From Corynebacterium aurimucosum ATCC 700975 (GTDB lineage: Bacteria; Actinomycetota; Actinomycetes; Mycobacteriales; Mycobacteriaceae), in the NCBI RefSeq assembly GCF_000022905.1, contig NC_012590.1, positions 930,001 through 994,000 of the forward strand: a DNA stretch of 64,000 nt, read 5' to 3'. Shown here one piece after another: positions 1 to 64,000 of this stretch (its first letter is position 1; every line of letters starts with the position of its first letter). A program made the position numbers and the translations under genes. The notes under the pieces are model-generated. The model was not told where the DNA came from and did not search any database. It saw only the letters and a program-made list of their open reading frames with translations.

Positions 1-78
1 GGTCTGCGCCGATAACCGCGGTACTCGTGGATTGGTGACCCGCGGCCCTGCCACCGGCGCAACACTGGTCTAGCGTCA

Positions 79-101
79 AACGCCGGTCTAGCGCCGGCGT
101 T
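79..101. terminator. Hairpin downstream of the AztD-like gene
   Basis: Perfect 8-bp inverted repeat AACGCCGG / CCGGCGTT with a 7-nt loop, lying just past the stop of the minus-strand lipoprotein gene. There is no clear T-run, so termination is inferred from position and stem only. The segment from base 1 to here shows no recognisable gene. Confidence 0.4.
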
Positions 102-118
102 GCACTAGGTGGTGTTCC

Positions 119-1417
119 TTAAAGGACGGCCATCTCCACGGGCTTGAAGTCGAGCTTGTAGCGCTGCGGCTCCTGGTCACCGAGAAGATCAAGAACCACC
201 AGTTCCTGCTTGTTGGCATCGGTGACATAGGCATAGCCGTTTGCCGCCTTCAGGATCGGTCCCGGCTGTTGCCACTCCTCGTTTTCCTTCCACTGGGAGA
301 TAGCGTCAATCTGCTTTGTTACCTCGCCGGAATCCGGGTCGATGACGTTGAGCTTGCCGTCGGTCGTGAGCACCAGTGCCTCGCCCAAGGGGCCGCGGGC
401 CAGAGAACGGAACCAATAGGACTCGCCGAGCTCGACCTTCTTGGCGGAGTGGTCTTCCGTATTGATTAAGGTGACCGAGGTTGGACGCTCGAATTCGGCA
501 TCCTTGTCGGTTTTGTTATCGGCCAGGATGATGTTGGATTCCTCCGAGCCAGCGGAGTTTCCGGAGCGCTGGTATCCGTCCTTGCCGGCATAAGCGGATA
601 CGTCAATCTTGTGGAAGTCGGTGCCGTCGAAGACGACGGGCCCGTCTTCGCAGCCGAAGAAGAGAGTGCCATTGCCGGCGGCGGCTTCGCCGTGGACACC
701 GGGGCACTCGGTGGTTTCCGCAAGGACCTTGCCGGAGGAGTCTAGGTGCTGAATGGTGTGGCGCTCGTCTTCCGTGCCCTTGGTGGTGACTACTGAGCCG
801 TCCTTCAGCGGCACGGCTACACCGTGGTGCGCAGCGCCCGTCTCGACGATGTTGACGGGATTGGCATCTTCCTTGCCGATGTCCTCGGTCTTATAAATCC
901 GCGCCACGCCATCGCCGTCGGAGAAGAGCGCGGTAAAGCCGTCGTGGTGAACCACGTGGCCGGCGTGCGGTGCGTCAATGGCTGCGCTGAGAAGCTGCGG
1001 CTGTGCCGCGTAGTAGTGCTTGTGGTCGCCGTGGGGCTTGGTGATGCGCCCCGTGTCAAAGGTGAGGAAGCTATCTCCCTTGGTCACCATGATGTGGCGG
1101 TTATCGCCGGCATCGCTCAGACGGAGGAATGCTTTCAGCTCTTCGCTGTCGATGACCTCACCGGTCTCGCCGTCGAGCGTGGTGAGACCATTCTTGTGCG
1201 ACAGAAGGATGCGGGGAGGTAGTTCGGCTACCTCAGTCTCACCCTCCGCGGCTTCGAAGCCGTCATGGCTGTGCCCCTCGCCGTGCTCGGCATGCGCGTT
1301 GCTAGCTTCAGCGCTGGAGGGCGATGAGGCTTCTTCGCTGTCAGGGGAGGAACAGGCGGTAATGGTGAGGATGGTGGCGGATAGTGCGGCGCACAGGGCG
1401 AGACGTTCTTTTTTCAT
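119..1417 (-). CDS. AztD-like zinc-associated secreted lipoprotein
   Basis: 432-aa exported lipoprotein. The N-terminus is a short positive segment, a hydrophobic stretch and a lipobox ending in TAC-S (Cys22), so the mature protein should be anchored to the outer face of the membrane. A low-complexity Ser/Glu/Ala linker leads into a His-rich patch (HAEHGEGHSHDG, about residues 42-53), then repeated beta-strand blades with many His, Asp and Glu residues, as in the beta-propeller zinc metallochaperone AztD, which hands zinc to a solute-binding protein of an AztABC transporter. No aztABC genes are adjacent. The ATG sits 8 nt after a TACTGT -10 hexamer, suggesting a leaderless mRNA, and a Zur-like half site lies just upstream. 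Family assignment rests on overall look and the His-rich segment; it could also be a generic metal-binding propeller lipoprotein. Confidence 0.65.
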   Translation of the reverse strand: MKKERLALCAALSATILTITACSSPDSEEASSPSSAEASNAHAEHGEGHSHDGFEAAEGETEVAELPPRILLSHKNGLTTLDGETGEVIDSEELKAFLRLSDAGDNRHIMVTKGDSFLTFDTGRITKPHGDHKHYYAAQPQLLSAAIDAPHAGHVVHHDGFTALFSDGDGVARIYKTEDIGKEDANPVNIVETGAAHHGVAVPLKDGSVVTTKGTEDERHTIQHLDSSGKVLAETTECPGVHGEAAAGNGTLFFGCEDGPVVFDGTDFHKIDVSAYAGKDGYQRSGNSAGSEESNIILADNKTDKDAEFERPTSVTLINTEDHSAKKVELGESYWFRSLARGPLGEALVLTTDGKLNVIDPDSGEVTKQIDAISQWKENEEWQQPGPILKAANGYAYVTDANKQELVVLDLLGDQEPQRYKLDFKPVEMAVL

Positions 1418-1425
1418 AGTGTGCC

Positions 1426-1453
1426 ACAGTATTGGAAGTGAAAATCAATAGCA
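1426..1453 (-). promoter_or_regulatory. Promoter with Zur-like site for the AztD-like gene
   Basis: On the minus strand a TACTGT hexamer (1426-1431) lies 8 nt before the ATG. Upstream, 1439-1453 reads TGAAAATCAATAGCA on the plus strand. The first half (TGAAAAT) matches actinobacterial Zur boxes (TGAAAATNATTTTCA type) and the second half is degenerate. Its position over the -35 region fits zinc-dependent repression. The site assignment is inference. Confidence 0.4.
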
Positions 1454-1510
1454 ATAAAGGTAATGGTGAGGGGGGGTAACCGCGCCGAGGCACTAAGATG
1501 AACACTCGAT

Positions 1511-3346
1511 ATGGCGAACCTCATTAACCTGGAAAACGTAACCAAGTCTTTCGGCCTCAAGACCCTGCTGGACGGGGTCTCCCTCGGCGTTCAAACCGGT
1601 GATCGCATCGGCATCGTCGGCGTCAACGGCGGCGGCAAAACCACGCTGCTGGAAGTTCTCACCGGCATCGAATCCCCGGACTCGGGCCGTGTATCTCACA
1701 ATTCGGATTTGCGCATGGCAGTGGTGACCCAGCGCTTTGAGCTGGAGGAGTCTCTCACCATCGCCCAGGTCATCATCGAACCACTGGGCTTGGAAACCTT
1801 CGAGTGGGCGTCTAATGCCAAGGTGCGCGATGTCCTCGGCGGCCTCGGCATCGTTGACCTAGGGCTAGACACCCCTGTGGGCTCGCTCTCCGGTGGTGAG
1901 CGCCGCCGCGTGAACTTGGCTGCCGCACTCGTTCAAGACCTCGACATCGTGGTGCTCGATGAGCCGACCAACCACCTTGACGTCGAAGGCGTGCAGTGGC
2001 TAGCCAGCCACCTGCTTTTGCGCAAGCTGGCGATCGTCGTCGTCACGCACGACCGCTGGTTCCTCGACACCGTTGCCACCACGACCTGGGAGGTGCACGA
2101 TGGCGTCGTCGATGCCTACGAGGGTGGCTATAACGACTGGACTTTTGCCCGTGCCGAGCGTGCACGTCAGGCCGATGCCATCGAGCAGCGCCGGCAGAAC
2201 CTAGCGCGGAAGGAGCTGGCATGGCTGCGCCGCGGGGCGCCTGCCCGTACCTCGAAGCCGCGTTACCGCATCGAGGCGGCCGAGGCGCTCATCGCGGATG
2301 TTCCTGCGCCGCGCGACAAAGTTGAGCTCATGGCCTTCTCTAAGCAGCGCCAGGGGCGAGTCGTCATCGAGCTTGAGGATGCAAAGGTAACGACACCCGA
2401 TGGGCGCACACTGGTGGATCACCTCACCTGGCGGTTGGCGCCGGGCGAGCGCATCGGCCTCGTCGGCGTTAACGGTTCGGGCAAGACCACGCTGCTGCGC
2501 GCCCTTGCCGGGGAAGTAGAGCTTGCCGCTGGCAAGCGCATCGAGGGCAAGACCGTGCGCCTGGGCTGGCTGCGCCAAGAACTCGATGACCTGGATCCAC
2601 AGCGCCGGCTTCTCGACGCAGTGGAAGACGTTGCCACCTACGTCCACCTGGGAAAGAAGGAGCTTTCTGCCTCCCAGCTAGCGGAGCGCCTGGGCTTTTC
2701 CGCCAAGCGCCAGCGCACGCCGGTCGGCGATCTCTCCGGTGGTGAGCGCCGCCGCCTACAGCTGACCCGCGTGCTCATGGCGGAGCCAAACGTGCTGCTT
2801 CTCGACGAACCCACGAACGACCTCGACATCGATACCCTCCAGGAACTGGAGTCTCTGCTGGATTCCTGGCCCGGCACCCTGGTGGTCATTTCCCACGACC
2901 GCTACCTTATCGAGCGCATCGCGGACAACACCTACGCGCTGTTTGGGGATGGCAAGCTCACCAACCTGCCGGGTGGAATCGAGGAATACCTGCGCCGCCG
3001 CCAGGAGATGGAAGCCGCCACTGCCCGCGGCGTTCTCGATTTAGGAGAAGCCTCCAAGGACGCCGACGAGAAGAGCACGGAAGCCGCCCCGGCCAAGCGT
3101 TTGAGCTCCCAGGAGGAGCGCGAGCTGACCAAGAAGATGAATGCATTGGAGCGCAAGATGAGCAAGCTCGACGACAAGACTGCGAAGCTGAATGAAAAGA
3201 TGGCACACGCCGCGGAGAAGATGTCTTCTGGTGAGGGGGACAGTGGTGAGCTAGCGAAGCTCGACTCCGAGCTCAAGGCCGTTGCCGCCGAGCGTGAAGA
3301 ACTTGAGATGGAATGGCTGGAGCTGGGGGAGAAGCTCGAAGGCTAG
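1511..3346 (+). CDS. ABC-F family ATPase (Uup/EttA-like)
   Basis: 611-aa soluble protein with two ABC ATPase domains and no membrane segments, the ABC-F arrangement of ribosome-associated translation factors. Domain 1 has Walker A GVNGGGKTT (37-45), signature LSGGE (126-130) and a Walker B ending DEPTNHLD (about 150-157). Domain 2 has Walker A GVNGSGKTT (319-327), signature LSGGE (408-412) and Walker B DEPTNDLD. The linker between them is rich in Arg/Lys as expected for the P-site tRNA interaction motif. The C-terminus (from about 520) is a charged Lys/Glu coiled coil, which favours a Uup-like member over EttA. A TAAGAT hexamer 11 nt before the ATG suggests a very short leader. It is transcribed alone and is convergent with the next gene. 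Confidence 0.9.
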   Translation: MANLINLENVTKSFGLKTLLDGVSLGVQTGDRIGIVGVNGGGKTTLLEVLTGIESPDSGRVSHNSDLRMAVVTQRFELEESLTIAQVIIEPLGLETFEWASNAKVRDVLGGLGIVDLGLDTPVGSLSGGERRRVNLAAALVQDLDIVVLDEPTNHLDVEGVQWLASHLLLRKLAIVVVTHDRWFLDTVATTTWEVHDGVVDAYEGGYNDWTFARAERARQADAIEQRRQNLARKELAWLRRGAPARTSKPRYRIEAAEALIADVPAPRDKVELMAFSKQRQGRVVIELEDAKVTTPDGRTLVDHLTWRLAPGERIGLVGVNGSGKTTLLRALAGEVELAAGKRIEGKTVRLGWLRQELDDLDPQRRLLDAVEDVATYVHLGKKELSASQLAERLGFSAKRQRTPVGDLSGGERRRLQLTRVLMAEPNVLLLDEPTNDLDIDTLQELESLLDSWPGTLVVISHDRYLIERIADNTYALFGDGKLTNLPGGIEEYLRRRQEMEAATARGVLDLGEASKDADEKSTEAAPAKRLSSQEERELTKKMNALERKMSKLDDKTAKLNEKMAHAAEKMSSGEGDSGELAKLDSELKAVAAEREELEMEWLELGEKLEG

Positions 3347-3368
3347 TGCTTGAGAACTAGGTCTAGCC

Positions 3369-4283
3369 CTACCCAAAGAACCCTGCGATAGCCAGCATGG
3401 CCGGCAGGGAGAGAAAGGTGGTGAGGAAGACCGTATCGCGCGCCACCGTTTCTCCCGACTGGTAGGTCGCGGCATAGTTGTAGACGTTCTGCGCGGTCGG
3501 AAGCGCGGACAAGATGAGCGCTGCGTAGAGCTCGTTGCCGCTAAGCCCCAAGGCTAGGCCCGCCGCCAAGGCGATGGCAGGCATGACAATGAGCTTGAGC
3601 ACCGTGGCGGTAATCGTCGGCAGGCGGTCGTTGGCCAGTAACCCTTTACCCGTGAGGGAAGCGCCGAAACTCATCAGGATTATCGGGATGGAAGCCCCGC
3701 CGAGGAGCTCGAGGGGAGCCATGATGACCTCGGGGACCTGCCAGTCAGCCGCAGAAACGATGAAACCGGCGATGGCCGCGATGACGACTGGTGCGGTCAG
3801 CCCGGAGACCACGGAGCTGCTGATCGAACGCAAGCTTGTTCCCTGTGCATTGAGGCCGGCGATGATGAAGGGGGAGAGCACTGCCATCTGGAGCACAAGT
3901 GCTGGCACTACAAAGGTGGCATCACCGATGACATAGGTGGCGATGGGCAGCCCGATGTTGACGGAGTTGTAATAGCTGGCCGCGGCCGCTCCGGCCATCG
4001 TCTCTGCCCCGCTGCGCCGGAAGAACAGCGCACTGAGCATCCCATACAGGGCCATCGTGGCGACCGAAGCAATCGCGATGACAGCGACAACCGGAGAAGT
4101 GAAAGCAGAAGTGTCCGAGGTTGCCACGCTGGAAAAGATCAGCGCCGGGGTGGCTGCCCAGAACGCCGTGCGGTTGAACTGCAGGCGGGCCTCACCGTGG
4201 CCGATAACGCCCCGGTGGCCCAGAAAGAACCCCACCCCGATGACCACAAAAATGATGGCGAAGCCGGTTAAGACGTCCAGCAA
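3369..4283 (-). CDS. AEC (auxin efflux carrier) family transporter
   Basis: 304-aa integral membrane protein with about ten hydrophobic helices, beginning LDVLTGFAIIFVVIGVGFFLG. Family features include the N-terminal GxxLGHRG-type loop, the central PxxIM/LPI-type helices (NIGLPIATYVIGD) and the C-terminal half-repeat. AEC members export small organic acids or amino acids by secondary transport; the substrate cannot be read from sequence. The start is TTG: the same frame has a TGA two codons further upstream, and AAAGG lies about 11 nt before TTG. It faces the ABC-F gene tail to tail with only 22 bp between them. Confidence 0.85.
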   Translation of the reverse strand: MLDVLTGFAIIFVVIGVGFFLGHRGVIGHGEARLQFNRTAFWAATPALIFSSVATSDTSAFTSPVVAVIAIASVATMALYGMLSALFFRRSGAETMAGAAAASYYNSVNIGLPIATYVIGDATFVVPALVLQMAVLSPFIIAGLNAQGTSLRSISSSVVSGLTAPVVIAAIAGFIVSAADWQVPEVIMAPLELLGGASIPIILMSFGASLTGKGLLANDRLPTITATVLKLIVMPAIALAAGLALGLSGNELYAALILSALPTAQNVYNYAATYQSGETVARDTVFLTTFLSLPAMLAIAGFFG

Positions 4284-4441
4284 CAGTGATCAACCTTTCG
4301 AACAATCATTAAAGCTAGCTTCTGGTCATTCTTTCATGTCGGGGCACTAACCCCAGCAGGGGATAACAAAGTGGTATCGAAAATCCCCTAGAGCCGGGCA
4401 GACCTTCACTGCGCTCGCAGATGTATGGCACGGTGGAAGGC

Positions 4442-5029
4442 ATGAATTCTTTCCGTCGTGTTTCCCGCCTGTCCGCTACCGCCGCCGTGGCAGCATCCCT
4501 TGCTGCCGCTTTGTCGGTGTCCGCGGCCCAGGCCGCCCCGGCCACCTTCTCCTCCGCACAGCCGCAGGAACTGAACCAGTTGTCTTCCCAGGCTGCTGAG
4601 CAGATCAACTCCTTTGAAATCGAGCTGCCCGCGCAGGCCTATGACTTGGCCAAGCAGTACAACGTCCAGCTGCCAGGCTTCATCAAGAAGCCGACCCCGG
4701 CCGTGGCAAACGAGCTCGTTGGTGCAACCCACGCCCACCTGCTGAAGCAGGGCCACCACGAGGATGCCAACGCCAAGAACATTGCTCAGGAATGGGCAAA
4801 CCAGGCTGCGGCCGGCAAGGTTACCTTCCAAGACAATGCTGGCGATGGTCTGACTCACCTGGAGGAGGGCAGCGGCAACATCTACAAGCTCACTGAGTCG
4901 GAAGCGAAGGACCGCGTGAACTGGCTCAACCGCGACGTGCCCGTGACCAAGACCGATGGCACCGGTTTCGGCGTAGCCCAGGCCTTTGATGGCACCCACG
5001 TCTACGTAGCGGAGTACTTCTTCAACTAA
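4442..5029 (+). CDS. Small secreted protein with CAP-like C-terminus
   Basis: 195-aa exported protein. The signal peptide is clear: an Arg-containing n-region (NSFRRVSR), an Ala-rich h-region and a likely cleavage at AQA|AP near residue 31. The mature part has an Asn/Ala-rich helix region containing ANELVGATHAHLLKQG and ends with a short beta hairpin GFGVAQAFDGTHVYVAEYFFN. The latter resembles the last strands of CAP/SCP domains, although the canonical CAP catalytic-like residues are not evident. The frame opens at an ATG 21 bases upstream (4421), but the internal ATG puts the signal peptide in its usual form. GGAAGG directly abuts the ATG, too close for an ideal ribosome-binding site. A strong terminator follows. 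Confidence 0.6.
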   Translation: MNSFRRVSRLSATAAVAASLAAALSVSAAQAAPATFSSAQPQELNQLSSQAAEQINSFEIELPAQAYDLAKQYNVQLPGFIKKPTPAVANELVGATHAHLLKQGHHEDANAKNIAQEWANQAAAGKVTFQDNAGDGLTHLEEGSGNIYKLTESEAKDRVNWLNRDVPVTKTDGTGFGVAQAFDGTHVYVAEYFFN

Positions 5030-5064
5030 ACCTCCGCGCGGTTCAATTAAAGCCGCCCTAGCGC

Positions 5065-5092
5065 AAGGCCCTGCCACCTCAGGCAGGGCCTT
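5065..5092. terminator. Strong hairpin terminator after the secreted-protein gene
   Basis: Perfect 11-bp stem AAGGCCCTGCC / GGCAGGGCCTT with a 6-nt loop, 35 bp after the stop codon, followed by TTCTGCACGTTTT. Confidence 0.85.
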
Positions 5093-5115
5093 CTGCACGT
5101 TTTCGCGCAGAGGGT

Positions 5116-5121
5116 TACAGT
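5116..5121 (+). promoter_or_regulatory. -10 hexamer of a leaderless promoter (sets the ABM gene start)
   Basis: TACAGT is followed by exactly 7 nt and then ATG at 5129. This spacing puts the transcript start at or next to the ATG, so I prefer ATG 5129 over the in-frame GTG at 5120. Confidence 0.55.
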
Positions 5122-5128
5122 GGGCCCC

Positions 5129-5449
5129 ATGATTCTGATCAACGTACAGTTCCACGTAAAGCCCGAGTACGCCGATACCTTCTTGGAAGAGATCGACTGG
5201 TACACCAAGGCATGCCAGGCAGAGCCCGGCTGCATCGACTTCAAGTGGTTCCGCGATCCGGAAGACAAGCAGCGCTTCCTGCTTCTTGAGTCCTACAAGG
5301 ACGGCACTGACGTCGACCACGTCAACACCGAGCACTTCAAGCGCTCCTGTGAGGAGCTGCCGAAGTACCTGGTGGAGACCCCAGACATCATCAACACGCA
5401 TATCCCAGGTAAGACGGAATGGGATAAGATGGCTGAATTCTCGGTCTAA
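5129..5449 (+). CDS. ABM-domain monooxygenase (YgiN-like)
   Basis: 106-aa cytosolic protein starting MILINVQFHVKPEYADTFLE, the first strand and helix of the antibiotic-biosynthesis-monooxygenase (ABM) ferredoxin-like fold. The conserved block PGCIDFKWFRDPEDKQRFLLLESYKD with downstream HxxTEHFK-type helix is typical of the family. Members oxidise quinols or phenolic rings without cofactor, or act on heme; the substrate here is unknown. The start was chosen by the leaderless promoter; an in-frame GTG nine bases earlier is the alternative, and it has GAGGG five bases before it. The gene is monocistronic between two strong terminators. Confidence 0.75.
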   Translation: MILINVQFHVKPEYADTFLEEIDWYTKACQAEPGCIDFKWFRDPEDKQRFLLLESYKDGTDVDHVNTEHFKRSCEELPKYLVETPDIINTHIPGKTEWDKMAEFSV

Positions 5450-5464
5450 ACCACATGCTTAAAC

Positions 5465-5498
5465 AAAAGCCGCCCAGCTGTGAAGCTGGGCGGCTTTT
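5465..5498. terminator. Bidirectional terminator
   Basis: Perfect 15-bp stem AAAAGCCGCCCAGCT / AGCTGGGCGGCTTTT with loop GTGA, between two convergent genes. The A-run and T-run flanks make it work on both strands. Confidence 0.93.
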
Positions 5499-5521
5499 CG
5501 TGACTCTTAGGTCTTTGTCGC

Positions 5522-8374
5522 TTAGCTGGAACAGACCGTAGTGAGGTTCTTCTCCTCGTCTGCGTACTGCTCGAGGGCATCGTACAGAGCATCCGCGTAG
5601 AGGTGTGCACCTTCGGGTAACGGGTGGACGCCGTCGTCGTAAAGCATGGCAGGATTTTCCTGCGCCACTCCGCACCAGTCTGCGATATAGACGTTGTCGT
5701 GCGTGGTTGCGGCCTCGATGATTTCGGCGCGCGCTGGCCCCATCCAATCGCGCTCACCGTAGGGCAATACGAGGACCAGTGTGCGCTCGGAGCCAACGAT
5801 ATCGATGAGCTCGTCCATTTGGCCCTCGAATGTAGCTCCGTTGGTGCCCAAACCCACAAATACGGTGGAGCGCAACTGGCCGGAATCCTTCAACCCCTGA
5901 ACCACCGGCAGGGCTGCCGAATAGTGGCGGGAGATGGCAGCGTCGATACTGATACCCGGGAAACGCTCATTAAGTGCTTCGGAAGCGGCGAGCATGACAG
6001 AATCGCCGATTGCACTGATCTCGTTGCCGGTGGGTATCGCACGCTTTTCCTTCGGCTTTGTAGTCTCCGTGGGCTGTGCCGGAGCGGAGCTTGCAGCCTG
6101 CTCGTTGGACTGTGCCATGCGCTCGAGCTCGCGCTCTAGTTCGCTCTTATCCTCCGAGGTCACCAGAGCATAGCCCACACCGAGCAGAGATAGTACGACG
6201 ATGACGGGGACTGCAGGCCACAGTGCCTTGCCAAAGCTAGCCTTAATCTCCTCCATGCTGGGGCGTGCCGCCCAATAGGCATGCCACGTGGGGCGGAATC
6301 CGGCGCGGCGGAAGGGGTTTTCTACGAACTGGTAAGTTACCTCTGCCAGCAAGCAGCTCAGCGGCAGGCAAAGGAGACCCAGGAGCCACGAAGGGGCGTC
6401 GGACATCGCGTGGATAATCATGACCACCGGCCAGTGCCAGAGGTACAAAGAGAAGGAACGCTGTCCCAGCCAGCGCATCACGGGGGTGCGGAAGATCCGG
6501 GTGAGGGGGCCGGTTTCACGCACCACTCCCCAAATCATCGCCGCGCCGAGCACGCTGGTGAGGACCAAACCACCGCGGTAGGTGAATTCGCGGTCCGCAC
6601 CCATCCACACCAGTTGAGCAAGGTAGGCAACGAGTGCGAGGGCACCAACGGTGCCGGCAAGAATGCCCTTGTTTGCTGCCGGCCAGGAGTCGGCGTCGAC
6701 GTCCTTGTCGGTGGAGGTTAAAAGCAGGGACAGTATTGCGCCAATGAGGAGACCGAAGGCGTGGGTATCGGTTCCGTAGTACACGCGGGTGGGATCCTCG
6801 CCCGGGGTGAAGATGAGAGCCATCGCAACAGCCGAAGCAATCGTGAGGATCAGCGATACCGCGATGGGCAGGCGCTTGGGCTTGCGGCGGGAAATGGCGA
6901 AGATGCCAAACATCAGCAGGGGCCAAATCAGATAGAACTGTTCCTCGACGGCCAAGGACCAATAGTGCGCGAAAACCTGCACTTCATTTGGTGCAAAATA
7001 GGTTTGGCTCGTGGCGATTTGGGTCCAGTTGTTGACAAAGAAGAAGGTGCCCAAGAATTGCTGGCGGATGCCTACTGCTAGGTCGCCGCCGATGAGGGCC
7101 ACAATCGCAGTACATATCGAAAGGACCACGAGTGCGGCAGGGAGAATGCGCCGGAAACGGCGGAGCCAAAAATCCTTGAGGCTGATGCGCCCAGTCGCGT
7201 TGAATTCACGGACCAGCAGCGAGGTAATAAGGAAGCCGGAAAGGACAAAGAACATGTCCACGCCGAGGTAACCGCCGGGGAGAATATCCCCGAAGAAGTG
7301 ATAGATCACCACGGCAAGCACCGCGAGACCACGCAGACCATCCAGGCCCGGTATTTGACGCAGCCGGGCGCGCCGACGGCGCGGTGTGGTTGCAGGTGCA
7401 GTAGTAGACGGGGCAGCTGTGCTGCTGGTGGATGCACCGGCAGCGGCAGGAGCCGTGGCGGGTGCCGCAGCCGCAGTAGTGGCCATGGCGCTTGCCGTTG
7501 TGGCATCTGCTGCTGCCGCGGTTGCAGCTGCCGGAGCCACGGCAGCAGCAGTGGATTCCTTCGCTATCGGCCGCTTTGCTGAACGGCGCTTTTCTTGTTT
7601 TTCTTGTTTTGTGCTCAGTACCCCGACGGACTGAGAGCGACGAGCCAGAGCCCGCGAAATCTCATTCTCTGGCCCGGGCGTTACTGTTTTCTTCTTTTTC
7701 TTTTCCGGTTCTTTGGCTTGTTCAGGTGCCTTGGCTTTCTTGGCCTCAGCGCGATGGGCTTTCTGGCCCTCTTCGCCCTGTGCGGGATTCTTTGTAGGCT
7801 GGGGAGCCTTTTCTTTTTTCGCTGCCGGTGCCGGAGCCGGGGCAGGTGCCTGTGCTTTGGCAGCTGTAGGGGACTTTGCCGCAGCTGGCTGGGGCGCCGA
7901 GCGGCGAGGTAGGGGACGTCGCGGGGCGCGGCGGCCAGTCGAGGCTACGTCGGCCTCCTCGCGGGCTTTGACTAGCTTGGCCTTCTTCACCGCCGAAGCC
8001 TTGGGAAGGGCGCTCGGTGACAAATCCAAGGTGAAGTCTTCCGCTGGCCGTGGGCGGACGCGGCCAGGCCGCGCGGCCGAGCGCTGAGCGCTGGGCCGCT
8101 GAGTGTTGGGCGCAGCGTTTTTATCCGAGGTGGTGGGCTTGGCGGGAGTTGTCGGCTTTCCCGGCTTCGTGGTGTTAGCAGGTGCAGTGAAAGGAGAAGC
8201 CGACGTGGGCTTGGCAGCCGGGGTGGACTTAGCAGTCGCAGCAGAGCCTTTAGATGCAGTAGTCGAAGTTGAAGAAGGCTTCTGGGAAGCGGAAGGGGAG
8301 TCCGGAGTGGGACTCGATGTGGATGATTCGCCCTTTGCCAAGCGTGACACCATCGACCGCAAAAACTTCTTCAC
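5522..8374 (-). CDS. Acyltransferase 3 / SGNH protein with long disordered N-terminus
   Basis: 950-aa membrane O-acyltransferase of the OafA type. Residues 1-340 are low complexity, rich in Ala, Pro, Lys, Ser and Thr, with basic blocks (PRRPLPRR, EKKKKK, PRRRRARLR), and should be cytosolic and disordered. Residues from about 341 form the acyltransferase 3 domain: the RGLAVLAVVIYH motif contains the catalytic-type His359, and about ten membrane helices follow to around 750. The C-terminal part (from about 785) is an SGNH-like esterase domain with GDS (790-792), a GLGTNG block and DDGVH (913-917). Such fusions move an acyl group across the membrane and transfer it to an envelope glycan or lipid. 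GTG start with GGAG 7 nt upstream. The N-terminal extension is much longer than in typical OafA proteins. Confidence 0.88.
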   Translation of the reverse strand: MKKFLRSMVSRLAKGESSTSSPTPDSPSASQKPSSTSTTASKGSAATAKSTPAAKPTSASPFTAPANTTKPGKPTTPAKPTTSDKNAAPNTQRPSAQRSAARPGRVRPRPAEDFTLDLSPSALPKASAVKKAKLVKAREEADVASTGRRAPRRPLPRRSAPQPAAAKSPTAAKAQAPAPAPAPAAKKEKAPQPTKNPAQGEEGQKAHRAEAKKAKAPEQAKEPEKKKKKTVTPGPENEISRALARRSQSVGVLSTKQEKQEKRRSAKRPIAKESTAAAVAPAAATAAAADATTASAMATTAAAAPATAPAAAGASTSSTAAPSTTAPATTPRRRRARLRQIPGLDGLRGLAVLAVVIYHFFGDILPGGYLGVDMFFVLSGFLITSLLVREFNATGRISLKDFWLRRFRRILPAALVVLSICTAIVALIGGDLAVGIRQQFLGTFFFVNNWTQIATSQTYFAPNEVQVFAHYWSLAVEEQFYLIWPLLMFGIFAISRRKPKRLPIAVSLILTIASAVAMALIFTPGEDPTRVYYGTDTHAFGLLIGAILSLLLTSTDKDVDADSWPAANKGILAGTVGALALVAYLAQLVWMGADREFTYRGGLVLTSVLGAAMIWGVVRETGPLTRIFRTPVMRWLGQRSFSLYLWHWPVVMIIHAMSDAPSWLLGLLCLPLSCLLAEVTYQFVENPFRRAGFRPTWHAYWAARPSMEEIKASFGKALWPAVPVIVVLSLLGVGYALVTSEDKSELERELERMAQSNEQAASSAPAQPTETTKPKEKRAIPTGNEISAIGDSVMLAASEALNERFPGISIDAAISRHYSAALPVVQGLKDSGQLRSTVFVGLGTNGATFEGQMDELIDIVGSERTLVLVLPYGERDWMGPARAEIIEAATTHDNVYIADWCGVAQENPAMLYDDGVHPLPEGAHLYADALYDALEQYADEEKNLTTVCSS

Positions 8375-8403
8375 TTCACACTCCGCAGGTAGACACCGTG
8401 GTT

Positions 8404-8427
8404 CGGGTACTGAGGCTTAGTAACCCG
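8404..8427. terminator. Imperfect hairpin between two minus-strand genes
   Basis: CGGGTACT pairs with AGTaACCCG (one bulged base). It lies downstream of the HAD gene and just upstream of the acyltransferase gene; weak T content. Confidence 0.35.
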
Positions 8428-8480
8428 AGTAATCCTACTCTGTGAGCGCGGCTAGTCGGGCAACGAGTCAGGGGAGCGTG

Positions 8481-9278
8481 TTAGGTGCGCAAAAGCTGGC
8501 GAAGCACGGTGCTGACGCCGTTGTCAGTATTGGGAGGGGCAATGATATCCGCTAGATCCTTCAGCTGCGGATGCGCGTTCTCCATCGCGACGGCTGTCCC
8601 GGCAGCGCGCAGCATTTCGAGATCATTGAGGTAGTCACCGAAGGCCACGGTGGCGGTGATGGGAACGTTGGCAAGTTCAGCGAGCTTGACTAAGGCTGCA
8701 CCTTTATCCACGCCGCGAGCCATGACATCGAGCCAGACCTTGCCCGATACCGCCACGTTGTCTTCCGGGACAGCGCGGACGATGGGTTCGTAGATGTGTG
8801 CCTCTGAACCGGATTCACAGAAGATGGCGATCTTGATGATGTTGCTATCGGGGACGGCGTCTAGGTCATCGACCCACGTGACTGCCTTGTAGTACTTGGA
8901 GATCTCTGCGCGCGCTGCATCGGATGCATCCCGCGCGACGTAGGCGGTTTCCGGGGCGCACAGCACCACGGTGTGCTCCACATCCATGGCCGCTGAGGCC
9001 TCGCGTGCTGAGTGCACGGTCGCTTCCGAGAGCGGGAATGTCGCAATGATGTCGCCACCACGCATGACTACCGAGCCATTTTCAGCAATGAAGGTTTCGC
9101 CTTGCGGGAACATCTCCTTGAGCGTTGCCAGTTGGCGCCCTGAGGCCGGAACTAGCTCGCATCCACGGTGGGCGGCAAGCTCCTGCAGCTCCGCGAAGTC
9201 CGCTGGTAGTTGGCCGTGGGCATCGAGGAGTGTGCCGTCCATGTCAAGAGCAACAAGTTGTGGGAGCAAGAAAGTCAC
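8481..9278 (-). CDS. HAD-family phosphatase (Cof-type)
   Basis: 265-aa soluble hydrolase. Motif I is LDMDGTLL (Asp12 nucleophile, Asp14), motif II lies in ELVPASGR, a Lys precedes the cap-return segment (KGAALVKLAE) and motif IV is FGDYLNDLEML, the Cof-type (class IIB cap) pattern. Members dephosphorylate sugar phosphates, pyridoxal phosphate or flavin nucleotides; the substrate cannot be chosen. Start is GTG. Divergent from the crotonase-like gene with 91 bp between them. Confidence 0.88.
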   Translation of the reverse strand: MTFLLPQLVALDMDGTLLDAHGQLPADFAELQELAAHRGCELVPASGRQLATLKEMFPQGETFIAENGSVVMRGGDIIATFPLSEATVHSAREASAAMDVEHTVVLCAPETAYVARDASDAARAEISKYYKAVTWVDDLDAVPDSNIIKIAIFCESGSEAHIYEPIVRAVPEDNVAVSGKVWLDVMARGVDKGAALVKLAELANVPITATVAFGDYLNDLEMLRAAGTAVAMENAHPQLKDLADIIAPPNTDNGVSTVLRQLLRT

Positions 9279-9357
9279 ACCAATCTAAAAGGGTTGGGCT
9301 AAAAGCAGAAACCATGTCCAAGGTAGCGCCAAAATTAGGTGGCTGAAACATTTGTGA

Positions 9358-9363
9358 TATGGA
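9358..9363 (+). promoter_or_regulatory. -10 hexamer of a leaderless promoter
   Basis: TATGGA, with 6 nt between it and GTG 9370. Supports transcription starting at the GTG of the crotonase-like gene. Confidence 0.4.
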
Positions 9364-9369
9364 ACACTG

Positions 9370-10410
9370 GTGCGCATGACTATGACTGATCCAGTACTCG
9401 TTTCCGTCCGCAACCGTACCGGAGTCCTTGAACTCAATCGGCCGAAAGCTCTGAACTCTTTGAACCCAGAGATGATTGACATTATCCGCCGCTCCCTCGA
9501 AGCGTGGGCGCAGGATGACGAGATTGAGCAAGTCCTGATTCATTCCAACAGTCCCAAAGCTTTTTGCGCCGGTGGCGATGTGCGCCACGCACGTGAGGGA
9601 ATCGCGGAAGGCAAGCTGGAGGAGGTCGATGCCTTCTTCGCCAGCGAGTACCTCACCAACGGTGATATCGCCGAGTTCCCGAAGCCCTATATTTCCGTCA
9701 TCGACGGCGTTGTCATGGGTGGTGGATTGGGTATTTCCCTGCATGGTTCGCACCGCGTGGTAACTGAGAAGGCCTTCGCGTCGATGCCGGAGATGAATAT
9801 CGGCTACGTCACGGACGTGGGAGTGGCCTATGCAGCGCAGCGCATGGTGGGCACACGCGGAGTATCTTCGCCGGGCTTGGCAAAGTTCTGGGGCTTAAGC
9901 GGGTACCGCATGTATGCCGCGGACATGCTGTGGACGGGTGTCGCAACCCACGTGGTTAAGGATGCCGCCGAGTTAATTGAGGCAGCTATCGAGCGGGGCA
10001 TCGACCCCGCACTGGAAGATCTAGCTTTGCCTGCGCCACAACAGCCGGCGCCGCTGGAGCAGGTAGCCAAAGACTTGGAGGAGACCTTCACGCTGCCGAC
10101 ATGGGAGGAGATTTCTGCGGAGCTCGACAAGCGCCCGAACATTGCCGGCGAAGTACGCCGCCTCATGGCCGCCGCCTGCCCAGCCGCCATCGTTGCGGCC
10201 AATGAACTGTATGAGGCGGAGGCTGCTGTCGACGATATCCGCGAGGCCCTCTTGCTGGAGCTCAAGCTAGGAATGCACATGTACCGCCGTCCCGATTTTT
10301 CCGAGGGCGTGCGCGCGGTGCTGGTGGACAAGACCCAGGATGCTGCGTTTGACCCGGCAACCACCGAGGAGGTTGACGCCGAAGAATTCCGCGCAGTGCT
10401 GAATTCCTAG
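9370..10410 (+). CDS. 3-hydroxyisobutyryl-CoA hydrolase-like crotonase
   Basis: 346-aa crotonase-fold enzyme. The N-terminal half has ELNRPKALNSLN and the CoA/oxyanion-hole segment FCAGGDV with GVVMGGGLGISLHGSHR. MPEMNIGYVTDVGVAYA corresponds to the MPE...IGxxPDxG region that carries the acidic catalytic residues in HIBCH (Glu and Asp retained, the usual Pro replaced by Thr). Length and the long C-terminal domain fit 3-hydroxyisobutyryl-CoA hydrolase rather than enoyl-CoA hydratase (about 260 aa). A second, more canonical HIBCH is at 19.9 kb in the catabolic island, so this copy may act on another hydroxyacyl-CoA. In-frame ATGs 6 and 12 bases downstream are alternative starts. Confidence 0.75.
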   Translation: MRMTMTDPVLVSVRNRTGVLELNRPKALNSLNPEMIDIIRRSLEAWAQDDEIEQVLIHSNSPKAFCAGGDVRHAREGIAEGKLEEVDAFFASEYLTNGDIAEFPKPYISVIDGVVMGGGLGISLHGSHRVVTEKAFASMPEMNIGYVTDVGVAYAAQRMVGTRGVSSPGLAKFWGLSGYRMYAADMLWTGVATHVVKDAAELIEAAIERGIDPALEDLALPAPQQPAPLEQVAKDLEETFTLPTWEEISAELDKRPNIAGEVRRLMAAACPAAIVAANELYEAEAAVDDIREALLLELKLGMHMYRRPDFSEGVRAVLVDKTQDAAFDPATTEEVDAEEFRAVLNS

Positions 10411-10417
10411 CCAGGGC

Positions 10418-11578
10418 TTATAGGCCGCGTGCCCGCTGATAGGCGGCGCGCGCCCGGTGTTCATCCACTCCTTCAGGCACGGCAACGTTAAGGGTGGCCT
10501 GCGTGGCGGCCGGGGTCGGTGCGGGCAGATGGAAGGCAGGGGCATCGGTCAGCGCCAGCCCCTGGCGACCATCGGGCAGCTGCACAGGCAGCAGGGTCCA
10601 CAGTCCCAGGACCGGCATGGCTAATTGGGGCAAGCGCACCGAGCGCGCTTCGGGGATCGACACACGGGCGCGGATCAGCTCGGGGAGCGCATTGTCATAG
10701 CCGAAGCGGCGCAGGTTCGCCGCCGCTTGAGCGGACATGGAACTAGATAGCTCGTCCGCCCACGCCCACGTGAACGTGTCCGTGGAAGCGTCGAGAGTAG
10801 CAATGAGGTGGGCGGGAACCGTGAGCGAACCATAATCAGAGTTCACCACGGTGCGTGACGTGCCGGGGTCGAGGTCCGCAGACAAGTTGGGGAAGCGGGC
10901 CTCCAAGAAGAAATTGTGCTCGGTGGCAATAAAGTGGGCATCGGCCAAGACATCGCGTGCGCTGAGCACGGCCTGGCCCGAGGGGTGGGGAAGGGCCGCG
11001 ATCCGAGTGCCGTGGAAGCGCGCGAGGCCTTCTGCCGCCGCCGGGGCCACGCCCAAGTAAGAGGCGAGCTCAGAGGCAGCAAGGCGCTCGTCGACGCCCC
11101 CTTCAACATCCCCCGAGCGCTCGAGTCCGGCCAGGATGCTGACACGGGGGTCTGGGTGGAGCTCCGTAAAGTCGACGGCGACGAGTGCTTCGCCCTCGCC
11201 CTGCGGGACGCGGAGAACGGGGCGGTCACCCACCAATCGCCGCGCTAAGCCGCGGAGCAGGGCGGAATCGGGCTGTGGTCCGTGGAACTGAGGTTGGGGC
11301 GCTTGTTCCGTCAAACCCGTGGCCCAGTGCAGCTGCCCATCCTGGATGGTGGCTAGACGTAATCCATCGAAGTCATAGCTCCCTGAACCAGTACTAAAGC
11401 GCACCACCGCGCGCTGGTCTTGGTCTGGCTGCGCTGATTGTTGGGCTTCGGGCGCGGGGTCAGCAGGCGTAAAGTTCACTTCGACGTCGCGCACGTCGCC
11501 CAAGCGGGAGGCAAACGTGGCGTCGATGCCGGCTTGGATAAAAGCGCCAGCGGAGTACAGGTTCTGGGCGGAATCCAT
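10418..11578 (-). CDS. Hypothetical protein, DUF6882-like
   Basis: 386-aa soluble protein with no signal peptide or membrane segment. The middle-to-C-terminal part has the pattern LIATLDASTDTFTWAWADELS followed by an all-helical segment and a LGLWTLLPVQLPDGRQGLAL strand, which resembles DUF6882-type domains. The N-terminal half has a weaker similar layout (LATIQDGQLHWATGL), so the protein may be an internal duplication. The ATG overlaps the stop codon of the upstream glycosyltransferase gene (TAATG), so the two are probably translationally coupled and this gene may belong to the sulfolipid-like operon. Function unknown. Confidence 0.7.
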   Translation of the reverse strand: MDSAQNLYSAGAFIQAGIDATFASRLGDVRDVEVNFTPADPAPEAQQSAQPDQDQRAVVRFSTGSGSYDFDGLRLATIQDGQLHWATGLTEQAPQPQFHGPQPDSALLRGLARRLVGDRPVLRVPQGEGEALVAVDFTELHPDPRVSILAGLERSGDVEGGVDERLAASELASYLGVAPAAAEGLARFHGTRIAALPHPSGQAVLSARDVLADAHFIATEHNFFLEARFPNLSADLDPGTSRTVVNSDYGSLTVPAHLIATLDASTDTFTWAWADELSSSMSAQAAANLRRFGYDNALPELIRARVSIPEARSVRLPQLAMPVLGLWTLLPVQLPDGRQGLALTDAPAFHLPAPTPAATQATLNVAVPEGVDEHRARAAYQRARGL

Positions 11579-12741
11579 TAGTGCTCCTTGACTTCGTTCT
11601 CTTCCCTCCGGAAGGGGTGCTCGATAGCCTCCTCATAGGCCTGAAGGAGGGCTTGGGTGGATTCTACCCAGGAATACTTTTCGGCTTCGCGGCGGGCGGC
11701 AGCACCCATCGTCTCCCGGCGGGCAGGGTCTTCGAGGAGCCCGAGCGTGGCGAGGGCCCAGGCTTCATCATTGGCATCGGGAGCGATGAGGTGGCCGGTG
11801 ACACCCTCCTCAATGACGAAGGGGATACCACCGGCATTCGTGCCGATCACCGGCACGCCCGAGGCGAAGGACTCGAGTGCTACCAGCCCCAGGGTCTCCG
11901 TGGCGGAGGGGAAGAGGAAGACATCCCCCACGGCGAAGGCAGCGGCGAGCTCCTCGCCAGAAAGGTATCCGGTGAACACTGTGTGTGCAGGATTGAAGCT
12001 AGCCTTGAGCTCCTCCAAGGCGGGGCCATCGCCAACGATGGCCAGGCGGGCGTCGCTAAGCTGTGCCCGAACCAGCTGCATCACGTGGTCGAGGCGCTCC
12101 AAGTCTTTCTCTTTGGATACTCGTCCGGTATAGGTCACCAGCGGGGCATCCGGGTTACCGTCGGTCAGGCGCTCGCGCATCTGCGCCGTGGCGCGGTCAG
12201 GGTGATAGGTCTGCGTATCCACAGCCTTGGGCCACAGTTGCACGTTGCGGATCCCCATCTTCCGAGCCTTATCCACCATGGGGCCGGAGGTGCACAGGTT
12301 CACTGCCGCCTGGTTGTGCAGATACTTCAGCGTGGCTTCGGTCAGCGGCCTAGTCCATCCAATCCCCAGCGCATCGACGTATTCGGGGACATTGGTGTGG
12401 AAGCTGGCCACTAGCGGCACGGCATCGCGCTGCGCGGCAAAGACGCCGAGTGCGGCGGTCCAAATGGGATTGACCGCGTGGATGACATCGGGATCGAAAT
12501 CCCGGATCTCCTTGAAGAACTTCCACGAGGGCAGGCCGAATTTAATCTCCGGGTAGACCCACAGTGACAAACTGGGGATGCGGGTGACCTCAAAACCGGC
12601 GTAGGTGGCAGGGGCCTTGCCCGTGGCAAAAATCCGGACCTCGTGGCCCATCGCGGCCAGCTGGTCCAGCGTACGCGTCAGGCGCGTGACCACGCCGTCG
12701 ATCTTGGGGAGGAAGACCTCAGTAACGATTGCGATGCGCAC
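11578..12741 (-). CDS. sqdX: SqdX-like glycosyltransferase (GT4), sulfolipid type
   Basis: 387-aa GT-B glycosyltransferase. It begins VRIAIVTEVFLPKIDGVVTR and keeps blocks closely resembling cyanobacterial SqdX and plant SQD2: SFHTNVPEY, NLCTSGPMV, an LWPKAVDT block followed by YHPDRA, YTGRVSKEKD, IVGDGPALEELK and the donor-site ETLGLVALESFASG with the EX7E glutamates. SqdX/SQD2 transfer sulfoquinovose from UDP-sulfoquinovose to diacylglycerol. Location downstream of an SQD1-like gene strongly supports the same role. The GTG at 12741 is chosen because it begins the conserved strand, 8 bp after the SQD1 stop, with GGAGG upstream; the longer frame to 12795 would overlap the SQD1 gene. The main alternative is MgtA, the corynebacterial GT4 enzyme that mannosylates glucuronosyl diacylglycerol. 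Confidence 0.75.
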   Translation of the reverse strand: MRIAIVTEVFLPKIDGVVTRLTRTLDQLAAMGHEVRIFATGKAPATYAGFEVTRIPSLSLWVYPEIKFGLPSWKFFKEIRDFDPDVIHAVNPIWTAALGVFAAQRDAVPLVASFHTNVPEYVDALGIGWTRPLTEATLKYLHNQAAVNLCTSGPMVDKARKMGIRNVQLWPKAVDTQTYHPDRATAQMRERLTDGNPDAPLVTYTGRVSKEKDLERLDHVMQLVRAQLSDARLAIVGDGPALEELKASFNPAHTVFTGYLSGEELAAAFAVGDVFLFPSATETLGLVALESFASGVPVIGTNAGGIPFVIEEGVTGHLIAPDANDEAWALATLGLLEDPARRETMGAAARREAEKYSWVESTQALLQAYEEAIEHPFRREENEVKEH

Positions 12742-12749
12742 GGTGGGAC

Positions 12750-13946
12750 TTAAGCCTCCGTGGAAGGAACGCCGGCGTGCTGCTGTCGCGTCCACAGCGA
12801 CTGCGCTGGAATCTTGGAGCGGTCAGCGCGGTCGGCGTACTTGCGCGCGACTTCCTCCACCTCATGGAGCAACCCCTCCGACAAAGTGGTCGGCTCCAGT
12901 CCTAGTTCGAGGAAGGTGTCGTTGGTGACGTGGAGTTCATTCTCCGCAGATTCCTTGCGCGGGTTCGGCACATAAGCCACTTCCGCACCAGAGATCTTCG
13001 CCAGCAGTTCTGCCAGGTCACGCACACGGTGGGTTTCGGTCATTTGGTTGATGATCTTGACGCTCTCACCGCGTGCCGGAGGGTTCTCCAGCGCTAGCTC
13101 AATGCAGCGCACCATGTCACGGATGTGAATAAAGGCGCGGGTTTGTCCGCCGGTGCCGTGCACGGTCAGCGGATAACCAATACCGGCCTGAATGAGGAAG
13201 CAGTTGAGCACCGTTCCGTAGTCACCGTCATAGTCAAAGCGGTTGATCAGGCGCTCATCCTTCTGGGTCTGCACCGTGTGCGTGCCCCAGATGATGCCCT
13301 GGTGCAGGTCGGTGATGCGCAGCTCATCATTCTTGGCGTAGTAGGCAAACAGGTGCTGGTCCAGCACCTTGGTCATGTGGTAGACCGAGCCCGGGTTGGA
13401 GGGGTAGAGGATTTGCTGCTTGACGACGCCATTCTCGCCCGCGTCCACCTGCACATCAAGGTAGCCCTCCGGGATCTTCATGCCGGCAGTGCCATAGCCG
13501 TAGACACCCATGGTGCCCAAGTGCGCGACGTGGATAGCCTGCTCAGATTCGACGATGGCGGCGAGCAGATTGTGGGTGGCGTTGATGTTGTTATCCACCG
13601 TGTAACGCTTGGTGCGCGAGTTCTTCATAGAATAGGGTGCGGCGCGCTGCTCAGCAAAGTGCACCACAGCATCCGGGCGTTCGGTATTCAGGAACTCCAA
13701 CAAGCCGTCGTAGTCTTGGGCCACGTCGAGGTTGCGGAAGCCGATGGTCTTGCCGGAGACCTCGGTCCACGCAGCCAGGCGCTCGTCAATGGAGGCGATG
13801 GGTGTTAAGGATTCCGCCCCCAACTCTTCATCGATGGCGCGCCGGGAGAGGTTATCCACGATGATGACCTCGTGGCCTTGGTCGGAGAGGTAGAGGGAAG
13901 CGGGCCAACCGCAGAAGCCGTCTCCGCCGAGAATCGCTACCTTCAT
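12750..13946 (-). CDS. sqd1: UDP-sulfoquinovose synthase (SQD1 family)
   Basis: 398-aa NAD-dependent short-chain (extended SDR) enzyme that makes UDP-sulfoquinovose from UDP-glucose and sulfite. The Rossmann motif is GGDGFCGW (7-14). SQD1-specific blocks are DNLSRRAIDEELG with SLTPIASI, HFAEQRAAPYSM (96-107), HLGTMGVYG with Thr145, YHMTK with Tyr189 and Lys193, GTVLNCFLIQAGIGYPLTVHG, and GGQTRAFIHIRD. These match the plant enzyme closely and go well beyond generic epimerases. The ATG has GGAGAG about 8 nt upstream. First gene of an operon with the SqdX-like transferase and the DUF6882-like gene; a large palindrome lies in its promoter region. Confidence 0.88.
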   Translation of the reverse strand: MKVAILGGDGFCGWPASLYLSDQGHEVIIVDNLSRRAIDEELGAESLTPIASIDERLAAWTEVSGKTIGFRNLDVAQDYDGLLEFLNTERPDAVVHFAEQRAAPYSMKNSRTKRYTVDNNINATHNLLAAIVESEQAIHVAHLGTMGVYGYGTAGMKIPEGYLDVQVDAGENGVVKQQILYPSNPGSVYHMTKVLDQHLFAYYAKNDELRITDLHQGIIWGTHTVQTQKDERLINRFDYDGDYGTVLNCFLIQAGIGYPLTVHGTGGQTRAFIHIRDMVRCIELALENPPARGESVKIINQMTETHRVRDLAELLAKISGAEVAYVPNPRKESAENELHVTNDTFLELGLEPTTLSEGLLHEVEEVARKYADRADRSKIPAQSLWTRQQHAGVPSTEA

Positions 13947-14042
13947 TTTTTATCTCTCCACATCACTGTCGGGGGCATGAGTTAGGGTGCCGCCGACGAT
14001 GGGGGAGAAACCCTTCGCGGCGGCAAGCACTTTTCAATACCG

Positions 14043-14080
14043 TACCGTTGACAGCCCTCACATGAGGGCCCTTAACGGTA
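14043..14080. promoter_or_regulatory. Compound palindrome in the sqd1 / membrane-protein intergenic region
   Basis: Two nested perfect inverted repeats share one centre: outer TACCGTT / AACGGTA (14043-14049, 14074-14080) and inner GCCCTCA / TGAGGGC (14054-14060, 14063-14069). A TTGACA sequence (14048-14053) lies inside it. Symmetry and position suggest a regulator site for the divergent genes, or a structured 5' end. Confidence 0.5.
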
Positions 14081-14181
14081 AACAGTGAGTGAATGTTTCC
14101 TCGGGCTGCACCACTAGATCAAAGCTTGGTGTAGAGGGCGGGAGGCTCGGTGTCCAGAGTAAGTTCTGCAAACGTGCCCTG

Positions 14182-14187
14182 TACACT
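14182..14187 (+). promoter_or_regulatory. -10 hexamer of a leaderless promoter (sets the membrane-protein start)
   Basis: TACACT, 7 nt before ATG 14195. It supports ATG 14195 over the in-frame GTG at 14150. Confidence 0.55.
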
Positions 14188-14194
14188 GGCTCGC

Positions 14195-14851
14195 ATGCTC
14201 GAAGCCGTGCTCAATGCCTTTGCCGATTCCGTCAATGCTCTATTGATCGGAATCCTGGTGGCCATCGGCATCATGCTTCCGCGGGGGAGCTACCGCAAGA
14301 TTGCGGCCCTCGTCATCGTCGGTGACTGGTTCGGTGTGCTCACCGCAGCCGCCGTGGTGATGTTCGTGTTCGTCGGCATCCAGGACAAGGTGGCCGCGGC
14401 GCTGGAATCACCGCTGCTTGGCTGGGGGCTGGTGGTCATCGGCATTGGCTTGGGCCTTTTGGCCTGGCGTTCCAAGGGCGAACCCAATGACATGGTGCAG
14501 AAAATCCTCGGCCCGCTGCGCACGCCTTCGGCCAAGACTGTCGCGGTGGGCTATGCCATGGGTGTTATCCAGTCCTTGACCTCCGTGCCCTTCTTCTATG
14601 GGCTGATGCACCTCGCGGCCGGGGATTTTAGCAACACCGTTAAGTATGGAGGCCTCTTCTTCTACGCCTCCTTTGCGCTGTCCTTGCCCACGGTGTGCGG
14701 GCTCTTCATCGCGCTTGTGCGGGCGAAGCCAGATTCTTGGGCCGGATGCGCCTTCGCGTGGGCGCGGGAGAACTCCGCAACAGTTGCGCTATGGAGCGGC
14801 TACGGAGTGGCCGCCTTCCTGGTGATCATGGGACTTGTTTCCCTGCTCTAG
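14195..14851 (+). CDS. LysE/GAP-like integral membrane protein
   Basis: 218-aa polytopic protein with about six hydrophobic helices and very short loops. It opens with ALLIGILVAIGIMLPRGSYRKIAALVIVGDW; the layout (three helices, a charged loop near residues 88-100, three helices) resembles the LysE superfamily and the GAP/Sap group, which in mycobacteria includes a protein linked to sulfolipid surface display. Divergent from the SQD1/SqdX operon, so a role in moving or addressing that lipid is possible but unproven. The start is set by the leaderless promoter. A hairpin repeat copy lies downstream. Confidence 0.5.
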   Translation: MLEAVLNAFADSVNALLIGILVAIGIMLPRGSYRKIAALVIVGDWFGVLTAAAVVMFVFVGIQDKVAAALESPLLGWGLVVIGIGLGLLAWRSKGEPNDMVQKILGPLRTPSAKTVAVGYAMGVIQSLTSVPFFYGLMHLAAGDFSNTVKYGGLFFYASFALSLPTVCGLFIALVRAKPDSWAGCAFAWARENSATVALWSGYGVAAFLVIMGLVSLL

Positions 14852-14911
14852 CGCTTTAGCCCTGAATGAAGCGATTGTGACTTCACTCGCGGCCCTAGCT
14901 TGCGGAGGTGG

Positions 14912-14982
14912 AACTGCCGTTGTTGCCAAAACTTTTGAACTCGCCGCACGATCTGGTCGGATCTTTGTCAACAACGGCAGTT
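14912..14982. repeat. Hairpin repeat, copy A
   Basis: 71-bp element with perfect 14-bp terminal inverted repeats AACTGCCGTTGTTG / CAACAACGGCAGTT. It shares the outer stem and a following (T)TG-CAAA segment with copies at 21863 and 42900. It lies between convergent genes. Confidence 0.7.
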
Positions 14983-14988
14983 GCGGGA

Positions 14989-15534
14989 CTAGTCGTAAAG
15001 GACTTCGTCGAGCGAGAGGGCGTCACCAAGCGGCGCCTGATCCTTAGCAATGTCGACGTAGCGCGCGGCGTGCGGGATGAAGGCGGCGGATTCCTCAGGG
15101 CTCAACTCACGCCGCACCTTGGCGGGCACCCCGGCGGCCAAGGAGCCAGCGGGAATGTCCTGGCCCTCGAGCACCACCGCGCCGGCGGCGATGAGAGAGC
15201 CAGGGCCCACGGTGGACCCGGAGAGCAAAGAGGACTTCATCCCCACCAGCGCGCCTGCGCCCACGTGCGTGCCGTGGAGCATAGCCATGTGGCCCACGGT
15301 GACGTCATCCTCCAGTACACACGGTGCAGCGGCTTCGACGTGAATGACGCAGTTGTCCTGGATGTTGACGCGGGCGCCTAGGCGGATGGCGCCAACATCC
15401 CCGCGCAGCACGCTGCCGTAAAACACGGAGGAATCCGGACCGATGGTGACGTCACCGATGATGGTGGCATTCGGCGCAATCCAGGCGCTGCGGTGGATGC
15501 GGGGTGTGTGCCCTTGGAAGGGGAGGATGAGCAT
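14989..15534 (-). CDS. Gamma-class carbonic anhydrase-like hexapeptide protein
   Basis: 181-aa left-handed beta-helix protein with the hexapeptide pattern throughout (NATIIGDVTIGPDSSVFYGSVLRGDVGAIRLG). It has the three metal-ligand histidines of gamma-carbonic anhydrases, one in NCVIHVE and two in VGHMAMLHG. QDNCVIH and the C-terminal VPAKVRREL with a helical tail fit the YrdA/PaaY/CamH-like group. These bind Zn or Fe; activity as carbonic anhydrase varies and often is not detected. The start codon follows the stop of the upstream gene by a few bases, indicating one operon. Confidence 0.85.
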   Translation of the reverse strand: MLILPFQGHTPRIHRSAWIAPNATIIGDVTIGPDSSVFYGSVLRGDVGAIRLGARVNIQDNCVIHVEAAAPCVLEDDVTVGHMAMLHGTHVGAGALVGMKSSLLSGSTVGPGSLIAAGAVVLEGQDIPAGSLAAGVPAKVRRELSPEESAAFIPHAARYVDIAKDQAPLGDALSLDEVLYD

Positions 15535-15540
15535 GGGCGG

Positions 15541-15948
15541 TTAGCTTTCTTTCGGGATGTTTTCGATGGAGACCGCGAGGGCCTCGGAGACTTCATAATC
15601 GCCGGGTTCGGCAGTGAGTTGGGATAGTATCTCTCTTTCTGCGGGCGACAACGGGATGGCCCATCCCTTCTTGGGGTCATGGACGGGGCGCTGTTCCTTC
15701 GCCGTGGCTAAGAGATGCACCGTGGTTTGCGGGCCACGCAACTGCGCGGGCTCACCGGAACGTGCCACCTCACTGAGCACCTGCGCGCCGGCAGGGGAGG
15801 TAACCAGGATGATGAGACCGCTCGCAGTGTGCACAGACAGGTGATCTAAAGAGACCCCGACGGCGTGGGGATCCGGGGAAGCTAAACGAACAGTGCTGGA
15901 GCCACCGAGCCTGTCGATGACATCCTTAACCGCAGAAAACAAACCCAT
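15541..15948 (-). CDS. Hypothetical protein
   Basis: 135-aa soluble, mildly acidic protein of unknown function. It begins MGLFSAVKDVIDRLGG, contains a hydrophobic core strand SGLIILVTSPAGAQVLSEVAR, and ends with an acidic helix (EREILSQLTAEPGDYEVSEAL). No motif is recognised. It precedes the gamma-carbonic anhydrase gene by 6 bp on the same strand. A TAGGAT hexamer ends 6 nt before its ATG, so the operon mRNA is probably leaderless, and this promoter sits back to back with that of the patatin gene. Confidence 0.65.
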   Translation of the reverse strand: MGLFSAVKDVIDRLGGSSTVRLASPDPHAVGVSLDHLSVHTASGLIILVTSPAGAQVLSEVARSGEPAQLRGPQTTVHLLATAKEQRPVHDPKKGWAIPLSPAEREILSQLTAEPGDYEVSEALAVSIENIPKES

Positions 15949-15969
15949 GGCGCGATCCTAGCGCGGGGG

Positions 15970-15975
15970 TACCAT
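15970..15975 (+). promoter_or_regulatory. -10 hexamer of a leaderless promoter (patatin gene)
   Basis: TACCAT, 8 nt before GTG 15984; no ribosome-binding site is present. Confidence 0.5.
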
Positions 15976-15983
15976 CGGGCACT

Positions 15984-16853
15984 GTGATTGACGCGAAAGA
16001 TACAGCACTCGTCATTGAAGGCGGCGGCATGCGCAATTCCTATACCGCCGCGTGCATCGTCAAACTTCTCACAGAAGAGGTGGAATTCGGCTGGGTTGGA
16101 GGCGTTTCCGCGGGTTCCTCGCACACCGTGAACTTCCTCTCCCGCGACGTGAGCCGCTCGGAAGAATCCTTCGTGGACTTTGCCAAGAACCCCAGCTTCG
16201 GTGGTTTGGGCTCGCTGCTGCGCGGCAGCGGCTACTTTAATGCTGAGTTCATCTACGAGAAGGCCGCGGACCAGGACATGCCTTTTGACTGGGAGGCTTT
16301 CGAAGCCAACCCGGCGCAGATGTGTATTTCTGCCGCCCGTGCCGATACCGGGGAAAGCGTGTACTGGGGGCGCGAAGACATCAAGACCCAAGAGGACCTG
16401 ATGGTGCGCGTCCGGGCCTCTTCGACGTTGCCGCTGATCATGCCGATGCGAGTTATCGAGGGTGTGCCTTATGTCGACGGCGCCATGGGCGAGTCCGGTG
16501 GCATTCTCATCGAGCAAGCGGAGAAGGCCGGGTTTGAGAAGTTCTTGTTCCTCGGATCGAAACCGCGTGGCTACGTGCGCCCTGAGGTGGGGCGGCCGGC
16601 GGCGCTGCGGAGGGTCTTCCGCAAATACCCGGCTGTGGCAGAGGCGATGATTGCGCGCCCGCCACGCTATAACGCCTCCAAGGACCGGCTTCTGGAGCTG
16701 GAAAAGGAGGGGCGAGCTCAGCTCTTCTTCCCGGAGGATATGCAGGTGGCTTCAACCGAGCGCTCGGTGACTAAGCTTCGCGCCAACTATGAAGCTGGGC
16801 GCGCGCAGACCTATGCGGAATGGTCGGCATGGAAGGAATTCCTCAGCAGCTAG
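15984..16853 (+). CDS. Patatin-like phospholipase
   Basis: 289-aa patatin-fold acyl hydrolase. The oxyanion-hole glycine run is IEGGGMRNSYTA (about 11-22), the nucleophile elbow is GGVSAGS (GxSxG), and the dyad aspartate is in PYVDGAMGES. Length and the C-terminal basic region (ARPPRYNASKDRLLELEKEG) match the bacterial YjjU/RssA-like patatins that deacylate phospholipids. No signal peptide, so it should act inside the cell. GTG start from a leaderless promoter. Monocistronic. Confidence 0.88.
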   Translation: MIDAKDTALVIEGGGMRNSYTAACIVKLLTEEVEFGWVGGVSAGSSHTVNFLSRDVSRSEESFVDFAKNPSFGGLGSLLRGSGYFNAEFIYEKAADQDMPFDWEAFEANPAQMCISAARADTGESVYWGREDIKTQEDLMVRVRASSTLPLIMPMRVIEGVPYVDGAMGESGGILIEQAEKAGFEKFLFLGSKPRGYVRPEVGRPAALRRVFRKYPAVAEAMIARPPRYNASKDRLLELEKEGRAQLFFPEDMQVASTERSVTKLRANYEAGRAQTYAEWSAWKEFLSS

Positions 16854-16966
16854 CTCGCCAGCACGGTGGGCGCGTACTCAGCTCACCTTGATTCCTAGGA
16901 CGTGAGACGAAGCACCTGTGGGGGCAGGAAAGCGCCCTGGAACGTGGTGTTTTGCTCTCGCTTTCC

Positions 16967-16972
16967 TACAAT
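16967..16972 (+). promoter_or_regulatory. -10 hexamer of a leaderless promoter (SucE-like gene)
   Basis: TACAAT, 8 nt before GTG 16981. This is the best match to the -10 consensus among the leaderless promoters in the window. Confidence 0.6.
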
Positions 16973-16980
16973 GAAGCTTC

Positions 16981-18546
16981 GTGTTGGCTCTATTTGATGG
17001 AAATATTTGGCTGAGCATATTCTTTGTTGCCTTGCTCGGCACGTTGTTTGGCATGATCCCCTTCGGCCCGCTGCGCTTTGGCGCAGCCGGCACCTTGTTT
17101 GTAGGACTGGCCATCGGCGCCTTTATCGATCTCGATGGCACGATTCTGAGCAGCCTGCAAGAGATGGGCCTTGGCCTCTTTATCTATATGCAGGGCTTGT
17201 CTGCCGGCGAACGCTTCTTCAAGGGCTTCTCTGAGCAGCTGAAACACATGATCACTGCTGCCATCGCGGTGGTGGGCGCTGCTGCCGTGGCGCTTCTCGC
17301 GGGCGGATGGATGGGCCTGTCGCCGTTGCTTTCCGTGGGTGTATTCTCCGGTGCGACGACCTCGACGGCGTCGCTTGCGGTTGCCCAACAGCAGACCGGC
17401 GAGGAGCTGCCCGCCGTGGGTTATTCCTTGGGCTACCCGGTGGGCGTAGCCGTTGCCATTTTGCTCGTGGCCTTCCTGCTCAAGCAGTCTTGGCCGGGTT
17501 CTAAGGACAAAGACAATTCTGCAGAAGAAGTTTTCCGCTCCCGCACCATCCGGGTGACCAAGGACATCACCTACGAGGAACTCGTGGAGCGCTTCGAGGA
17601 CCAATTTGTCATCGCCACCATTCGCCGCGGCAATACCCGCACCGTCGCAGGTGACAATCCGGAGATTCGCAAGGGCGATATCCTGCGCGTGCTCGTGACG
17701 AAGGCCAAGAAGCATGAGCTGACCGCTGCCTTGGGAAAGCGCCAGCCCCAAGTGCCCTTCGTGGATAAGCGCTTGGTTATCGAAAACGTGGTGGTCTCGA
17801 ACACTGACATTGCCGGTCGAACCGTGGAGGACCTCAACCTTTTCCAGCGCTTTGGTGGCCGTATCGTCCACGTGCAGCGCGGTGATGAGGAGTTCCTCGC
17901 TAGCTTCGATACGCACCTCGATGCCGGTGACCGGGTAGCGGTGATTGGGGATCAGGACCGTATGGGCGATATTCGCGATTACTTCGGTGACTCGGTTCAG
18001 GGCTACTCGCAGCTGAACTGGATCGCTGTGGGCGGCGGCCTGTTCTTGGGCTATCTCATTGCACTCATCGTGGTGCCCTTGCCAGGTGGTACGTCCTTTG
18101 AGCTGGGCTTCGCGCTGGGGCCGCTGATTACCGGACTTGTTCTCGGTGCTCTGCACCGCACACGCCGCGTGCCCTGGAAGGTTCCGGCTTCAATCAACTT
18201 GGCTCTTCAGCAGTGGGGTCTAGTCATCTTCTTGGCGTCGGTGGGGCTCGCTTCGAGTGAGGCTTTCCAGTCCACGGCCTTCTCCTGGATGGGCTTGAAG
18301 TCCATGGTTCTGGCCGCCATCATTACCGTGGTTGCCGTCGCTATCTTCGCTGTTGCCAATAGGTTCCTCGGCCAGTCGGAGACCCGCACCGCCGGCGGTA
18401 TCTCCGGCATCTTCGGCCAGCCTGCCGTGGTCAACTACGCCACGGGTATGAGTACGGATTCCCGCATCATGACCGGCTACGCGGCCACCATTGTGGTGGC
18501 GCAGATAGCCAAGATCGTGGTCATCCCACTCATGCTCACCTTCTAA
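16981..18546 (+). CDS. AspT/YidE-family exporter, SucE-like
   Basis: 521-aa membrane protein with the two-fold repeat of the aspartate:alanine exchanger family: five or so helices, a central cytosolic region with two TrkA-C/RCK-type domains (about 185-340: ITYEELVERFEDQFVIATIRRG and VVVSNTDIAGRTVEDLN), then a second set of helices. Signature segments FSGATTSTASLAVAQ and SGIFGQPAVVNYATG occupy equivalent positions in the two halves. The C. glutamicum member SucE exports succinate under low oxygen, so dicarboxylate export is the likely role. GTG start, leaderless. It stands alone. Confidence 0.8.
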   Translation: MLALFDGNIWLSIFFVALLGTLFGMIPFGPLRFGAAGTLFVGLAIGAFIDLDGTILSSLQEMGLGLFIYMQGLSAGERFFKGFSEQLKHMITAAIAVVGAAAVALLAGGWMGLSPLLSVGVFSGATTSTASLAVAQQQTGEELPAVGYSLGYPVGVAVAILLVAFLLKQSWPGSKDKDNSAEEVFRSRTIRVTKDITYEELVERFEDQFVIATIRRGNTRTVAGDNPEIRKGDILRVLVTKAKKHELTAALGKRQPQVPFVDKRLVIENVVVSNTDIAGRTVEDLNLFQRFGGRIVHVQRGDEEFLASFDTHLDAGDRVAVIGDQDRMGDIRDYFGDSVQGYSQLNWIAVGGGLFLGYLIALIVVPLPGGTSFELGFALGPLITGLVLGALHRTRRVPWKVPASINLALQQWGLVIFLASVGLASSEAFQSTAFSWMGLKSMVLAAIITVVAVAIFAVANRFLGQSETRTAGGISGIFGQPAVVNYATGMSTDSRIMTGYAATIVVAQIAKIVVIPLMLTF

Positions 18547-18660
18547 TCTGGCCCGCGGCTTTATGCCTTAGTAGCGGCTCAAACTGTTCTGTGCAGCAAT
18601 ACTTCGGCATTATGCGAGCTGAGATTGACCCACAAGGGTGGCGCAGCGCACAATCCATCG

Positions 18661-18684
18661 GTACGATTCGGGTTAACTTCGTAC
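18661..18684. promoter_or_regulatory. GTACG-N14-CGTAC operator, site 1 (thiolase operon)
   Basis: Inverted repeat GTACG / CGTAC separated by 14 bp, centred about 30 bp before the thiolase ATG. The same arrangement occurs at 25133 and 36957. In the orientation ending AATCGTAC, the three sites share AATCGTAC and GTACGRAR. Confidence 0.6.
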
Positions 18685-18701
18685 AGTTTGGAGAGCGAAA
18701 T

Positions 18702-19880
18702 ATGGACATCGTTATTGTGGGCGCCGCCCGAACGCCCTTCGGCAAGTTGCTTGGCGGCCTTGCGGCCTTGCCCGCAACGGAGCTCGGCTCCCATGCCATC
18801 GCTGCTGCGCTCGCGCAAGCGCAGGTCAACCCCGACGACGTTGATGCGGTGATCTTCGGACAAGTCTTGCAGGCAGGTGTGGGGCAAAACCCCACGAAGC
18901 AGGCAGCACTGGGGGCAGGAATTTCCCCGAACGCGCACACCACAACGGTCAACAAGGTCTGCCTGTCCGGTCTGACCGCGATTATCGACGCCTCCCGGCT
19001 CCTGCGCTCCGGCGAAGCCACGGTGGTAGTGGCCGGGGGAATGGAGTCGATGTCGAATGCTCCCCACCTGCTGCCGCAGTCGCGCAAGGGAAAGAAATTC
19101 GGCTCTGTTGAGCTTCTCGATCACATGGAGCACGATGGCCTGCGGGCAGCGGACCTCGGGATTTCCATGGGCTCGCTGTCGGAGAAGTATGCCGAGCGCT
19201 ATCCGGCCACCCGCCAGGAACAAGACCGCTGCGCCGCGCTGTCCCACCAGCGCGCTCTGCAGGCGAGCGAGGAGGGACTCTTTGACACGGAGATCGCTCC
19301 GATCACCGTAGCGAGCCGGCACGACGAGATCACCTTCTCGCGCGATGAAGGCATCCGGGAGGGAGTCACCGAAGAATCCTTGGCTGGGCTGCGTCCGGCC
19401 TTTGAGCCTGAAGGAGGCATAACGGCCGGAAATTCTTCACCCATCACGGATGGGGCTGCGGCCGTCGTTCTCACCACCCGCGAACATGCGGAGAAAAAAG
19501 GGTTGCCGATCATGGCGGTCCTGCGCGCGCCTGGGCAAGTAGCCGGCCCGGATTCTTCGCTGCAGGAGCAGCCCGCTCGTGCCCTTCTTCAAGCCCTGGA
19601 ACGGCAGGGCTGGAGTGCAAAGGACCTCGACCACATCGAGATCAATGAGGCCTTCGCCGCGGTAGTGGTGCATTCCGCGAGGGTCCTTGGAATCCACCCC
19701 GATGACGTGAATCCGCAGGGCGGAGCGATTGCCCTGGGGCACCCTATCGGTGCTTCCGGTGCACGGCTCGTGGTGCATGCGGCGCACCTCTTGGCAGAAT
19801 CCCATGCCCGCCGCGCCGGGGTCACGTTGTGCGGCGGCGGTGGACAAGGTGAAGCCCTGTTGCTTGAGGCTGTGAACTAA
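18702..19880 (+). CDS. Acetyl-CoA acyltransferase (thiolase)
   Basis: 392-aa thiolase beginning MDIVIVGAARTPFGKL. The nucleophilic Cys is in TVNKVCLSGL, the His in ALGHPIGASG and the second Cys in LCGGGGQGEA, so all catalytic residues are present. The chain NEAFAAV completes the family set. It cleaves 3-ketoacyl-CoA to acetyl-CoA and a shortened acyl-CoA; in this context 2-methylacetoacetyl-CoA (isoleucine route) or straight-chain substrates fit. The start is chosen because GGAGAG lies 6 nt before this ATG and family proteins begin here; the frame is open further upstream. First gene of an operon with HIBCH and enoyl-CoA hydratase. Confidence 0.92.
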   Translation: MDIVIVGAARTPFGKLLGGLAALPATELGSHAIAAALAQAQVNPDDVDAVIFGQVLQAGVGQNPTKQAALGAGISPNAHTTTVNKVCLSGLTAIIDASRLLRSGEATVVVAGGMESMSNAPHLLPQSRKGKKFGSVELLDHMEHDGLRAADLGISMGSLSEKYAERYPATRQEQDRCAALSHQRALQASEEGLFDTEIAPITVASRHDEITFSRDEGIREGVTEESLAGLRPAFEPEGGITAGNSSPITDGAAAVVLTTREHAEKKGLPIMAVLRAPGQVAGPDSSLQEQPARALLQALERQGWSAKDLDHIEINEAFAAVVVHSARVLGIHPDDVNPQGGAIALGHPIGASGARLVVHAAHLLAESHARRAGVTLCGGGGQGEALLLEAVN

Positions 19881-19917
19881 CCCCGCCCATAGATGAGTAG
19901 AAAAATAGGAGAAGAAG

Positions 19918-20979
19918 ATGACGAATGAGATTATTAGCGAAGTTCGTGGACACGCCGGCGTGCTCACGCTCAATCGGCCCAAGGCCATTAACGCGCTGAA
20001 CCAGACGATGATTGATGAGATGACGGCGGTGCTTCAGGAGTGGCAGGATGATGACCGCGTCAAGCTCGTTATTCTCCGCGGCGCTGGCGAACGCGGGCTA
20101 TGCGCGGGCGGTGACGTCGCAGCCTTGTACCACGATGCCCTGGAAGGCGGAACCGCAGGCGCCCATTTCTGGAAGACGGAATACGAGCTGAACTATCTGA
20201 TCTCCACCTATTCCAAGCCTTACGTGGCGCTCATGGAAGGCATCGTGCTGGGCGGTGGAATCGGCGTGTCGGCGCACGCCTCGCACCGCATCGTGAGTGA
20301 GGATTCACGCATCGGCATGCCGGAAGTAGGAATTGGGTATTCGCCCGATGCCGGCGGTTCCTACCTGCTGTCCCGAGCTGCAGATCGCCTTGGCCGCCAC
20401 CTGGCCTATACCGCGATCCACGTGGGCGCCGCGGAGGCGATCGATACCGGTTTTGCGGATTACTTCGTGCCCAAGGACAAGCTCGACGCGTTGGTAGAGC
20501 AGCTGGTGGAGTCGGGGGAACCGGCAGACATCGAGAAGTTTTCCGAAGAGGTGGGACCCGGCTTCGGGGAGGATCGCGCCGAAATGGTTGAGGTCTATGC
20601 CGCGGAGACTGCCGAGGAAACCTTGGCCCGGCTACAGGAGCGCGCAGCCGCCGGGGGTGAAGGCCACTGGGCCGCGAAGGCTACCAAGCGGATGAGCCTT
20701 AACTCCCCACTGGGAATCCGCGTTACCGAAGAATCCCTGAACCGCAATGCGTCGATGAGCTTCGCAGAAACCTTGACGCAAGAATTCTGGATGTCCGTGA
20801 ACATGCAAAAGCACAAGGAATTCGTCGAGGGTATCCGCGCGCAGATCGTTGATAAGGACCGTAACCCTTCCTGGGAATACGAGTCCATCGGCGCCGTCCC
20901 ACCGGACGTCGTGGCGTCTATTCTCGAACACAGCGAAGGCAATGTGGAAGCTCCCACATTCGATACCTCCGAAAACTAG
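19918..20979 (+). CDS. 3-hydroxyisobutyryl-CoA hydrolase
   Basis: 353-aa crotonase-fold thioesterase of valine catabolism that releases 3-hydroxyisobutyrate. The oxyanion segment is [12 protein letters not shown], the glycine turn [19 protein letters not shown], and the catalytic region [20 protein letters not shown] has the canonical PE...PDxG acidic pair. The C-terminal domain ([36 protein letters not shown] end, read here in pieces) is the HIBCH-specific substrate-channelling tail. AGGAGAAGAAG precedes the ATG. Lies between thiolase and enoyl-CoA hydratase; its product would feed MmsB and MmsA encoded 13 kb away. Confidence 0.88.
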
Positions 20980-21047
20980 GCACAGCCACCCCCTGCTCAC
21001 GAGCCAGATATAGCACTACCCGAAATCACAGAAAGGACACTAGTTCC

Positions 21048-21812
21048 ATGGCAATTCTTACTGAAAAGCGCGGCCGCGTCGCACTCATCACCCTTAACCG
21101 TCCGGAAGCACTCAACGCGCTGAACAACGACACCATGCTTGAGGTCACGCACGCGGTCCAGGAATTCGACGCCGATGGAGAAGTAGGCGCAATCGTTATT
21201 ACCGGTTCCGACAAGGCCTTTGCCGCCGGCGCAGATATCAAGGAGATGTCTTCGAAGACGGCGACGGAGATGTACACCGCGGACTGGTTCGCCGGCTGGG
21301 ACGTCCTCACGCGCGCTCGCACGCCCATTATCGCGGCGGTCAACGGCTACGCGCTTGGCGGCGGTTGCGAGCTAGCCATGATGTGTGACTTCATTATCGC
21401 CGGTGACAAGGCCAAGTTTGGCCAGCCCGAGGTCAACCTCGGCGTTACCCCGGGCATGGGCGGCTCCCAGCGCCTAACCCGTGCCATCGGAAAGGCCAAG
21501 GCAATGGAGATGTGCCTGACCGGCCGCATGATGGCAGCGGAGGAAGCAGAGCGCTCTGGTCTCGTGGCCCGCGTGGTTCCCGCCGACGAGCTCCTCGATT
21601 CCGCGCTAGAAACCGCGCAGCTCATCGCCTCGAAGTCCTTCGTCGCAACGTCCCAGATCAAGGAACAAGTCAATGCCGTGGATGAGCTCTCGCTGTCCCA
21701 GGGCATCCAGTTTGAGCGCCGCACCTTCCACGCACTCTTCTCATCCCACGACCAAAAGGAAGGAATGGCAGCCTTCGTGGAGAAGCGTGACCCAGACTTC
21801 AAGCATGCTTAA
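21048..21812 (+). CDS. Enoyl-CoA hydratase
   Basis: 254-aa crotonase. [15 protein letters not shown], then [11 protein letters not shown] (oxyanion hole), [13 protein letters not shown] and [15 protein letters not shown] carry the two catalytic glutamates, so it should be an active hydratase adding water to trans-2-enoyl-CoA, including methacrylyl-CoA. C-terminal [17 protein letters not shown] is the usual family ending. GAAAGG lies about 11 nt before the ATG. Last gene of the thiolase operon; followed by hairpin repeat copy B. Confidence 0.92.
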
Positions 21813-21862
21813 GCTCCTTCGCTCTGCGAAGTAGCTCTGAGGGGGATTAGTTCTCAGACAAA

Positions 21863-21937
21863 AACTGCCCTAGTTGCCAAAGTTGAAGCCCGTGAATCGG
21901 GCAGGGCGGGAGCGCAGGTTTTGCAGATAGGGCAGTT
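21863..21937. repeat. Hairpin repeat, copy B
   Basis: 75-bp element with terminal stem AACTGCCCT / AGGGCAGTT and an inner hairpin GCCCG-tgaat-CGGGC (21888-21902). It shares AACTGCC-N4-TTGCCAAA with copy A and lies between convergent genes. Confidence 0.7.
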
Positions 21938-21945
21938 CCGTCGCT

Positions 21946-22446
21946 CTACTGAGCCTCTGGGGACTCGACGTCCTCGCCGGCGGCGCGGCGAATACGGTTG
22001 GCGGCAGCGATAACGCGATCTTGTTCGCGTGCGGGCAGTGCAATGGACTCGAAATAGCGATCAAGTGCCGGTCCCGCCGCGGAAGCCAGCACGATGCCTT
22101 GGTCGGTGACCATCACCAAGGTCGAGCGCTTATCTTTAGGGTCGCTTACCCGCGTGATCAGTCCGTCCTTTTCCAACTTGCGCACCGTGTGGGTCAGTGA
22201 TGCCGGCGGGAGTTGTAGGCGAGAACTGATCTTCGACATCGGCATGCTTCCTGCGCGTGACCACATGAGCACGGCGAGGACCTCAAATTGGCTATAGCTC
22301 ACCCCAAAGGGAGCGAGAGCCTCCTCGGCACCGTTTCTCAAAATATGGGCGGCGCGCTCGAAGGAGGAGACCGTGGCCAGGCCACGCGCGGAGTGCGCGG
22401 AATAGCGCTGAGCCCACTGGCGGCGTGCTTCAGCAATGATATCCAT
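21946..22446 (-). CDS. MarR-family transcriptional regulator
   Basis: 166-aa winged-helix regulator. The recognition region is MSKISSRLQLPPASLTHTVRKLEKDGLITRVSDPKDKRSTLVMVT, the standard MarR helix-turn-helix plus wing with the DxRS motif. MarR proteins bind as dimers and are often released by acyl-CoA, phenolic or oxidant ligands. Start chosen at ATG 22446, with AGGAGGT about 12 nt upstream; the frame is open to 22482. Placed directly downstream of the acyl-CoA synthetase on the same strand but separated by a terminator, so it may be transcribed on its own and regulate the surrounding acyl-CoA genes. Confidence 0.88.
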   Translation of the reverse strand: MDIIAEARRQWAQRYSAHSARGLATVSSFERAAHILRNGAEEALAPFGVSYSQFEVLAVLMWSRAGSMPMSKISSRLQLPPASLTHTVRKLEKDGLITRVSDPKDKRSTLVMVTDQGIVLASAAGPALDRYFESIALPAREQDRVIAAANRIRRAAGEDVESPEAQ

Positions 22447-22531
22447 GAGCCGGAAAAGACCTCCTTGTAGCGTGTGAGACAACTATAAGCGACAGCTTCA
22501 CTGTTCCGAGAACCCGGATAAGAGAAACAAA

Positions 22532-22554
22532 GGCCCCAGCCGGAAGCTGGAGCC
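22532..22554 (-). terminator. Terminator of the acyl-CoA synthetase gene
   Basis: Stem GGCTCCAGC / GCTGGGGCC (one G-T pair) with a 5-nt loop, followed on the minus strand by TTTGTTTCTC. Confidence 0.75.
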
Positions 22555-22578
22555 TGCATCATCGAAAGGCGGGTGGTG

Positions 22579-24309
22579 CTAGCCCTTCAGCGACGGAAAG
22601 TCGGAATCAGCAAACTCCGTCGAAGCTGTCGTCTCACCGCCATCAGCTGAGTGGATCTCGGTTTCGCGCTTGCGCAGATCGACGCGGCGAATCTTGCCAG
22701 AGACCGTCTTTGGCAGCTCGTAGAACTCGAGGCGGCGGATACGCTTATACGGCGCCAAGCCATCACGGCAGTGCTTGAGGATGGCTTCGGCCGTCTCCGC
22801 GTTTGGCTCGTAGCCATTCGCCAAAGCCACGTAGGCCTTCGGCACGGCAAGGCGAATGGGATCCGGGGAAGGAACCACCGCTACTTCGGCGACGGCCGGG
22901 TGCTCGATGACGACGGACTCGAGCTCAAAGGGGGACAGGCGGTAGTCGGAAGCCTTGAAGACATCATCGGCACGGCCAATGTAGAAGATGTATCCGTCTT
23001 CATCGCGTTCCGCCGTATCACCCGTGTGGTAGTAACCATCGCGGAAGACCTCCGCATTCTTGTCGGGATCGTTGAAGTAACCCACCGTCAGGCCGACTGG
23101 GCGGGGATCAATCTTCAAACAGATTTCACCGGTATCCCCAATCTCATCCGTAGCGGGATCCTTGAGCACGACTTCCCAACCCGGCAGCGGGCGGCCCATA
23201 GAACCAGGCTTGACCTTTTGCTCCGGGGTGTTGGCGATCTGCAGGGTGGTTTCCGTCTGCCCGAAGCCATCGCGAACATCAGTGTGCCAGGCCTTGCTGA
23301 TGGTGCTGATGAGCTCAGGGTTCAGCGGTTCGCCCGCCGCGACGAGCTTCTTCGGCGGGGTCTTCATGCGACCCAGGTCCGCCTGGACGAGCATGCGCCA
23401 CACTGTCGGCGGGGCGCAGAAGCTGGTGACACCTTCTTCCTCCATCTTGTCCATGAGCGCAGCAGCGTCGAAGCGCGCATAGTTGTACAGGAAGATAGTG
23501 GCCCCGGCGATCCAGGGGGCAAAGAAGTTTGACCACGCGTGCTTGGCCCAGCCGGGGGCGGCGACGTTGAGGTGGACGTCGCCAGGCGCCAGGCCGATCC
23601 AGTACATCGTGGTGAGGTGCCCCACCGGGTAGGAGGTATGGGTGTGCTCGACGAGCTTCGCCTTCGACGTGGTACCGGAGGTGAAGTAGAGCAGGAGGGT
23701 TTCATCTGCCTTGGTTTCCTGCTTCGGCGTGTAGACCTCAGAACCCGTGAAAGAATCTGAGTAGCGCAGGGTCGGGTGCGCCGACTGCGCTTCTGGTTCA
23801 TCACCAACCTGGATAACCGTGAAATCACCGGTGACGTCCTGGAACTTCACGGCATCCTCGGCATTGGCCACAACCCAGGAAATGTTGGCGCGGTCGGTCC
23901 GGTCTTGCAGATCTGCCGCACCCAGCATGGCGGTTGCCGGGTTGAGCACGAAGCCCGCCTTGATACAGGCCAGCATGCACTCCCACAGTTCCACCTGATT
24001 ATTGAGCATGAGCATGACGCGGTCACCGCGCTGAACGCCTTGTGCTTCCAGCCAGTTGGCTAGCTGTGCTGAGCGAGCGGACATCTCGGCGAAGGTGCGG
24101 CGCGTGCTGCTGCCGTCGGTTTCACAAATGACGAGCGCCTCGCGGTCCTTGGAATCCTCCGCGGTGGCGAGGTGATCGAACCAATCGAGGGCGAAGTTGA
24201 AGTGCTCGAAGCGCGGCCACTCGAAGTTGCTGCAGGCTGCTTCATAATCGGTCTGATAAGAAACCAGCAGATCGCGGGCTGCTTGGAATTGTTCGGTCAC
24301 CGTGGTCAT
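22579..24309 (-). CDS. AMP-binding acyl-CoA synthetase (medium-chain/ACSM-like)
   Basis: 576-aa adenylate-forming enzyme that activates a carboxylic acid with ATP and CoA. The P-loop-like motif is LLYFTSGTTSKAKLVEH (the usual Gly-x-Pro is replaced by Ser-Lys-Ala), then GFGQTETT, YYHTGDTAERDEDGYIFYIGRADD and the C-terminal lid with PKTVSGKIRR carrying the catalytic Lys. Layout matches medium-chain acyl-CoA synthetases acting on short/medium or branched acids. GAGGAGAA precedes the ATG. The upstream region has two inverted repeats. It probably loads substrates for the neighbouring oxidation enzymes. Confidence 0.9.
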   Translation of the reverse strand: MTTVTEQFQAARDLLVSYQTDYEAACSNFEWPRFEHFNFALDWFDHLATAEDSKDREALVICETDGSSTRRTFAEMSARSAQLANWLEAQGVQRGDRVMLMLNNQVELWECMLACIKAGFVLNPATAMLGAADLQDRTDRANISWVVANAEDAVKFQDVTGDFTVIQVGDEPEAQSAHPTLRYSDSFTGSEVYTPKQETKADETLLLYFTSGTTSKAKLVEHTHTSYPVGHLTTMYWIGLAPGDVHLNVAAPGWAKHAWSNFFAPWIAGATIFLYNYARFDAAALMDKMEEEGVTSFCAPPTVWRMLVQADLGRMKTPPKKLVAAGEPLNPELISTISKAWHTDVRDGFGQTETTLQIANTPEQKVKPGSMGRPLPGWEVVLKDPATDEIGDTGEICLKIDPRPVGLTVGYFNDPDKNAEVFRDGYYHTGDTAERDEDGYIFYIGRADDVFKASDYRLSPFELESVVIEHPAVAEVAVVPSPDPIRLAVPKAYVALANGYEPNAETAEAILKHCRDGLAPYKRIRRLEFYELPKTVSGKIRRVDLRKRETEIHSADGGETTASTEFADSDFPSLKG

Positions 24310-24361
24310 TGGTTCTCCTCTAGCTTGTGCTCATGTGGGGGGGAAGGACGCTACATTGCCT

Positions 24362-24431
24362 ATGGTCCGCGTCCCAGACCATGCGTCAATGTGACGTGGG
24401 TCGCAGCCTACTTTACTTTGAGTTCGAAGTA
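24362..24431. promoter_or_regulatory. Two inverted repeats upstream of the acyl-CoA synthetase
   Basis: ATGGTC-N9-GACCAT (24362-24382) and TACTTTGA-gt-TCGAAGTA (24414-24431, one mismatch). Both are candidate operators in the 160-bp region between the acyl-CoA synthetase start and the end of the TetR gene; neither matches the GTACG site. Confidence 0.35.
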
Positions 24432-24471
24432 ATTTCTAGAGGATGTGGGTAGCCTGTGTGAAAGTCGCAGG

Positions 24472-25032
24472 CTAGCGCCGTGAAATTCCATGAAGGATGA
24501 GCTGGCCAAGCGTGTGGTAGGCCTCGGCTGGAGCTAAGGTGTCCGAGTAGAAGCCCTGCTGGATGTCGGTCATGGAGCGCTGGATTAGGCGGGAGACAAA
24601 ATCCGTGTACTCCGCTGTGAACTCGCCGGCTGCAACGCCGTGGCTGAGCAGCTCATGGATGGTTTCGGTAGCCCTGCGTGTGTTGAGGCTGAATACCTCC
24701 TGGGCGGCGGGTTCGGAGGCAAGATCGCGCATAAACTCCGGGCTGGCGGGCTCTAGGGCGATGGTCATGGAGGAGAAGTATTTCTCAAGCGCTTGGGCGT
24801 ATGTGGGTGCCTTGGTGACCGCGGTGCGGCGTGCAATTTCCTTAAAGAAACTGACTAGTACACGCCGAATGATGGCATCCCTCGATGGGCCCAGCGCATA
24901 GATGGTGGACTTGGAGCATTGGTAGCGCTTGGTTGCGCCATCGATGGTGAAGGACTCGAAGCCCTCGGCCAGGAAGTCCTGCAAAAGGGCGTTAAAGAGC
25001 TCTCGCTGCCGTGGTGTGAGTGGCTGGGTCAT
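24472..25032 (-). CDS. TetR-family transcriptional regulator
   Basis: 186-aa regulator beginning MTQPLTPRQRELFNALLQDFLAEG. The helix-turn-helix is FTIDGATKRYQCSKSTIYALGPSRDAIIRRVLVSFF; the C-terminal ligand domain is helical. TetR repressors of acyl-CoA genes usually release DNA on binding acyl-CoA. The ATG at 25032 is chosen for GGAGAG just upstream and because the extra 49 residues of the longer frame are unlike TetR N-termini. Divergent from the acyl-CoA dehydrogenase gene, with a GTACG-type inverted repeat between them, so it is the best candidate regulator of that site. Confidence 0.88.
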   Translation of the reverse strand: MTQPLTPRQRELFNALLQDFLAEGFESFTIDGATKRYQCSKSTIYALGPSRDAIIRRVLVSFFKEIARRTAVTKAPTYAQALEKYFSSMTIALEPASPEFMRDLASEPAAQEVFSLNTRRATETIHELLSHGVAAGEFTAEYTDFVSRLIQRSMTDIQQGFYSDTLAPAEAYHTLGQLILHGISRR

Positions 25033-25093
25033 GTGTCTCTCCGTCTGTGTCGATTCCGGCCTTGAGGGGCTCTTTTGGGGCGGGCTGGGGGTC

Positions 25094-25124
25094 CTGTGTT
25101 GTGAAAACTGATCATAGAACACAG
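25094..25124. promoter_or_regulatory. CTGTGTT / AACACAG inverted repeat in the TetR promoter region
   Basis: Perfect 7-bp arms with a 17-bp spacer containing TGATCA, about 60 bp upstream of the TetR ATG. Possible second regulator site. Confidence 0.35.
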
Positions 25125-25132
25125 TGTGGGGA

Positions 25133-25156
25133 GTACGGAAATATGTATAATCGTAC
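25133..25156. promoter_or_regulatory. GTACG-N14-CGTAC operator, site 2 (TetR / acyl-CoA dehydrogenase)
   Basis: Same 24-bp architecture as sites at 18661 and 36957, here in the divergent promoter region of the TetR gene and the acyl-CoA dehydrogenase gene. Placement suggests autoregulation by the TetR protein. Confidence 0.6.
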
Positions 25157-25263
25157 CCATTCAATGTGAAGTGCCCCATTGATTTCCTGACCTACAAGAC
25201 CGTCTATGGCCTCAAATGAATCCATGTAGTCGCGACAAGATCCAGCTAGAAAGGTAGAAAACT

Positions 25264-26472
25264 ATGCCGCCGATCCTTGGCCCACAGCATCCCAGCGGGA
25301 AACACTTGGAGAAGATCAAGTACCCCCACGCCGATATCTTCGCCGTCGCTGACCGCCTAGTCCCCGAAGAGCAGGCACGCCTGGCGGAGATCCACGAGTT
25401 TCTGCAGACGGAGATTCGCCCGGTCGTGGGCGAATACTGGGACCGCGAAGAGCTGCCTTTCGACCTGCTTCCCCGGATGGCGGAGATGGGCTTGGGTGAA
25501 ATCGAGCTCACCAACACCTCACGGCTCTACCGTGGGCTGGTGTACGCGGAAGTCACCCGCGCAGACGTATCGCTCTCGGCGTTGGTGGGCATCCACAATG
25601 AGCTCGTCCTGGGGCTCATTGACAAGCTAGGCTCCCCAGAGCAGAAGGACACCTGGTTGGCAGGCCTGCGTCAGTTCACCAAGGTGGGCTGCTTCGCGCT
25701 GACCGAGCCGGACCACGGCTCCGATATCGCCGGCGGTCTTGCCACAACGGCGGAGCGCACCGCCGAGGGCTGGGTTATCAACGGCGCGAAGCGCTGGATT
25801 GGCGCCGGTACTTTTGCTGATTTCGCCATCACCTTCGCCCGCGATACGGCGGATGATGAGATTAAGGCATTCATCGTTGAGCTCGACCGTGACGGTGTTA
25901 CGCGCAGCAAGATCTCGCGCAAAATGGGTCTGCGCATCATGCAGAATGCGGACCTTAACTTCGACAACGTCCTCATCCCACACGAGAACCTCATCCCTGG
26001 CGCCGAATCCTTCGCCAACGTCAACGACTTCCTGTGCTATTCCCGCGCCTGGGTGGGCTGGCAGGGAGCTGGGCTGCAGCTCGGCATCTTCGATAAGGCC
26101 CGCGAGTACGCGGTCAAGCGCGAGCAGTTTGGCCGGCCCATTGCGAAGTTTCAGCTGGTGCAGGAGCAGCTCTCCCGCATCCTTGGCAACGCCACTGCCT
26201 CACTCGCCATGATGGCCCAGCTGGCGGAGGTCCAGGAACAGGGCAAGCTGGAAATGCCGTTTGCCGCCCTGGCGAAGGCAACGACCACGCGCCTGGCGCG
26301 CGAATCTGCAGCCGCGGGCCGCAACATCGGCGGTGGAAACGGCATTCTCACAGAGTATGACCTGTCGAAGATGATGGATGATGCCGAGATTCTCTTCACC
26401 TATGAGGGAACCTACGACATCAACTCGCTCATCGTCGGCCGTGCGGTTACTGGCGTATCCGCCTTCGTTTAA
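25264..26472 (+). CDS. Acyl-CoA dehydrogenase
   Basis: 402-aa FAD-dependent dehydrogenase making 2-enoyl-CoA. The FAD/substrate segments are CFALTEPDHGSDIAGG, GAKRWIGAGTFAD, YAVKREQFGRPIAKFQLVQ and GRNIGGGNGILTEYDLSKM; the catalytic base is the Glu of LFTYEGTYDIN near residue 381. The glutaryl-CoA-dehydrogenase-like layout (N-terminal extension, YEGT) is common for isobutyryl/2-methylbutyryl-type enzymes in actinobacteria too, so the substrate remains open. Followed by an SDR dehydrogenase on the same strand. It supplies the first oxidation of the island. Confidence 0.9.
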   Translation: MPPILGPQHPSGKHLEKIKYPHADIFAVADRLVPEEQARLAEIHEFLQTEIRPVVGEYWDREELPFDLLPRMAEMGLGEIELTNTSRLYRGLVYAEVTRADVSLSALVGIHNELVLGLIDKLGSPEQKDTWLAGLRQFTKVGCFALTEPDHGSDIAGGLATTAERTAEGWVINGAKRWIGAGTFADFAITFARDTADDEIKAFIVELDRDGVTRSKISRKMGLRIMQNADLNFDNVLIPHENLIPGAESFANVNDFLCYSRAWVGWQGAGLQLGIFDKAREYAVKREQFGRPIAKFQLVQEQLSRILGNATASLAMMAQLAEVQEQGKLEMPFAALAKATTTRLARESAAAGRNIGGGNGILTEYDLSKMMDDAEILFTYEGTYDINSLIVGRAVTGVSAFV

Positions 26473-26552
26473 GCAGCTCCGCCCTCGTAATCACTGTCCA
26501 CACATTTGCAGCACTACACATCCCACGCCCCGCTGTGATCAAAGGAGAAACC

Positions 26553-27302
26553 ATGAACCTACACGAAGCCTCTGCCGTCGTGACCGGCGGTGCATCCGGC
26601 CTTGGAGCGGCCACGGCCGCGGCACTCGCAGAGCACGGAGCCACGGTCACCGTGCTCGACTTGTCCGTTCCGGAGGAACAGCACAGTGGCATCGACTACA
26701 CGGCAGTCGACGTCACCGATGCCGCTGCCGTGCGGGAGGCTGTCCTCGCCGCGGCATCTTCAGCGCCGCTGCGTGTAGCGGTAAACTGCGCCGGAATCTG
26801 CCCCTCGGCGCGCATCTTCGGACGCAAAGGCCCGCACGATCCGGAGCTGTTTTCTAAGACCATAAACGTCAACCTCATGGGTACCTTCCACGTCATGACC
26901 GCGGCCGCCGAGGCGATGGCCCAGGCAGAACCACTCGATGAGGACGGCCAGCGCGGCGTCATCATCAACACTGCCTCCGTCGCGGCCTTTGAAGGGCAGG
27001 TAGGGCAGGCAGCCTATGCGGCGTCAAAAGGCGCGGTGGCCGCCCTGTCGATTACCGGGGCCCGGGACCTGGCGTCACTGGGCATCCGTGTCAATGCCAT
27101 CGCGCCGGGCGTGGTGGCCACCCCGATGATGGAGCAAATCACCCCGGAGTTCCGTGAGCAGCTCGAAGCCACCGTGCCTTTCCCCGCCAGGCTGGCAAAG
27201 CCAGAGGAGTTTGCTGCCCTGGCCTTGTCTATCGCGGAGAACCCCTATATCAATGGCGAGACGATTCGCCTGGATGGCGCACTGCGTATGCCGCCGCGCT
27301 AA
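26553..27302 (+). CDS. SDR 3-hydroxyacyl-CoA dehydrogenase (HSD10-like)
   Basis: 249-aa short-chain dehydrogenase. Cofactor motif VVTGGASGLGAATA, NCAG motif, catalytic Ser in NTASVAAFEGQ and YAASKGA (Tyr-x-x-x-Lys). The VAAFEGQVGQAAYAASKG and PMMEQI...FPARLAKPEEFA segments are typical of 3-hydroxy-2-methylbutyryl-CoA dehydrogenase (HSD17B10 type), the isoleucine-route oxidation before thiolase. AAAGGAGAA lies before ATG 26553, which I prefer to the GTG 18 bases upstream. Downstream of the acyl-CoA dehydrogenase by 80 bp. Confidence 0.85.
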   Translation: MNLHEASAVVTGGASGLGAATAAALAEHGATVTVLDLSVPEEQHSGIDYTAVDVTDAAAVREAVLAAASSAPLRVAVNCAGICPSARIFGRKGPHDPELFSKTINVNLMGTFHVMTAAAEAMAQAEPLDEDGQRGVIINTASVAAFEGQVGQAAYAASKGAVAALSITGARDLASLGIRVNAIAPGVVATPMMEQITPEFREQLEATVPFPARLAKPEEFAALALSIAENPYINGETIRLDGALRMPPR

Positions 27303-27330
27303 GGGTTCGCACCGCGTACTCACTAATGCT

Positions 27331-27361
27331 GCCCCGCACGTGCGCCCTGCATGCGCGGGGC
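27331..27361. terminator. GC-rich hairpin between convergent SDR and acuC genes
   Basis: Arms GCCCCGC / GCGGGGC with a 17-nt loop, adjoining the acuC stop codon. No T-run. Confidence 0.4.
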
Positions 27362-28495
27362 CTAGCCATAAGCGGGCAAGCCCCAGTAGGGGAAGATGGC
27401 GCGCGTGGTCTGTACTAGCGCCGCGTGGGGCTTTTCCGCCATGACCTTGGTGGGGTCGAAGTCCCCGATGGCGGCGCATGCGCCTTCATCGCCCAGCGTG
27501 GGGGAGCCCTCCCAGCCGTCCGGCATCCGGGAGGAGGCGGCGAGCTCCACACCGGCGGCCGCGGCAAGTACCTGCGTCCAGGCGCGGGCGACGGCATCGA
27601 CTCGATAGCCGCCGCCACCGAGGGCCACCCATCGTCCGCCCGCAAATTGCTGTGCCCACACCGCCACCGAGCGGTAGGCGCGCGCCATCGCATCGATGGT
27701 GAGTTCCAGGTCCGCGAGGGGATCCGAACGGTGCGGATCCGCGCCGTGCTGGGAAATGATGAAATCGGGGCGGAATTTCTTGAGCAGCGGCGGGACGATC
27801 GCGTGGACGACCTGCAGCCATTCCTCATCCGTGACCCCACGGGGCAGGGCCACGTTGACGGCGGTGCCTTCCGCGCCTTGCCCACCAATCTCGTGCGCAT
27901 AGCCTGTGCCGGGGAAGAGATAGAGCCCCGACTCATGGACCGAGATGGTCAGCACGTTGGGATCATCCCAAAAAATTTTCTCCACGCCGTCGCCATGGTG
28001 GGCGTCCAAGTCCAGGTAAACCACGCGTTGGGCGCCATTGGCCAGTAGCCACTGGATCGCAATGGCGGCGTCGTTATACATGCAGAATCCCGACATGGAA
28101 TCGGCAAAAGCATGGTGCAGCCCGCCGGAAAGATTAACGGCCCGTGGCGCGCGGCCCTCCCATACAGCGCGCACGGCCGCAAGGGTGCCGCCGGCGATGC
28201 GCGCGGCGACCGTCGACAAGCCATGGCTAATCGGGTTGTCCTCAGTGCCCAGCCCAAACCGTTTGGACGGCACCTCGGCGCGGGTGGCAGCGATGTAGTC
28301 GGGGCTGTGCACGAGCTGCAAGTGCGAGGTGTTCAGTGGGGTGGGGCACTCGATATCGAACTCCTCCAGCACACTGAAGTGTTGCGCCAGCGACATCGCC
28401 GCGGCGACGCGGTCCGGCCCCATCGGATGCTGCGGGCCCAGCGAGTAACGGTACATCTCCTCCGAGGCAAAAAGCAGCGGCTTCGACTGGCTCAT
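27362..28495 (-). CDS. acuC: AcuC-type deacetylase (histone deacetylase superfamily)
   Basis: 377-aa zinc-dependent class I HDAC-fold enzyme. Family motifs are GPQHPMGPDR near the N-terminus, SGGLHHAFADSMSGFCMYND (active-site His pair), VVYLDLDAHHGDGV (metal-binding Asp and His), SQHGADPHRSDPLA and VALGGGGY with the transition-state region. AcuC removes acetyl groups from lysines of acyl-CoA synthetases and other metabolic enzymes. The start codon overlaps the stop of the Pat-type acyltransferase gene by 4 bp (ATGA), so writer and eraser are translationally coupled. Confidence 0.93.
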   Translation of the reverse strand: MSQSKPLLFASEEMYRYSLGPQHPMGPDRVAAAMSLAQHFSVLEEFDIECPTPLNTSHLQLVHSPDYIAATRAEVPSKRFGLGTEDNPISHGLSTVAARIAGGTLAAVRAVWEGRAPRAVNLSGGLHHAFADSMSGFCMYNDAAIAIQWLLANGAQRVVYLDLDAHHGDGVEKIFWDDPNVLTISVHESGLYLFPGTGYAHEIGGQGAEGTAVNVALPRGVTDEEWLQVVHAIVPPLLKKFRPDFIISQHGADPHRSDPLADLELTIDAMARAYRSVAVWAQQFAGGRWVALGGGGYRVDAVARAWTQVLAAAAGVELAASSRMPDGWEGSPTLGDEGACAAIGDFDPTKVMAEKPHAALVQTTRAIFPYWGLPAYG

Positions 28496-31131
28496 GACAG
28501 GGACCTCGCGAGAGGATCGCGGACATCACCCAGCGGGGCGATGCGCATGCGAGCCCCCACCACATCAGTCTGTTTCACCCCGGCGATAACCGGGGAGAGC
28601 TCGATGTCAACAAGAGCGGCAATATCGTCCTTGAGTTGGGTCAGCTGCATCATCACCTCCTCGACACGGTGTAACTTAGCGGCCTTGGTACCGCGGTAGC
28701 CGGCCAACAGGGGAGAGGCCTTCAAACAGCTGAGCATGTCCAGGGCATCCGTCCGGCGCAGCGGGGGCACGCGCCACTCGACGTCCCCCAATAGGTCCGA
28801 GGGCAGCCCGGAGAATCCCGCAGAAATCATCGGGCCCACGACGGGATCTTCGATGGCCCGGAGGGTAAGTGAGGCGCCCGCCGTGACCATGCGCTGCACC
28901 ACCGGTATCAAGATTGCCGGGTCTTCGCCCAAGTGGAGATCGCACGTGAGTTGGGTGATGGTGGTCCACGCCCGCGCCATGGATTCCTCATCATGGATAT
29001 CGCGCACGACAGTAGGCAGCTCCGAGCGGCCCCGCACCATCTGCGAGGTGCACTTGAGTACGACGTTCCAGCCATACTCGTGGCCGGCTGCAATGGCCTC
29101 CTCAAGGGTGTTCACCGGATTCCACGGAACAATGTCGATGCCATAGGCCCCCAGGATTCGCGCGCATTCCTCGTCGGTCGCCCACCTCCCGGTGGGAGAA
29201 TCTACAAGTATCTCCGCCACGACTTTGCGTGCTTCGGCTAAGCCGGTGCTGGTGGCGAATTCATCGGCAGGGTTGGGGCGGGCGAGGGTGCGGCGACGTT
29301 CGTTATCGATGATGGTCGCCAACGCTTCGATGGCGTCGGCATAGGTGCCAAACACCGGTAGCTGTCGGGGTTCTTCGGGGCCTGGCGCGGTGCGAAAATC
29401 GGGAACGTCGAAGCCAACAAAACTGGCGATGAGCGGGGTATCCGTCGTTGTGGAAGCCAGCTGGGATAAGCTGGAATGCGCATCCTTGAGAATGAACTCG
29501 CCGACCTCCACGACAGCGCACAGCACCATGTCAATATCCGGATCCTCCAGCGCGCGCCGGGCCTGTTCCGTGATAGCGGGGGCAGGGTCGTCGACGACGG
29601 TGAGAGCGTGCGGGCGAAGCCCGAAGCGCCAGGCCGCCTGCTCCATCTGCGCGGTGAGGCCGGAGGAATTCGATATGACGGCGATACGGCGCCCCTGCGG
29701 CACTGGTTGGCGCGCGAGGAGCTGGGCGATGTCGAGCATGGCATCGCGGCGGGTGACCACCATGGCCCCGGTGTAGCGGATGATCTCATCCAGCGCGGCC
29801 GGGCTGGCCGCAGACAAATCTTCGACCGCGTAGTGTCGGGCGGACTTCAGCGCGCGCGAGGGAAGAAACACCACAACGTGCTTGTCCAGGGCCAGGCGTC
29901 GCAGAATTCGGAAGAACTTGCGCGGGTTACCAATCGAGTCGAGGGACAGCAGGCAGATGCGTGTGTTCTCATCCTGGCTCCAGAACTGCATGACGTCATT
30001 GCCGGTGACATCGGCGAAGGAACCAGCAGCGATGAAGTTGCTTAACCCGCAGCCGAGTTGTAGCGCGTGGGAGAGTGCCAGGGTGGCCACGCCCGCCGAC
30101 TGGGTAAAGAGCCCTACCTGCCCTGCGCGCGGCATGGGCGCGGGGCTTGCGTTGAGGCGCACCGACTCATCGGTGTTGATGAGGCCTAGAGCTGCGGGGC
30201 CGAGGGCGCGCAGGCCGTAGTCCCTGGCCGCGAGCACGATGTCGCGGGCCTCCTCGCGCGAGAGGTTAGGGTTCTGGCTGCGGGAGATGACCACAACGCC
30301 CTTGGCACCCGCGGCGGCAGCGGCCTGCATGACGTCGGCGCCGCCGCGTCCCTGAAACTCGATGACGACGAGATCGACTGGTTCAGCAAGGTCATAGAGC
30401 TCATCGACGCTGTGCAGGTTGCGCAGTGACCCAGTGAAGCCGGCGCTGGCCAGCTGCTGGCTGGAGAGCGTACCTACCACCGCCACGGAGCTCGGGTTGA
30501 GCAAACGGTGAATCGAGTTGGCTTCGGCGCGCAGCTCGCGGCGCTCCATGACATCGCGGGAATTCTCATTCGGCGCGATGTGGAAATCCACCCTAATGAA
30601 GCCATCCTCAAGCTCCGGCTTCGCAGAATAGCCTGCCCGCACGAAGACCTGCACCATCCTGCGGTTTTGTGTGAGCATTTCCGCGAAGAAGCGCTCCACT
30701 TTTCCTTCGCGCCCAATCTCCGCGAGGTGCTCAAGGAGGATATTAGCCACGCCTTTTCCGTGGTGGGAATCCTGAACAAGGAAGGAGACATCGCCCACGC
30801 GCGCAGGCAGGAACTGCTCGACGATGGAGTATCCGGCCACCGCCACGATATTGCCGCGCTCCACCATGACGAGCGTGACCTTGTCGTAGCCGTCTGTGTG
30901 CAACCACCGGTCCAGGTCATCGTCGGTGAGCGTGGGGTGCGTGCCGAAGAAGCGCAGGTACTTCGATTGATCCGAGACGCGGTCGTAGAAGGCGCGGATG
31001 GCGTCGCGGTCGGCCGGCGTGATGGGGCGCAGGGTGGCGATATCGCCATCGTTGAGGATGACATCGGCTTCCCAGCTCGTTGGTCCGGGGCCAAAAGGCG
31101 TGGTGGTCGCGGGCTGCTCCGTGTGGTCCAT
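28492..31131 (-). CDS. Pat-type protein acyltransferase: GNAT plus NDP-forming acyl-CoA ligase-like domains
   Basis: 879-aa protein. The N-terminus (about 20-190) is a GNAT acetyltransferase domain (LRPITPADRDAIRAFYDRVS, VSFLVQDSHHGKGVANILLEHL with the acetyl-CoA loop). Next come a CoA-binding Rossmann domain (VAVVGT), a succinyl-CoA-synthetase-like domain (FTQSAGVATLALSHALQLG) and a C-terminal ATP-grasp domain (from about 650). The segment where active NDP-forming ligases have the catalytic His in SHTG reads ALKSARHYAVEDLSAAS, so ligase chemistry looks lost, as in Salmonella Pat, where these domains sense ligands and regulate acetylation. Probably acylates acyl-CoA synthetases. A TAAGGT hexamer ends 6 nt before the ATG. 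Confidence 0.85.
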   Translation of the reverse strand: MDHTEQPATTTPFGPGPTSWEADVILNDGDIATLRPITPADRDAIRAFYDRVSDQSKYLRFFGTHPTLTDDDLDRWLHTDGYDKVTLVMVERGNIVAVAGYSIVEQFLPARVGDVSFLVQDSHHGKGVANILLEHLAEIGREGKVERFFAEMLTQNRRMVQVFVRAGYSAKPELEDGFIRVDFHIAPNENSRDVMERRELRAEANSIHRLLNPSSVAVVGTLSSQQLASAGFTGSLRNLHSVDELYDLAEPVDLVVIEFQGRGGADVMQAAAAAGAKGVVVISRSQNPNLSREEARDIVLAARDYGLRALGPAALGLINTDESVRLNASPAPMPRAGQVGLFTQSAGVATLALSHALQLGCGLSNFIAAGSFADVTGNDVMQFWSQDENTRICLLSLDSIGNPRKFFRILRRLALDKHVVVFLPSRALKSARHYAVEDLSAASPAALDEIIRYTGAMVVTRRDAMLDIAQLLARQPVPQGRRIAVISNSSGLTAQMEQAAWRFGLRPHALTVVDDPAPAITEQARRALEDPDIDMVLCAVVEVGEFILKDAHSSLSQLASTTTDTPLIASFVGFDVPDFRTAPGPEEPRQLPVFGTYADAIEALATIIDNERRRTLARPNPADEFATSTGLAEARKVVAEILVDSPTGRWATDEECARILGAYGIDIVPWNPVNTLEEAIAAGHEYGWNVVLKCTSQMVRGRSELPTVVRDIHDEESMARAWTTITQLTCDLHLGEDPAILIPVVQRMVTAGASLTLRAIEDPVVGPMISAGFSGLPSDLLGDVEWRVPPLRRTDALDMLSCLKASPLLAGYRGTKAAKLHRVEEVMMQLTQLKDDIAALVDIELSPVIAGVKQTDVVGARMRIAPLGDVRDPLARSLS

Positions 31132-31169
31132 GTCATTACCTTAGCCCGGCCTTACCCGAGCTCAGGGTA

Positions 31170-31186
31170 GGTGAATGGCATTCACC
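31170..31186. promoter_or_regulatory. 17-bp perfect palindrome upstream of mmsA
   Basis: GGTGAATG-g-CATTCACC, in the 231-bp divergent region between the Pat-type gene and mmsA. Candidate operator. Confidence 0.5.
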
Positions 31187-31241
31187 CCACGGATTCCAAG
31201 GGAAGCCCAGGAGGAAAGTGCAGGACACAGCATGTATTTCA

Positions 31242-31261
31242 GTTCACGCCAGGGGGTGAAC
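31242..31261. promoter_or_regulatory. GTTCAC / GTGAAC inverted repeat upstream of mmsA
   Basis: GTTCAC-N8-GTGAAC, about 100 bp before mmsA; it shares the GTGAA core with the palindrome at 31170. Confidence 0.4.
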
Positions 31262-31363
31262 AGTGTTTTAACTCTCATTTTTCATGGCGTGTGACTCCGG
31301 ACTGGGGTTAGTGTGTGACCCAAGCCATAGAGGGAGCCGGAGGTTCCAGGAAGGAGACGCGCC

Positions 31364-32878
31364 ATGCGCACTGTTTATCACTACGTCAACGGAGAAACTT
31401 TCGAGGGGACGTCGGGCAACACGCAGCCCGTCCTGAACCCTTCAACCGGCAAGGAGCAGGCCGCCGTCGCTCTTGCGAACAAGGCCGATGTGGACAGCGT
31501 CATCGCGGAATCCGCGAAGGCGCAGCCAGGTTGGGCGGCGCTGAACCCGCAAAAGCGCGTTCGCATCATCATGGAGTGGATCCGTCTCATCCACGAGAAC
31601 ATGGATGAGCTGGCCACGCAGCTCTCCCTGGAGCACGGCAAGACCTTCCCGGATGCCAAGGGCGATGTCCTGCGCGGCGTCGACGTGCTGGAGTTTGCGC
31701 TCGGCGCCCCGCACCAGCTCAAGGGCGAGTACTCCTCGGAGGTCGGCACCGGCATCGATACCTACTCGCTGCGCCAGCCGCTCGGCGTGGTTGCCGGTAT
31801 TACCCCGTTCAACTTCCCGGCCATGATTCCACTGTGGAAGGCCGGCCCGGCCCTGGCGGCGGGCAATGCCTTCGTGCTCAAGCCCTCCGAGCGTGACCCC
31901 TCCGTGCCGGTTCGCCTGGCGGAGCTCTTCATTGAGGCCGGCGGCCCCGCCGGTGTTCTCAACGTTGTGCACGGCGGCAAGGAAGCCGTCGATGCCATCC
32001 TGGATTCCGACACGATCAAGGCCGTGGGCTTCGTGGGCTCCACGCCGATTGCGCAGTACATCTACGAGCGTTGCGCGGCGACCGGCAAGCGCGCCCAGTG
32101 CTTCGGTGGTGCAAAGAACCACGCTATTGTGCTTCCCGACGCCGACATTGACGCCACCGCCGATGCCATCGTGGGCGCGGCTTTCGGCTCCGCCGGTGAG
32201 CGCTGCATGGCCCTGTCCGTGGTGGTTCCCGTGGGGCAGGACACGGCAGACCGTCTCCGCGATGCCATCCTGGCGAAGATCCCGGAGCTGAAGGTCGGCC
32301 ACTGCCTCGACCCGGAGGCCGACTACGGCCCCCTGGTCACCGCCGAGGCGCGCGACCGCGTCCACCGGCTCATCGCCGAGGGCGTGGAGGCGGGTGCCAC
32401 GCTGCTTGCCGACGGCCGCGAGTTGGACATGTCCGACAAGACCTTCAACGAGGATTCCCTCGCGGACGGCTTCTACTCCGGCCCGAGCTTCTTCGACAAC
32501 GTCACCGCCGACATGTCCGTCTACAGCGAGGAAATCTTCGGACCGGTGCTGGTCATGGTCCGCGCTGAGACCCTGGAAGAGGCCGTGTCTTATCCGAACG
32601 ACCACGTCTACGGCAACGGCGTGGCCATCTTCACCCAGAACGGTGGCGCGGCCCGCGACTTCTGCAAGAACGTCCAGGTCGGCATGGTGGGCGTCAACGT
32701 TCCGATTCCGGTGCCGATTGCCTACCACACCTTCGGCGGCTGGAAGGCCTCTGGTTTCGGCGACCTCAACCAGCACGGTCCGGATTCCTTCCGCTTCTAC
32801 ACCAAGACCAAGACCGTCACCTCGCGTTGGCCCAGCGACGACTCCGCAGGTCCCCAGTTCACAATGCCGGTCATGTAA
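31364..32878 (+). CDS. mmsA: Methylmalonate-semialdehyde dehydrogenase (CoA-acylating)
   Basis: 504-aa aldehyde dehydrogenase converting methylmalonate semialdehyde to propionyl-CoA, the last valine-specific step. Diagnostic blocks: YVNGETFEG at the N-terminus, GVVAGITPFNFPAMIPLWK, KPSERDPSVPVRLAELF, GFVGSTPIAQYIY, CFGGAKNHAIVLPDAD (the MMSDH-specific form of the motif) and the active-site Cys in GSAGERCMALS. GGAAGGAGACGCGCC precedes the ATG. Followed by mmsB 12 bp later, the classic mmsAB order. Confidence 0.95.
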   Translation: MRTVYHYVNGETFEGTSGNTQPVLNPSTGKEQAAVALANKADVDSVIAESAKAQPGWAALNPQKRVRIIMEWIRLIHENMDELATQLSLEHGKTFPDAKGDVLRGVDVLEFALGAPHQLKGEYSSEVGTGIDTYSLRQPLGVVAGITPFNFPAMIPLWKAGPALAAGNAFVLKPSERDPSVPVRLAELFIEAGGPAGVLNVVHGGKEAVDAILDSDTIKAVGFVGSTPIAQYIYERCAATGKRAQCFGGAKNHAIVLPDADIDATADAIVGAAFGSAGERCMALSVVVPVGQDTADRLRDAILAKIPELKVGHCLDPEADYGPLVTAEARDRVHRLIAEGVEAGATLLADGRELDMSDKTFNEDSLADGFYSGPSFFDNVTADMSVYSEEIFGPVLVMVRAETLEEAVSYPNDHVYGNGVAIFTQNGGAARDFCKNVQVGMVGVNVPIPVPIAYHTFGGWKASGFGDLNQHGPDSFRFYTKTKTVTSRWPSDDSAGPQFTMPVM

Positions 32879-32890
32879 GGAGAGAACACA

Positions 32891-33778
32891 ATGACGACTA
32901 TCGCGTTTATCGGATTGGGCAACATGGGCGGCCCCATGGCCGCCAACCTGGCGAAGGCCGGGCACGAGGTCCGCGGCTTCGACGTCGTGGAGGAAGCACG
33001 GGATCGCGCCGCCGAGCAGGGCATCACCATCATCGACACCGCTGAGGAAGCCGCGCAGGGCGCCGAGGTAGTCTTCACCAGCTTGCCCAATGGCGGACTG
33101 GTTAAGCAGGTCCTCGAGTCGGTCCTCGCAGCACACGAAGATCCAAAGACCTATGTTGATTTCTCCACCATCGCGGTCGCGGAAGCCCGTGAGCTCGCAG
33201 ACACCGTGAGCAAGGCTGGCTCCGCCTTCCTGGATGCGCCGGTATCCGGCGGCATCGCAGGTGCAGCCGCAGGAACACTCGCCTTCATGGTCGGCGGCAC
33301 GGCCGAAGACTTTGCGAAGGTCAAGCCGTTGCTCGACATCATGGGTAAGTCCGTGACGCACTGTGGTGACATCGGCAACGGCCAGGCGGTCAAGGCCTGC
33401 AACAACATGATCCTCGCGGTCCAACAAATCGTCCTGGCGGAGGCCCTCGTCCTCGGCGAGCGCCTGGGGTTGGACCACCAAGCCTTCTACGATGTTGTCT
33501 CCAACGCAACCGGCAATTCCTGGTCGCTGTCCGTCAACGCCCCGGTCCCGGATATCGTGCCGAGCTCACCGGCGAATAACGACTTCAAGCCGGGCTTTGC
33601 CGCCGCCCTCATGCTCAAGGACCTCAAGCTGGCCATGGCCGCGGCGGAAGACACCAAGACCGACACCGTCCTGGGCCGGGTTGCGGAGGAGCAGTACGCC
33701 TCCTTCGTGGACGAAGGCCACGGCGGACTCGATTTCTCCGCCATCATCACCGAGGTTCGTTCCAAGGAAGCGTCTTAA
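32891..33778 (+). CDS. mmsB: 3-hydroxyisobutyrate dehydrogenase
   Basis: 295-aa beta-hydroxyacid dehydrogenase that oxidises 3-hydroxyisobutyrate to methylmalonate semialdehyde with NAD. Rossmann motif FIGLGNMGGPMAANL, substrate loop DAPVSGGIAGA, catalytic Lys in GNGQAVKACNNM, and the C-terminal KDLKLAMAAAED signature. AAGGAGAG lies before the ATG. Its last 32 bp overlap the tail of the convergent TetR gene. Confidence 0.95.
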   Translation: MTTIAFIGLGNMGGPMAANLAKAGHEVRGFDVVEEARDRAAEQGITIIDTAEEAAQGAEVVFTSLPNGGLVKQVLESVLAAHEDPKTYVDFSTIAVAEARELADTVSKAGSAFLDAPVSGGIAGAAAGTLAFMVGGTAEDFAKVKPLLDIMGKSVTHCGDIGNGQAVKACNNMILAVQQIVLAEALVLGERLGLDHQAFYDVVSNATGNSWSLSVNAPVPDIVPSSPANNDFKPGFAAALMLKDLKLAMAAAEDTKTDTVLGRVAEEQYASFVDEGHGGLDFSAIITEVRSKEAS

Positions 33779-34346
33779 ACGCCTGGTCTCCGTCGAGGAT
33801 GCCCTGGAGCAATGGGGCATAATACTCGATGAGTTCCTCGGTAGAAAAGGCCGCGAACTCAGTATCGCCGAAACGCCGCATGAACGACAGCCCCATGAGC
33901 AGCGCGAGTGCCGACTGGGCCCGCAGCTCCGGCGACGGGTACTGGCTCCCGGACTCTTTACGAATCCGGGAGGCCAGGACATCCAACAAATCGGATTTAA
34001 TTCTCTTACCAATGGCTCCGAGAGTCTGATAATCGCCGCTCGCCACCGAAATAGTCCGGGCCATGGAGTAGGGGGCGTTATGCGGAGCGGTAAGGGTTTC
34101 CACCACCGCGGTGCGCCCCAATTCACTGAAAGAACCGGCAAAGAGCGCCGCCGAGGAGGCGGTGAAATCCACCGTGGCCTCAAAGAGCCCTTCCTTGTTG
34201 TGGAAGTGCTTGACAATCAGCGCGACAGATACATCGGCTTCTTCCGCGATGTCCTTCATCGACACCTGTGAGAAGGACCGCTCACTGAAAAGCTCGCGCG
34301 AGCATTCAAGAATCCTCTCCCGCGTCGAAGCTACTTTCTCCTCCAT
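33747..34346 (-). CDS. TetR-family regulator next to mmsAB
   Basis: 199-aa regulator. N-terminal helix-turn-helix TRERILECSRELFSERSFSQVSMKDIAEEADVSVALIVKHFHNKEGLFEATV is a textbook TetR domain; the remainder is helical. A TACCAT hexamer lies 7 nt before ATG 34346 and contains the alternative ATG (34355), which favours the shorter, leaderless form. Divergent from the GntP permease and convergent with mmsB, so it probably controls these genes; a 15-bp palindrome lies between it and the permease. Confidence 0.88.
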   Translation of the reverse strand: MEEKVASTRERILECSRELFSERSFSQVSMKDIAEEADVSVALIVKHFHNKEGLFEATVDFTASSAALFAGSFSELGRTAVVETLTAPHNAPYSMARTISVASGDYQTLGAIGKRIKSDLLDVLASRIRKESGSQYPSPELRAQSALALLMGLSFMRRFGDTEFAAFSTEELIEYYAPLLQGILDGDQAFKTLPWNEPR

Positions 34347-34379
34347 AGGGGACATGGTACCGGCGCCCCACGCGCAGGA

Positions 34380-34394
34380 AGGGCGATTCGCCCT
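34380..34394. promoter_or_regulatory. 15-bp palindrome between the TetR gene and the GntP permease gene
   Basis: AGGGCGA-t-TCGCCCT, perfect. Candidate operator for the divergently transcribed TetR regulator. Confidence 0.45.
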
Positions 34395-34430
34395 CTTGCC
34401 TCAGATGACCAAGACTGTGAGGTAGAAACG

Positions 34431-35930
34431 ATGGTTATCTCATTCATCGGGGTGGTTCTCTCCCTGATTTTCCTCGTTCTAATGGCTTATCGCGGACACT
34501 CCGTGGTGGTTGTCGCCCCCTTCGCGGCGCTCATCGCGGTGATCTTCTCCGGAGAACCGATCCTGGCCACCTATACCCAGATCTTCATGCCGGCGGCTGG
34601 AAACTTTGTGACCAAGTATTTCCCGCTCTTCCTTTTCGGCGCTATCTTCGGCTTCCTCATGACCTCCACGGGGCTCGCTCGGTACCTAGCCCGCGGTATC
34701 ACCGCGCTATTCGGGCCTAAGCGGGCGATGTTCTCGACGGTCGTCGCCACAGCCTTGCTCACCTATGGCGGTGTGTCCGCCTGGGTTGTGGCTTTTACCA
34801 TCGTGCCCATCGCGACGGCACTGTTCAAGGAGTCTGGGATCCCCAAGCGGCTCATGCCCGGAGCGATTGCCTTGGGAACCATCACCTTCGCGCTGGCCGG
34901 GCTTCCCGGCTCGCCGCAGATCCACAATGCCATCCCCACGAGTTACTTCGGCACTAACGTCTACGCGGCACCGCTCTTCGGCCTCATCTCTTCCGCCATC
35001 ATGCTGGCGGCCGGAACCGCCTGGCTGGAGTACCGCGTACGCACCCTGCGCGCGGGAGGGGAGACCTTCGAGCCGCTCGATGCCGACGGGAAGGTCATAG
35101 AAACGCCCGAGGGAATCGGTGATAGTGGGGAAGAAACCAGCGTAGAAATCGGCGGAGAATCTTTCGATACCAACTCCGGCGGCCGCGTGTCGACTCACGC
35201 TCGGACAGAAACTGAGCCCTCCGTCCAGGTACAGGGGCTGCTGGGGTTGGCTCCCATCGCTGTTGTCATCGTGGTGAACTTCGCCATGGTCTACGGGGTG
35301 TCGAAAGTGCTGGATACGTCTTACCTGGGCGAAGAGAAATACGGCGAGACCAACCTTGATGCGCTGTTGGGAATCTGGTCGCCGACGGTTGCTCTGGCCT
35401 GCGCGGTGTTCGTCATCGTGGCGATGTTTCCCAAGCGGGCCGCCGAGTCCGTCAAGGAATTCTCCGATGGAGCTAAGAACGCTATCCTGCCGTGCCTGAC
35501 CACGGCCTCGGAGGTTGGCTATGGCGCGGTGATTGCCGCACTGGCAGTCTTTAGCGTGGTCAAAAGCAACATGATGGGCATCTCCGATAATGCATTGGTG
35601 GTCTCCACGGTGTCTACTGCCGTCATTTCCGGTATTACCGGCTCCTCTTCGGGTGGTCTATCCATCACGATGCAGACCCTGGGTGATCAGCTCGCCCAGC
35701 TAGCGACGGAACAGGGTATTAGTCTTGAGCTGATGCACCGCGTGACCGCGATGGCCTCGGTGTCCTTCGATTCCATGCCGCACAATGGTGCGGTACTCAC
35801 CATGTTGATTGTGTGCGGCATGACGCACCGCCTGTCCTATAAGGATGTTGCCGTGGTGACCATCGTTATTCCGCTGGCAACGCTGGCGTTGATGCTTGGC
35901 ATCAACGTGCTGATCCCGGGCCTGAGCTAG
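34431..35930 (+). CDS. GntP-family permease
   Basis: 499-aa transporter with about twelve helices. It shows the GntP pattern: VVVVAPFAALIAVIFSGE near the N-terminus, FPLFLFGAIFGFLMTSTGLA, the re-entrant loop LAGLPGSPQIHNAIPTSYFGT, and ASVSFDSMPHNGAVLTML near the C-terminus. A hydrophilic acidic insert (about 205-265) separates the halves. GntP members take up gluconate or hydroxy acids; the SFDSMPHNGAV ending is common in members annotated for hydroxybutyrate. In this context 3-hydroxyisobutyrate or a related acid is a reasonable guess. GAGGTAGAAACG precedes the ATG. Confidence 0.85.
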   Translation: MVISFIGVVLSLIFLVLMAYRGHSVVVVAPFAALIAVIFSGEPILATYTQIFMPAAGNFVTKYFPLFLFGAIFGFLMTSTGLARYLARGITALFGPKRAMFSTVVATALLTYGGVSAWVVAFTIVPIATALFKESGIPKRLMPGAIALGTITFALAGLPGSPQIHNAIPTSYFGTNVYAAPLFGLISSAIMLAAGTAWLEYRVRTLRAGGETFEPLDADGKVIETPEGIGDSGEETSVEIGGESFDTNSGGRVSTHARTETEPSVQVQGLLGLAPIAVVIVVNFAMVYGVSKVLDTSYLGEEKYGETNLDALLGIWSPTVALACAVFVIVAMFPKRAAESVKEFSDGAKNAILPCLTTASEVGYGAVIAALAVFSVVKSNMMGISDNALVVSTVSTAVISGITGSSSGGLSITMQTLGDQLAQLATEQGISLELMHRVTAMASVSFDSMPHNGAVLTMLIVCGMTHRLSYKDVAVVTIVIPLATLALMLGINVLIPGLS

Positions 35931-36937
35931 AGGAAACGCGGGGCCGGACCCGGCTCCGTGTGCCCCTCGGCGGAAACATAGGTGTTACGCGCTGTAAGGT
36001 GTGGGTGTTCCAAAACATCCTCGGGGGAGACAACCTCGGTGACACAGGCATCGCCGCCGCGGAAGATATCGATCCACTCCGCTTGGGTCTTCTCCGCAAA
36101 CCGTCGCGCGATGATCTCCTTCATAGCTGGCCAGGCGGAGCGATCATTCTGCTCGTATTGGCCCAGTTCCTCTGTGAGGCCTAAGCCTTCCACCATGAGT
36201 TCATAAAATTGCGGCTCAATGGCACCGGCGGCCATCCACTGATCATCAGCCGTGCGGTACACGCTATAAAACGGGGCACCTCCGTCTAGAAGGTTGGTCC
36301 CGCGGTCCTGCCACTGGCCTTCGGCGCGGAAGGCATGCAGCATGGCGGTGAGGTTGGCAGCGCCATCAACAATAGCGGCATCCACCACACAGCCCCGACC
36401 GGTATTCTTCGCCTGCAGCACGCCCGCTAGTAGGCCTGTCACCAGGTACATCGAGCCGCCGCCAAAGTCCCCGAGGAAGTTGACCGGCGGAACGGGAGCA
36501 CCATCGCTGCCCGCGATGGGGTGCAGAGCACCGGAGACCGCGATGTAGTTGATGTCGTGGCCGGCGGTGTGGGCGAGCGGGCCGGATTGGCCCCAGCCGG
36601 TGATGCGCCCATAGACCAGCGCCGGGTTTATCTCTTGTACCTCTTCCGGACCTAGTGCTAAGCGCTCGGCCACGCCGGGGCGGAAGCCCTCGATGAGGAT
36701 GTCCGTGGTGGTGAGGCGCTGACGCAGCTTGTCGACGTCTACCGGGTCCTTAAGGTCCACCTCCAGAACTTCTTGTCCGCGGTAGAGGATGCTGTGCGGG
36801 ACCACGGCGGGAGGGTTTCCTGGGCGGACCACGCGGGTGACCTGTGCCCCCATATCCGCAAGCATCATCGCGGCAAAGGGGCCGGGTCCGATGCCGCCGA
36901 GGAAGAGGACGGATAGTCCGGTGAGGGGAGAGCTCAT
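35927..36937 (-). CDS. CaiB/BaiF family, alpha-methylacyl-CoA racemase-like
   Basis: 336-aa family III CoA-transferase fold. The AMACR-type segment TGWGQSGPLAHTAGHDINYIAVSGAL holds the His of GHDINY, and NFLGDFGGGSMYLVTGLLAG the catalytic Asp, as in racemases such as mycobacterial MCR; these epimerise 2-methyl branched acyl-CoA so that beta-oxidation can proceed. The C-terminus is slightly shorter than in typical 360-aa members. Its stop overlaps the GntP stop (tail to tail). Upstream lies a GTACG-type operator shared with the thiolase and acyl-CoA dehydrogenase genes. Confidence 0.87.
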   Translation of the reverse strand: MSSPLTGLSVLFLGGIGPGPFAAMMLADMGAQVTRVVRPGNPPAVVPHSILYRGQEVLEVDLKDPVDVDKLRQRLTTTDILIEGFRPGVAERLALGPEEVQEINPALVYGRITGWGQSGPLAHTAGHDINYIAVSGALHPIAGSDGAPVPPVNFLGDFGGGSMYLVTGLLAGVLQAKNTGRGCVVDAAIVDGAANLTAMLHAFRAEGQWQDRGTNLLDGGAPFYSVYRTADDQWMAAGAIEPQFYELMVEGLGLTEELGQYEQNDRSAWPAMKEIIARRFAEKTQAEWIDIFRGGDACVTEVVSPEDVLEHPHLTARNTYVSAEGHTEPGPAPRFL

Positions 36938-36956
36938 GGTGACCTACCTAACGGTG

Positions 36957-36980
36957 TACGAAACTTGTGTTAATCGTACC
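36957..36980. promoter_or_regulatory. GTACG-N14-CGTAC operator, site 3 (racemase gene)
   Basis: Same inverted repeat with 14-bp spacer as at 18661 and 25133, 20 bp before the racemase ATG on the minus strand. Confidence 0.6.
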
Positions 36981-37013
36981 GTTGGGTGGGTCACTCAACA
37001 AGGGGCTGAATAG

Positions 37014-38645
37014 TTAATCCGCCACGAGTGTTTCGATGGTGAGCTCCGGGTGCTCCTTCTCAATGAAGGCCAGCTTCCACTTATCGCCAAAGAGCGCGAT
37101 GAGCTCGCCGTCGCTGCGGGTAAAGATCTCCACGCCGCGCTGGCGGCCCAGCTCGGGCGCAGACTCGGCGTCGGTGCGGCGCGCCACCGAGTAGGGGATG
37201 GGCTCGGTGATGGTTTCCACGTTGTATTCGACCTCCATGCGGGCTTGCATGACCTCGAACTGCATGGGGCCCACCGCGGCCATGACGGGGGCGGCATCGC
37301 CACGTGTATCGTTGCGCAGAATCTGGACCACGCCTTCCGCTGCCAGCTGATCCAAGCCCTTGCGGAAGGCCTTGTAATCACCCAAAGACTTCGCGCGCAG
37401 GATGCGGAAGGACTCCGGTGCGAACTGCGGCATGGGCTTGAACTGCACCTTCTTTCCGGTGTAAATCGTGTCACCAGGAGCCAAGGAACCGGCATTGACC
37501 AAGCCGACGATGTCACCCGGGTACGCCGAATCCACGGTGTCACGCGTGCGGCCAAAGACCGTCAGCGCATACTTGGTGGAGAAGCTGCGACCGGACTGCG
37601 CATGGTTGACCTGCATGCCGCGCTCAAACTCACCGGAGACCACGCGCATGAAGGCCAAGTTATCGCGGTGCTTGCGGTCCATGCCTGCCTGCACCTTGAA
37701 GATGACGCCCGAGAACTCATCGGTGACCTCACGGACCTCATCGATGGCGGAGGTAGCGGCCTCGATGGCCTGCGGATCCGAATCGCGGGAGCGCGGAGCC
37801 GGGGCGATGGCGCACAGGGTATCCAGAATCTGGTGCACGCCGAAGTTCAGCATCGCGGAAGCGAAGATGAGCGGGGAGGTCACGCACTGCTCAAAGAGCT
37901 CCTGGTCATGAAGGGCGCCGTCCGCGGCCAGCAGCTCTGCCTCTTCCACGGCCGTTTCCCAGGCTTCCTCTTCCTTCGCGGCGGCCTCGTCGGGGGAGTA
38001 GTGCTCCTCCGGGGCGATGGTGGAACCACCGGCGGTGCGCAGGAAGTGCACGTACTCGTCGGCTTCACCATCATCATTAATGTGGGCTAGACCGCGGAAG
38101 TCGCCGGCGATACCCACCGGCCAGTACAGCGGGGTGGGCTGTAGCTGGATTTCGTTGATGATTTCATCGACAAGCTCCAGCGGTTCCCGTCCTACGCGGT
38201 CCCACTTGTTGATCACCGTGATGATCGGCAGGCCACGGGCCTTACACACGCGGAAGAGCTTGAGGGTTTGGGGCTCGAGGCCCTTGGCGGCGTCGATAAG
38301 CATGACGGCGGCATCCACCGCCGTGAGCACGCGGTAGGTATCCTCCGAGAAGTCCGCGTGGCCCGGGGTATCCACCAGGTTGATCATGTAGGGCTCGCCC
38401 TCATGGCCCTCGGGCGCGTACTCGAACTGCAGGGCGGAGGAGGCCACGGAAATGCCGCGCTCCTTCTCCATCTCCATCCAGTCAGAAACCGTGGACTTGC
38501 GGTTGCCCTTGCCGTGCACCGCGCCGGCTTCGTTGATGACGTGCGCGTGCAGCGCCAGCGCCTCCGTCAGCGTGGACTTACCAGCATCCGGGTGGGCGAT
38601 GACGGCGAATGTGCGGCGGCGGGAAGCTTCGGAGGCAATACTCAT
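37014..38645 (-). CDS. prfC: Peptide chain release factor 3
   Basis: 543-aa translational GTPase that recycles RF1/RF2 from the ribosome. GTPase motifs: AHPDAGKSTL (P-loop, 17-26), KERGISV (switch region), DTPGHADFSED and NKWDR. The sequence GNRKSTVSDWMEMEKERGIS is the RF3-specific switch I region; domains II/III follow with FKVQAGMDRKHRD and GAVGPMQFEV-like AVGPMQFEVMQARM. A TAAACT hexamer lies 7 nt before the ATG, so the mRNA is probably leaderless. Confidence 0.96.
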   Translation of the reverse strand: MSIASEASRRRTFAVIAHPDAGKSTLTEALALHAHVINEAGAVHGKGNRKSTVSDWMEMEKERGISVASSALQFEYAPEGHEGEPYMINLVDTPGHADFSEDTYRVLTAVDAAVMLIDAAKGLEPQTLKLFRVCKARGLPIITVINKWDRVGREPLELVDEIINEIQLQPTPLYWPVGIAGDFRGLAHINDDGEADEYVHFLRTAGGSTIAPEEHYSPDEAAAKEEEAWETAVEEAELLAADGALHDQELFEQCVTSPLIFASAMLNFGVHQILDTLCAIAPAPRSRDSDPQAIEAATSAIDEVREVTDEFSGVIFKVQAGMDRKHRDNLAFMRVVSGEFERGMQVNHAQSGRSFSTKYALTVFGRTRDTVDSAYPGDIVGLVNAGSLAPGDTIYTGKKVQFKPMPQFAPESFRILRAKSLGDYKAFRKGLDQLAAEGVVQILRNDTRGDAAPVMAAVGPMQFEVMQARMEVEYNVETITEPIPYSVARRTDAESAPELGRQRGVEIFTRSDGELIALFGDKWKLAFIEKEHPELTIETLVAD

Positions 38646-38669
38646 GCGGGCTAGTTTAGCCTCTGGCTC

Positions 38670-39527
38670 CTACCACTCCACATTGAGCTGGCGGCCCAGA
38701 TCATCAAAGATGCGCCGGGCCACGGAGAGCTTCTTCGCAATCGGCCGCTGCAGGCCTGGCTTGCGCTTCTGGTTGTAGTACTCGCCGGAGTTGAAATGGA
38801 TGCCCGGGGTGCCGCTGAGGAAGTAGGCCAAGTTCTCACCGCCCTTGTCCGCTTTGCCCAAGACATATTGAGCCGCAGCGGTCGAATAGAGCTTGCTCGT
38901 CCTACTCGTTGAGTTATGCCCGAAGCCAGTATTTAATATGCCCGGGTGAAAGGCCACGGAGGTCAGCCCGTGGGAGTCGAGGTAGCGGGTCAGCAGGATA
39001 TCGCCCAACTTGGCGTTGCCATAGGCGCGCTCGGCGCTGAACTTTTCAAAGGTGTTCGGGTCACCGGGATCGAAAGCGGAATAGAGCATGTTGGCCAACG
39101 AGGCGGTCTGCACCACAGTGGCGTTGCTGGCCCGCAGCGTATCGCGCAATAGGGAGGTCAGCAGAAACGGGGCCACGACGTTGATCTGCCACGTGCGCTC
39201 GAAGCCATCGGCGGTGGCAAAAGGGCCGTCGAACATGCCGCCGGCGTTATTGCCCAAGGCATCGATCTGCGGGTATTGGCTCAGCTCCTCGGCGAGCCGG
39301 CGCACCTGGCCCAAAGACTCATAATCGGCCACATGAAAGTCAGCGCCGATCTCCTCGGCCACAGCCTGCGTCTTCTCCGGATTGCGGCCTACCAGAACCA
39401 GCGAATCCTGCGGGCGGCGCTGGTGAAGGATACGGGCAGCGGCCGCGCCCACGCCGCTAGAAGCGCCGGTAATGACGACCGTTCGTGGGGCATGGTCGGA
39501 TGGCAGGCTGTGGCTCGTGCGGCTCAT
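38670..39527 (-). CDS. SDR-family oxidoreductase (retinol-dehydrogenase-like)
   Basis: 285-aa short-chain dehydrogenase. Cofactor motif VVITGASSGVGAAAA, NNAGG, active-site Ser in VVQTASLANM and Tyr-x-x-x-Lys in AYGNAKLGD. The long region after the NAD domain (FGHNSTSRTSKLYSTAAAQYVLGKADKGGENLAYFLSG) matches the protochlorophyllide-reductase/WWOX-like SDRs. Substrate unknown. TACACT lies 8 nt before the ATG (leaderless). It sits 24 bp upstream of prfC on the same strand. Confidence 0.85.
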   Translation of the reverse strand: MSRTSHSLPSDHAPRTVVITGASSGVGAAAARILHQRRPQDSLVLVGRNPEKTQAVAEEIGADFHVADYESLGQVRRLAEELSQYPQIDALGNNAGGMFDGPFATADGFERTWQINVVAPFLLTSLLRDTLRASNATVVQTASLANMLYSAFDPGDPNTFEKFSAERAYGNAKLGDILLTRYLDSHGLTSVAFHPGILNTGFGHNSTSRTSKLYSTAAAQYVLGKADKGGENLAYFLSGTPGIHFNSGEYYNQKRKPGLQRPIAKKLSVARRIFDDLGRQLNVEW

Positions 39528-39568
39528 ACTTGGACAGTGTAGGACGTTGAGCGTGGGCGCGCCGGGGT

Positions 39569-40249
39569 TTATTTCGACCGGGAATGGATTTCCTGCTGGG
39601 CCTTGTTGAGGCCCTCAGCCACGATGAGGCGTGCGGCCTCGGCGGCGGTGGCGATGGTGGAATCGAGCTCAGCGCTGGCGTCGACAGGCGCGAGCACCCA
39701 GTCTGGAATGGAACCACCCTTCGGCGGGCGTCCGATACCGATGCGCACGCGCAGATAATCGCGCGTGCCCAAGCGCTCGCTCAGCGACTTCAGGCCGTTG
39801 TGGCCGTTCTCGTTGCCGCCTTTCTTAATGCGTACCTTGCCAGCGGGCAGGTCAAGCTCATCGTGGATGACGATGATGTTCTCTGCCGCAACCCCTAGCT
39901 GCGCGGCCAAGGGTGCAATGGGATCGCCAGAGAGATTCATGTACGTATGTGAGCGCAGCGCCACGACCTTCGTGCCCCCAAGCTCGAGCTGCGCCGCGCT
40001 GAGTTGGTGCCCCGTGACAGGCTCGAGCATGTCACCAGATTTGGCGAGGAGATCATCCACTGCCATGTATCCCACATTGTGGCGGGTCGCGGCGTATTTC
40101 GCGCCGGGATTACCCAAACCCACGATGAGCCACTCGGCGCTTAAATCCGCCGGGTTTAATCCGGGGGTGGCGGCCTTCTTTGCTTTCCTATTCGGTGCTT
40201 CGTCGGCGCGGCCAAAGAGGCGGGTGAAAAAGTCACGGATGGCAGACAC
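39569..40249 (-). CDS. pth: Peptidyl-tRNA hydrolase (long paralogue)
   Basis: 226-aa hydrolase releasing peptides from dropped-off peptidyl-tRNA. LIVGLGNPGAKYAATRHNVGYMAVD holds the catalytic His of TRHNVG; HTYMNLSG, VIHDELDLPAGKVRIKKGGNENGHNGLKS and RVRIGIGRP complete the family set. A 38-residue basic N-terminal extension (RDFFTRLFGRADEAPNRKAKKA) is not present in the second Pth at 45.4 kb. GTG start with GGGAG upstream. Divergent from the nitronate monooxygenase gene. Confidence 0.94.
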   Translation of the reverse strand: MSAIRDFFTRLFGRADEAPNRKAKKAATPGLNPADLSAEWLIVGLGNPGAKYAATRHNVGYMAVDDLLAKSGDMLEPVTGHQLSAAQLELGGTKVVALRSHTYMNLSGDPIAPLAAQLGVAAENIIVIHDELDLPAGKVRIKKGGNENGHNGLKSLSERLGTRDYLRVRIGIGRPPKGGSIPDWVLAPVDASAELDSTIATAAEAARLIVAEGLNKAQQEIHSRSK

Positions 40250-40273
40250 AACTACTCCCTTGATGGTTTTCTT

Positions 40274-40279
40274 TAGGCT
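40274..40279 (+). promoter_or_regulatory. -10 hexamer of a leaderless promoter (nitronate monooxygenase)
   Basis: TAGGCT, 8 nt before ATG 40288; no ribosome-binding site in the gap other than GGGG. Confidence 0.45.
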
Positions 40280-40287
40280 GGGGAACC

Positions 40288-41271
40288 ATGAGTCAACTTC
40301 TTGAGACTATCACTTGCCCCGTCCTACCTGCCCCGATGGCGGGCGGGCCCACCACACCTGAGTTGGTCGCCGCCGCCGACGCCGCCGGTTCCTTTAGCGC
40401 GCTGGGGCTGGGAACCTGCTCCGTCGACGTCGCGCGGGAGACCATCGCTGCATGTGCCGGCACGCGCTTCGGGGTCAATATCTTTCACCCGCAGCGCGCG
40501 CTGACCGAAACGGAACTCGCAGCTGCGCAGTCCCTCGCTGCGGAAGAAGGCGTTGTGCTTGGCGACGTCTCCCTCAACTTCGGCTGGCAGGACAAGCTCG
40601 AGGCCGCGGTGGAGGGTGGGGCAGCGGTGCTCTGGTCGATGTTCGGCGTCTTTAGCGAGGAAGAAGTCGCGCGCATCCATGCCGCTGGGGCAGAGGCGTG
40701 GACCACGGTCACCACCCCCGAGGAAGCGCAGGCTGCCACCGCGCGTGGTGTCGATGTGTTGTGCGCGCAGGGCCCTGAAGCGGGCGGGCACCGCGGCGTG
40801 TGGGACCCGAGTGCGGAACCCGACCAACGTCCGCTTGAAGAACTCGTCGCGGCGGTCCACCAGGTCACGGACCTTCCGCTCATTGCCGCGGGTGGACTGC
40901 GCACGGCGGAGGACATTGCCACGGCCCTGGCCTGGCCGGGGGTAAAAGCAGTCAGCTGTGGTTCTGCCTTCCTGCTCTCCGAGGAGTCGGGGACGAGTGA
41001 ACACAACCGGGGACTTCTGCGCCGCGGCGGGAAAACCGTGTCCACCCGCGCGTTCTCCGGGCGCTACGCCCGCGGGCTGGAGACCGCCTACACACGGGCA
41101 CACCCGAAACTGCCTTTGGTCTACCCCTATCTCAACGCACTGCTGAAACCTCGCCGTGCCCAGCTCGACGCCGACGTGGACTATTGCCTCGTAGGTGTCG
41201 ATGTAATGAAACTTCGCGGGGGTAGTGTGGCGGAGATCCTCGCTCAACTACACCCAAACGGGCATGAATAA
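40288..41271 (+). CDS. Nitronate monooxygenase family protein
   Basis: 327-aa FMN TIM-barrel enzyme of the 2-nitropropane dioxygenase family. APMAGGPTTPELVAAADAAGSFSALG opens the barrel, FGVNIFHPQ follows, and the phosphate-binding end has CAQGPEAGGHRG, LPLIAAGGLRTAEDIATAL and GVKAVSCGSAFLLSEES. The glycine-rich AQGxEAGGHRG motif is diagnostic. It oxidises nitronates such as propionate-3-nitronate or related toxins. Leaderless start. Confidence 0.9.
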   Translation: MSQLLETITCPVLPAPMAGGPTTPELVAAADAAGSFSALGLGTCSVDVARETIAACAGTRFGVNIFHPQRALTETELAAAQSLAAEEGVVLGDVSLNFGWQDKLEAAVEGGAAVLWSMFGVFSEEEVARIHAAGAEAWTTVTTPEEAQAATARGVDVLCAQGPEAGGHRGVWDPSAEPDQRPLEELVAAVHQVTDLPLIAAGGLRTAEDIATALAWPGVKAVSCGSAFLLSEESGTSEHNRGLLRRGGKTVSTRAFSGRYARGLETAYTRAHPKLPLVYPYLNALLKPRRAQLDADVDYCLVGVDVMKLRGGSVAEILAQLHPNGHE

Positions 41272-41335
41272 GGGTTAATATTTACGGATGGACAGAGTTT
41301 TACACCCTTTTTGACGAGTAAAGGATACAAAGCAC

Positions 41336-42790
41336 GTGACTTCGAACGCGCACATTGGGCACGAGGATTGGAACGAGCGCCTGGAGCTGGCCCAAGAGAT
41401 GATCCCGCTCATCCACCAGCTGCACCGCAACAACAACGTTGTCACCTCGATCTACGGCCGCCTGCTCATCGGCGTGACCGACATCGACATCATCAAGGCG
41501 CACCGCTACGCCCGCCGCATTGCTGAGCGCGAGCTTTCCACCGCAGAGACCCTGCCTATTCTCAAGGAACTGTGCTCGATGAACCTGGGCACCGCCTCCA
41601 TTGACCTGGGCCGTCTGGCCACCGGCTTCGAGGAGTCCGGCTCCGATAACCTGCGCAACTACCTCGAGGAGACCCTCGTGGATCTCGTCGGCGCTGCTGT
41701 GGATAAGGAATCCACCGACGTTGTCCTCTACGGCTTCGGCCGCATCGGCCGCCTGCTGGCCCGCATCCTCATTGCCCGCGAGGCTGCTTACGGCGGCGTG
41801 CGCCTGCGCGCCATCGTCGTGCGCAAGAAGGGCGACATGGATATCTTCAAGCGCGCCTCCCTCCTGCGCCGCGACTCCGTCCACGGTGCCTTCAACGGCA
41901 CCATCGCTGTCGACGAGGAGAACGAGGTCATCTGGGCCAACGGCACCAAGATCCAGATGATTTACGCCAACGACCCGGCGGACATTGACTACACCAAGTA
42001 CGGAATCGACAACGCCATCGTCGTTGATAACACCGGTGTGTGGCGCGACCGCGAGGGCCTGTCCCAGCACCTGCAGTCCAAGGGTGTGGCTCGCGTGCTG
42101 CTCACCGCTCCGGGCAAGGGCGACCTGAAGAACATCGTCTACGGCATCAACCACGGCGACATCGAGGACTCCGACCAGATCCTCTCCGCCGCATCCTGCA
42201 CCACCAACGGCATCACCCCGGTGCTCAAGGTCATCAATGACCGCTACGGCGTAGTTCACGGCCACGTCGAGACCGCACACTCCTTCACCAATGACCAGAA
42301 CCTCATCGATAACTTCCACAAGGGTGACCGTCGCGGCCGCGCAGCTGGCCTGAACATGGTGCTCACGGAGACCGGTGCGGCCAAGGCCGTGTCCAAGGCC
42401 CTGCCGGAGTTTGAAGGCAAGCTCACCGGTAACGCCATCCGCGTTCCCACCCCGGACGTTTCCATGGCCGTGCTCAACCTCGAGCTGGAGAAGGAAGCTG
42501 ACCGCGACGAGGTCAATGACTTCCTGCGCAACGTTTCCCTGCACTCCGACCTGCGCCAGCAGATCTCCTACATCGCCTCCCCGGAGGTTGTGTCCTCTGA
42601 CTTCGTGGGCTCTACCCACGCTGGTGTGGTCGATAGTCTCGCCACCATCTCCTCCGGCAAGCACCTCGTGCTCTACGTGTGGTACGACAACGAGTTCGGC
42701 TACTCCAACCAGGTCATCCGCATCGTTGAGGACATCGCCGGCGCCCGCCCGGTGGTGTACCCGAAGCGCGTTGACGTATCTGAGCTCTAA
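41336..42790 (+). CDS. gapB: Glyceraldehyde-3-phosphate dehydrogenase, GapB type
   Basis: 484-aa GAPDH with a roughly 125-residue N-terminal extension (WNERLELAQEMIPLIHQLHRNN...), the architecture of corynebacterial GapB (about 480 aa), which works mainly in the gluconeogenic direction and can use NADP. The NAD domain starts at VVLYGFGRIGRLLARIL; the catalytic Cys is in SAASCTTNGITPVLKV, and the C-terminus has YVWYDNEFGYSNQVIRI. Start is GTG. Synteny with pth, rplY, prs and glmU matches C. glutamicum. A terminator and hairpin repeat copy C follow. Confidence 0.93.
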   Translation: MTSNAHIGHEDWNERLELAQEMIPLIHQLHRNNNVVTSIYGRLLIGVTDIDIIKAHRYARRIAERELSTAETLPILKELCSMNLGTASIDLGRLATGFEESGSDNLRNYLEETLVDLVGAAVDKESTDVVLYGFGRIGRLLARILIAREAAYGGVRLRAIVVRKKGDMDIFKRASLLRRDSVHGAFNGTIAVDEENEVIWANGTKIQMIYANDPADIDYTKYGIDNAIVVDNTGVWRDREGLSQHLQSKGVARVLLTAPGKGDLKNIVYGINHGDIEDSDQILSAASCTTNGITPVLKVINDRYGVVHGHVETAHSFTNDQNLIDNFHKGDRRGRAAGLNMVLTETGAAKAVSKALPEFEGKLTGNAIRVPTPDVSMAVLNLELEKEADRDEVNDFLRNVSLHSDLRQQISYIASPEVVSSDFVGSTHAGVVDSLATISSGKHLVLYVWYDNEFGYSNQVIRIVEDIAGARPVVYPKRVDVSEL

Positions 42791-42804
42791 GCGCTAGGAA
42801 ACCT

Positions 42805-42838
42805 AACACCGCCCTCGCTGCATGGCGTGGGCGGTGTT
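42805..42838 (+). terminator. Terminator of gapB
   Basis: Stem AACACCGCCC / GGGCGGTGTT with a 14-nt loop, followed by TCGCTGTTTT; 15 bp after the stop codon. Confidence 0.8.
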
Positions 42839-42899
42839 TCGCTGTTTTAGGCTCCTGCTCGGCGTGTGACCTTGCTTTGGCAGGATGCTTCAAACGCGA

Positions 42900-42969
42900 A
42901 ACTGCCCGATCTGACAAAAGTAGAGGCTGGGATTGAAAAATCCGGGCTACTTTCGTCAGTTAGGGCAGT
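42900..42969. repeat. Hairpin repeat, copy C (near-continuous 70-nt stem-loop)
   Basis: AACTGCCC (42900) pairs with GGGCAGT (42963), CTGAC with GTCAG, AAAGTAG with CTACTTT, and GGATT with AATCC around a GAAA tetraloop. It is the most regular of the three copies, again between convergent genes. Confidence 0.75.
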
Positions 42970-43026
42970 GTGCAACGAGTGGGGTGGTTATGCCTGCCGG
43001 AAATTTAGGAGAAGTCTGCGGAAGAA

Positions 43027-43932
43027 CTACTTCTTCTTTTTGTCCTTCTTGGACTTCTTTTTCTTGCCCTGCTTCTTGCCGGAGCCGTCGCCGTTGACCT
43101 TGGCACGCTCCAAGTCGGCAGCGACATCCGGAACGTAGGCAAAGTCGTTGCGCGGTGGGCGGACGTATTCAGCTTCGAGCTCGGGGCGGTTCGGGATCTC
43201 AGGTACGTCCTGCTCCACGTGCTGGTAGGGAACCGTCTTGAGGATGTGGTTGATCACGTTGATGCGTGAGCGCTTCTTATCTTCAGACTCCACCGTGTAC
43301 CACGGGGAAGACGGGGTATCCGTATGGACGAACATCTCATCCTTGGCACGCGAGTAGTCTTCCCAGCGGGTGATGGACTGCAGGTCCATGGGGGAGAGCT
43401 TCCAACGGCGCAGCGGATCATTGCGACGGGACTTGAAGCGTGCGAGCTGCTCCTCGTCAGAGACAGAGAACCAGTACTTGAGCAGGATGATGCCATCTTC
43501 GATGAGCATGTGCTCCAGCAACGGAGCCTGGTGAAGGAAGCGCACGTATTCTTGCTGGGAACAGAAGCCCATGACACGCTCCACGCCGGCGCGGTTGTAC
43601 CAGGAACGGTCGAAGATGACGATCTCGCCGGCGGTGGGCAGCTTCTCAATGTAGCGCTGGAAATACCACTGGCCCGCCTCGCGGTCGGTGGGCTTCGGCA
43701 GCGCCTCGATGCGGCAGGTACGCGGGTTGAGGTACTGCGTAATGCGCTTGATGGCGGAACCCTTGCCGGCGGCGTCGCGGCCCTCCATGATGATGACCAC
43801 GCGGGCGCCGGTCTCAACGACCCACTGCTGCATCTCGACGAGCTCTGCTTGGAGGCGCTTGAGCTCGTCCTCATAGGCTTGCTTATCTAGCTTCGGCGGC
43901 TTGGTGGCAGACTTCTTAGACTGTGAACTCAT
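43027..43932 (-). CDS. ppk2: Polyphosphate kinase 2
   Basis: 301-aa P-loop kinase moving phosphate between polyphosphate and nucleotides. Walker A EGRDAAGKGSAIKR, lid/Walker B region IVIFDRSWYNRAGVERVMGF, and EEQLARFKSRRNDPLRRWKLSPMD are PPK2 class I signatures. The C-terminal 25 residues are a Lys-rich tail (KKQGKKKKSKKDKKKK), plausibly for polyphosphate binding. A TAAATT hexamer lies 7 nt before the ATG (leaderless), with a perfect palindrome over the expected -35 position. Confidence 0.94.
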   Translation of the reverse strand: MSSQSKKSATKPPKLDKQAYEDELKRLQAELVEMQQWVVETGARVVIIMEGRDAAGKGSAIKRITQYLNPRTCRIEALPKPTDREAGQWYFQRYIEKLPTAGEIVIFDRSWYNRAGVERVMGFCSQQEYVRFLHQAPLLEHMLIEDGIILLKYWFSVSDEEQLARFKSRRNDPLRRWKLSPMDLQSITRWEDYSRAKDEMFVHTDTPSSPWYTVESEDKKRSRINVINHILKTVPYQHVEQDVPEIPNRPELEAEYVRPPRNDFAYVPDVAADLERAKVNGDGSGKKQGKKKKSKKDKKKK

Positions 43933-43962
43933 ACCTCTAAATTTACCGCTTAGCTGGGAGAA

Positions 43963-43985
43963 TACCTAACCGCGGGGGTTAGGTA
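43963..43985. promoter_or_regulatory. Perfect palindrome upstream of ppk2
   Basis: TACCTAACC-gcggg-GGTTAGGTA. It overlaps the likely -35 region of ppk2 and also follows the end of the PepSY gene on the same strand, so it could be an operator or a terminator. Confidence 0.5.
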
Positions 43986-44007
43986 AGTGGGGCGAATTGG
44001 GAGGTAT

Positions 44008-44441
44008 TTAGTCAACCTCGTGTTGCGTCACCGCGCCGCTGGCGGCGTCGACGCCGAGTTCATGTTCCTGGCCATTAGCCTTGAATTCAATCTCCCAGTG
44101 CGGGCCCTTGCCGTCGTCACCATCGTCGTAGTCGACTTCCTTCTCCGTGACGGCCTGGGCATCAACGCCGGCATGGGCTAGAGCTTTCTCGAATGCTTCA
44201 TCGCCGGTGAGCTTCCCAGAATCCACTGCATTTCCGGCGTCTCCGACAGCAGCCGTGTCTGCAGGCTGCTGAGCGTCATCCGCATCCGTGCCCGTCGCAA
44301 CGGCTGTTTCCGTCACGGTTTCCACAGACGCGGGAGTCGGCGTCGGGGCGGGTCGGCCTCTTTATCTGAAGAGCACGCAACCAGCGCGGTGCTGGCGCAT
44401 AGTGCGAGGCCGGCGGCGGTGAAGCGGGAGCGAAGAGTCAT
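44008..44441 (-). pseudogene. PepSY-domain lipoprotein gene with a -1 frameshift
   Basis: The gene starts at ATG 44441 (GGATGAG upstream) with a clear lipoprotein signal, TLRSRFTAAGLALCASTALVAC, then SSDKEADP. The frame then runs into a stop within about ten codons. The adjacent frame continues naturally as PTPTPASVETVTETAVATG and on through a PepSY-like domain (LTGDEAFEKALAHAGV, VDYDDGDDGKGPHWEIEFKANGQEHELGVDAASGAV) to 44008. Adding one base in the GACC-GCCCC run near 44350-44356 restores a single protein of about 144 aa (ADPAPTPTP). Either a real recent mutation or a base-calling error in a C-rich run. PepSY proteins are small secreted or membrane-anchored domains of uncertain role. Confidence 0.75.
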
Positions 44442-44536
44442 TTGGGCTCATCCTTCTTGGTCGGTCGGGCACGTGTGGTGCCCCACCCTAACGAAGCCTG
44501 TCAGTTTTCGCTGAAGATCCTGGATACGACGGAATG

Positions 44537-45415
44537 TTAACGGCCGTGACAGGTACAGTCTTCGCCGCAGCCCCCGGCAGCGGGAGGTTCGCCGAAGCGC
44601 GTGGTGTTCTCAATCGCCCCGAGTCCATCGATGCTGATGCGGGTCACGCAACCGTCGCCAAGCATTGCGTCCTCACCGCGCGCGAAGCCCACGCCTTCCG
44701 GGGTTCCGGTGGCAATAACATCGCCCGGATTCAGAGGGTAAAGGGAGGAGCAGAACGCGATGAGCTCGGCGACGGAGAAGATGAGGTCATCGGTGTTATC
44801 GTCCTGGCGGACCTCACCATCGACGGTCGTGACTAGCCGCGCTGCCTTGCCCGGGGCCCATTCATCTGCGGTGGTTAGCCACGGCCCGAAGCCGGCGGTG
44901 CGGTAGAAGGACTTACCGGCGTGGAACTGCGTGGTGGCCCGCTGATAATCGCGCAAAGTGTAGTCATTCATGATGGCGTAGCCAGCCACGTAATCCAGCG
45001 CATCTTTCACGCTCACCCGGTGCGCACGGCGGCCCATGACCACGGCGAGCTCTCCTTCATAGTCCAGTTTCTTCGTGGCATAGTCCGGGACATAGACGTC
45101 ATCGAAGGGGCCTGTCAGGGCTTCTGGAAATTTGATGAAGAGCGTGGATTGTGTGGGAAGTTCGCGCCCCATCTCCCGGGCATGCTTGGCATAGTTAACG
45201 CCAACACAGATGATCTTTCCTGGATTCGGGATGACGGGGGCGAGGTCGGAATCTTCAAAAACCACGGGCTCACCGGAGAGCTGCGCAGCTTTGTGCCAAT
45301 CGGGGCTGGCGAGCAGTTCTCCTACGTCCTCATAATCCAGCTCGGTGCCCACGTTGGGGCCGTCGATCCGGATAGCGCAGGTTCCAAAACTGGTGCGGAG
45401 AGTAGCGAGCTTCAT
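44537..45415 (-). CDS. Fumarylacetoacetate hydrolase-family protein
   Basis: 292-aa member of the FAH superfamily. ICVGVNYAKHAREMG carries the active-site His region, LDYEGELAVVMGRRA supplies the metal-binding Glu pair, and GYAIMNDYTLRDYQ and GDVIATGTPEGVGFARG are family blocks. Members are Mg-dependent hydrolases or decarboxylases of beta-diketo acids (acylpyruvate hydrolase, oxaloacetate decarboxylase). The C-terminus ends with a Cys-rich GGCGEDCTCHG, which is unusual and might bind a metal. TAGACT lies 7 nt before the ATG (leaderless), overlapping the pth stop. Confidence 0.87.
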   Translation of the reverse strand: MKLATLRTSFGTCAIRIDGPNVGTELDYEDVGELLASPDWHKAAQLSGEPVVFEDSDLAPVIPNPGKIICVGVNYAKHAREMGRELPTQSTLFIKFPEALTGPFDDVYVPDYATKKLDYEGELAVVMGRRAHRVSVKDALDYVAGYAIMNDYTLRDYQRATTQFHAGKSFYRTAGFGPWLTTADEWAPGKAARLVTTVDGEVRQDDNTDDLIFSVAELIAFCSSLYPLNPGDVIATGTPEGVGFARGEDAMLGDGCVTRISIDGLGAIENTTRFGEPPAAGGCGEDCTCHGR

Positions 45416-45420
45416 GCCGG

Positions 45421-45960
45421 CTAGTCTAACGCGCGAAGAATCTCATCGACCGCATCAGCGCAGATGATGGGAATCTCCTGGGCTTCCTGTTTGTTCCACG
45501 GTTTGAGCACAAATGCAGCCGGATCCATGCGGCCAGGTGGGCGGCCGATGCCCACCGAAAGTCGCTGATAGTCCTTCGTGCCCAGGGATTTTGTGGTGGA
45601 GCGTAGGCCATTGTGCCCATGGTCCCCACCGCCGAGGCGTCGTTTGATGGTGGCAAAGTCGAGCTCCAGCTCATCGTGGACAACGATGATGTGATCATGT
45701 GGAACGTTGAAGTATTGGGCGAGGGCCTTGATGGGTCCGCCCGACAGGTTCATAAAGCTGCGCGGCTTGGCGACGATCACCTTGGCGTCTCCACGCCGCG
45801 CTTCGGCGACATCCGTGTTTGTCTTCTTATGAACGGAAAAGGAAGCGAACAGCTCGTGGGCTAGTTCATCAGCCACGTCAAAGCCGATGTTGTGGCGGGT
45901 ACCGGTGTACTTCGGTCCGGGGTTTCCTAGGCCAACGACGAGAAAGGGAGAAGAAGTCAC
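45421..45960 (-). CDS. pth: Peptidyl-tRNA hydrolase (short paralogue)
   Basis: 179-aa Pth of normal length. FLVVGLGNPGPKYTGTRHNIGFDVAD holds the catalytic His, then PRSFMNLSGGP, VVHDELELDFATIKRRLGGGDHGHNGLRS and RLSVGIGRPPGRMDPAAFVL. A TAGAAT hexamer lies exactly 7 nt before GTG 45960, so I prefer this leaderless start over the ATG nine bases upstream. Located next to rplY as in C. glutamicum. Confidence 0.94.
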   Translation of the reverse strand: MTSSPFLVVGLGNPGPKYTGTRHNIGFDVADELAHELFASFSVHKKTNTDVAEARRGDAKVIVAKPRSFMNLSGGPIKALAQYFNVPHDHIIVVHDELELDFATIKRRLGGGDHGHNGLRSTTKSLGTKDYQRLSVGIGRPPGRMDPAAFVLKPWNKQEAQEIPIICADAVDEILRALD

Positions 45961-45967
45961 GCTGCCC

Positions 45968-45973
45968 ATTCTA
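45968..45973 (-). promoter_or_regulatory. -10 hexamer of a leaderless promoter (short pth)
   Basis: TAGAAT on the minus strand, 7 nt before GTG 45960; it decides the start. Confidence 0.55.
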
Positions 45974-45999
45974 AACAGCGCAAGGGCGAAAACGGCGAA

Positions 46000-46035
46000 C
46001 CGCGCCCGTCCCCAGAAAGCTGGGGGCGGACGCGG
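46000..46035 (-). terminator. Terminator of rplY
   Basis: CCGCGTCCG...CCCC pairs with GGGG...CGGGCGCGG (two mismatches) with a short loop, followed on the minus strand by TTCGCCGTTTTCG. Confidence 0.65.
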
Positions 46036-46059
46036 TGCGTTAGATAGGTGAGGGGAGGT

Positions 46060-46716
46060 TTACTCCTCGTCCTTCTTCTCCTCGGAAGCGGACTCATCGG
46101 CGGACTCGGCGCCAGCCTCAGCGCCACCTTCCTCAGCAGCCTCAGCGGCAGCCTCGACGTCCTCATCAACCTCCGGCTCGGAGATGGAGACGATGACGGT
46201 GTCTTCCTCGGCGGCAAGGGTGGTGCCCTCCGGCAGGGAAACCTCGCCAGCGGTGACCACGGTGCCGTCCTCGAGGCCCTCGATGGACACGACGATCTCT
46301 TCCGGAATGTTGAGCACGTCTGCCTCGACCAGGAGGACGTCGGCATCCTGGATAAACATGAGGCCCGGAGCCGGCTCGCCCTCGAGGACAACCGGAACCT
46401 CGACCTCAACCTTCTCGCCACGCTTAATGGAGAGCAGGTCGATGTGGTCGATGTTGAAGGTCAGGACGTTCTGGTCAATGTGCTTGACCATGACCAGGTG
46501 CTGCTCGCCCTCGAGCTCCAGCTCGAACACGGCGTTGACGCCGTGGTTACGGACCAGTGCGGTCATTTCCAGGCGGTCAACGGCGAAATGCAGAACGTCG
46601 ACGGCGTGGCCGTAGACAACGCCCGGGATCTTGCCTGCAGCGCGCAGACGGCGAGCGAAGCCCTTGCCGAACTCAGAACGGACCTCAGCCTTAAGAACTG
46701 GACGGGTGTTAGCCAT
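46060..46716 (-). CDS. rplY: 50S ribosomal protein L25 (CTC form)
   Basis: 218-aa L25/general stress protein CTC. It begins MANTRPVLKAEVRSEFGKGFARRLRAAGKIPGVVYG, the 5S rRNA-binding domain, and continues with the TL5/CTC second domain (VDLLSIKRGEKVEVEVPVVLEGE). The last 60 residues are a very acidic Ala/Glu tail. GGAGAT lies 7 nt before ATG 46716; a 60-base longer open frame upstream has no ribosome-binding site. Confidence 0.95.
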   Translation of the reverse strand: MANTRPVLKAEVRSEFGKGFARRLRAAGKIPGVVYGHAVDVLHFAVDRLEMTALVRNHGVNAVFELELEGEQHLVMVKHIDQNVLTFNIDHIDLLSIKRGEKVEVEVPVVLEGEPAPGLMFIQDADVLLVEADVLNIPEEIVVSIEGLEDGTVVTAGEVSLPEGTTLAAEEDTVIVSISEPEVDEDVEAAAEAAEEGGAEAGAESADESASEEKKDEE

Positions 46717-46776
46717 GTGAAATCTCCTTGAAGTATTAGGTGCGGCGAGGGCATTTAAACCGTATAGATACGACAA

Positions 46777-46817
46777 AAGCCTGCCGATGGACGTCTTGGA
46801 CGAGTCATCGCAGGCTT
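46777..46817 (-). terminator. Hairpin between prs and rplY
   Basis: Minus-strand stem AAGCCTGC / GCAGGCTT with an inner GATGAC...GTCCATC extension, followed by TTGTCG. Likely the prs terminator or a partial read-through point before rplY. The rest of the 204-bp gap shows only AT-rich promoter-like sequence. Confidence 0.65.
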
Positions 46818-46920
46818 AATACAAGATTCACTGCTTAACTTGTGCTATCGCGTCGATAACGGATTTCTCCCTCGCCGAGACGCACAAGATTTTAGCAGCA
46901 GCGTTGTCGCAGAACCAAAT

Positions 46921-47895
46921 CTAGTGAGTCTCGAAGAGGGTGGTCACGGAACCGTTCTCGAAGATCTCGTGGATGGTGCGAGCCAGCAGCGGGGCAATGG
47001 ATAGGACCGTGAGGTTGTCCCAGCCCTCGGTGGACTGCGGCAGGGTATCGGTGGTGATGACCTCGACAGCACCGCACTCGGACAGGCGCTCGCGGGCCGG
47101 GTCGGAGAAGACACCGTGGGTACATGCAATAACCACGGACTTGGCGCCGGCTTCCTTGAGCACGCGGACAGCGCCGGCAATGGTGCCGCCGGTATCAATC
47201 ATGTCATCGAGCAGGATGCAGTCCTTGCCCTCGACGTCACCGACGACGCGGTTGGACACCGTTTTGTTGGCCTCGGTATTGGAGCGGGTCTTGTGAACGA
47301 AGGAGAGTGGGGCGTCGCCAAGCTCGTGTGCCCACTTCTCCGCCACCTTCACGCGGCCGGCGTCGGGGGAGACCACGGCCAGGTTGTCCATCGGGTACTT
47401 GGACTTGATGTAGTCGGTCAGGATCGGCATCGCGTGCATGTGGTCGACCGGGCCATCGAAGAAGCCCTGAATCTGGTCGGTGTGCAGGTCCACGGACACG
47501 ATGCGGTCGGCACCGGCCGCAGCCAGCAGGTCCGCCACCAGGCGGGCGGAGATAGGCTCGCGGCCCAGGTGCTTCTTGTCCTGGCGTGCGTACGGGTAGA
47601 AGGGCAGGATGGCGGTAATACGCTTAGCGGAGCCGCGCTTGAGCGCGTCAATCATGATGAGCTGCTCTACCAGCCACTTGTTGAGCGGCTGGGTGTGGGA
47701 CTGCATCACGAAGCAGTCTGCACCACGGACGGACTCCTCGAAGCGAATGAAGATCTCACCGTTGGCGAAATCGCGGGCGGTGGTCGGAACCAGATCGGTC
47801 TTGAGCTCCTTGGCCACAGCCTCAGCCAACGCCGGGTGAGCGCGCCCGGTGAAGAGCATCATGTTCTTGCTGCTGCCGGTAACCTTGCCAGTCAT
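46921..47895 (-). CDS. prs: Ribose-phosphate pyrophosphokinase
   Basis: 324-aa PRPP synthase making 5-phosphoribosyl diphosphate from ribose 5-phosphate and ATP. MLFTGRAHPALAEAVAKEL opens the protein; VDLHTDQIQGFFDGPVDHM, VVSPDAGRVKVAEKWA (ATP/Mg) and CILLDDMIDTGGTIAGAV (PRPP-binding loop) are all intact. AAGGGATATC precedes the ATG. It is 24 bp downstream of glmU on the same strand, the conserved glmU-prs pair. Confidence 0.97.
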   Translation of the reverse strand: MTGKVTGSSKNMMLFTGRAHPALAEAVAKELKTDLVPTTARDFANGEIFIRFEESVRGADCFVMQSHTQPLNKWLVEQLIMIDALKRGSAKRITAILPFYPYARQDKKHLGREPISARLVADLLAAAGADRIVSVDLHTDQIQGFFDGPVDHMHAMPILTDYIKSKYPMDNLAVVSPDAGRVKVAEKWAHELGDAPLSFVHKTRSNTEANKTVSNRVVGDVEGKDCILLDDMIDTGGTIAGAVRVLKEAGAKSVVIACTHGVFSDPARERLSECGAVEVITTDTLPQSTEGWDNLTVLSIAPLLARTIHEIFENGSVTTLFETH

Positions 47896-47919
47896 CAGTA
47901 GATATCCCTTTACTTGTCG

Positions 47920-49383
47920 TTAGTTAGTGGTCTGGTCGTTAGCCTTGGCGTCCTGTGCCTTGCCGGCGGCTTCTGCTGCCGGCGTGCCCGGACGCTTCTT
48001 TTGCACCCAACCTTCGATGTTGCGCTGCTTGCCGCCGGAGACCGCGAGCGCTCCCGGGGGAACGTCGTCCTTAATTACTGTACCCGCACCAGAGTAGGCG
48101 CCATCACCGACGGTAACGGGAGCGATGAACATGGTGTCCGAACCGGTACGCACGTGGCTGCCGATGGTGGTGTGGTGCTTATTTACGCCGTCATAGTTGA
48201 CGAAGACGGAGGAGGCACCAATGTTGGAGTAGTCACCCACGGTGGCATCGCCGATATAGGTCAGGTGGGGAACCTTGGTACCGCGGCCAATCTGGGTCTT
48301 CTTCGCCTCGACGAAGCCACCCAGCTTGCCTTCTTCACCCACGATGACGCCGGGGCGGATGTAGGTGAACGGGCCAATCTGCGCATTGCTGCCAATGACC
48401 GAGTCGAAGCCGTGCGTGCGCACCACGCTGGCGCCTGCTCCGACCTGTATATTGGTCAGGGTGGTGTCGGGGCCAACCTCGGCGCCATCGGCGATGGTCG
48501 TCGCACCCCACAGCTGGGTATTGGGGTGAATGACAACGTCCTGGCCAATGGTCACGTTGACGCCGATCCAAGTGGTATCGGGATCAACGATGGTGGTGCC
48601 GCCGCGCATGGCTTCCTCGACCATGCGGCGGTTGAGAAGGCGGCCGGCCGCGGCCAATTGCACGCGGTCGTTGACACCGGAGAGCTCCTCCGGATCGGCA
48701 GCGACGTGCGCTCCGACGCGGTGGCCGGCCTCGCGGGCGATCTCCAGTACATCGGTGATATAGAGCTCACCCTGGGCGTTATCGGAGTTGAGCTTCGTCA
48801 GGGCGTCACGAAGCACGGCGCCATCGAATGCGAAGACGCCGGAGTTGACCTCGCGCACCTTTCGCTGCTCCTCAGAGGCATCCTTCTGCTCCACGATGGC
48901 GGTGACAGATCCATCATCGGCGCGCAGCACGCGGCCGTAACCGGTGGGATCCTCCAGAGTCATGGACAGCACAGTCACGGCGTTAGCTTCGCCGGTGTGG
49001 GCCTCATGCAGCTGACGCAGGGTCTCCGGGCGCAGCAGGGGAACGTCACCGTTAGTCACGATGACGGTGCCATCGAACTCAGGCAGTGCACTCAGGCCGC
49101 ACTGGACGGCGTGGCCGGTACCGTTCTGCTCCTCCTGGACGGCCTGGGAGACCGCGCAGTCTAGCTCCTCGGAGATGGCATCGACGGCGGGGGAGACCTG
49201 GTCGCGCTGGTGGCCCACGACGACCACGAGGTGCTCCGGGTTCAGGCCAGCGGCTGCGTGGAGGGCGTGGCCGAGAAGTGACCTCCCGCCAATCTCATGC
49301 AACGTCTTTTGGGTTGAGGATTTCATGCGGGTACCTGCGCCTGCGGCAAGGACGATGGCAGCGCAGTTCGTTACTTCAGCCAC
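47920..49383 (-). CDS. glmU: Bifunctional GlcNAc-1-P uridyltransferase / GlcN-1-P acetyltransferase
   Basis: 487-aa enzyme producing UDP-GlcNAc for peptidoglycan. The N-terminal nucleotidyltransferase has [22 protein letters not shown] and [14 protein letters not shown]; the C-terminal left-handed beta-helix acetyltransferase has repeated hexapeptides and [27 protein letters not shown] with the catalytic His. C-terminal tail [15 protein letters not shown] is disordered as in other actinobacteria. Start is GTG with AGGAGAAG upstream. Confidence 0.97.
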
Positions 49384-49448
49384 GAGTGTGTGCTTCTCCT
49401 GTGATTGGGGATGTCAGGACTTACTTTTTTCATCATAACGCCTGCGTT

Positions 49449-50708
49449 CTATTTTTCGCGTGAGACCTCCGGAAGTGCGCGGGCACGCCAGGCTCCGAAC
49501 AGCCCAGTGCAGGCCAGGAACAGGATAGCCGCCGAGGGTCCGGCCAGCGCGATCACGGCGGAAATGCCACCGATTACCAACAGAATGACGCCCATCATGG
49601 TGTTCGCAGCCCCGACGTAGCGGGTGCGTTTATCTTCACCGGCCATGTCCACCACATAGGTCTTGCGCGCCACGCGAATGGCAGTGTGCGCCAGGTTGAC
49701 CAGGAAGAAACCGAGGGGCAGTGCCCACATGCTCACCTCTGTAGGCGCCCAGGTGGCACAGGCGACGATGGCCAGCAGGATGATCGCCGCGGTAGCCGCG
49801 CCCCAGGACATGACCAAGCGCGAAGACTTATCCGACAGCACACCGGATACCCTGCCTCCCACGAGACTGGCCAAGCCCGAGGCCAAGACGAAGCCACCGA
49901 GCCCACTCAAAGCCTGCGAGCCGATGCTCTGCGAAAGCACCACGATGAAAGAAGTAGACAGGGCGGACACCAAAAGCAAGGCACGAACGTTGACGAAGCT
50001 GCGGAAGCGGGAATCCTGGGTGTACAGCTTCCAGGTGTCCGTCCACCAGCTGCGGTTCAGGCCTTTCTGACCGGCGTCATCCGGCACCGGCTCCTCGATG
50101 GTGCGGAAGACTGCTGCCGCCAAGAACCACGTGGCCGCACCGATGGCCAGCATCACCGCCAAACCCCAGCGCGGGAGCTCACCTAGTACGGCGAGGATGA
50201 CGCCAGTAATAAGGGTGACCGCGCCACCGAGCTGCGTGGCCCGACCAGTCACCACTCCGCGGTGGCCCTTGGAGATAGTGCGGCCTTGCACGTCCTTTCC
50301 GGTCAGCGAACACAGCGCGCGCAGCACGGCAAGCGCGGCAAGCGCGAGGCAGATGATGAGGCCGAGGAGGGGGCCTTCGACAAGCCCGGCAGCCGCCGCG
50401 ATAATCGCCGCGCACAGGCCCTGACCCACCGAGCCCAGCACCCACAGGCGCTTGCGGGCTGGATTGGACACGACCCAAGGGGTCAGCGCCGCCTGCGGGA
50501 GCATGGAACCGGACTCACGCAAGGGCACCAGCAGGCCGGTGAAGAAGGCTGGGACCCCAGCCACGCTAAACAGCCAGGGCAGGACCGTCTTGCCGGAGAG
50601 CAGTTGATCGCCCACGCCCTGCAGGCCATTCGACCAGACGAAGCGGCGGGCATTGGCGGACTCTTCGGACGATGAGGAGCCTTGGGAGGTTGCAGAACGC
50701 GAAGCCAT
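49449..50708 (-). CDS. MFS transporter
   Basis: 419-aa major facilitator with about twelve helices. Features: GLQGVGDQLLSGKTVLPWLFSVAGVPAFFTGLLVPLRESGSMLPQ at the first helices, a charged central loop (PVPDDAGQKGLNRSWWTDTWKLY), and GRVSGVLSDKSSRLV for the A-like motif in the second half. Substrate unknown. A TAAGAT hexamer lies 7 nt before ATG 50708, which therefore is preferred to the longer frame. Its promoter is back to back with that of the multicopper oxidase. Confidence 0.87.
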   Translation of the reverse strand: MASRSATSQGSSSSEESANARRFVWSNGLQGVGDQLLSGKTVLPWLFSVAGVPAFFTGLLVPLRESGSMLPQAALTPWVVSNPARKRLWVLGSVGQGLCAAIIAAAAGLVEGPLLGLIICLALAALAVLRALCSLTGKDVQGRTISKGHRGVVTGRATQLGGAVTLITGVILAVLGELPRWGLAVMLAIGAATWFLAAAVFRTIEEPVPDDAGQKGLNRSWWTDTWKLYTQDSRFRSFVNVRALLLVSALSTSFIVVLSQSIGSQALSGLGGFVLASGLASLVGGRVSGVLSDKSSRLVMSWGAATAAIILLAIVACATWAPTEVSMWALPLGFFLVNLAHTAIRVARKTYVVDMAGEDKRTRYVGAANTMMGVILLVIGGISAVIALAGPSAAILFLACTGLFGAWRARALPEVSREK

Positions 50709-50715
50709 GACTGTG

Positions 50716-50721
50716 ATCTTA
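50716..50721 (-). promoter_or_regulatory. -10 hexamer of a leaderless promoter (MFS gene)
   Basis: TAAGAT on the minus strand, 7 nt before ATG 50708; it decides the start. Confidence 0.5.
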
Positions 50722-50765
50722 AGCCCGGCTCGCTCCAATCCGGGGTCTAAGGTTCACCTGATCTC

Positions 50766-50771
50766 TATCCT
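50766..50771 (+). promoter_or_regulatory. -10 hexamer of a leaderless promoter (multicopper oxidase)
   Basis: TATCCT, 7 nt before ATG 50779. Explains why GGAGG sits too close to the ATG to act as a ribosome-binding site. Confidence 0.5.
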
Positions 50772-50778
50772 GGGAGGC

Positions 50779-52413
50779 ATGTCTATCTCCGCTCGCCCCA
50801 CAGTGTCTCGCCGTATTTTCGTCCAGGGTTCCGTGCTGACTGTTGCCGGGGCCGCAGTGATGGGGTTGAGCGCCTGCTCCACCTCGGGGTCGAAGAATCA
50901 GCCGGAGCCACTGGGCTACGACAGCGAGCCGCGCGCCCTGCCTATCCCGCCCGTGGAGGAAGGAGAGGTCGTCGACGGCACGCGCGTATTCAAACTCACC
51001 GCCCAAGATGGCTACTCGGAGATCCTCCCCGGCAACGACCGCACGCGGACGTGGGGCTTCAACGGCGCCTTCTTAGGCCCCACACTGCGTGCTCGGCGCG
51101 GTGAGAAAGTCCGCGCGGAGATCACCAACGACCTCATCGAGATGACCACGGTGCACTGGCACGGCATGAAGCTACCGGCCTATTCGGATGGCGGCCCGCA
51201 CTCGCCGATTGAGGTGGGCAAGACCTGGAAACCCGAGTGGGAGATCATCCAACCCGCGGCCACGCTGTGGTACCACCCGCACCCGCACATGGCCACGGCC
51301 ACGCATGCCTACCGCGGGTTGGCGGGCATGTTCCTCATTGATGACGATGTGGCCGATGGCCTGGACCTGCCACAGGATTACGGCGTGGACGACATCCCGG
51401 TAGTCATCATGGATGCCAAGTTCACCGATGACGGGCAGATTGATGAAAAGAGCGATAACACCTTGGGGCTTCTGGGGACTACGCCTTTAGTCAACGGCAT
51501 CACCAATGCGCGCTTCGACGCCACCACGCGCCGGGTTCGCCTGCGTCTGCTCAACGGTGCTTCGATGCGCTTCTACACGCTGGAGCTGAGCAACGGACCC
51601 TTCCACGTCATCGCCACGGACACGGGGCTTCTCGATGCCCCCGTGGAAGTCGACTCCCTCTTCCTCGGGCCCGGCGAGCGTGCCGAAATCATCGTGGACC
51701 TGGAGCCCGGGAAGGAAGTCCAGCTGCGCTCGGTGCCGCGCAAGGATAATTTTGGGGTGCCCAAGGACAAGGATGCGGCCGACTTCGGCTTCCAGGATTC
51801 CTTCGACCTGCTCACCATTTCCGGGCCGGAAGAGTCCGCGCCGGAGCCACCCGCCCTGCCGGAAACGCTGGACCCCGCCGCGGCGAAAACCCCGTCCACG
51901 GAGGGGCTTGAAGAGCGTGAGTTCGTGCTTAACACCTTCATGATCAACGGTGAGCAGATGGACATGGCCCGCGTGGATACCGTCATTGATCACGACGCCC
52001 CGGAAATCTGGACCGTGACCAATGAGAACTCTGACTGGCCGCACAACTTCCACATCCACAACGCCCGCTTCAAGGTTCTGGAGTGGGACGGCGATGAGAA
52101 GATGGATGTCTTCAACTCCGGGTGGAAGGACATTGTCAACCTGCCACCGAAGGTCACCGCACGCCTGTTAGTGGAGTTCGGTCATTTCCCAGACAAGACC
52201 ATCCCGTACATGTACCACTGCCACATGCTGCTGCATGAGGACGAGGGAATGATGGGGCAGTACGTCATGGTCAACAAGGGCGAAAAGCCCGACGTGCGCG
52301 TCAAACCCGCCGCCTTAGTCTTCGAGCAAATCGCCACCGCCCACTCCGCCCACGCGGGCCAGGTAGTGGACTCCTCCCGCAGCCCCTATGCGACGCCGGA
52401 GGCGAAGGCTTAA
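50779..52413 (+). CDS. Exported multicopper oxidase (CopO/CueO-like)
   Basis: 544-aa multicopper oxidase. The N-terminus has a Tat motif SRRIFVQGS and a hydrophobic stretch ending LSAC, so it is a Tat-exported lipoprotein. All four copper-binding clusters are present: HWHGMKLP, WYHPHPHMATATH, HNFHIHNARF and YHCHMLLHEDEGMMGQY, with a Met axial-like residue. This family oxidises Cu(I) and protects against copper; the C. glutamicum orthologue-like CopO lies in the same chromosomal neighbourhood. Divergent from the MFS gene. The last bases overlap the convergent GIY-YIG gene remnant. Confidence 0.92.
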   Translation: MSISARPTVSRRIFVQGSVLTVAGAAVMGLSACSTSGSKNQPEPLGYDSEPRALPIPPVEEGEVVDGTRVFKLTAQDGYSEILPGNDRTRTWGFNGAFLGPTLRARRGEKVRAEITNDLIEMTTVHWHGMKLPAYSDGGPHSPIEVGKTWKPEWEIIQPAATLWYHPHPHMATATHAYRGLAGMFLIDDDVADGLDLPQDYGVDDIPVVIMDAKFTDDGQIDEKSDNTLGLLGTTPLVNGITNARFDATTRRVRLRLLNGASMRFYTLELSNGPFHVIATDTGLLDAPVEVDSLFLGPGERAEIIVDLEPGKEVQLRSVPRKDNFGVPKDKDAADFGFQDSFDLLTISGPEESAPEPPALPETLDPAAAKTPSTEGLEEREFVLNTFMINGEQMDMARVDTVIDHDAPEIWTVTNENSDWPHNFHIHNARFKVLEWDGDEKMDVFNSGWKDIVNLPPKVTARLLVEFGHFPDKTIPYMYHCHMLLHEDEGMMGQYVMVNKGEKPDVRVKPAALVFEQIATAHSAHAGQVVDSSRSPYATPEAKA

Positions 52414-53171
52414 CCGTTCACGATTTTCTCGTAGGCACGGCCGACGAGCGCCGAGCTGTGCCAGCGGCGGAAGAGGTTGGACGGGCGGTTGCGCATCAAG
52501 GTGACCGCGAATTTGCGAGCGTCAGAGATCACTTCTGGTCCAAGGGCTTTGAAGGTTTCCTCTAATTGGCCGATGGGGAAATAGAACGCTTCGACTGACG
52601 TGACTTCGTATTCATAATGCATGACTAGATGACGAGGAGAGTTGCTGATCCAGATTGCGTCAGGTTCTGCATCCCAATCGATGCCTTCACTGGGGAGCAG
52701 GTTGAAGAATCCTGTGCCCAGGGTAAAGCTGTCGCGGAATGTTGGTTCTAGGTCCGGAATGTGATCGAGAATATTGTTTCGTGGAAACACGAGAAACTCG
52801 AGTATCCCTGTGTTGAGGGTGGCGTATCGGCCACCTGCGGTTGAAGGATAGTCCGACAACGTCCAGTAAGTTTTCTCTGTTTCTGGCGCGACAGGGATGA
52901 TGTGCCCGAGGGTGAAGGCGATGTCTTTGATAACGGCTTGAGCAACTTCAGGTGGTGTGTTCTTTTCCAGTTTTGTTGGTCCCGATGCTTCGGCAGCCGC
53001 AACAAAAGCTGCGTGGTCAGGCGGTAAAGGATCCCAATCCCCAAGAACCCAGTGCTTTTGCTCAGTGACGGTTACGACTAAATCCAGCGGGCTGGGGCCT
53101 TCGGAGGCCAGTACACCGCTGCGATTCCTGAGTAAGACACCGGCAGAGAGTTGGCTCTGGATTACTTGTTT
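52410..53171 (-). pseudogene. C-terminal part of a frameshifted GIY-YIG family gene
   Basis: A reading frame stays open without ATG or GTG from 53171 to the stop at 52410; the only conventional start inside is a TTG at 52859. The upstream stretch is clearly protein-like (KHWVLGDWDPLPPDHAAF, PPEVAQAVIKDIAFTLGH), so the TTG is not the real start. Translation reads as the continuation of the GIY-YIG fragment at 53162-53572 after a one-base shift in a run of five A residues (53169-53173). The C-terminal region (ILEFLVFPRNN, FRDSFTLGTGFFNLLPS, FRRWHSSALVGRAYEKIV) has no fold I recognise. Confidence 0.65.
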
Positions 53172-53572
53172 TTAAGGATGTCCAGCTCCAAAGACGGTGC
53201 GGGCGCAAATGATAGTGCTACGACATCGCCCCAGGATTCATGATGGTTGGAGCCATGCGTGTGGTTTCTGAACCGCTTGACGACGTCGATGGATTGGCCC
53301 ACGTACTTGGTGCCATTGTCGAACTCGATGACGTAGATTCCGCATCGCTCATTGGCGGGGAAGATAGGACCGATGGGTGTGTTGGAGTCAAGCTCCAAGC
53401 GCTTGAAGTCAAGGGGAGAGGCCATGTTGACAACGTAGACGATACCTGGGCCCAGCGCTCGCAGATTGGGTGTTCCAGATAAAAGAAAGCCCCGCTGACG
53501 CGGGGAGGTGATGGTGTTAAGCATCAGCAAGGGCTCATCCCAGCAGCGCAGGGAAGTTAAATGGCCCGTCAT
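53162..53572 (-). pseudogene. N-terminal part of the same gene: GIY-YIG nuclease domain
   Basis: 136-aa fragment with a GIY-YIG domain: CGIYVIEFDNGTKYVGQSIDVVKRFRNH has the GIY and YVG motifs and the catalytic Arg. The expected end of the domain (helix, then RN) is missing here but present in the other frame as QLSAGVLLRNRSG, which shows the two fragments were one gene of roughly 390 residues. Start taken at ATG 53572; the frame is open to a TTG at 53602. Adjacent to, and divergent from, the CRISPR-Cas locus. GIY-YIG domains occur in DNA repair, restriction and mobile endonucleases. Confidence 0.65.
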
Positions 53573-53628
53573 GAAGCCTACATTGCGATTGTTAAAGAAC
53601 AATTTTCAGAAAACAATGAACTTGCTAA

Positions 53629-53646
53629 TGCTATAGATGCTATGCT
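53629..53646 (+). promoter_or_regulatory. Candidate promoter of the cas operon
   Basis: AT-rich stretch before cas3 with two overlapping extended -10 like motifs, TGCTATAGAT and TGCTATGCT. No good -35 can be assigned. Confidence 0.35.
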
Positions 53647-53677
53647 CGTCTTAAACCACTTCTTGTGAAGGATGATC

Positions 53678-56488
53678 ATGGAAAAGACCGCTGGACAGGG
53701 ACCGAACTCAAGTTTAATTCCGGACCGGACACGTGATTTTTGCCTTAGGGCTGATGGCTGGGCACGCGAGCGTAGTCCGCAAGCTCAAAGTTTGTGGGCG
53801 AAATCCGGTAACGCCATGGATTTTTTGACGTTGCCGCAGCATATGGTGGACTCGGCATGTGCCGCCTCTTTCTTGTATAACTCCTGGTTAGCAGCTTCGG
53901 TGAAGCGCTATCTTGCAGGAGAACTGGGGATCGATGAGGTAGGGGTTGAGTCGCTATATGTGTGGCTTGCGGGGTGTCATGACATCGGAAAAAGCGTAAA
54001 AACTTTCCAGCGTCTACTCCTGGAAAGTGATAAAGCCCATCTCGTGCATGCCGTCTCAGATGCAGGTTTAGATATCGACCTCAGTGTTGATGAGGCTAAC
54101 TTTGACAAGCTCCCGCATGGCGTTGCATCGGGTGAAATCCTCTCGCAATGGTTATGCGCGCGAGGTGTTCGCCTCCCAAAAGCTAACGCATTGGCGGCAG
54201 TGGTTAACGCCCATCACGGTATTGCGAATAAACCTTCTACACAGGTGCGCGCCCTTATTGAGGAGTACCCCGAATCGTGGAAGCGCGTGCACAAAGAATT
54301 GCTCGACGCGATGACGGAACTCTGTGGTGCTGACTCGGTGATTGAGATAGTTGGGCGTGGCAACAAGCTGCATCAAGGTGTGGCGGAAATCCTCACTGGG
54401 CTTGTGGTGATGGCGGACTGGATGGCTTCTAATGAGCACGCGTTCACGCTGCACGTGAGTGGAACGCAGCTTGAGCGGGTCGAGGCAGCTGCCGCAGCTA
54501 TCGACGTAACGATGCCTTGGGAACCTGAAAAAGGGGACTGGCGGGATATCGACGCTCACTTCCGGTGCTCGTTTGACTGGCCGGAGGAGTATTGTGCCCG
54601 GCCGGTGCAGCGTGCGGTCGTAGAGGCAGCGCAACAGCTGGAAGGACCAGCGCTTGTTGTTATTGAAGCCGAGACTGGGGTTGGGAAGACTGAAGCAGCC
54701 CTTGCTGCCGCAGAAATCTTGGGGGCTAACAGTGCAGCGCAAGGAGTTTTCTTCGCGGCGCCGACCATGGCAACGGCCAACGGATTGTTGGAGCGCACGA
54801 TCGAATGGGCTTCGAACAACAGCGTTGACTCGGTGAAAAGTATGTACCTTGCCCACTCCAAGAACGTTCTTTCGGAGCCGTACCGGCAGCTGAAATTCTC
54901 GCAAATTGGTAAAGACTCCGGGGAAGGTGGGGGAGTCATTGCATCGCAGTGGATGTCTGGACGGCGGCTAGGGCTGTTGTCCAATTTCGTTGTAGGTACC
55001 GTGGACCAAGTTCTGATGATGGCGTTGCAGCAGCGCTTTCACATGCTGCGGCACGTGGGGCTGGCGGGAAAAGTCATCATCTTCGATGAGGTGCACTCCT
55101 TTGATGTTTACACCAGTGACTACCTCCAAAGAACCATTGAGTGGCTTGGTTATTACGGTGCCAGCGTCATTCTCATGTCAGCGACGCTTCCGCCAGACAA
55201 GCGACGATCACTGGTGCAGGCATACTCCTGTGCTTCCTGGCCGGATGAGGAACCTATTGGGTATCCACTGCTAACACTCGCAACACGGGATTCCGTGGAG
55301 TTTCACTCGGTACCGCCAATGCCGACGAACTTAGAAGCGCGCATCGAGTACCTAGACGATGATGTGGAAAAGCTCGTTACATTTGCGGAGCAGTACCTCG
55401 ACAAAGGCGGCTGCGCGCTCATTATTTGCAATACGATTGCCCGCGCACAAGAGGCATATCGCGTGCTAGAAGGCGTTTATGGCGACGAGGTCCAGCTGCA
55501 TCATGCCGGTTTCGTTGCATGGGAGCGCGTAGCGAAAGAAGATGCACTGCGCGAGGAACTCGGACCGGATTCTCACCGGGGAAGTGGGCGTCCACAGCGC
55601 AAGATTGTGGTCGCAACCCAAGTGGCGGAGCAAAGCCTCGATATTGATGCTGATGTTCTCGTCACGGATATCGCACCGATGGATCTCATTATTCAGCGTA
55701 TCGGACGATTGCATCGCCATACGCGCCCAGCCACCGATCGGCCCGAAAAGCTACAACAGCCACGAGTGATAATCCGCGGGATCCTCAAGCGCCAACCTGT
55801 CCCTGAGTTTGATTCGGGAGCCGAGTTTATCTACGGCCAAACCCTTCTTCTATCGACGTACGCGATGCTTCCAGAAGTCTTTCATCGCCCCGACGATATC
55901 GAGGGGCTTGTCCGAGCAGCCTATGACAAGAACTTCACGCCGCCGGTGGAGTGGGACGAGGTATGGGAGAAAGCTCAGGCGCAAAATCTGTTTGCTGAAG
56001 ATAGCGCGCACTCGAAATCGTCGACTTTTCGACTGCCTAGCCCTCGGAGACGAACCAGCTATGATGCTCTTTTCTCGCAACTCATCAGCGATGACGCAGC
56101 ATCGGGTGATGAACGCGGAGCTGCTCAAGTCCGAGACGCCGAACCTTCGGTGGAAGTCATTCCTATTAGGAGTACCGAGTACGGGTATCAGCCGTGGGGC
56201 GTTGAAGAAGAAGTACTTGATGGCACTGAGCTGTCCTACAACGTTGCGTTCCATTTGGCTTCGAGCACAGTCCGTCTGCCAACCCGTATGACGAGGTGGG
56301 AATCTGATTTCGAGGCGGTTGTCAGCACTTTGGAAGAAGCTACGCCGGCACAATGGCGTTCTCACTTCCTATTGAGGGGACAACTGGCGTTGCCGCTGGA
56401 CGAATCTGACACCGCACAACTTGGGCGCTTTACCGTGACCTATTCCTCCAAGCTGGGAATCGAAATTCTTAGCGACGGGAGAAAGTGA
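53678..56488 (+). CDS. cas3: CRISPR-associated nuclease-helicase Cas3 (type I-E)
   Basis: 936-aa effector that is recruited by Cascade to unwind and cut target DNA. The HD nuclease domain has LPQHMVDSA, GCHDIGK (His101-Asp102), LPHGVASGE and NAHHG. The SF2 helicase has Walker A IEAETGVGKTEAALAAA, IIFDEVHSFD (DEVH box), LMSATLP (motif III), VATQVAEQSLDIDAD and QRIGRLHRH (motif VI). A C-terminal domain with low similarity follows. AAGG lies 6 nt before ATG 53678, preferred over the ATG six bases earlier that sits inside the ribosome-binding site. First gene of the operon. Confidence 0.96.
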   Translation: MEKTAGQGPNSSLIPDRTRDFCLRADGWARERSPQAQSLWAKSGNAMDFLTLPQHMVDSACAASFLYNSWLAASVKRYLAGELGIDEVGVESLYVWLAGCHDIGKSVKTFQRLLLESDKAHLVHAVSDAGLDIDLSVDEANFDKLPHGVASGEILSQWLCARGVRLPKANALAAVVNAHHGIANKPSTQVRALIEEYPESWKRVHKELLDAMTELCGADSVIEIVGRGNKLHQGVAEILTGLVVMADWMASNEHAFTLHVSGTQLERVEAAAAAIDVTMPWEPEKGDWRDIDAHFRCSFDWPEEYCARPVQRAVVEAAQQLEGPALVVIEAETGVGKTEAALAAAEILGANSAAQGVFFAAPTMATANGLLERTIEWASNNSVDSVKSMYLAHSKNVLSEPYRQLKFSQIGKDSGEGGGVIASQWMSGRRLGLLSNFVVGTVDQVLMMALQQRFHMLRHVGLAGKVIIFDEVHSFDVYTSDYLQRTIEWLGYYGASVILMSATLPPDKRRSLVQAYSCASWPDEEPIGYPLLTLATRDSVEFHSVPPMPTNLEARIEYLDDDVEKLVTFAEQYLDKGGCALIICNTIARAQEAYRVLEGVYGDEVQLHHAGFVAWERVAKEDALREELGPDSHRGSGRPQRKIVVATQVAEQSLDIDADVLVTDIAPMDLIIQRIGRLHRHTRPATDRPEKLQQPRVIIRGILKRQPVPEFDSGAEFIYGQTLLLSTYAMLPEVFHRPDDIEGLVRAAYDKNFTPPVEWDEVWEKAQAQNLFAEDSAHSKSSTFRLPSPRRRTSYDALFSQLISDDAASGDERGAAQVRDAEPSVEVIPIRSTEYGYQPWGVEEEVLDGTELSYNVAFHLASSTVRLPTRMTRWESDFEAVVSTLEEATPAQWRSHFLLRGQLALPLDESDTAQLGRFTVTYSSKLGIEILSDGRK

Positions 56489-56581
56489 ATGTCCATCGAC
56501 CTTTGTACTCTGAGGGCACCTCCTCTCAGAGGCTCCTCTACGACAATCAACAACCCACAACAAGACAAAGAAAGGAGGTGA
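56489..56581 (+). CDS. Possible 30-codon leader ORF between cas3 and cse1
   Basis: Begins at an ATG immediately after the cas3 stop (TGA-ATG) and ends with TGA inside the strong AAAGGAGGTGA ribosome-binding site of cse1. Encodes SIDLCTLRAPPLRGSS followed by a Gln/Asn/Lys tail. Translation through it would unfold or occupy the cse1 start region, a typical coupling layout. It may simply be chance; no homologue is known to me. Confidence 0.3.
   Translation: MSIDLCTLRAPPLRGSSTTINNPQQDKERR
56508..56531 (+). promoter_or_regulatory. Stem-loop between cas3 and cse1
   Basis: Perfect CTCTGAG / CTCAGAG arms with a 10-nt loop, 55 bp before the cse1 ATG. Could limit read-through or stabilise the downstream mRNA. 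Confidence 0.4.
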
Positions 56582-56588
56582 AAGAAGA

Positions 56589-58334
56589 ATGACTGACACC
56601 TCAACGTTTAACCTTCTCGATGAGCCATGGATCAAGTGCATGGATGGTACCAATCAGCCTGTAAGTTTGAGCATCCGCGATATCTTTTCTGGACGCGGTG
56701 ACGCTTACAAAGTCGTTGGAGACTCACCAACCCAGGATTACGCGGTGCTTCGTGTGCTGCTAGCTATTTTTTGGCGGGCACATGCTCTAGAACTTGTAGA
56801 AAGCTACGCGGACGATAACTGGGAAGACTTCGATTGGCCGGAATGGTTCGATGAGCTGCGTGAGCAGCTTGTGAATGAGAAGCGCGACGACGTGGTCCTT
56901 GAATACCTCGATGGCTACGAAGATCGGTTTGATCTTCTTTCACCAAGTGCTCCCTTCATGCAAGTCGCTGACCTGCATACGAAGTCTGGAGCAACCCGAC
57001 CAGTATCGTTCATTGTTCCGGAAGCCGCCGACGATTTCTTCACCATGCGCACAGCTGAAGGGCGAGAATCGCTAGCCCTTGATGAGGCGGCTCGGTGGCT
57101 CATTCACACTCAGGCGTTTGATTTCTCGGGCATTAAGTCAGGAGCGGAAGGGGACCCGCGCGTCAAAGGAGGCAAGGGATACCCCATCGGAACCGGTTGG
57201 ACCGGACGCACTGGCGGCACGATTATCCTAGGCGAAGGTGGGATTCTTGAGACTCTGATTCTCAATACCCCGCCGTCAGCGGTCTTGGATTCCCAAGAAG
57301 GAGGAGCTGTGAGCGCGGATACTCCCGTCTGGGAACGAGAACCCGACACCGCAGCACAGCGACCGGGATCAAGTGATGACATAGGCGCCGTCCCACACGG
57401 TGCGGTCGATCTCGCGACTTGGCAGGCACGGCGTATTCGTCTCTTTTTCGAAGGCGACCGTGCGGTTCAAGTATTGGTATCTAACGGCGACCGTATTCCA
57501 GATGCAGGAAAGAACGTCATGGGCGATCCCATGACCCCTTACCGCTACAGTCCGAATCAATCGAAGAAGGGGACACCTGCATATTATGCTCGCCCCTATG
57601 ACCCGACGCGGACAATGTGGCGAGCGCTCGATGCATTGATCGCGTTGGAGGATGACCCCGGATTCGATAACGGAAAGAACAAAGCTCCTAAGCGGCCGAG
57701 GAACCTCTCCAACCTGGCGGCTCTCGAAGCGGATGGGTACTTGGACAAGAGCCTTCTCGATCTCGCATTGGTGTCGATGGAGTACGGCCCGCAGGAGTCG
57801 TCCGTGGCCTCGACGTTTATCGCCACGATAGGTTTGCCACTCGTCGTACTGCGTGCCGATGAAACTGGACGCAAGGTGCGCAATGCCGTACGTACCTCCG
57901 CTGAGAAAACTGGCAAAGCTGCAATCAGCCTCGGCTGGTTTGCCGGTCAGTTGCTCGTCGCCGCTGGCGGTGACTATGAATTCGGAAGCAGTACTGCTGA
58001 CCGTTTCTATGCTCGTCTTGAACCGCTCTTCCTGACATGGATGACAGGGTTGATCTCTGACAACGCTGAGGAATGGCAGATTGATTGGCAAAAGCAGGTC
58101 CGCGAACAGGTGCTTCGTGATGCCCGCGAACTTCTTCGTGGTGCTGGAACAAAGGCCATCGTGGGCAGAGAAGTCGACGCCGGAGACAGCGGCAAGGGAC
58201 GAATAGTTTCAGCCGGCTCGCTCTACCGACAACTGCATCGAAGGCTCGATAAAGACCTACCGTTGACGACTTCTCTCACCATCCCAGGCACAGGTGCCTC
58301 TGGAAACTCACACGAGGATGACTCCGATGACTAA
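56589..58334 (+). CDS. casA: Type I-E Cascade large subunit Cse1 (Cas8e)
   Basis: 581-aa large subunit that recognises the protospacer-adjacent motif. FNLLDEPWIKCMDGTNQPVSLSIRDIF is the standard Cse1 opening; FDLLSPSAPFMQVADL, AARWLIHTQAFDFSGIKSG and GKGYPIGTGWTGRTGGTIILGE follow, with a helical C-terminal bundle. An exceptionally strong ribosome-binding site (AAAGGAGGTGA) precedes the ATG by 7 nt, in line with high demand for Cascade subunits. Its last 8 bases overlap cse2. Confidence 0.95.
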   Translation: MTDTSTFNLLDEPWIKCMDGTNQPVSLSIRDIFSGRGDAYKVVGDSPTQDYAVLRVLLAIFWRAHALELVESYADDNWEDFDWPEWFDELREQLVNEKRDDVVLEYLDGYEDRFDLLSPSAPFMQVADLHTKSGATRPVSFIVPEAADDFFTMRTAEGRESLALDEAARWLIHTQAFDFSGIKSGAEGDPRVKGGKGYPIGTGWTGRTGGTIILGEGGILETLILNTPPSAVLDSQEGGAVSADTPVWEREPDTAAQRPGSSDDIGAVPHGAVDLATWQARRIRLFFEGDRAVQVLVSNGDRIPDAGKNVMGDPMTPYRYSPNQSKKGTPAYYARPYDPTRTMWRALDALIALEDDPGFDNGKNKAPKRPRNLSNLAALEADGYLDKSLLDLALVSMEYGPQESSVASTFIATIGLPLVVLRADETGRKVRNAVRTSAEKTGKAAISLGWFAGQLLVAAGGDYEFGSSTADRFYARLEPLFLTWMTGLISDNAEEWQIDWQKQVREQVLRDARELLRGAGTKAIVGREVDAGDSGKGRIVSAGSLYRQLHRRLDKDLPLTTSLTIPGTGASGNSHEDDSDD

Positions 58335-58995
58335 CACTTCAACTAGCACTGATTACCCGAGCACGTCGACAGGGCCAACCTTGCGCCAAGCAGTTGCTCG
58401 GACTGCGAACGACCTTCAATTTGCTATCTTGCGCTCGCCAAACCATTCGCAAAGTGCACAGGCACGCGCAACGCTTGCGAGACTTCGCAAATATGCTTCC
58501 GTGCCCCTCAACGACCAACCTCTAGCTCTAGAGGAAGTTCTGCTGATCCTTCATCCGCCTCTTAGCGAGAAGGAACTCGGCAGAGGAAACGCTCCTTCAG
58601 CGTCGGAGTCTGCAGCATTTCATGCCCTCGTCATGTTTGGCATTCACATGCAAAGTGCGACGACTGACGCCCACGTTGAAGGCCAAAGCTTTGCCCGTGC
58701 ATGTGGCCGCTTTTTTGCACAGAGCGAATCGCAGTCCACAAAGCCCCGCTTCGATGCCATGCTCGTTTCACGCGATGAAGCATCCCGATTGATCCATATC
58801 CGCTCGCTCATCACGCTGCTTCGCGGCGCAAAGATTGGCTTTGACTATGGGCAATTCGCACAAGACCTCAGAATTCTCAGCGCTCGGACCTCCACCCAAG
58901 CTGATCAGGATCGCCGTCAAGGGGTTCTCTTGAGGTGGGGTCGTGATTTTGCCACTGGTGCTTTTGTCAAGAGCACGAAAGCTACTGAATCCTAA
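58327..58995 (+). CDS. casB: Type I-E Cascade small subunit Cse2 (Cas11)
   Basis: 222-aa helical protein of the Cascade belly. PTLRQAVARTANDLQFAILRSPNHSQSAQARATLARLRKYA is the N-terminal helical domain, FHALVMFGIHMQSATTDAHVEGQSFARACGRFF and RFDAMLVSRDEASRLIHIRSLITLLRG the family-specific region. The start at ATG 58327 has GAGG 9 nt upstream and overlaps the cse1 stop. It is longer than E. coli Cse2 (160 aa), as usual in actinobacteria. Confidence 0.92.
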   Translation: MTNTSTSTDYPSTSTGPTLRQAVARTANDLQFAILRSPNHSQSAQARATLARLRKYASVPLNDQPLALEEVLLILHPPLSEKELGRGNAPSASESAAFHALVMFGIHMQSATTDAHVEGQSFARACGRFFAQSESQSTKPRFDAMLVSRDEASRLIHIRSLITLLRGAKIGFDYGQFAQDLRILSARTSTQADQDRRQGVLLRWGRDFATGAFVKSTKATES

Positions 58996-59029
58996 AACAA
59001 CAATCTTGAACTGAAAGGAAAGGTTCACC

Positions 59030-60184
59030 ATGTCCCTTGTCATTGATATCCACGCACTACAAACTCTGCCGCCATCTCTGATCAACCGAGACGATACGGG
59101 TGCTCCCAAGTCCGCAATTTTTGGTGGGGTACCGCGCCAGCGCGTGTCCTCACAATCCTGGAAGCGCGCAATTCGAAACTACTTTGAAAAGAACGTCGAC
59201 CCTGAGTTCGTGGGGGACCGCTCAAAGCGCTTGCCAGAGAAGATCGCGAAACTCGTTGAGAACCACGATGGCTGGGATTCTGAGCGCGCTATCAAACAGG
59301 TTTCTGATCTTTTCAAGGCCGCAGGTATTTCGACCGAAGTCGATAGCAAGCGGATCAAGGAACTAGAAAAGTCCGACGCCGAGGACAAAGAGGAGCTCAT
59401 TAAGGAAGCTAGCTATCCGCGGACTAAGTACCTCATCTTCTTGAGCCCGCAGCAGATTGATCGCGCAGTTCGAGCGATCGTCGATGCTGACGGAGAGAAG
59501 ATCAAAAAGGCTGAGGCTAAAGTGATCCTCGATACGCAGCATTCTGTCGATATGGCGATGTTTGGTCGCATGATTGCTGATGACGCTGCCTTCAATGTTG
59601 ATGCCGCAGTGCAGGTTGCTCATGCGTTGGGTATCCACAGCAGCGCTCCAGAATTCGACTATTTCACTGCGGTCGATGATCTTGCAGAAGATGGTGAAGA
59701 GACGGGTGCTGGGATGATCGGCACGGTACAAATGATGTCTTCTACCCTGTACCGGTTCGCCACTGTGAACGTAGCTGGCCTTACGAAGAATCTCGCCTCC
59801 GAAGAGAACGCGAAGCAGGCTGCGGTTCAGTTTGTCGACGCGTTCATCAAGTCGATGCCCACCGGCAAGATCAATACTTTTGCCAACCACACGCTGCCTG
59901 AGCTGGTCTATGTCACAGTGCGCGATACCCGTCCGGTCAGCCTTGTGACGGCGTTTGAAGAGCCCGTCCAAGCCACCGACGACAAGAACCTGCGTTTAGC
60001 AGGTGCCGAAGCTCTGGCAAAGGAAGAAAGGGAGTTTGAGGAGAACTACGGTCTGAAGCCATTGGCTGCATTCGCGGTTGGAGTAAGCGAAGCGCGAGCA
60101 CCGTTCGCTGACATCGCTGAGACCGTAACTTTGCCCGAACTTTCGGAACGTCTCACCGCAGCGTTGGATTCCTCCCAGTCCTAG
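59030..60184 (+). CDS. casC: Type I-E Cascade backbone subunit Cas7e (Cse4/CasC)
   Basis: 384-aa backbone protein, six copies of which wrap the crRNA. VIDIHALQTLPPSLINRDDTGAPKSAIFGGVPRQRVSSQSWKRAIR is the diagnostic start; DMAMFGRMIADDAAFNVDAAVQVAHALG and GKINTFANHTLPELVYVTVRD follow. AAGGAAAGGTTCACC provides the ribosome-binding site. Confidence 0.96.
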   Translation: MSLVIDIHALQTLPPSLINRDDTGAPKSAIFGGVPRQRVSSQSWKRAIRNYFEKNVDPEFVGDRSKRLPEKIAKLVENHDGWDSERAIKQVSDLFKAAGISTEVDSKRIKELEKSDAEDKEELIKEASYPRTKYLIFLSPQQIDRAVRAIVDADGEKIKKAEAKVILDTQHSVDMAMFGRMIADDAAFNVDAAVQVAHALGIHSSAPEFDYFTAVDDLAEDGEETGAGMIGTVQMMSSTLYRFATVNVAGLTKNLASEENAKQAAVQFVDAFIKSMPTGKINTFANHTLPELVYVTVRDTRPVSLVTAFEEPVQATDDKNLRLAGAEALAKEEREFEENYGLKPLAAFAVGVSEARAPFADIAETVTLPELSERLTAALDSSQS

Positions 60185-60200
60185 TGAAGGGAGTCATCTC

Positions 60201-60917
60201 ATGACATCGAGCTTATTACTGCTACTCAAAGCCCCGTTGCAGTCGTGGGGCAACGAATCACGCTACGCCACTCGAACAACGTCTCAGATTCCATCGAAAT
60301 CCGGAGTGCTCGGCATGCTCGCCGCCGCCGAAGGTCGCCGGCGGACCGACGGCATTGAGGATCTCGCACGTCTGACGTTCGCTGTGCGAGTTGACCAATC
60401 TGGCAGTCTGCTGCGCGATTATCAGACGGCACAGGATTGGCAGCGCAATCCTAATGCATCTGCAAAATTGGTAACACGCTATTTCCTCTCTGATGCTGCC
60501 TTTGTTGCCGCCATCGAGGCAGAGGACCGCGGTTTACTTGAAGGTTTGGCTGAGGCGCTGAACAAACCTGCATTCCCCATTTTCTTGGGACGACGTTCAT
60601 GTCCGGCACCGCCAAATTTGGTGCAGGGAATTGATGATATACCTGCGGTTGAGTCGCTTCAGGCGCACTCTACGTGGCATGCCACAAAGGAGTACATGAA
60701 GACCTGTGGAGAGAAGGTAGCCCTGCCGATTTATCGCGATGCAAAGCCAGGTGAACTCGGGGAGTCGTTGCAAGATGTGCCCGTGTCGTTTGACCCGAGG
60801 CACCGAAAGTACTCCTGGCGCACGGTTGTTCAACGTGAGAGCGCCATGGTTGATAATCCCTTGGATGCATCGCAGCTGCGGCCGGACCCATTCATGGAAG
60901 CGGTGATGAACGCGTGA
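60201..60917 (+). CDS. casD: Type I-E Cascade subunit Cas5e (CasD)
   Basis: 238-aa RAMP protein that caps the 5' handle of the crRNA. LLLLKAPLQSWGNESRYATRTT, with the SKSGVLGMLAAAEGRRR glycine-containing segment, is typical; CGEKVALPIYRDAKPGELGESLQDVPVSFDPRHRKYSWR forms the C-terminal region. GAAGGGAG precedes the ATG. The stop overlaps the cas6e start. Confidence 0.95.
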   Translation: MTSSLLLLLKAPLQSWGNESRYATRTTSQIPSKSGVLGMLAAAEGRRRTDGIEDLARLTFAVRVDQSGSLLRDYQTAQDWQRNPNASAKLVTRYFLSDAAFVAAIEAEDRGLLEGLAEALNKPAFPIFLGRRSCPAPPNLVQGIDDIPAVESLQAHSTWHATKEYMKTCGEKVALPIYRDAKPGELGESLQDVPVSFDPRHRKYSWRTVVQRESAMVDNPLDASQLRPDPFMEAVMNA

Positions 60918-61606
60918 CCACGCTAACCAAGATCCTGATCAACCCTCAGTTGCGTCAAGGGCGGAAGCTTCTTACGAATCCACATGCCATGCATGCGGCA
61001 GTTAGTGCAGCTTTTCCGCCCGACATCGATACCGATGAAGCACGGTTGTTATGGCGGATTGATCGAAATGGTCACGAAAATGCTCTTTACATTGTTGGTC
61101 CCGAGAAACCGACGGCGTCTGGAATTGTAGAGCAGGCTGGCTACGACACACGGCCCGCCCAGTCTCTTGATTACACCCGCCTGCTGGGTTCCTTGCAGAA
61201 GGGGCAGCGCTGGAGGTTTGAGCTGCTTGCAAACCCAACCTATTCTCAGTCCAACAACGGAAAACGCGGCAAAGTTAAAGCCCACGTTTCAGTAGATCAC
61301 CAGCTTGAGTGGCTCTATTCTCGGGCGGAAAAGGTTGGTTTTGCGTTGGCTCCGCGCGCCAATGACACCGTGCCTGCGGAAGAACGAGCACGTTGGTCGG
61401 TAGAAGATGAAACAGCCATCGTGGAGAGGCGGACCCTTGATTTCCGCAAAGGTGGGAACCGACGCCACATCCGTATTGTAACGGCCCGCTATCGTGGCAC
61501 CCTGGAGGTCACAGATTCTGCGCTGCTCCGCTCCACTCTTACTCACGGCATAGGTCGTGCTCGTGGTTATGGTTGTGGTTTGATGACGTTGGCGGCAGTT
61601 TCTTAA
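60914..61606 (+). CDS. casE: crRNA endonuclease Cas6e (CasE)
   Basis: 230-aa nuclease that cleaves the pre-crRNA at the base of the repeat hairpin. NPHAMHAAVSAAFP contains His27, at the position of the catalytic His of the family; the C-terminal glycine-rich loop HGIGRARGYGCGLMTLAAV binds the repeat RNA. The GTG start overlaps the cas5e stop by 4 bp (GTGA). Confidence 0.94.
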   Translation: MTTLTKILINPQLRQGRKLLTNPHAMHAAVSAAFPPDIDTDEARLLWRIDRNGHENALYIVGPEKPTASGIVEQAGYDTRPAQSLDYTRLLGSLQKGQRWRFELLANPTYSQSNNGKRGKVKAHVSVDHQLEWLYSRAEKVGFALAPRANDTVPAEERARWSVEDETAIVERRTLDFRKGGNRRHIRIVTARYRGTLEVTDSALLRSTLTHGIGRARGYGCGLMTLAAVS

Positions 61607-62544
61607 TGGCTACGCCACATGAGGTCCCTATCGCACGCCAGGCCTTGGCGCGCGTAGGGGACCGGATCAGTTTTCTTTACGCTGAACGCTGTGTAGTGAA
61701 TCGTGATGGCAATTCGCTCACGATAATGGACCAACGGGGCATCGCTCATCTTCCAGCTACCCAAATCGCAGCTCTTCTTTTGGGGCCAGGGACAAAGATT
61801 ACGTATGCTGCGATGGCCCTGCTTGGCGACGCTGGCGTAAGTACCGTCTGGGTAGGAGAGCGCGGTGTGCGGTACTACGCGCACGGCCGGCCGCCAGCAA
61901 AATCAAGCCGCATGGCAGAAATCCAAGCGGAGGTAGTCACTCACCAACGAAAGAGATTGGATTGTGCGCGCCGCATGTACTCGATGCGGTTTCCTGGCGA
62001 AGATGTGTCAAGTCTGACCATGGCACAACTACGTGGTCGGGAAGGCGCGAGGATGAAGAAAGTGTACGAAGCGGAATCGAAACGGACCGGAGTTTATTGG
62101 AATCGTCGATCCTATGATCCGAATGACTTCGATTCATCGGATCCAATCAACCAGGCGCTTACCGCTGCGAGCGCAGCGCTTTATGGAGTAGCCCATGCCG
62201 TAATCGCCGCATTAGGCTTCATTCCAGCCTTAGGCATTATTCATAACGGAACTGATCGTTCTTTCGTTTATGACATCGCAGATCTATATAAGGCAGAAAT
62301 TTCAATCCCGGCTGCATTCGACGCTGTCGCTGCTGCCAAGGGAAATCCATCGACGGAAGTCCGTCGGCATGTTCGCGATTATGTTGTTTCGCACAGGCTG
62401 ATGCCTCGCATGGTAAAAGACTTGAAATCGTTGTTCGATATCCCTGATGACGAACTTGTGAGTGATGTTGAACTTATGTTGTGGAGTGAACTCGAGGTTA
62501 TTGCTTCAGGCGTGAACTGGTCTGAAGAGGAGACACTTTCATGA
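61606..62544 (+). CDS. cas1: Adaptation integrase Cas1e
   Basis: 312-aa integrase of new spacers. Metal ligands are the Glu of LRGREGARMKKVYE, the His of GIIHNGTDRSFVYDIADLYKAE and the Asp of the same segment. ISFLYAERCVVNRDGNSLTIMDQRG is the N-terminal beta domain. ATG 61606 overlaps the cas6e stop (TAATG) and is preferred to a TTG/GTG-type start 33 bases upstream. Confidence 0.96.
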   Translation: MATPHEVPIARQALARVGDRISFLYAERCVVNRDGNSLTIMDQRGIAHLPATQIAALLLGPGTKITYAAMALLGDAGVSTVWVGERGVRYYAHGRPPAKSSRMAEIQAEVVTHQRKRLDCARRMYSMRFPGEDVSSLTMAQLRGREGARMKKVYEAESKRTGVYWNRRSYDPNDFDSSDPINQALTAASAALYGVAHAVIAALGFIPALGIIHNGTDRSFVYDIADLYKAEISIPAAFDAVAAAKGNPSTEVRRHVRDYVVSHRLMPRMVKDLKSLFDIPDDELVSDVELMLWSELEVIASGVNWSEEETLS

Positions 62545-62897
62545 TCGTTCTCGTCGTTACAGCGTGCCCGGCTGGGCTCCGAGGTGATCTTTCCAAATGG
62601 TTGATTGAATTAACTCCTGGAGTGTTTGTAGGTCGTCCTTCAGCAAGAATTCGTGATTTGTTGTGGGAGCGAACAGTCGAACTATGTAAGGACGGGAGAG
62701 CGCTATTGGTTTATTCGGCAGCTAATGAACAAGGCCTTGAGTTTAAGACTCACCGGCACCATTGGCAGCCAACAGACTTCGATGGAGTCACACTCATGGT
62801 TCGTCCCTCTCCTGAACGGAAGACTGTGCAGAGCAGAACTGGATGGTCGCGAGCACGGCAGGTCCGGTCTGCCTATCGTAAACAGAAAGGGAAGTAG
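62541..62897 (+). CDS. cas2: Adaptation protein Cas2e
   Basis: 118-aa ferredoxin-like dimerising partner of Cas1. IVLVVTACPAGLRGDLSKWLIELTPGVFVGRPSARIRDLLWE is the type I-E signature, followed by GLEFKTHRHHWQPTDFDGVTLM and a basic C-terminal tail. ATGA overlap with cas1. Confidence 0.96.
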   Translation: MIVLVVTACPAGLRGDLSKWLIELTPGVFVGRPSARIRDLLWERTVELCKDGRALLVYSAANEQGLEFKTHRHHWQPTDFDGVTLMVRPSPERKTVQSRTGWSRARQVRSAYRKQKGK

Positions 62898-62984
62898 AAA
62901 GAACTGGGGCACAGCCTCTCTCTTGCTGCTGAGAAGTCGTATGTAAACTGAACTTACGGCTCGTTAATGCGCTGTTCAGCAAGT
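62898..62984 (+). promoter_or_regulatory. CRISPR leader
   Basis: 87 bp between the cas2 stop and the first repeat, AT-richer than its surroundings, with a CTGAAC / GTTCAG inverted repeat (62948-62979) around CTCGTTAATG. Position and repeat orientation (hairpin repeat reading GTGCTCC...GAGCC away from cas2) mark it as the leader end, so the newest spacers should be those nearest 63013. Confidence 0.65.
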
Positions 62985-64000
62985 GTGCTCCCCGCGTAAG
63001 CGGGGATGAGCCGTTGGGGATACGCCCACCGTGCTCACGGCTCAGGTGCTCCCCGCGTAAGCGGGGATGAGCCCGTTACGCACAACTGCGCCTAGTGGGG
63101 CGAAAGGTGCTCCCCGCGTAAGCGGGGATGAGCCGAATCGTAGTGTTGGCCTTGACCTGCGTGTCCTGTGCTCCCCGCGTAAGCGGGGATGAGCCCTCAT
63201 CGCGAGGTAATCAACCGCTCGAGATGTGGTGCTCCCCGCGTAAGCGGGGATGAGCCCCGCTCGAGATGTGGCGAAAGCGTCATCCAACGGTGCTCCCCGC
63301 GTAAGCGGGGATGAGCCGACAGTCGGCGGCACACTGAGCGAGAAGCGGACGTGCTCCCCGCGTAAGCGGGGATGAGCCCCGTACTATCCCATTGCTCAGC
63401 TCACCGGGCCGGTGCTCCCCGCGTAAGCGGGGATGAGCCCTCTTGATACTGATTAGCGGATAGACCTACGGCGTGCTCCCCGCGTAAGCGGGGATGAGCC
63501 GGCCCTAAAGGCGCAGTAGAACCGGGCGAAGTGGTGCTCCCCGCGTAAGCGGGGATGAGCCCCCACCGCCATTAGGTCATTGCGTATCAATTGGGTGCTC
63601 CCCGCGTAAGCGGGGATGAGCCCACGTTTCCCTCGCTGTCGAGTTGCCACATCTCGTGCTCCCCGCGTAAGCGGGGATGAGCCCTCTGCTGATGCGATGG
63701 CCGCTCTTGATGAGGCGTGCTCCCCGCGTAAGCGGGGATGAGCCCCCGTCCGGGTACGTATTAACTCTCGTGGTGGCGTGCTCCCCGCGTAAGCGGGGAT
63801 GAGCCGGCACTTCACGCGCTGTCCGATATCCCTGTCCGGTGCTCCCCGCGTAAGCGGGGATGAGCCCCAGCATGTCGACGGGATAGTCGCCGGACGGTAG
63901 TGCTCCCCGCGTAAGCGGGGATGAGCCCCTATGGGAATCTCGACGCCCATTAGAGACCGAGTGCTCCCCGCGTAAGCGGGGATGAGCCGTCAGCGTCCTG
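62985..64000 (+). CRISPR. Type I-E CRISPR array, at least 17 repeats, open at the window edge
   Basis: 17 copies of a 28-bp repeat starting every 61 bp from 62985 to 63961, with 16 complete 33-bp spacers and a partial seventeenth. All repeats I read are identical: they begin GTGCTCCCCGCG, contain the hairpin CCCCGC-GTAA-GCGGGG and end GATGAGCC. The repeat closely resembles the E. coli type I-E repeat. The base following every repeat is C (11 times) or G (6 times), so the functional repeat is probably 29 bp with a variable last base from the protospacer motif. Spacers 4 (63196-63228) and 5 (63257-63289) share 14 nt. No spacer matches another part of this window by eye. Confidence 0.98.

Follow-up and report, generated by a model that had tools for sequence, protein, structure and literature searches.

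In the type I-E CRISPR-Cas system of Escherichia coli, the last base of the repeat is derived from the protospacer-adjacent motif, and a repeat ending in CCT goes together with an AAT target (PMC3338789, Swarts 2012). For type I-E, PMC8482600 tabulates AAC for Bifidobacterium, AC for Corynebacterium, AAN for Klebsiella and AAT for Lactobacillus, and the same table (its Table 1) also gives AAG, AAA, AG and AWG. In the actinobacterium Streptomyces avermitilis, AAN is effective according to a review, and AAG preceded all but four of the protospacers of acquired spacers (PMC4762764; PMC12231136). Reading a motif from overlapping spacers has also been done before: in 2012 the motif CCN was read in Sulfolobus from a contig of overlapping spacers on both strands (PMC3468723). 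The Bifidobacterium AAC, the Corynebacterium AC, the motif-derived base and the overlap-based reading are therefore already in print. An AA-S motif (AAC or AAG) for Corynebacterium type I-E was not found in the titles and abstract openings of the open-licence literature, which does not prove its absence, and the available parts of PMC6306256 and PMC12231136 give no motif for this system.

The locus of Corynebacterium aurimucosum ATCC 700975 resembles the E. coli system, as PMC3338789 describes it, in its gene set, in its 28+1-nt repeat, in AA at positions -3 and -2 and in the retention of the third motif base; E. coli has mostly G at this base, whereas the units of the C. aurimucosum array begin mainly with C, then with G, and never with A or T in 97 spacers. 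The S. avermitilis system shares the actinobacterial host and AA at -3/-2 (PMC4762764; PMC12231136), but AAC and not AAG leads here. The Corynebacterium entry of PMC8482600 concerns the same subtype and genus and reads AC, whereas in the present data AA is clear and AAG forms a second class; AA followed by C or G refines that entry. As for the Sulfolobus case (PMC3468723), its spacers were newly captured in an experiment, whereas the present array is natural and no invader was matched to its overlapping pair.

The window analysed here is a stretch of 64,000 nt (G000:C2:930001-994000), in whose final kilobase a CRISPR array begins, directly 3' of a set of cas genes (Table 1). Profile models identified cas3, casA to casE, cas1e and cas2e, all of the type I-E genes, and Cas3 retains its HD, helicase and C-terminal domains (Pfam). 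The cas genes align over nearly their full length with those of 13 relatives, with the exception of a C. striatum Cas3 match that starts at residue 156. The array continues beyond the window and holds 97 spacers in total (G000:C2:992985-998928). Its unit of 61 nt consists of a 28-nt repeat and a 33-nt spacer, with a single spacer of 32 nt, and the repeat has the CCCCGC/GCGGGG stem and the length and spacing of type I-E (28-29 nt and 61 nt). There are 97 repeats with at most three mismatches and one with six. A single change is seen in each of four repeats, which stand, like the last repeat with its six, towards the distal end of the array; because the altered repeats lie away from cas2, the cas2 side is probably the leader end and spacer 4 would be younger than spacer 5. 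The locus is thus, by its gene and repeat content, an ordinary and apparently complete type I-E CRISPR-Cas system, and its repeat is matched at least once in 52 of 242 Corynebacterium species genomes.

Table 1. Positions, within the window, of the cas genes and of the array features discussed in the text.
Feature	Position	Strand	Basis
cas3	53672..56488	+	Cas3 core and HD models above cut-off; PRK09694 match below its own cut-off; Pfam Cas3_HD, DEAD, Cas3_C
casA (cse1/cas8e)	56589..58334	+	TIGR02547 above cut-off
casB (cse2)	58330..58995	+	TIGR02548 above cut-off
casC (cas7e)	59030..60184	+	TIGR01869 above cut-off
casD (cas5e)	60201..60917	+	TIGR01868 above cut-off
casE (cas6e)	60914..61606	+	TIGR01907 above cut-off
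cas1e	61606..62544	+	TIGR03638 above cut-off
cas2e	62541..62897	+	TIGR01873 above cut-off
Putative leader (gap between cas2 and first repeat)	62898..62984	+	Inferred from position and from the distal placement of altered repeats
Start of CRISPR array (runs on to G000:C2:998928)	62985..64000	+	Repeats
Spacer 4	63196..63228	+	Array parse
AAC within spacer 4, preceding the spacer 5 protospacer	63213..63215	+	Overlap read
Repeat separating spacers 4 and 5	63229..63256	+	Repeat sequence
Spacer 5 (first 14 nt equal to last 14 nt of spacer 4)	63257..63289	+	Spacer comparison

The first-pass annotation had pointed out that the last 14 nt of spacer 4 are identical to the first 14 nt of spacer 5, and this identity was confirmed and runs exactly from end to start. 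In 9409 comparisons, which covered all spacer pairs on both strands and each spacer against its own reverse complement, it was the longest run shared among the 97 spacers; no other exceeded 10 nt, and eight reached 10 nt. When the spacers were shuffled in 30 sets, the longest same-strand overlap from end to start was 8 nt, and the number of such overlaps of at least 14 nt expected by chance is 6.4e-5. If spacers 4 and 5 come from overlapping sites, spacer 4 therefore displays what precedes the protospacer of spacer 5, namely TCAA and then C, that is, AAC. The further claim that the two protospacers overlap on the same strand of one invader gains support from the expectation of about 6e-5 chance overlaps and from the agreement of this read with the targets of other spacers.

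The first base of the units carries the same signal. In the 97 spacers of this array it is C in 70, G in 27 and A or T in none, while AAN in the two prophages of the same chromosome, where AA has a frequency of 0.047, is distributed as A 0.21, C 0.27, G 0.30 and T 0.21. If AAN were taken as available in these prophages, the probability of finding no A or T among 97 would be 4e-24, and C is favoured over G relative to this availability (p about 1e-6). For a broader view, arrays were taken from 18 of the 51 other genomes that bear the repeat, from the present array and from 20 named loci, two of which (L033, L049) carried no array. The resulting 37 array loci represent 36 Corynebacterium or same-genus genomes and one Trueperella; wrong-strand readings of the palindromic repeat were dropped prior to counting, and equal spacers were counted once, L030 and L267 being apparently the same assembly. 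The 2455 unique spacers, those of the present array included, begin with C in 1565, with G in 678, with T in 167 and with A in 45. A or T thus opens 0 of 97 spacers here versus 212 of 2358 in the rest (Fisher 3e-4), so that the present strain is the stricter one. The first base of type I-E units also varies by lineage (L025-L104): C opens 115 of 117 units in Rhodococcus sp. 1168, whereas the main array of Mycobacterium simulans has G in 107 of 116 units and several clostridial MAGs have mostly T.

Protospacers were sought in a target set of 73 loci and 1.29 Mb, mostly prophage DNA of Corynebacterium. Phage portal genes (PF04860 in 27, PF05133 in 53), sought across 242 genomes from this genus, marked 93 places, of which 59 are spanned by stretches of at most 20 kb and four more by loci of 2.6-4.3 kb; 30 were unused, and the set was extended in the genome of the present strain. 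The best match of each spacer was taken by script comparison, matches near the ends of stretches being left out. Nine spacers of four arrays match at 32/32, and AA stands upstream of all nine (AAC 5, AAG 3, AAT 1); AA is upstream for 34 of 43 spacers at ≥30/32 and for 59 of 85 at ≥28/32. At these three levels, the first base of the spacer is the same as the one just ahead of the protospacer in 9/9, 41/43 and 78/85, and at ≥28/32 the agreement is 50/56 for C, 20/20 for G, 7/8 for T and 1/1 for A. With the present array excluded, 67 spacers remain at ≥28/32, with AA in 45 and first-base agreement in 61. A control with the spacer interior reversed gave 71 matches at 24-26/32 and nothing from 27/32 upwards. 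Within the present array, 25 spacers match at ≥26/32, of which 18 lie behind AA (AAC 14, AAG 3, AAT 1) and seven do not (AGC 4, CAC 2, GCC 1); targets of the AGC type may represent weak motifs, escape variants or relatives that have diverged.

Type I-E placement of the motif, with AA at -3/-2 on the 5' side of the protospacer, is thus found here, and the third motif base is kept in the array in the 78 of 85 matches named above, which also bears out the suggestion that the first C of spacer 5 is motif-derived. The expectation that AAC or AAG would precede the other protospacers holds for most of them, but not for each. A motif of AAC, as proposed at first, describes this pair and the major class and is too narrow for the array; because 27 of the 97 spacers start with G and matched targets show AAG, the motif in this strain is AA-S, a modest refinement. 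Nor is acquisition limited to AAG as in an E. coli-like AAG-only system, G standing at -1 for only those 27. The parallel drawn with AAG of E. coli is sound in this form, as AA-S with its last base kept in the array, which is known for E. coli. The comparison of arrays and targets supports AA followed by C or G as the acquisition motif here, with T as well in other species.

Searches of larger collections added perfect targets outside the prophages for one spacer. Compared with plasmids in near mode, the whole array matched two records, both through spacer 60, which is identical over 33/33 nt to plasmids of C. diphtheriae and C. kefirresidentii (OV884290.1:60074-60106 and NZ_CP067011.1:25757-25789), with CCGAA before the shared G, that is, AAG. 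These two plasmids are mobilizable (MOBF), related and of the same replicon cluster. The distant mode gave 125 plasmid records. For phages, the near mode gave no match with the whole array and the distant mode 12 records, all from C. xerosis phages; three of these, when inspected, align in repeat-like stretches. The phages Bran, Dina and Stiles carry there, in an unannotated gap, a mini-array (L022:2996-3140, L023:1496-1640, L024:1496-1640) made up of two repeats resembling those of type I-E plus a third, worn one; its two spacers each start with GTTTG. Nine further C. xerosis phage records were matched by the array query, some of them the same phages twice. The mini-arrays recall the virus-borne mini-arrays described in PMC6858448, and no targets of their spacers were found in the loci compared.

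Other overlapping spacers also permit a reading. Spacers 54 and 71 of the present array show an opposite-strand overlap of 23 nt with 21 identical positions, and each reads AAC before the other, so that all three overlap reads of this array (spacers 5, 54 and 71) give AAC. Across the 37 loci there were 72 readable overlaps versus 28-40 in five shuffles; short overlaps are therefore mostly chance, and weight was placed on reads with at least 18 compared bases and on the exact pair 4/5. Twenty reads reach 18 compared bases, 12 with AA and eight without (TAC, CAC, TGC, GAC, TCT, ACC, GCG, GGG). AAC is read from spacers 5/6 of C. striatum and 22/42 of Trueperella bonasi, and AAG from spacers 4/3 of C. 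tuscaniense. Triplets without AA (TAC, CAC, TGC, GAC and others) come from longer overlapping pairs in L261, L267, L275 and L265/L270. Shorter overlaps across arrays, with 15/16 and 12/13 compared bases or less, read CGG and ACA before spacers 43 and 58 of the present array and are probably chance. The remark that few arrays allow such a reading was too strong: 10 of the 37 array loci have a readable overlap of at least 14 nt within the locus when mismatches are allowed.

We consider it very probable, from the array and target comparisons, that this type I-E system adapts next to AAC or AAG, with the third base carried into the array, and that spacers 4 and 5 overlap in one invader. An uninterrupted match to the two spacers joined (52 nt), which the first-pass annotation had proposed as a check, did not appear in the phage, plasmid, IMG/VR and Corynebacterium collections searched. 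There was no match among 50,697 phage records, no exact 27-mer of the joined sequence and none of three back-translated readings in IMG/VR, and no central 29-mer with up to three mismatches in 242 Corynebacterium genomes. The 72,556 plasmid records gave three weak partial matches (22/22 nt, E 0.08), from Paraburkholderia, Burkholderia and Halalkalicoccus, which were judged to be chance. This lack of a continuous target in the collections searched would fit a coincidental identity of the 14 nt, or a short sequence that unrelated invaders happen to have in common, with AA before it by chance; but only about 6e-5 such overlaps are expected by chance, the overlap runs exactly from end to start, and the AAC read agrees with the matched targets of other spacers and with the overlap 54/71, and we hold this to be highly improbable.

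The other alternatives concern the motif itself. The motif might be AC, or just A-rich, with AA arising partly from the choice of prophages; Table 1 of PMC8482600 gives AC for Corynebacterium, and 26 of the 85 matches at ≥28/32 lack AA. Yet AA precedes all nine perfect matches and 34 of 43 at ≥30/32, AAG forms a second class, and spacers that start with G have AA upstream in 18 of 20 cases at ≥28/32, which leaves this view very improbable. It could also be supposed that the repeat has a two-state end, C or G, and that the motif is merely AA before a 33-nt protospacer, since an identical 28-nt stretch stands ahead of all spacers and the array uses just two bases at this position. The base tracks the target, however, in 78 of 85 matches at ≥28/32, including G in 20/20 and T in 7/8, and the E. 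coli system is known to keep the motif base (PMC3338789); a two-state repeat end is thereby largely refuted, and the chance that it is correct seems to us extremely small.

Under adaptation next to AA-S, spacers would be taken beside AAC in about 72% and beside AAG in about 28% of cases, and the third base of the motif would become the first base of the 33-nt unit. Most likely, Cas1-Cas2 would capture a 33-nt prespacer starting at this third base and insert it at the leader, as PMC3338789 reports for E. coli. Spacer 5 would have been captured before spacer 4, the two sites overlapping on a single strand of one invader. Such a same-strand pair would be in line with priming by the spacer captured first; sets of same-strand spacers in single clones have been described (PMC3338789). 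The same motif may also license interference. The discrimination of target from non-target by the motif in type I-E is the subject of PMC3764190, and because the repeat ends in CC before the first base, the present array has no AA there and would probably escape attack. The two stages, adaptation and interference, may be unequally strict about the motif (PMC6546366), and the evidence from the array bears on adaptation.

Some targets lie in the same chromosome, where gene content marks two adjoining prophages, at about C2:2105000-2155800 and from about 2156900. Spacers 29 (AAG), 84 (AAC) and 34 (AAC) match them at 32/32 (G000:C2:2134966, 2136111 and 2148633; L214, L215), and spacers 33 (AAG) and 79 (AAC) at 31/32, as does spacer 31 but behind AGC. 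Spacer 34 overlies the start of a putative thyX gene and spacer 84 that of a 60-aa gene. In the 99.5-kb prophage stretch, 23 spacers match at ≥25/32, 16 of them behind AA, and the reversed control gave one match, at 23. The situation recurs in C. striatum, where one genome (G211, L252) has one spacer present both in the array and in its prophage, and four spacers of that array match that prophage at 32/32 behind AAC, AAG, AAC and AAT. The two C. aurimucosum prophages also have a run of small genes in common with 99-100% protein identity (G000:C2:2142357-2145573, L215; L259), which suggests recent exchange between them.

With the motif settled, an active system should make such self-matches detrimental to the cell. 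The cas genes nevertheless look intact, and the prediction is therefore that an inhibitor, silencing of the system or a concealed defect underlies the tolerance of these matches. A two-gene unit occurs once in each prophage (G000:C2:2127867-2128787 and 2156943-2157872; proteins 75% and 92% alike) and encodes a protein of 152/155 aa and one of 148 aa with a weak C-terminal helix-turn-helix match. Over 65 aa, the first protein shares 52% identity with a stretch of the C. xerosis phage Bran. The helix-turn-helix gene was found at E 1e-8 in one of 242 Corynebacterium species genomes, that of the present strain, and 56 relatives of its protein in the protein collection are mostly unnamed, the two named ones coming from C. 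aurimucosum and C. coyleae. It is conceivable, though rather unlikely, that the prophages hold off the type I-E system with this unit as candidate inhibitor and regulator; against it, no named anti-CRISPR family was matched among nine prophage proteins (PHROGs, NCBIfam), and the two prophages in their entirety may be private to this genome.

The finding would set AA followed by C or G as the acquisition motif of a common Corynebacterium type I-E system, for which the published table has AC. The first base of each unit would be a free, per-spacer record of the motif, and a lineage-specific first base of type I-E units could serve as a readout of the third motif base without targets. Perfect matches of spacers to a strain's own resident prophages gain meaning once the motif is known, and may point to inhibitors or silencing.
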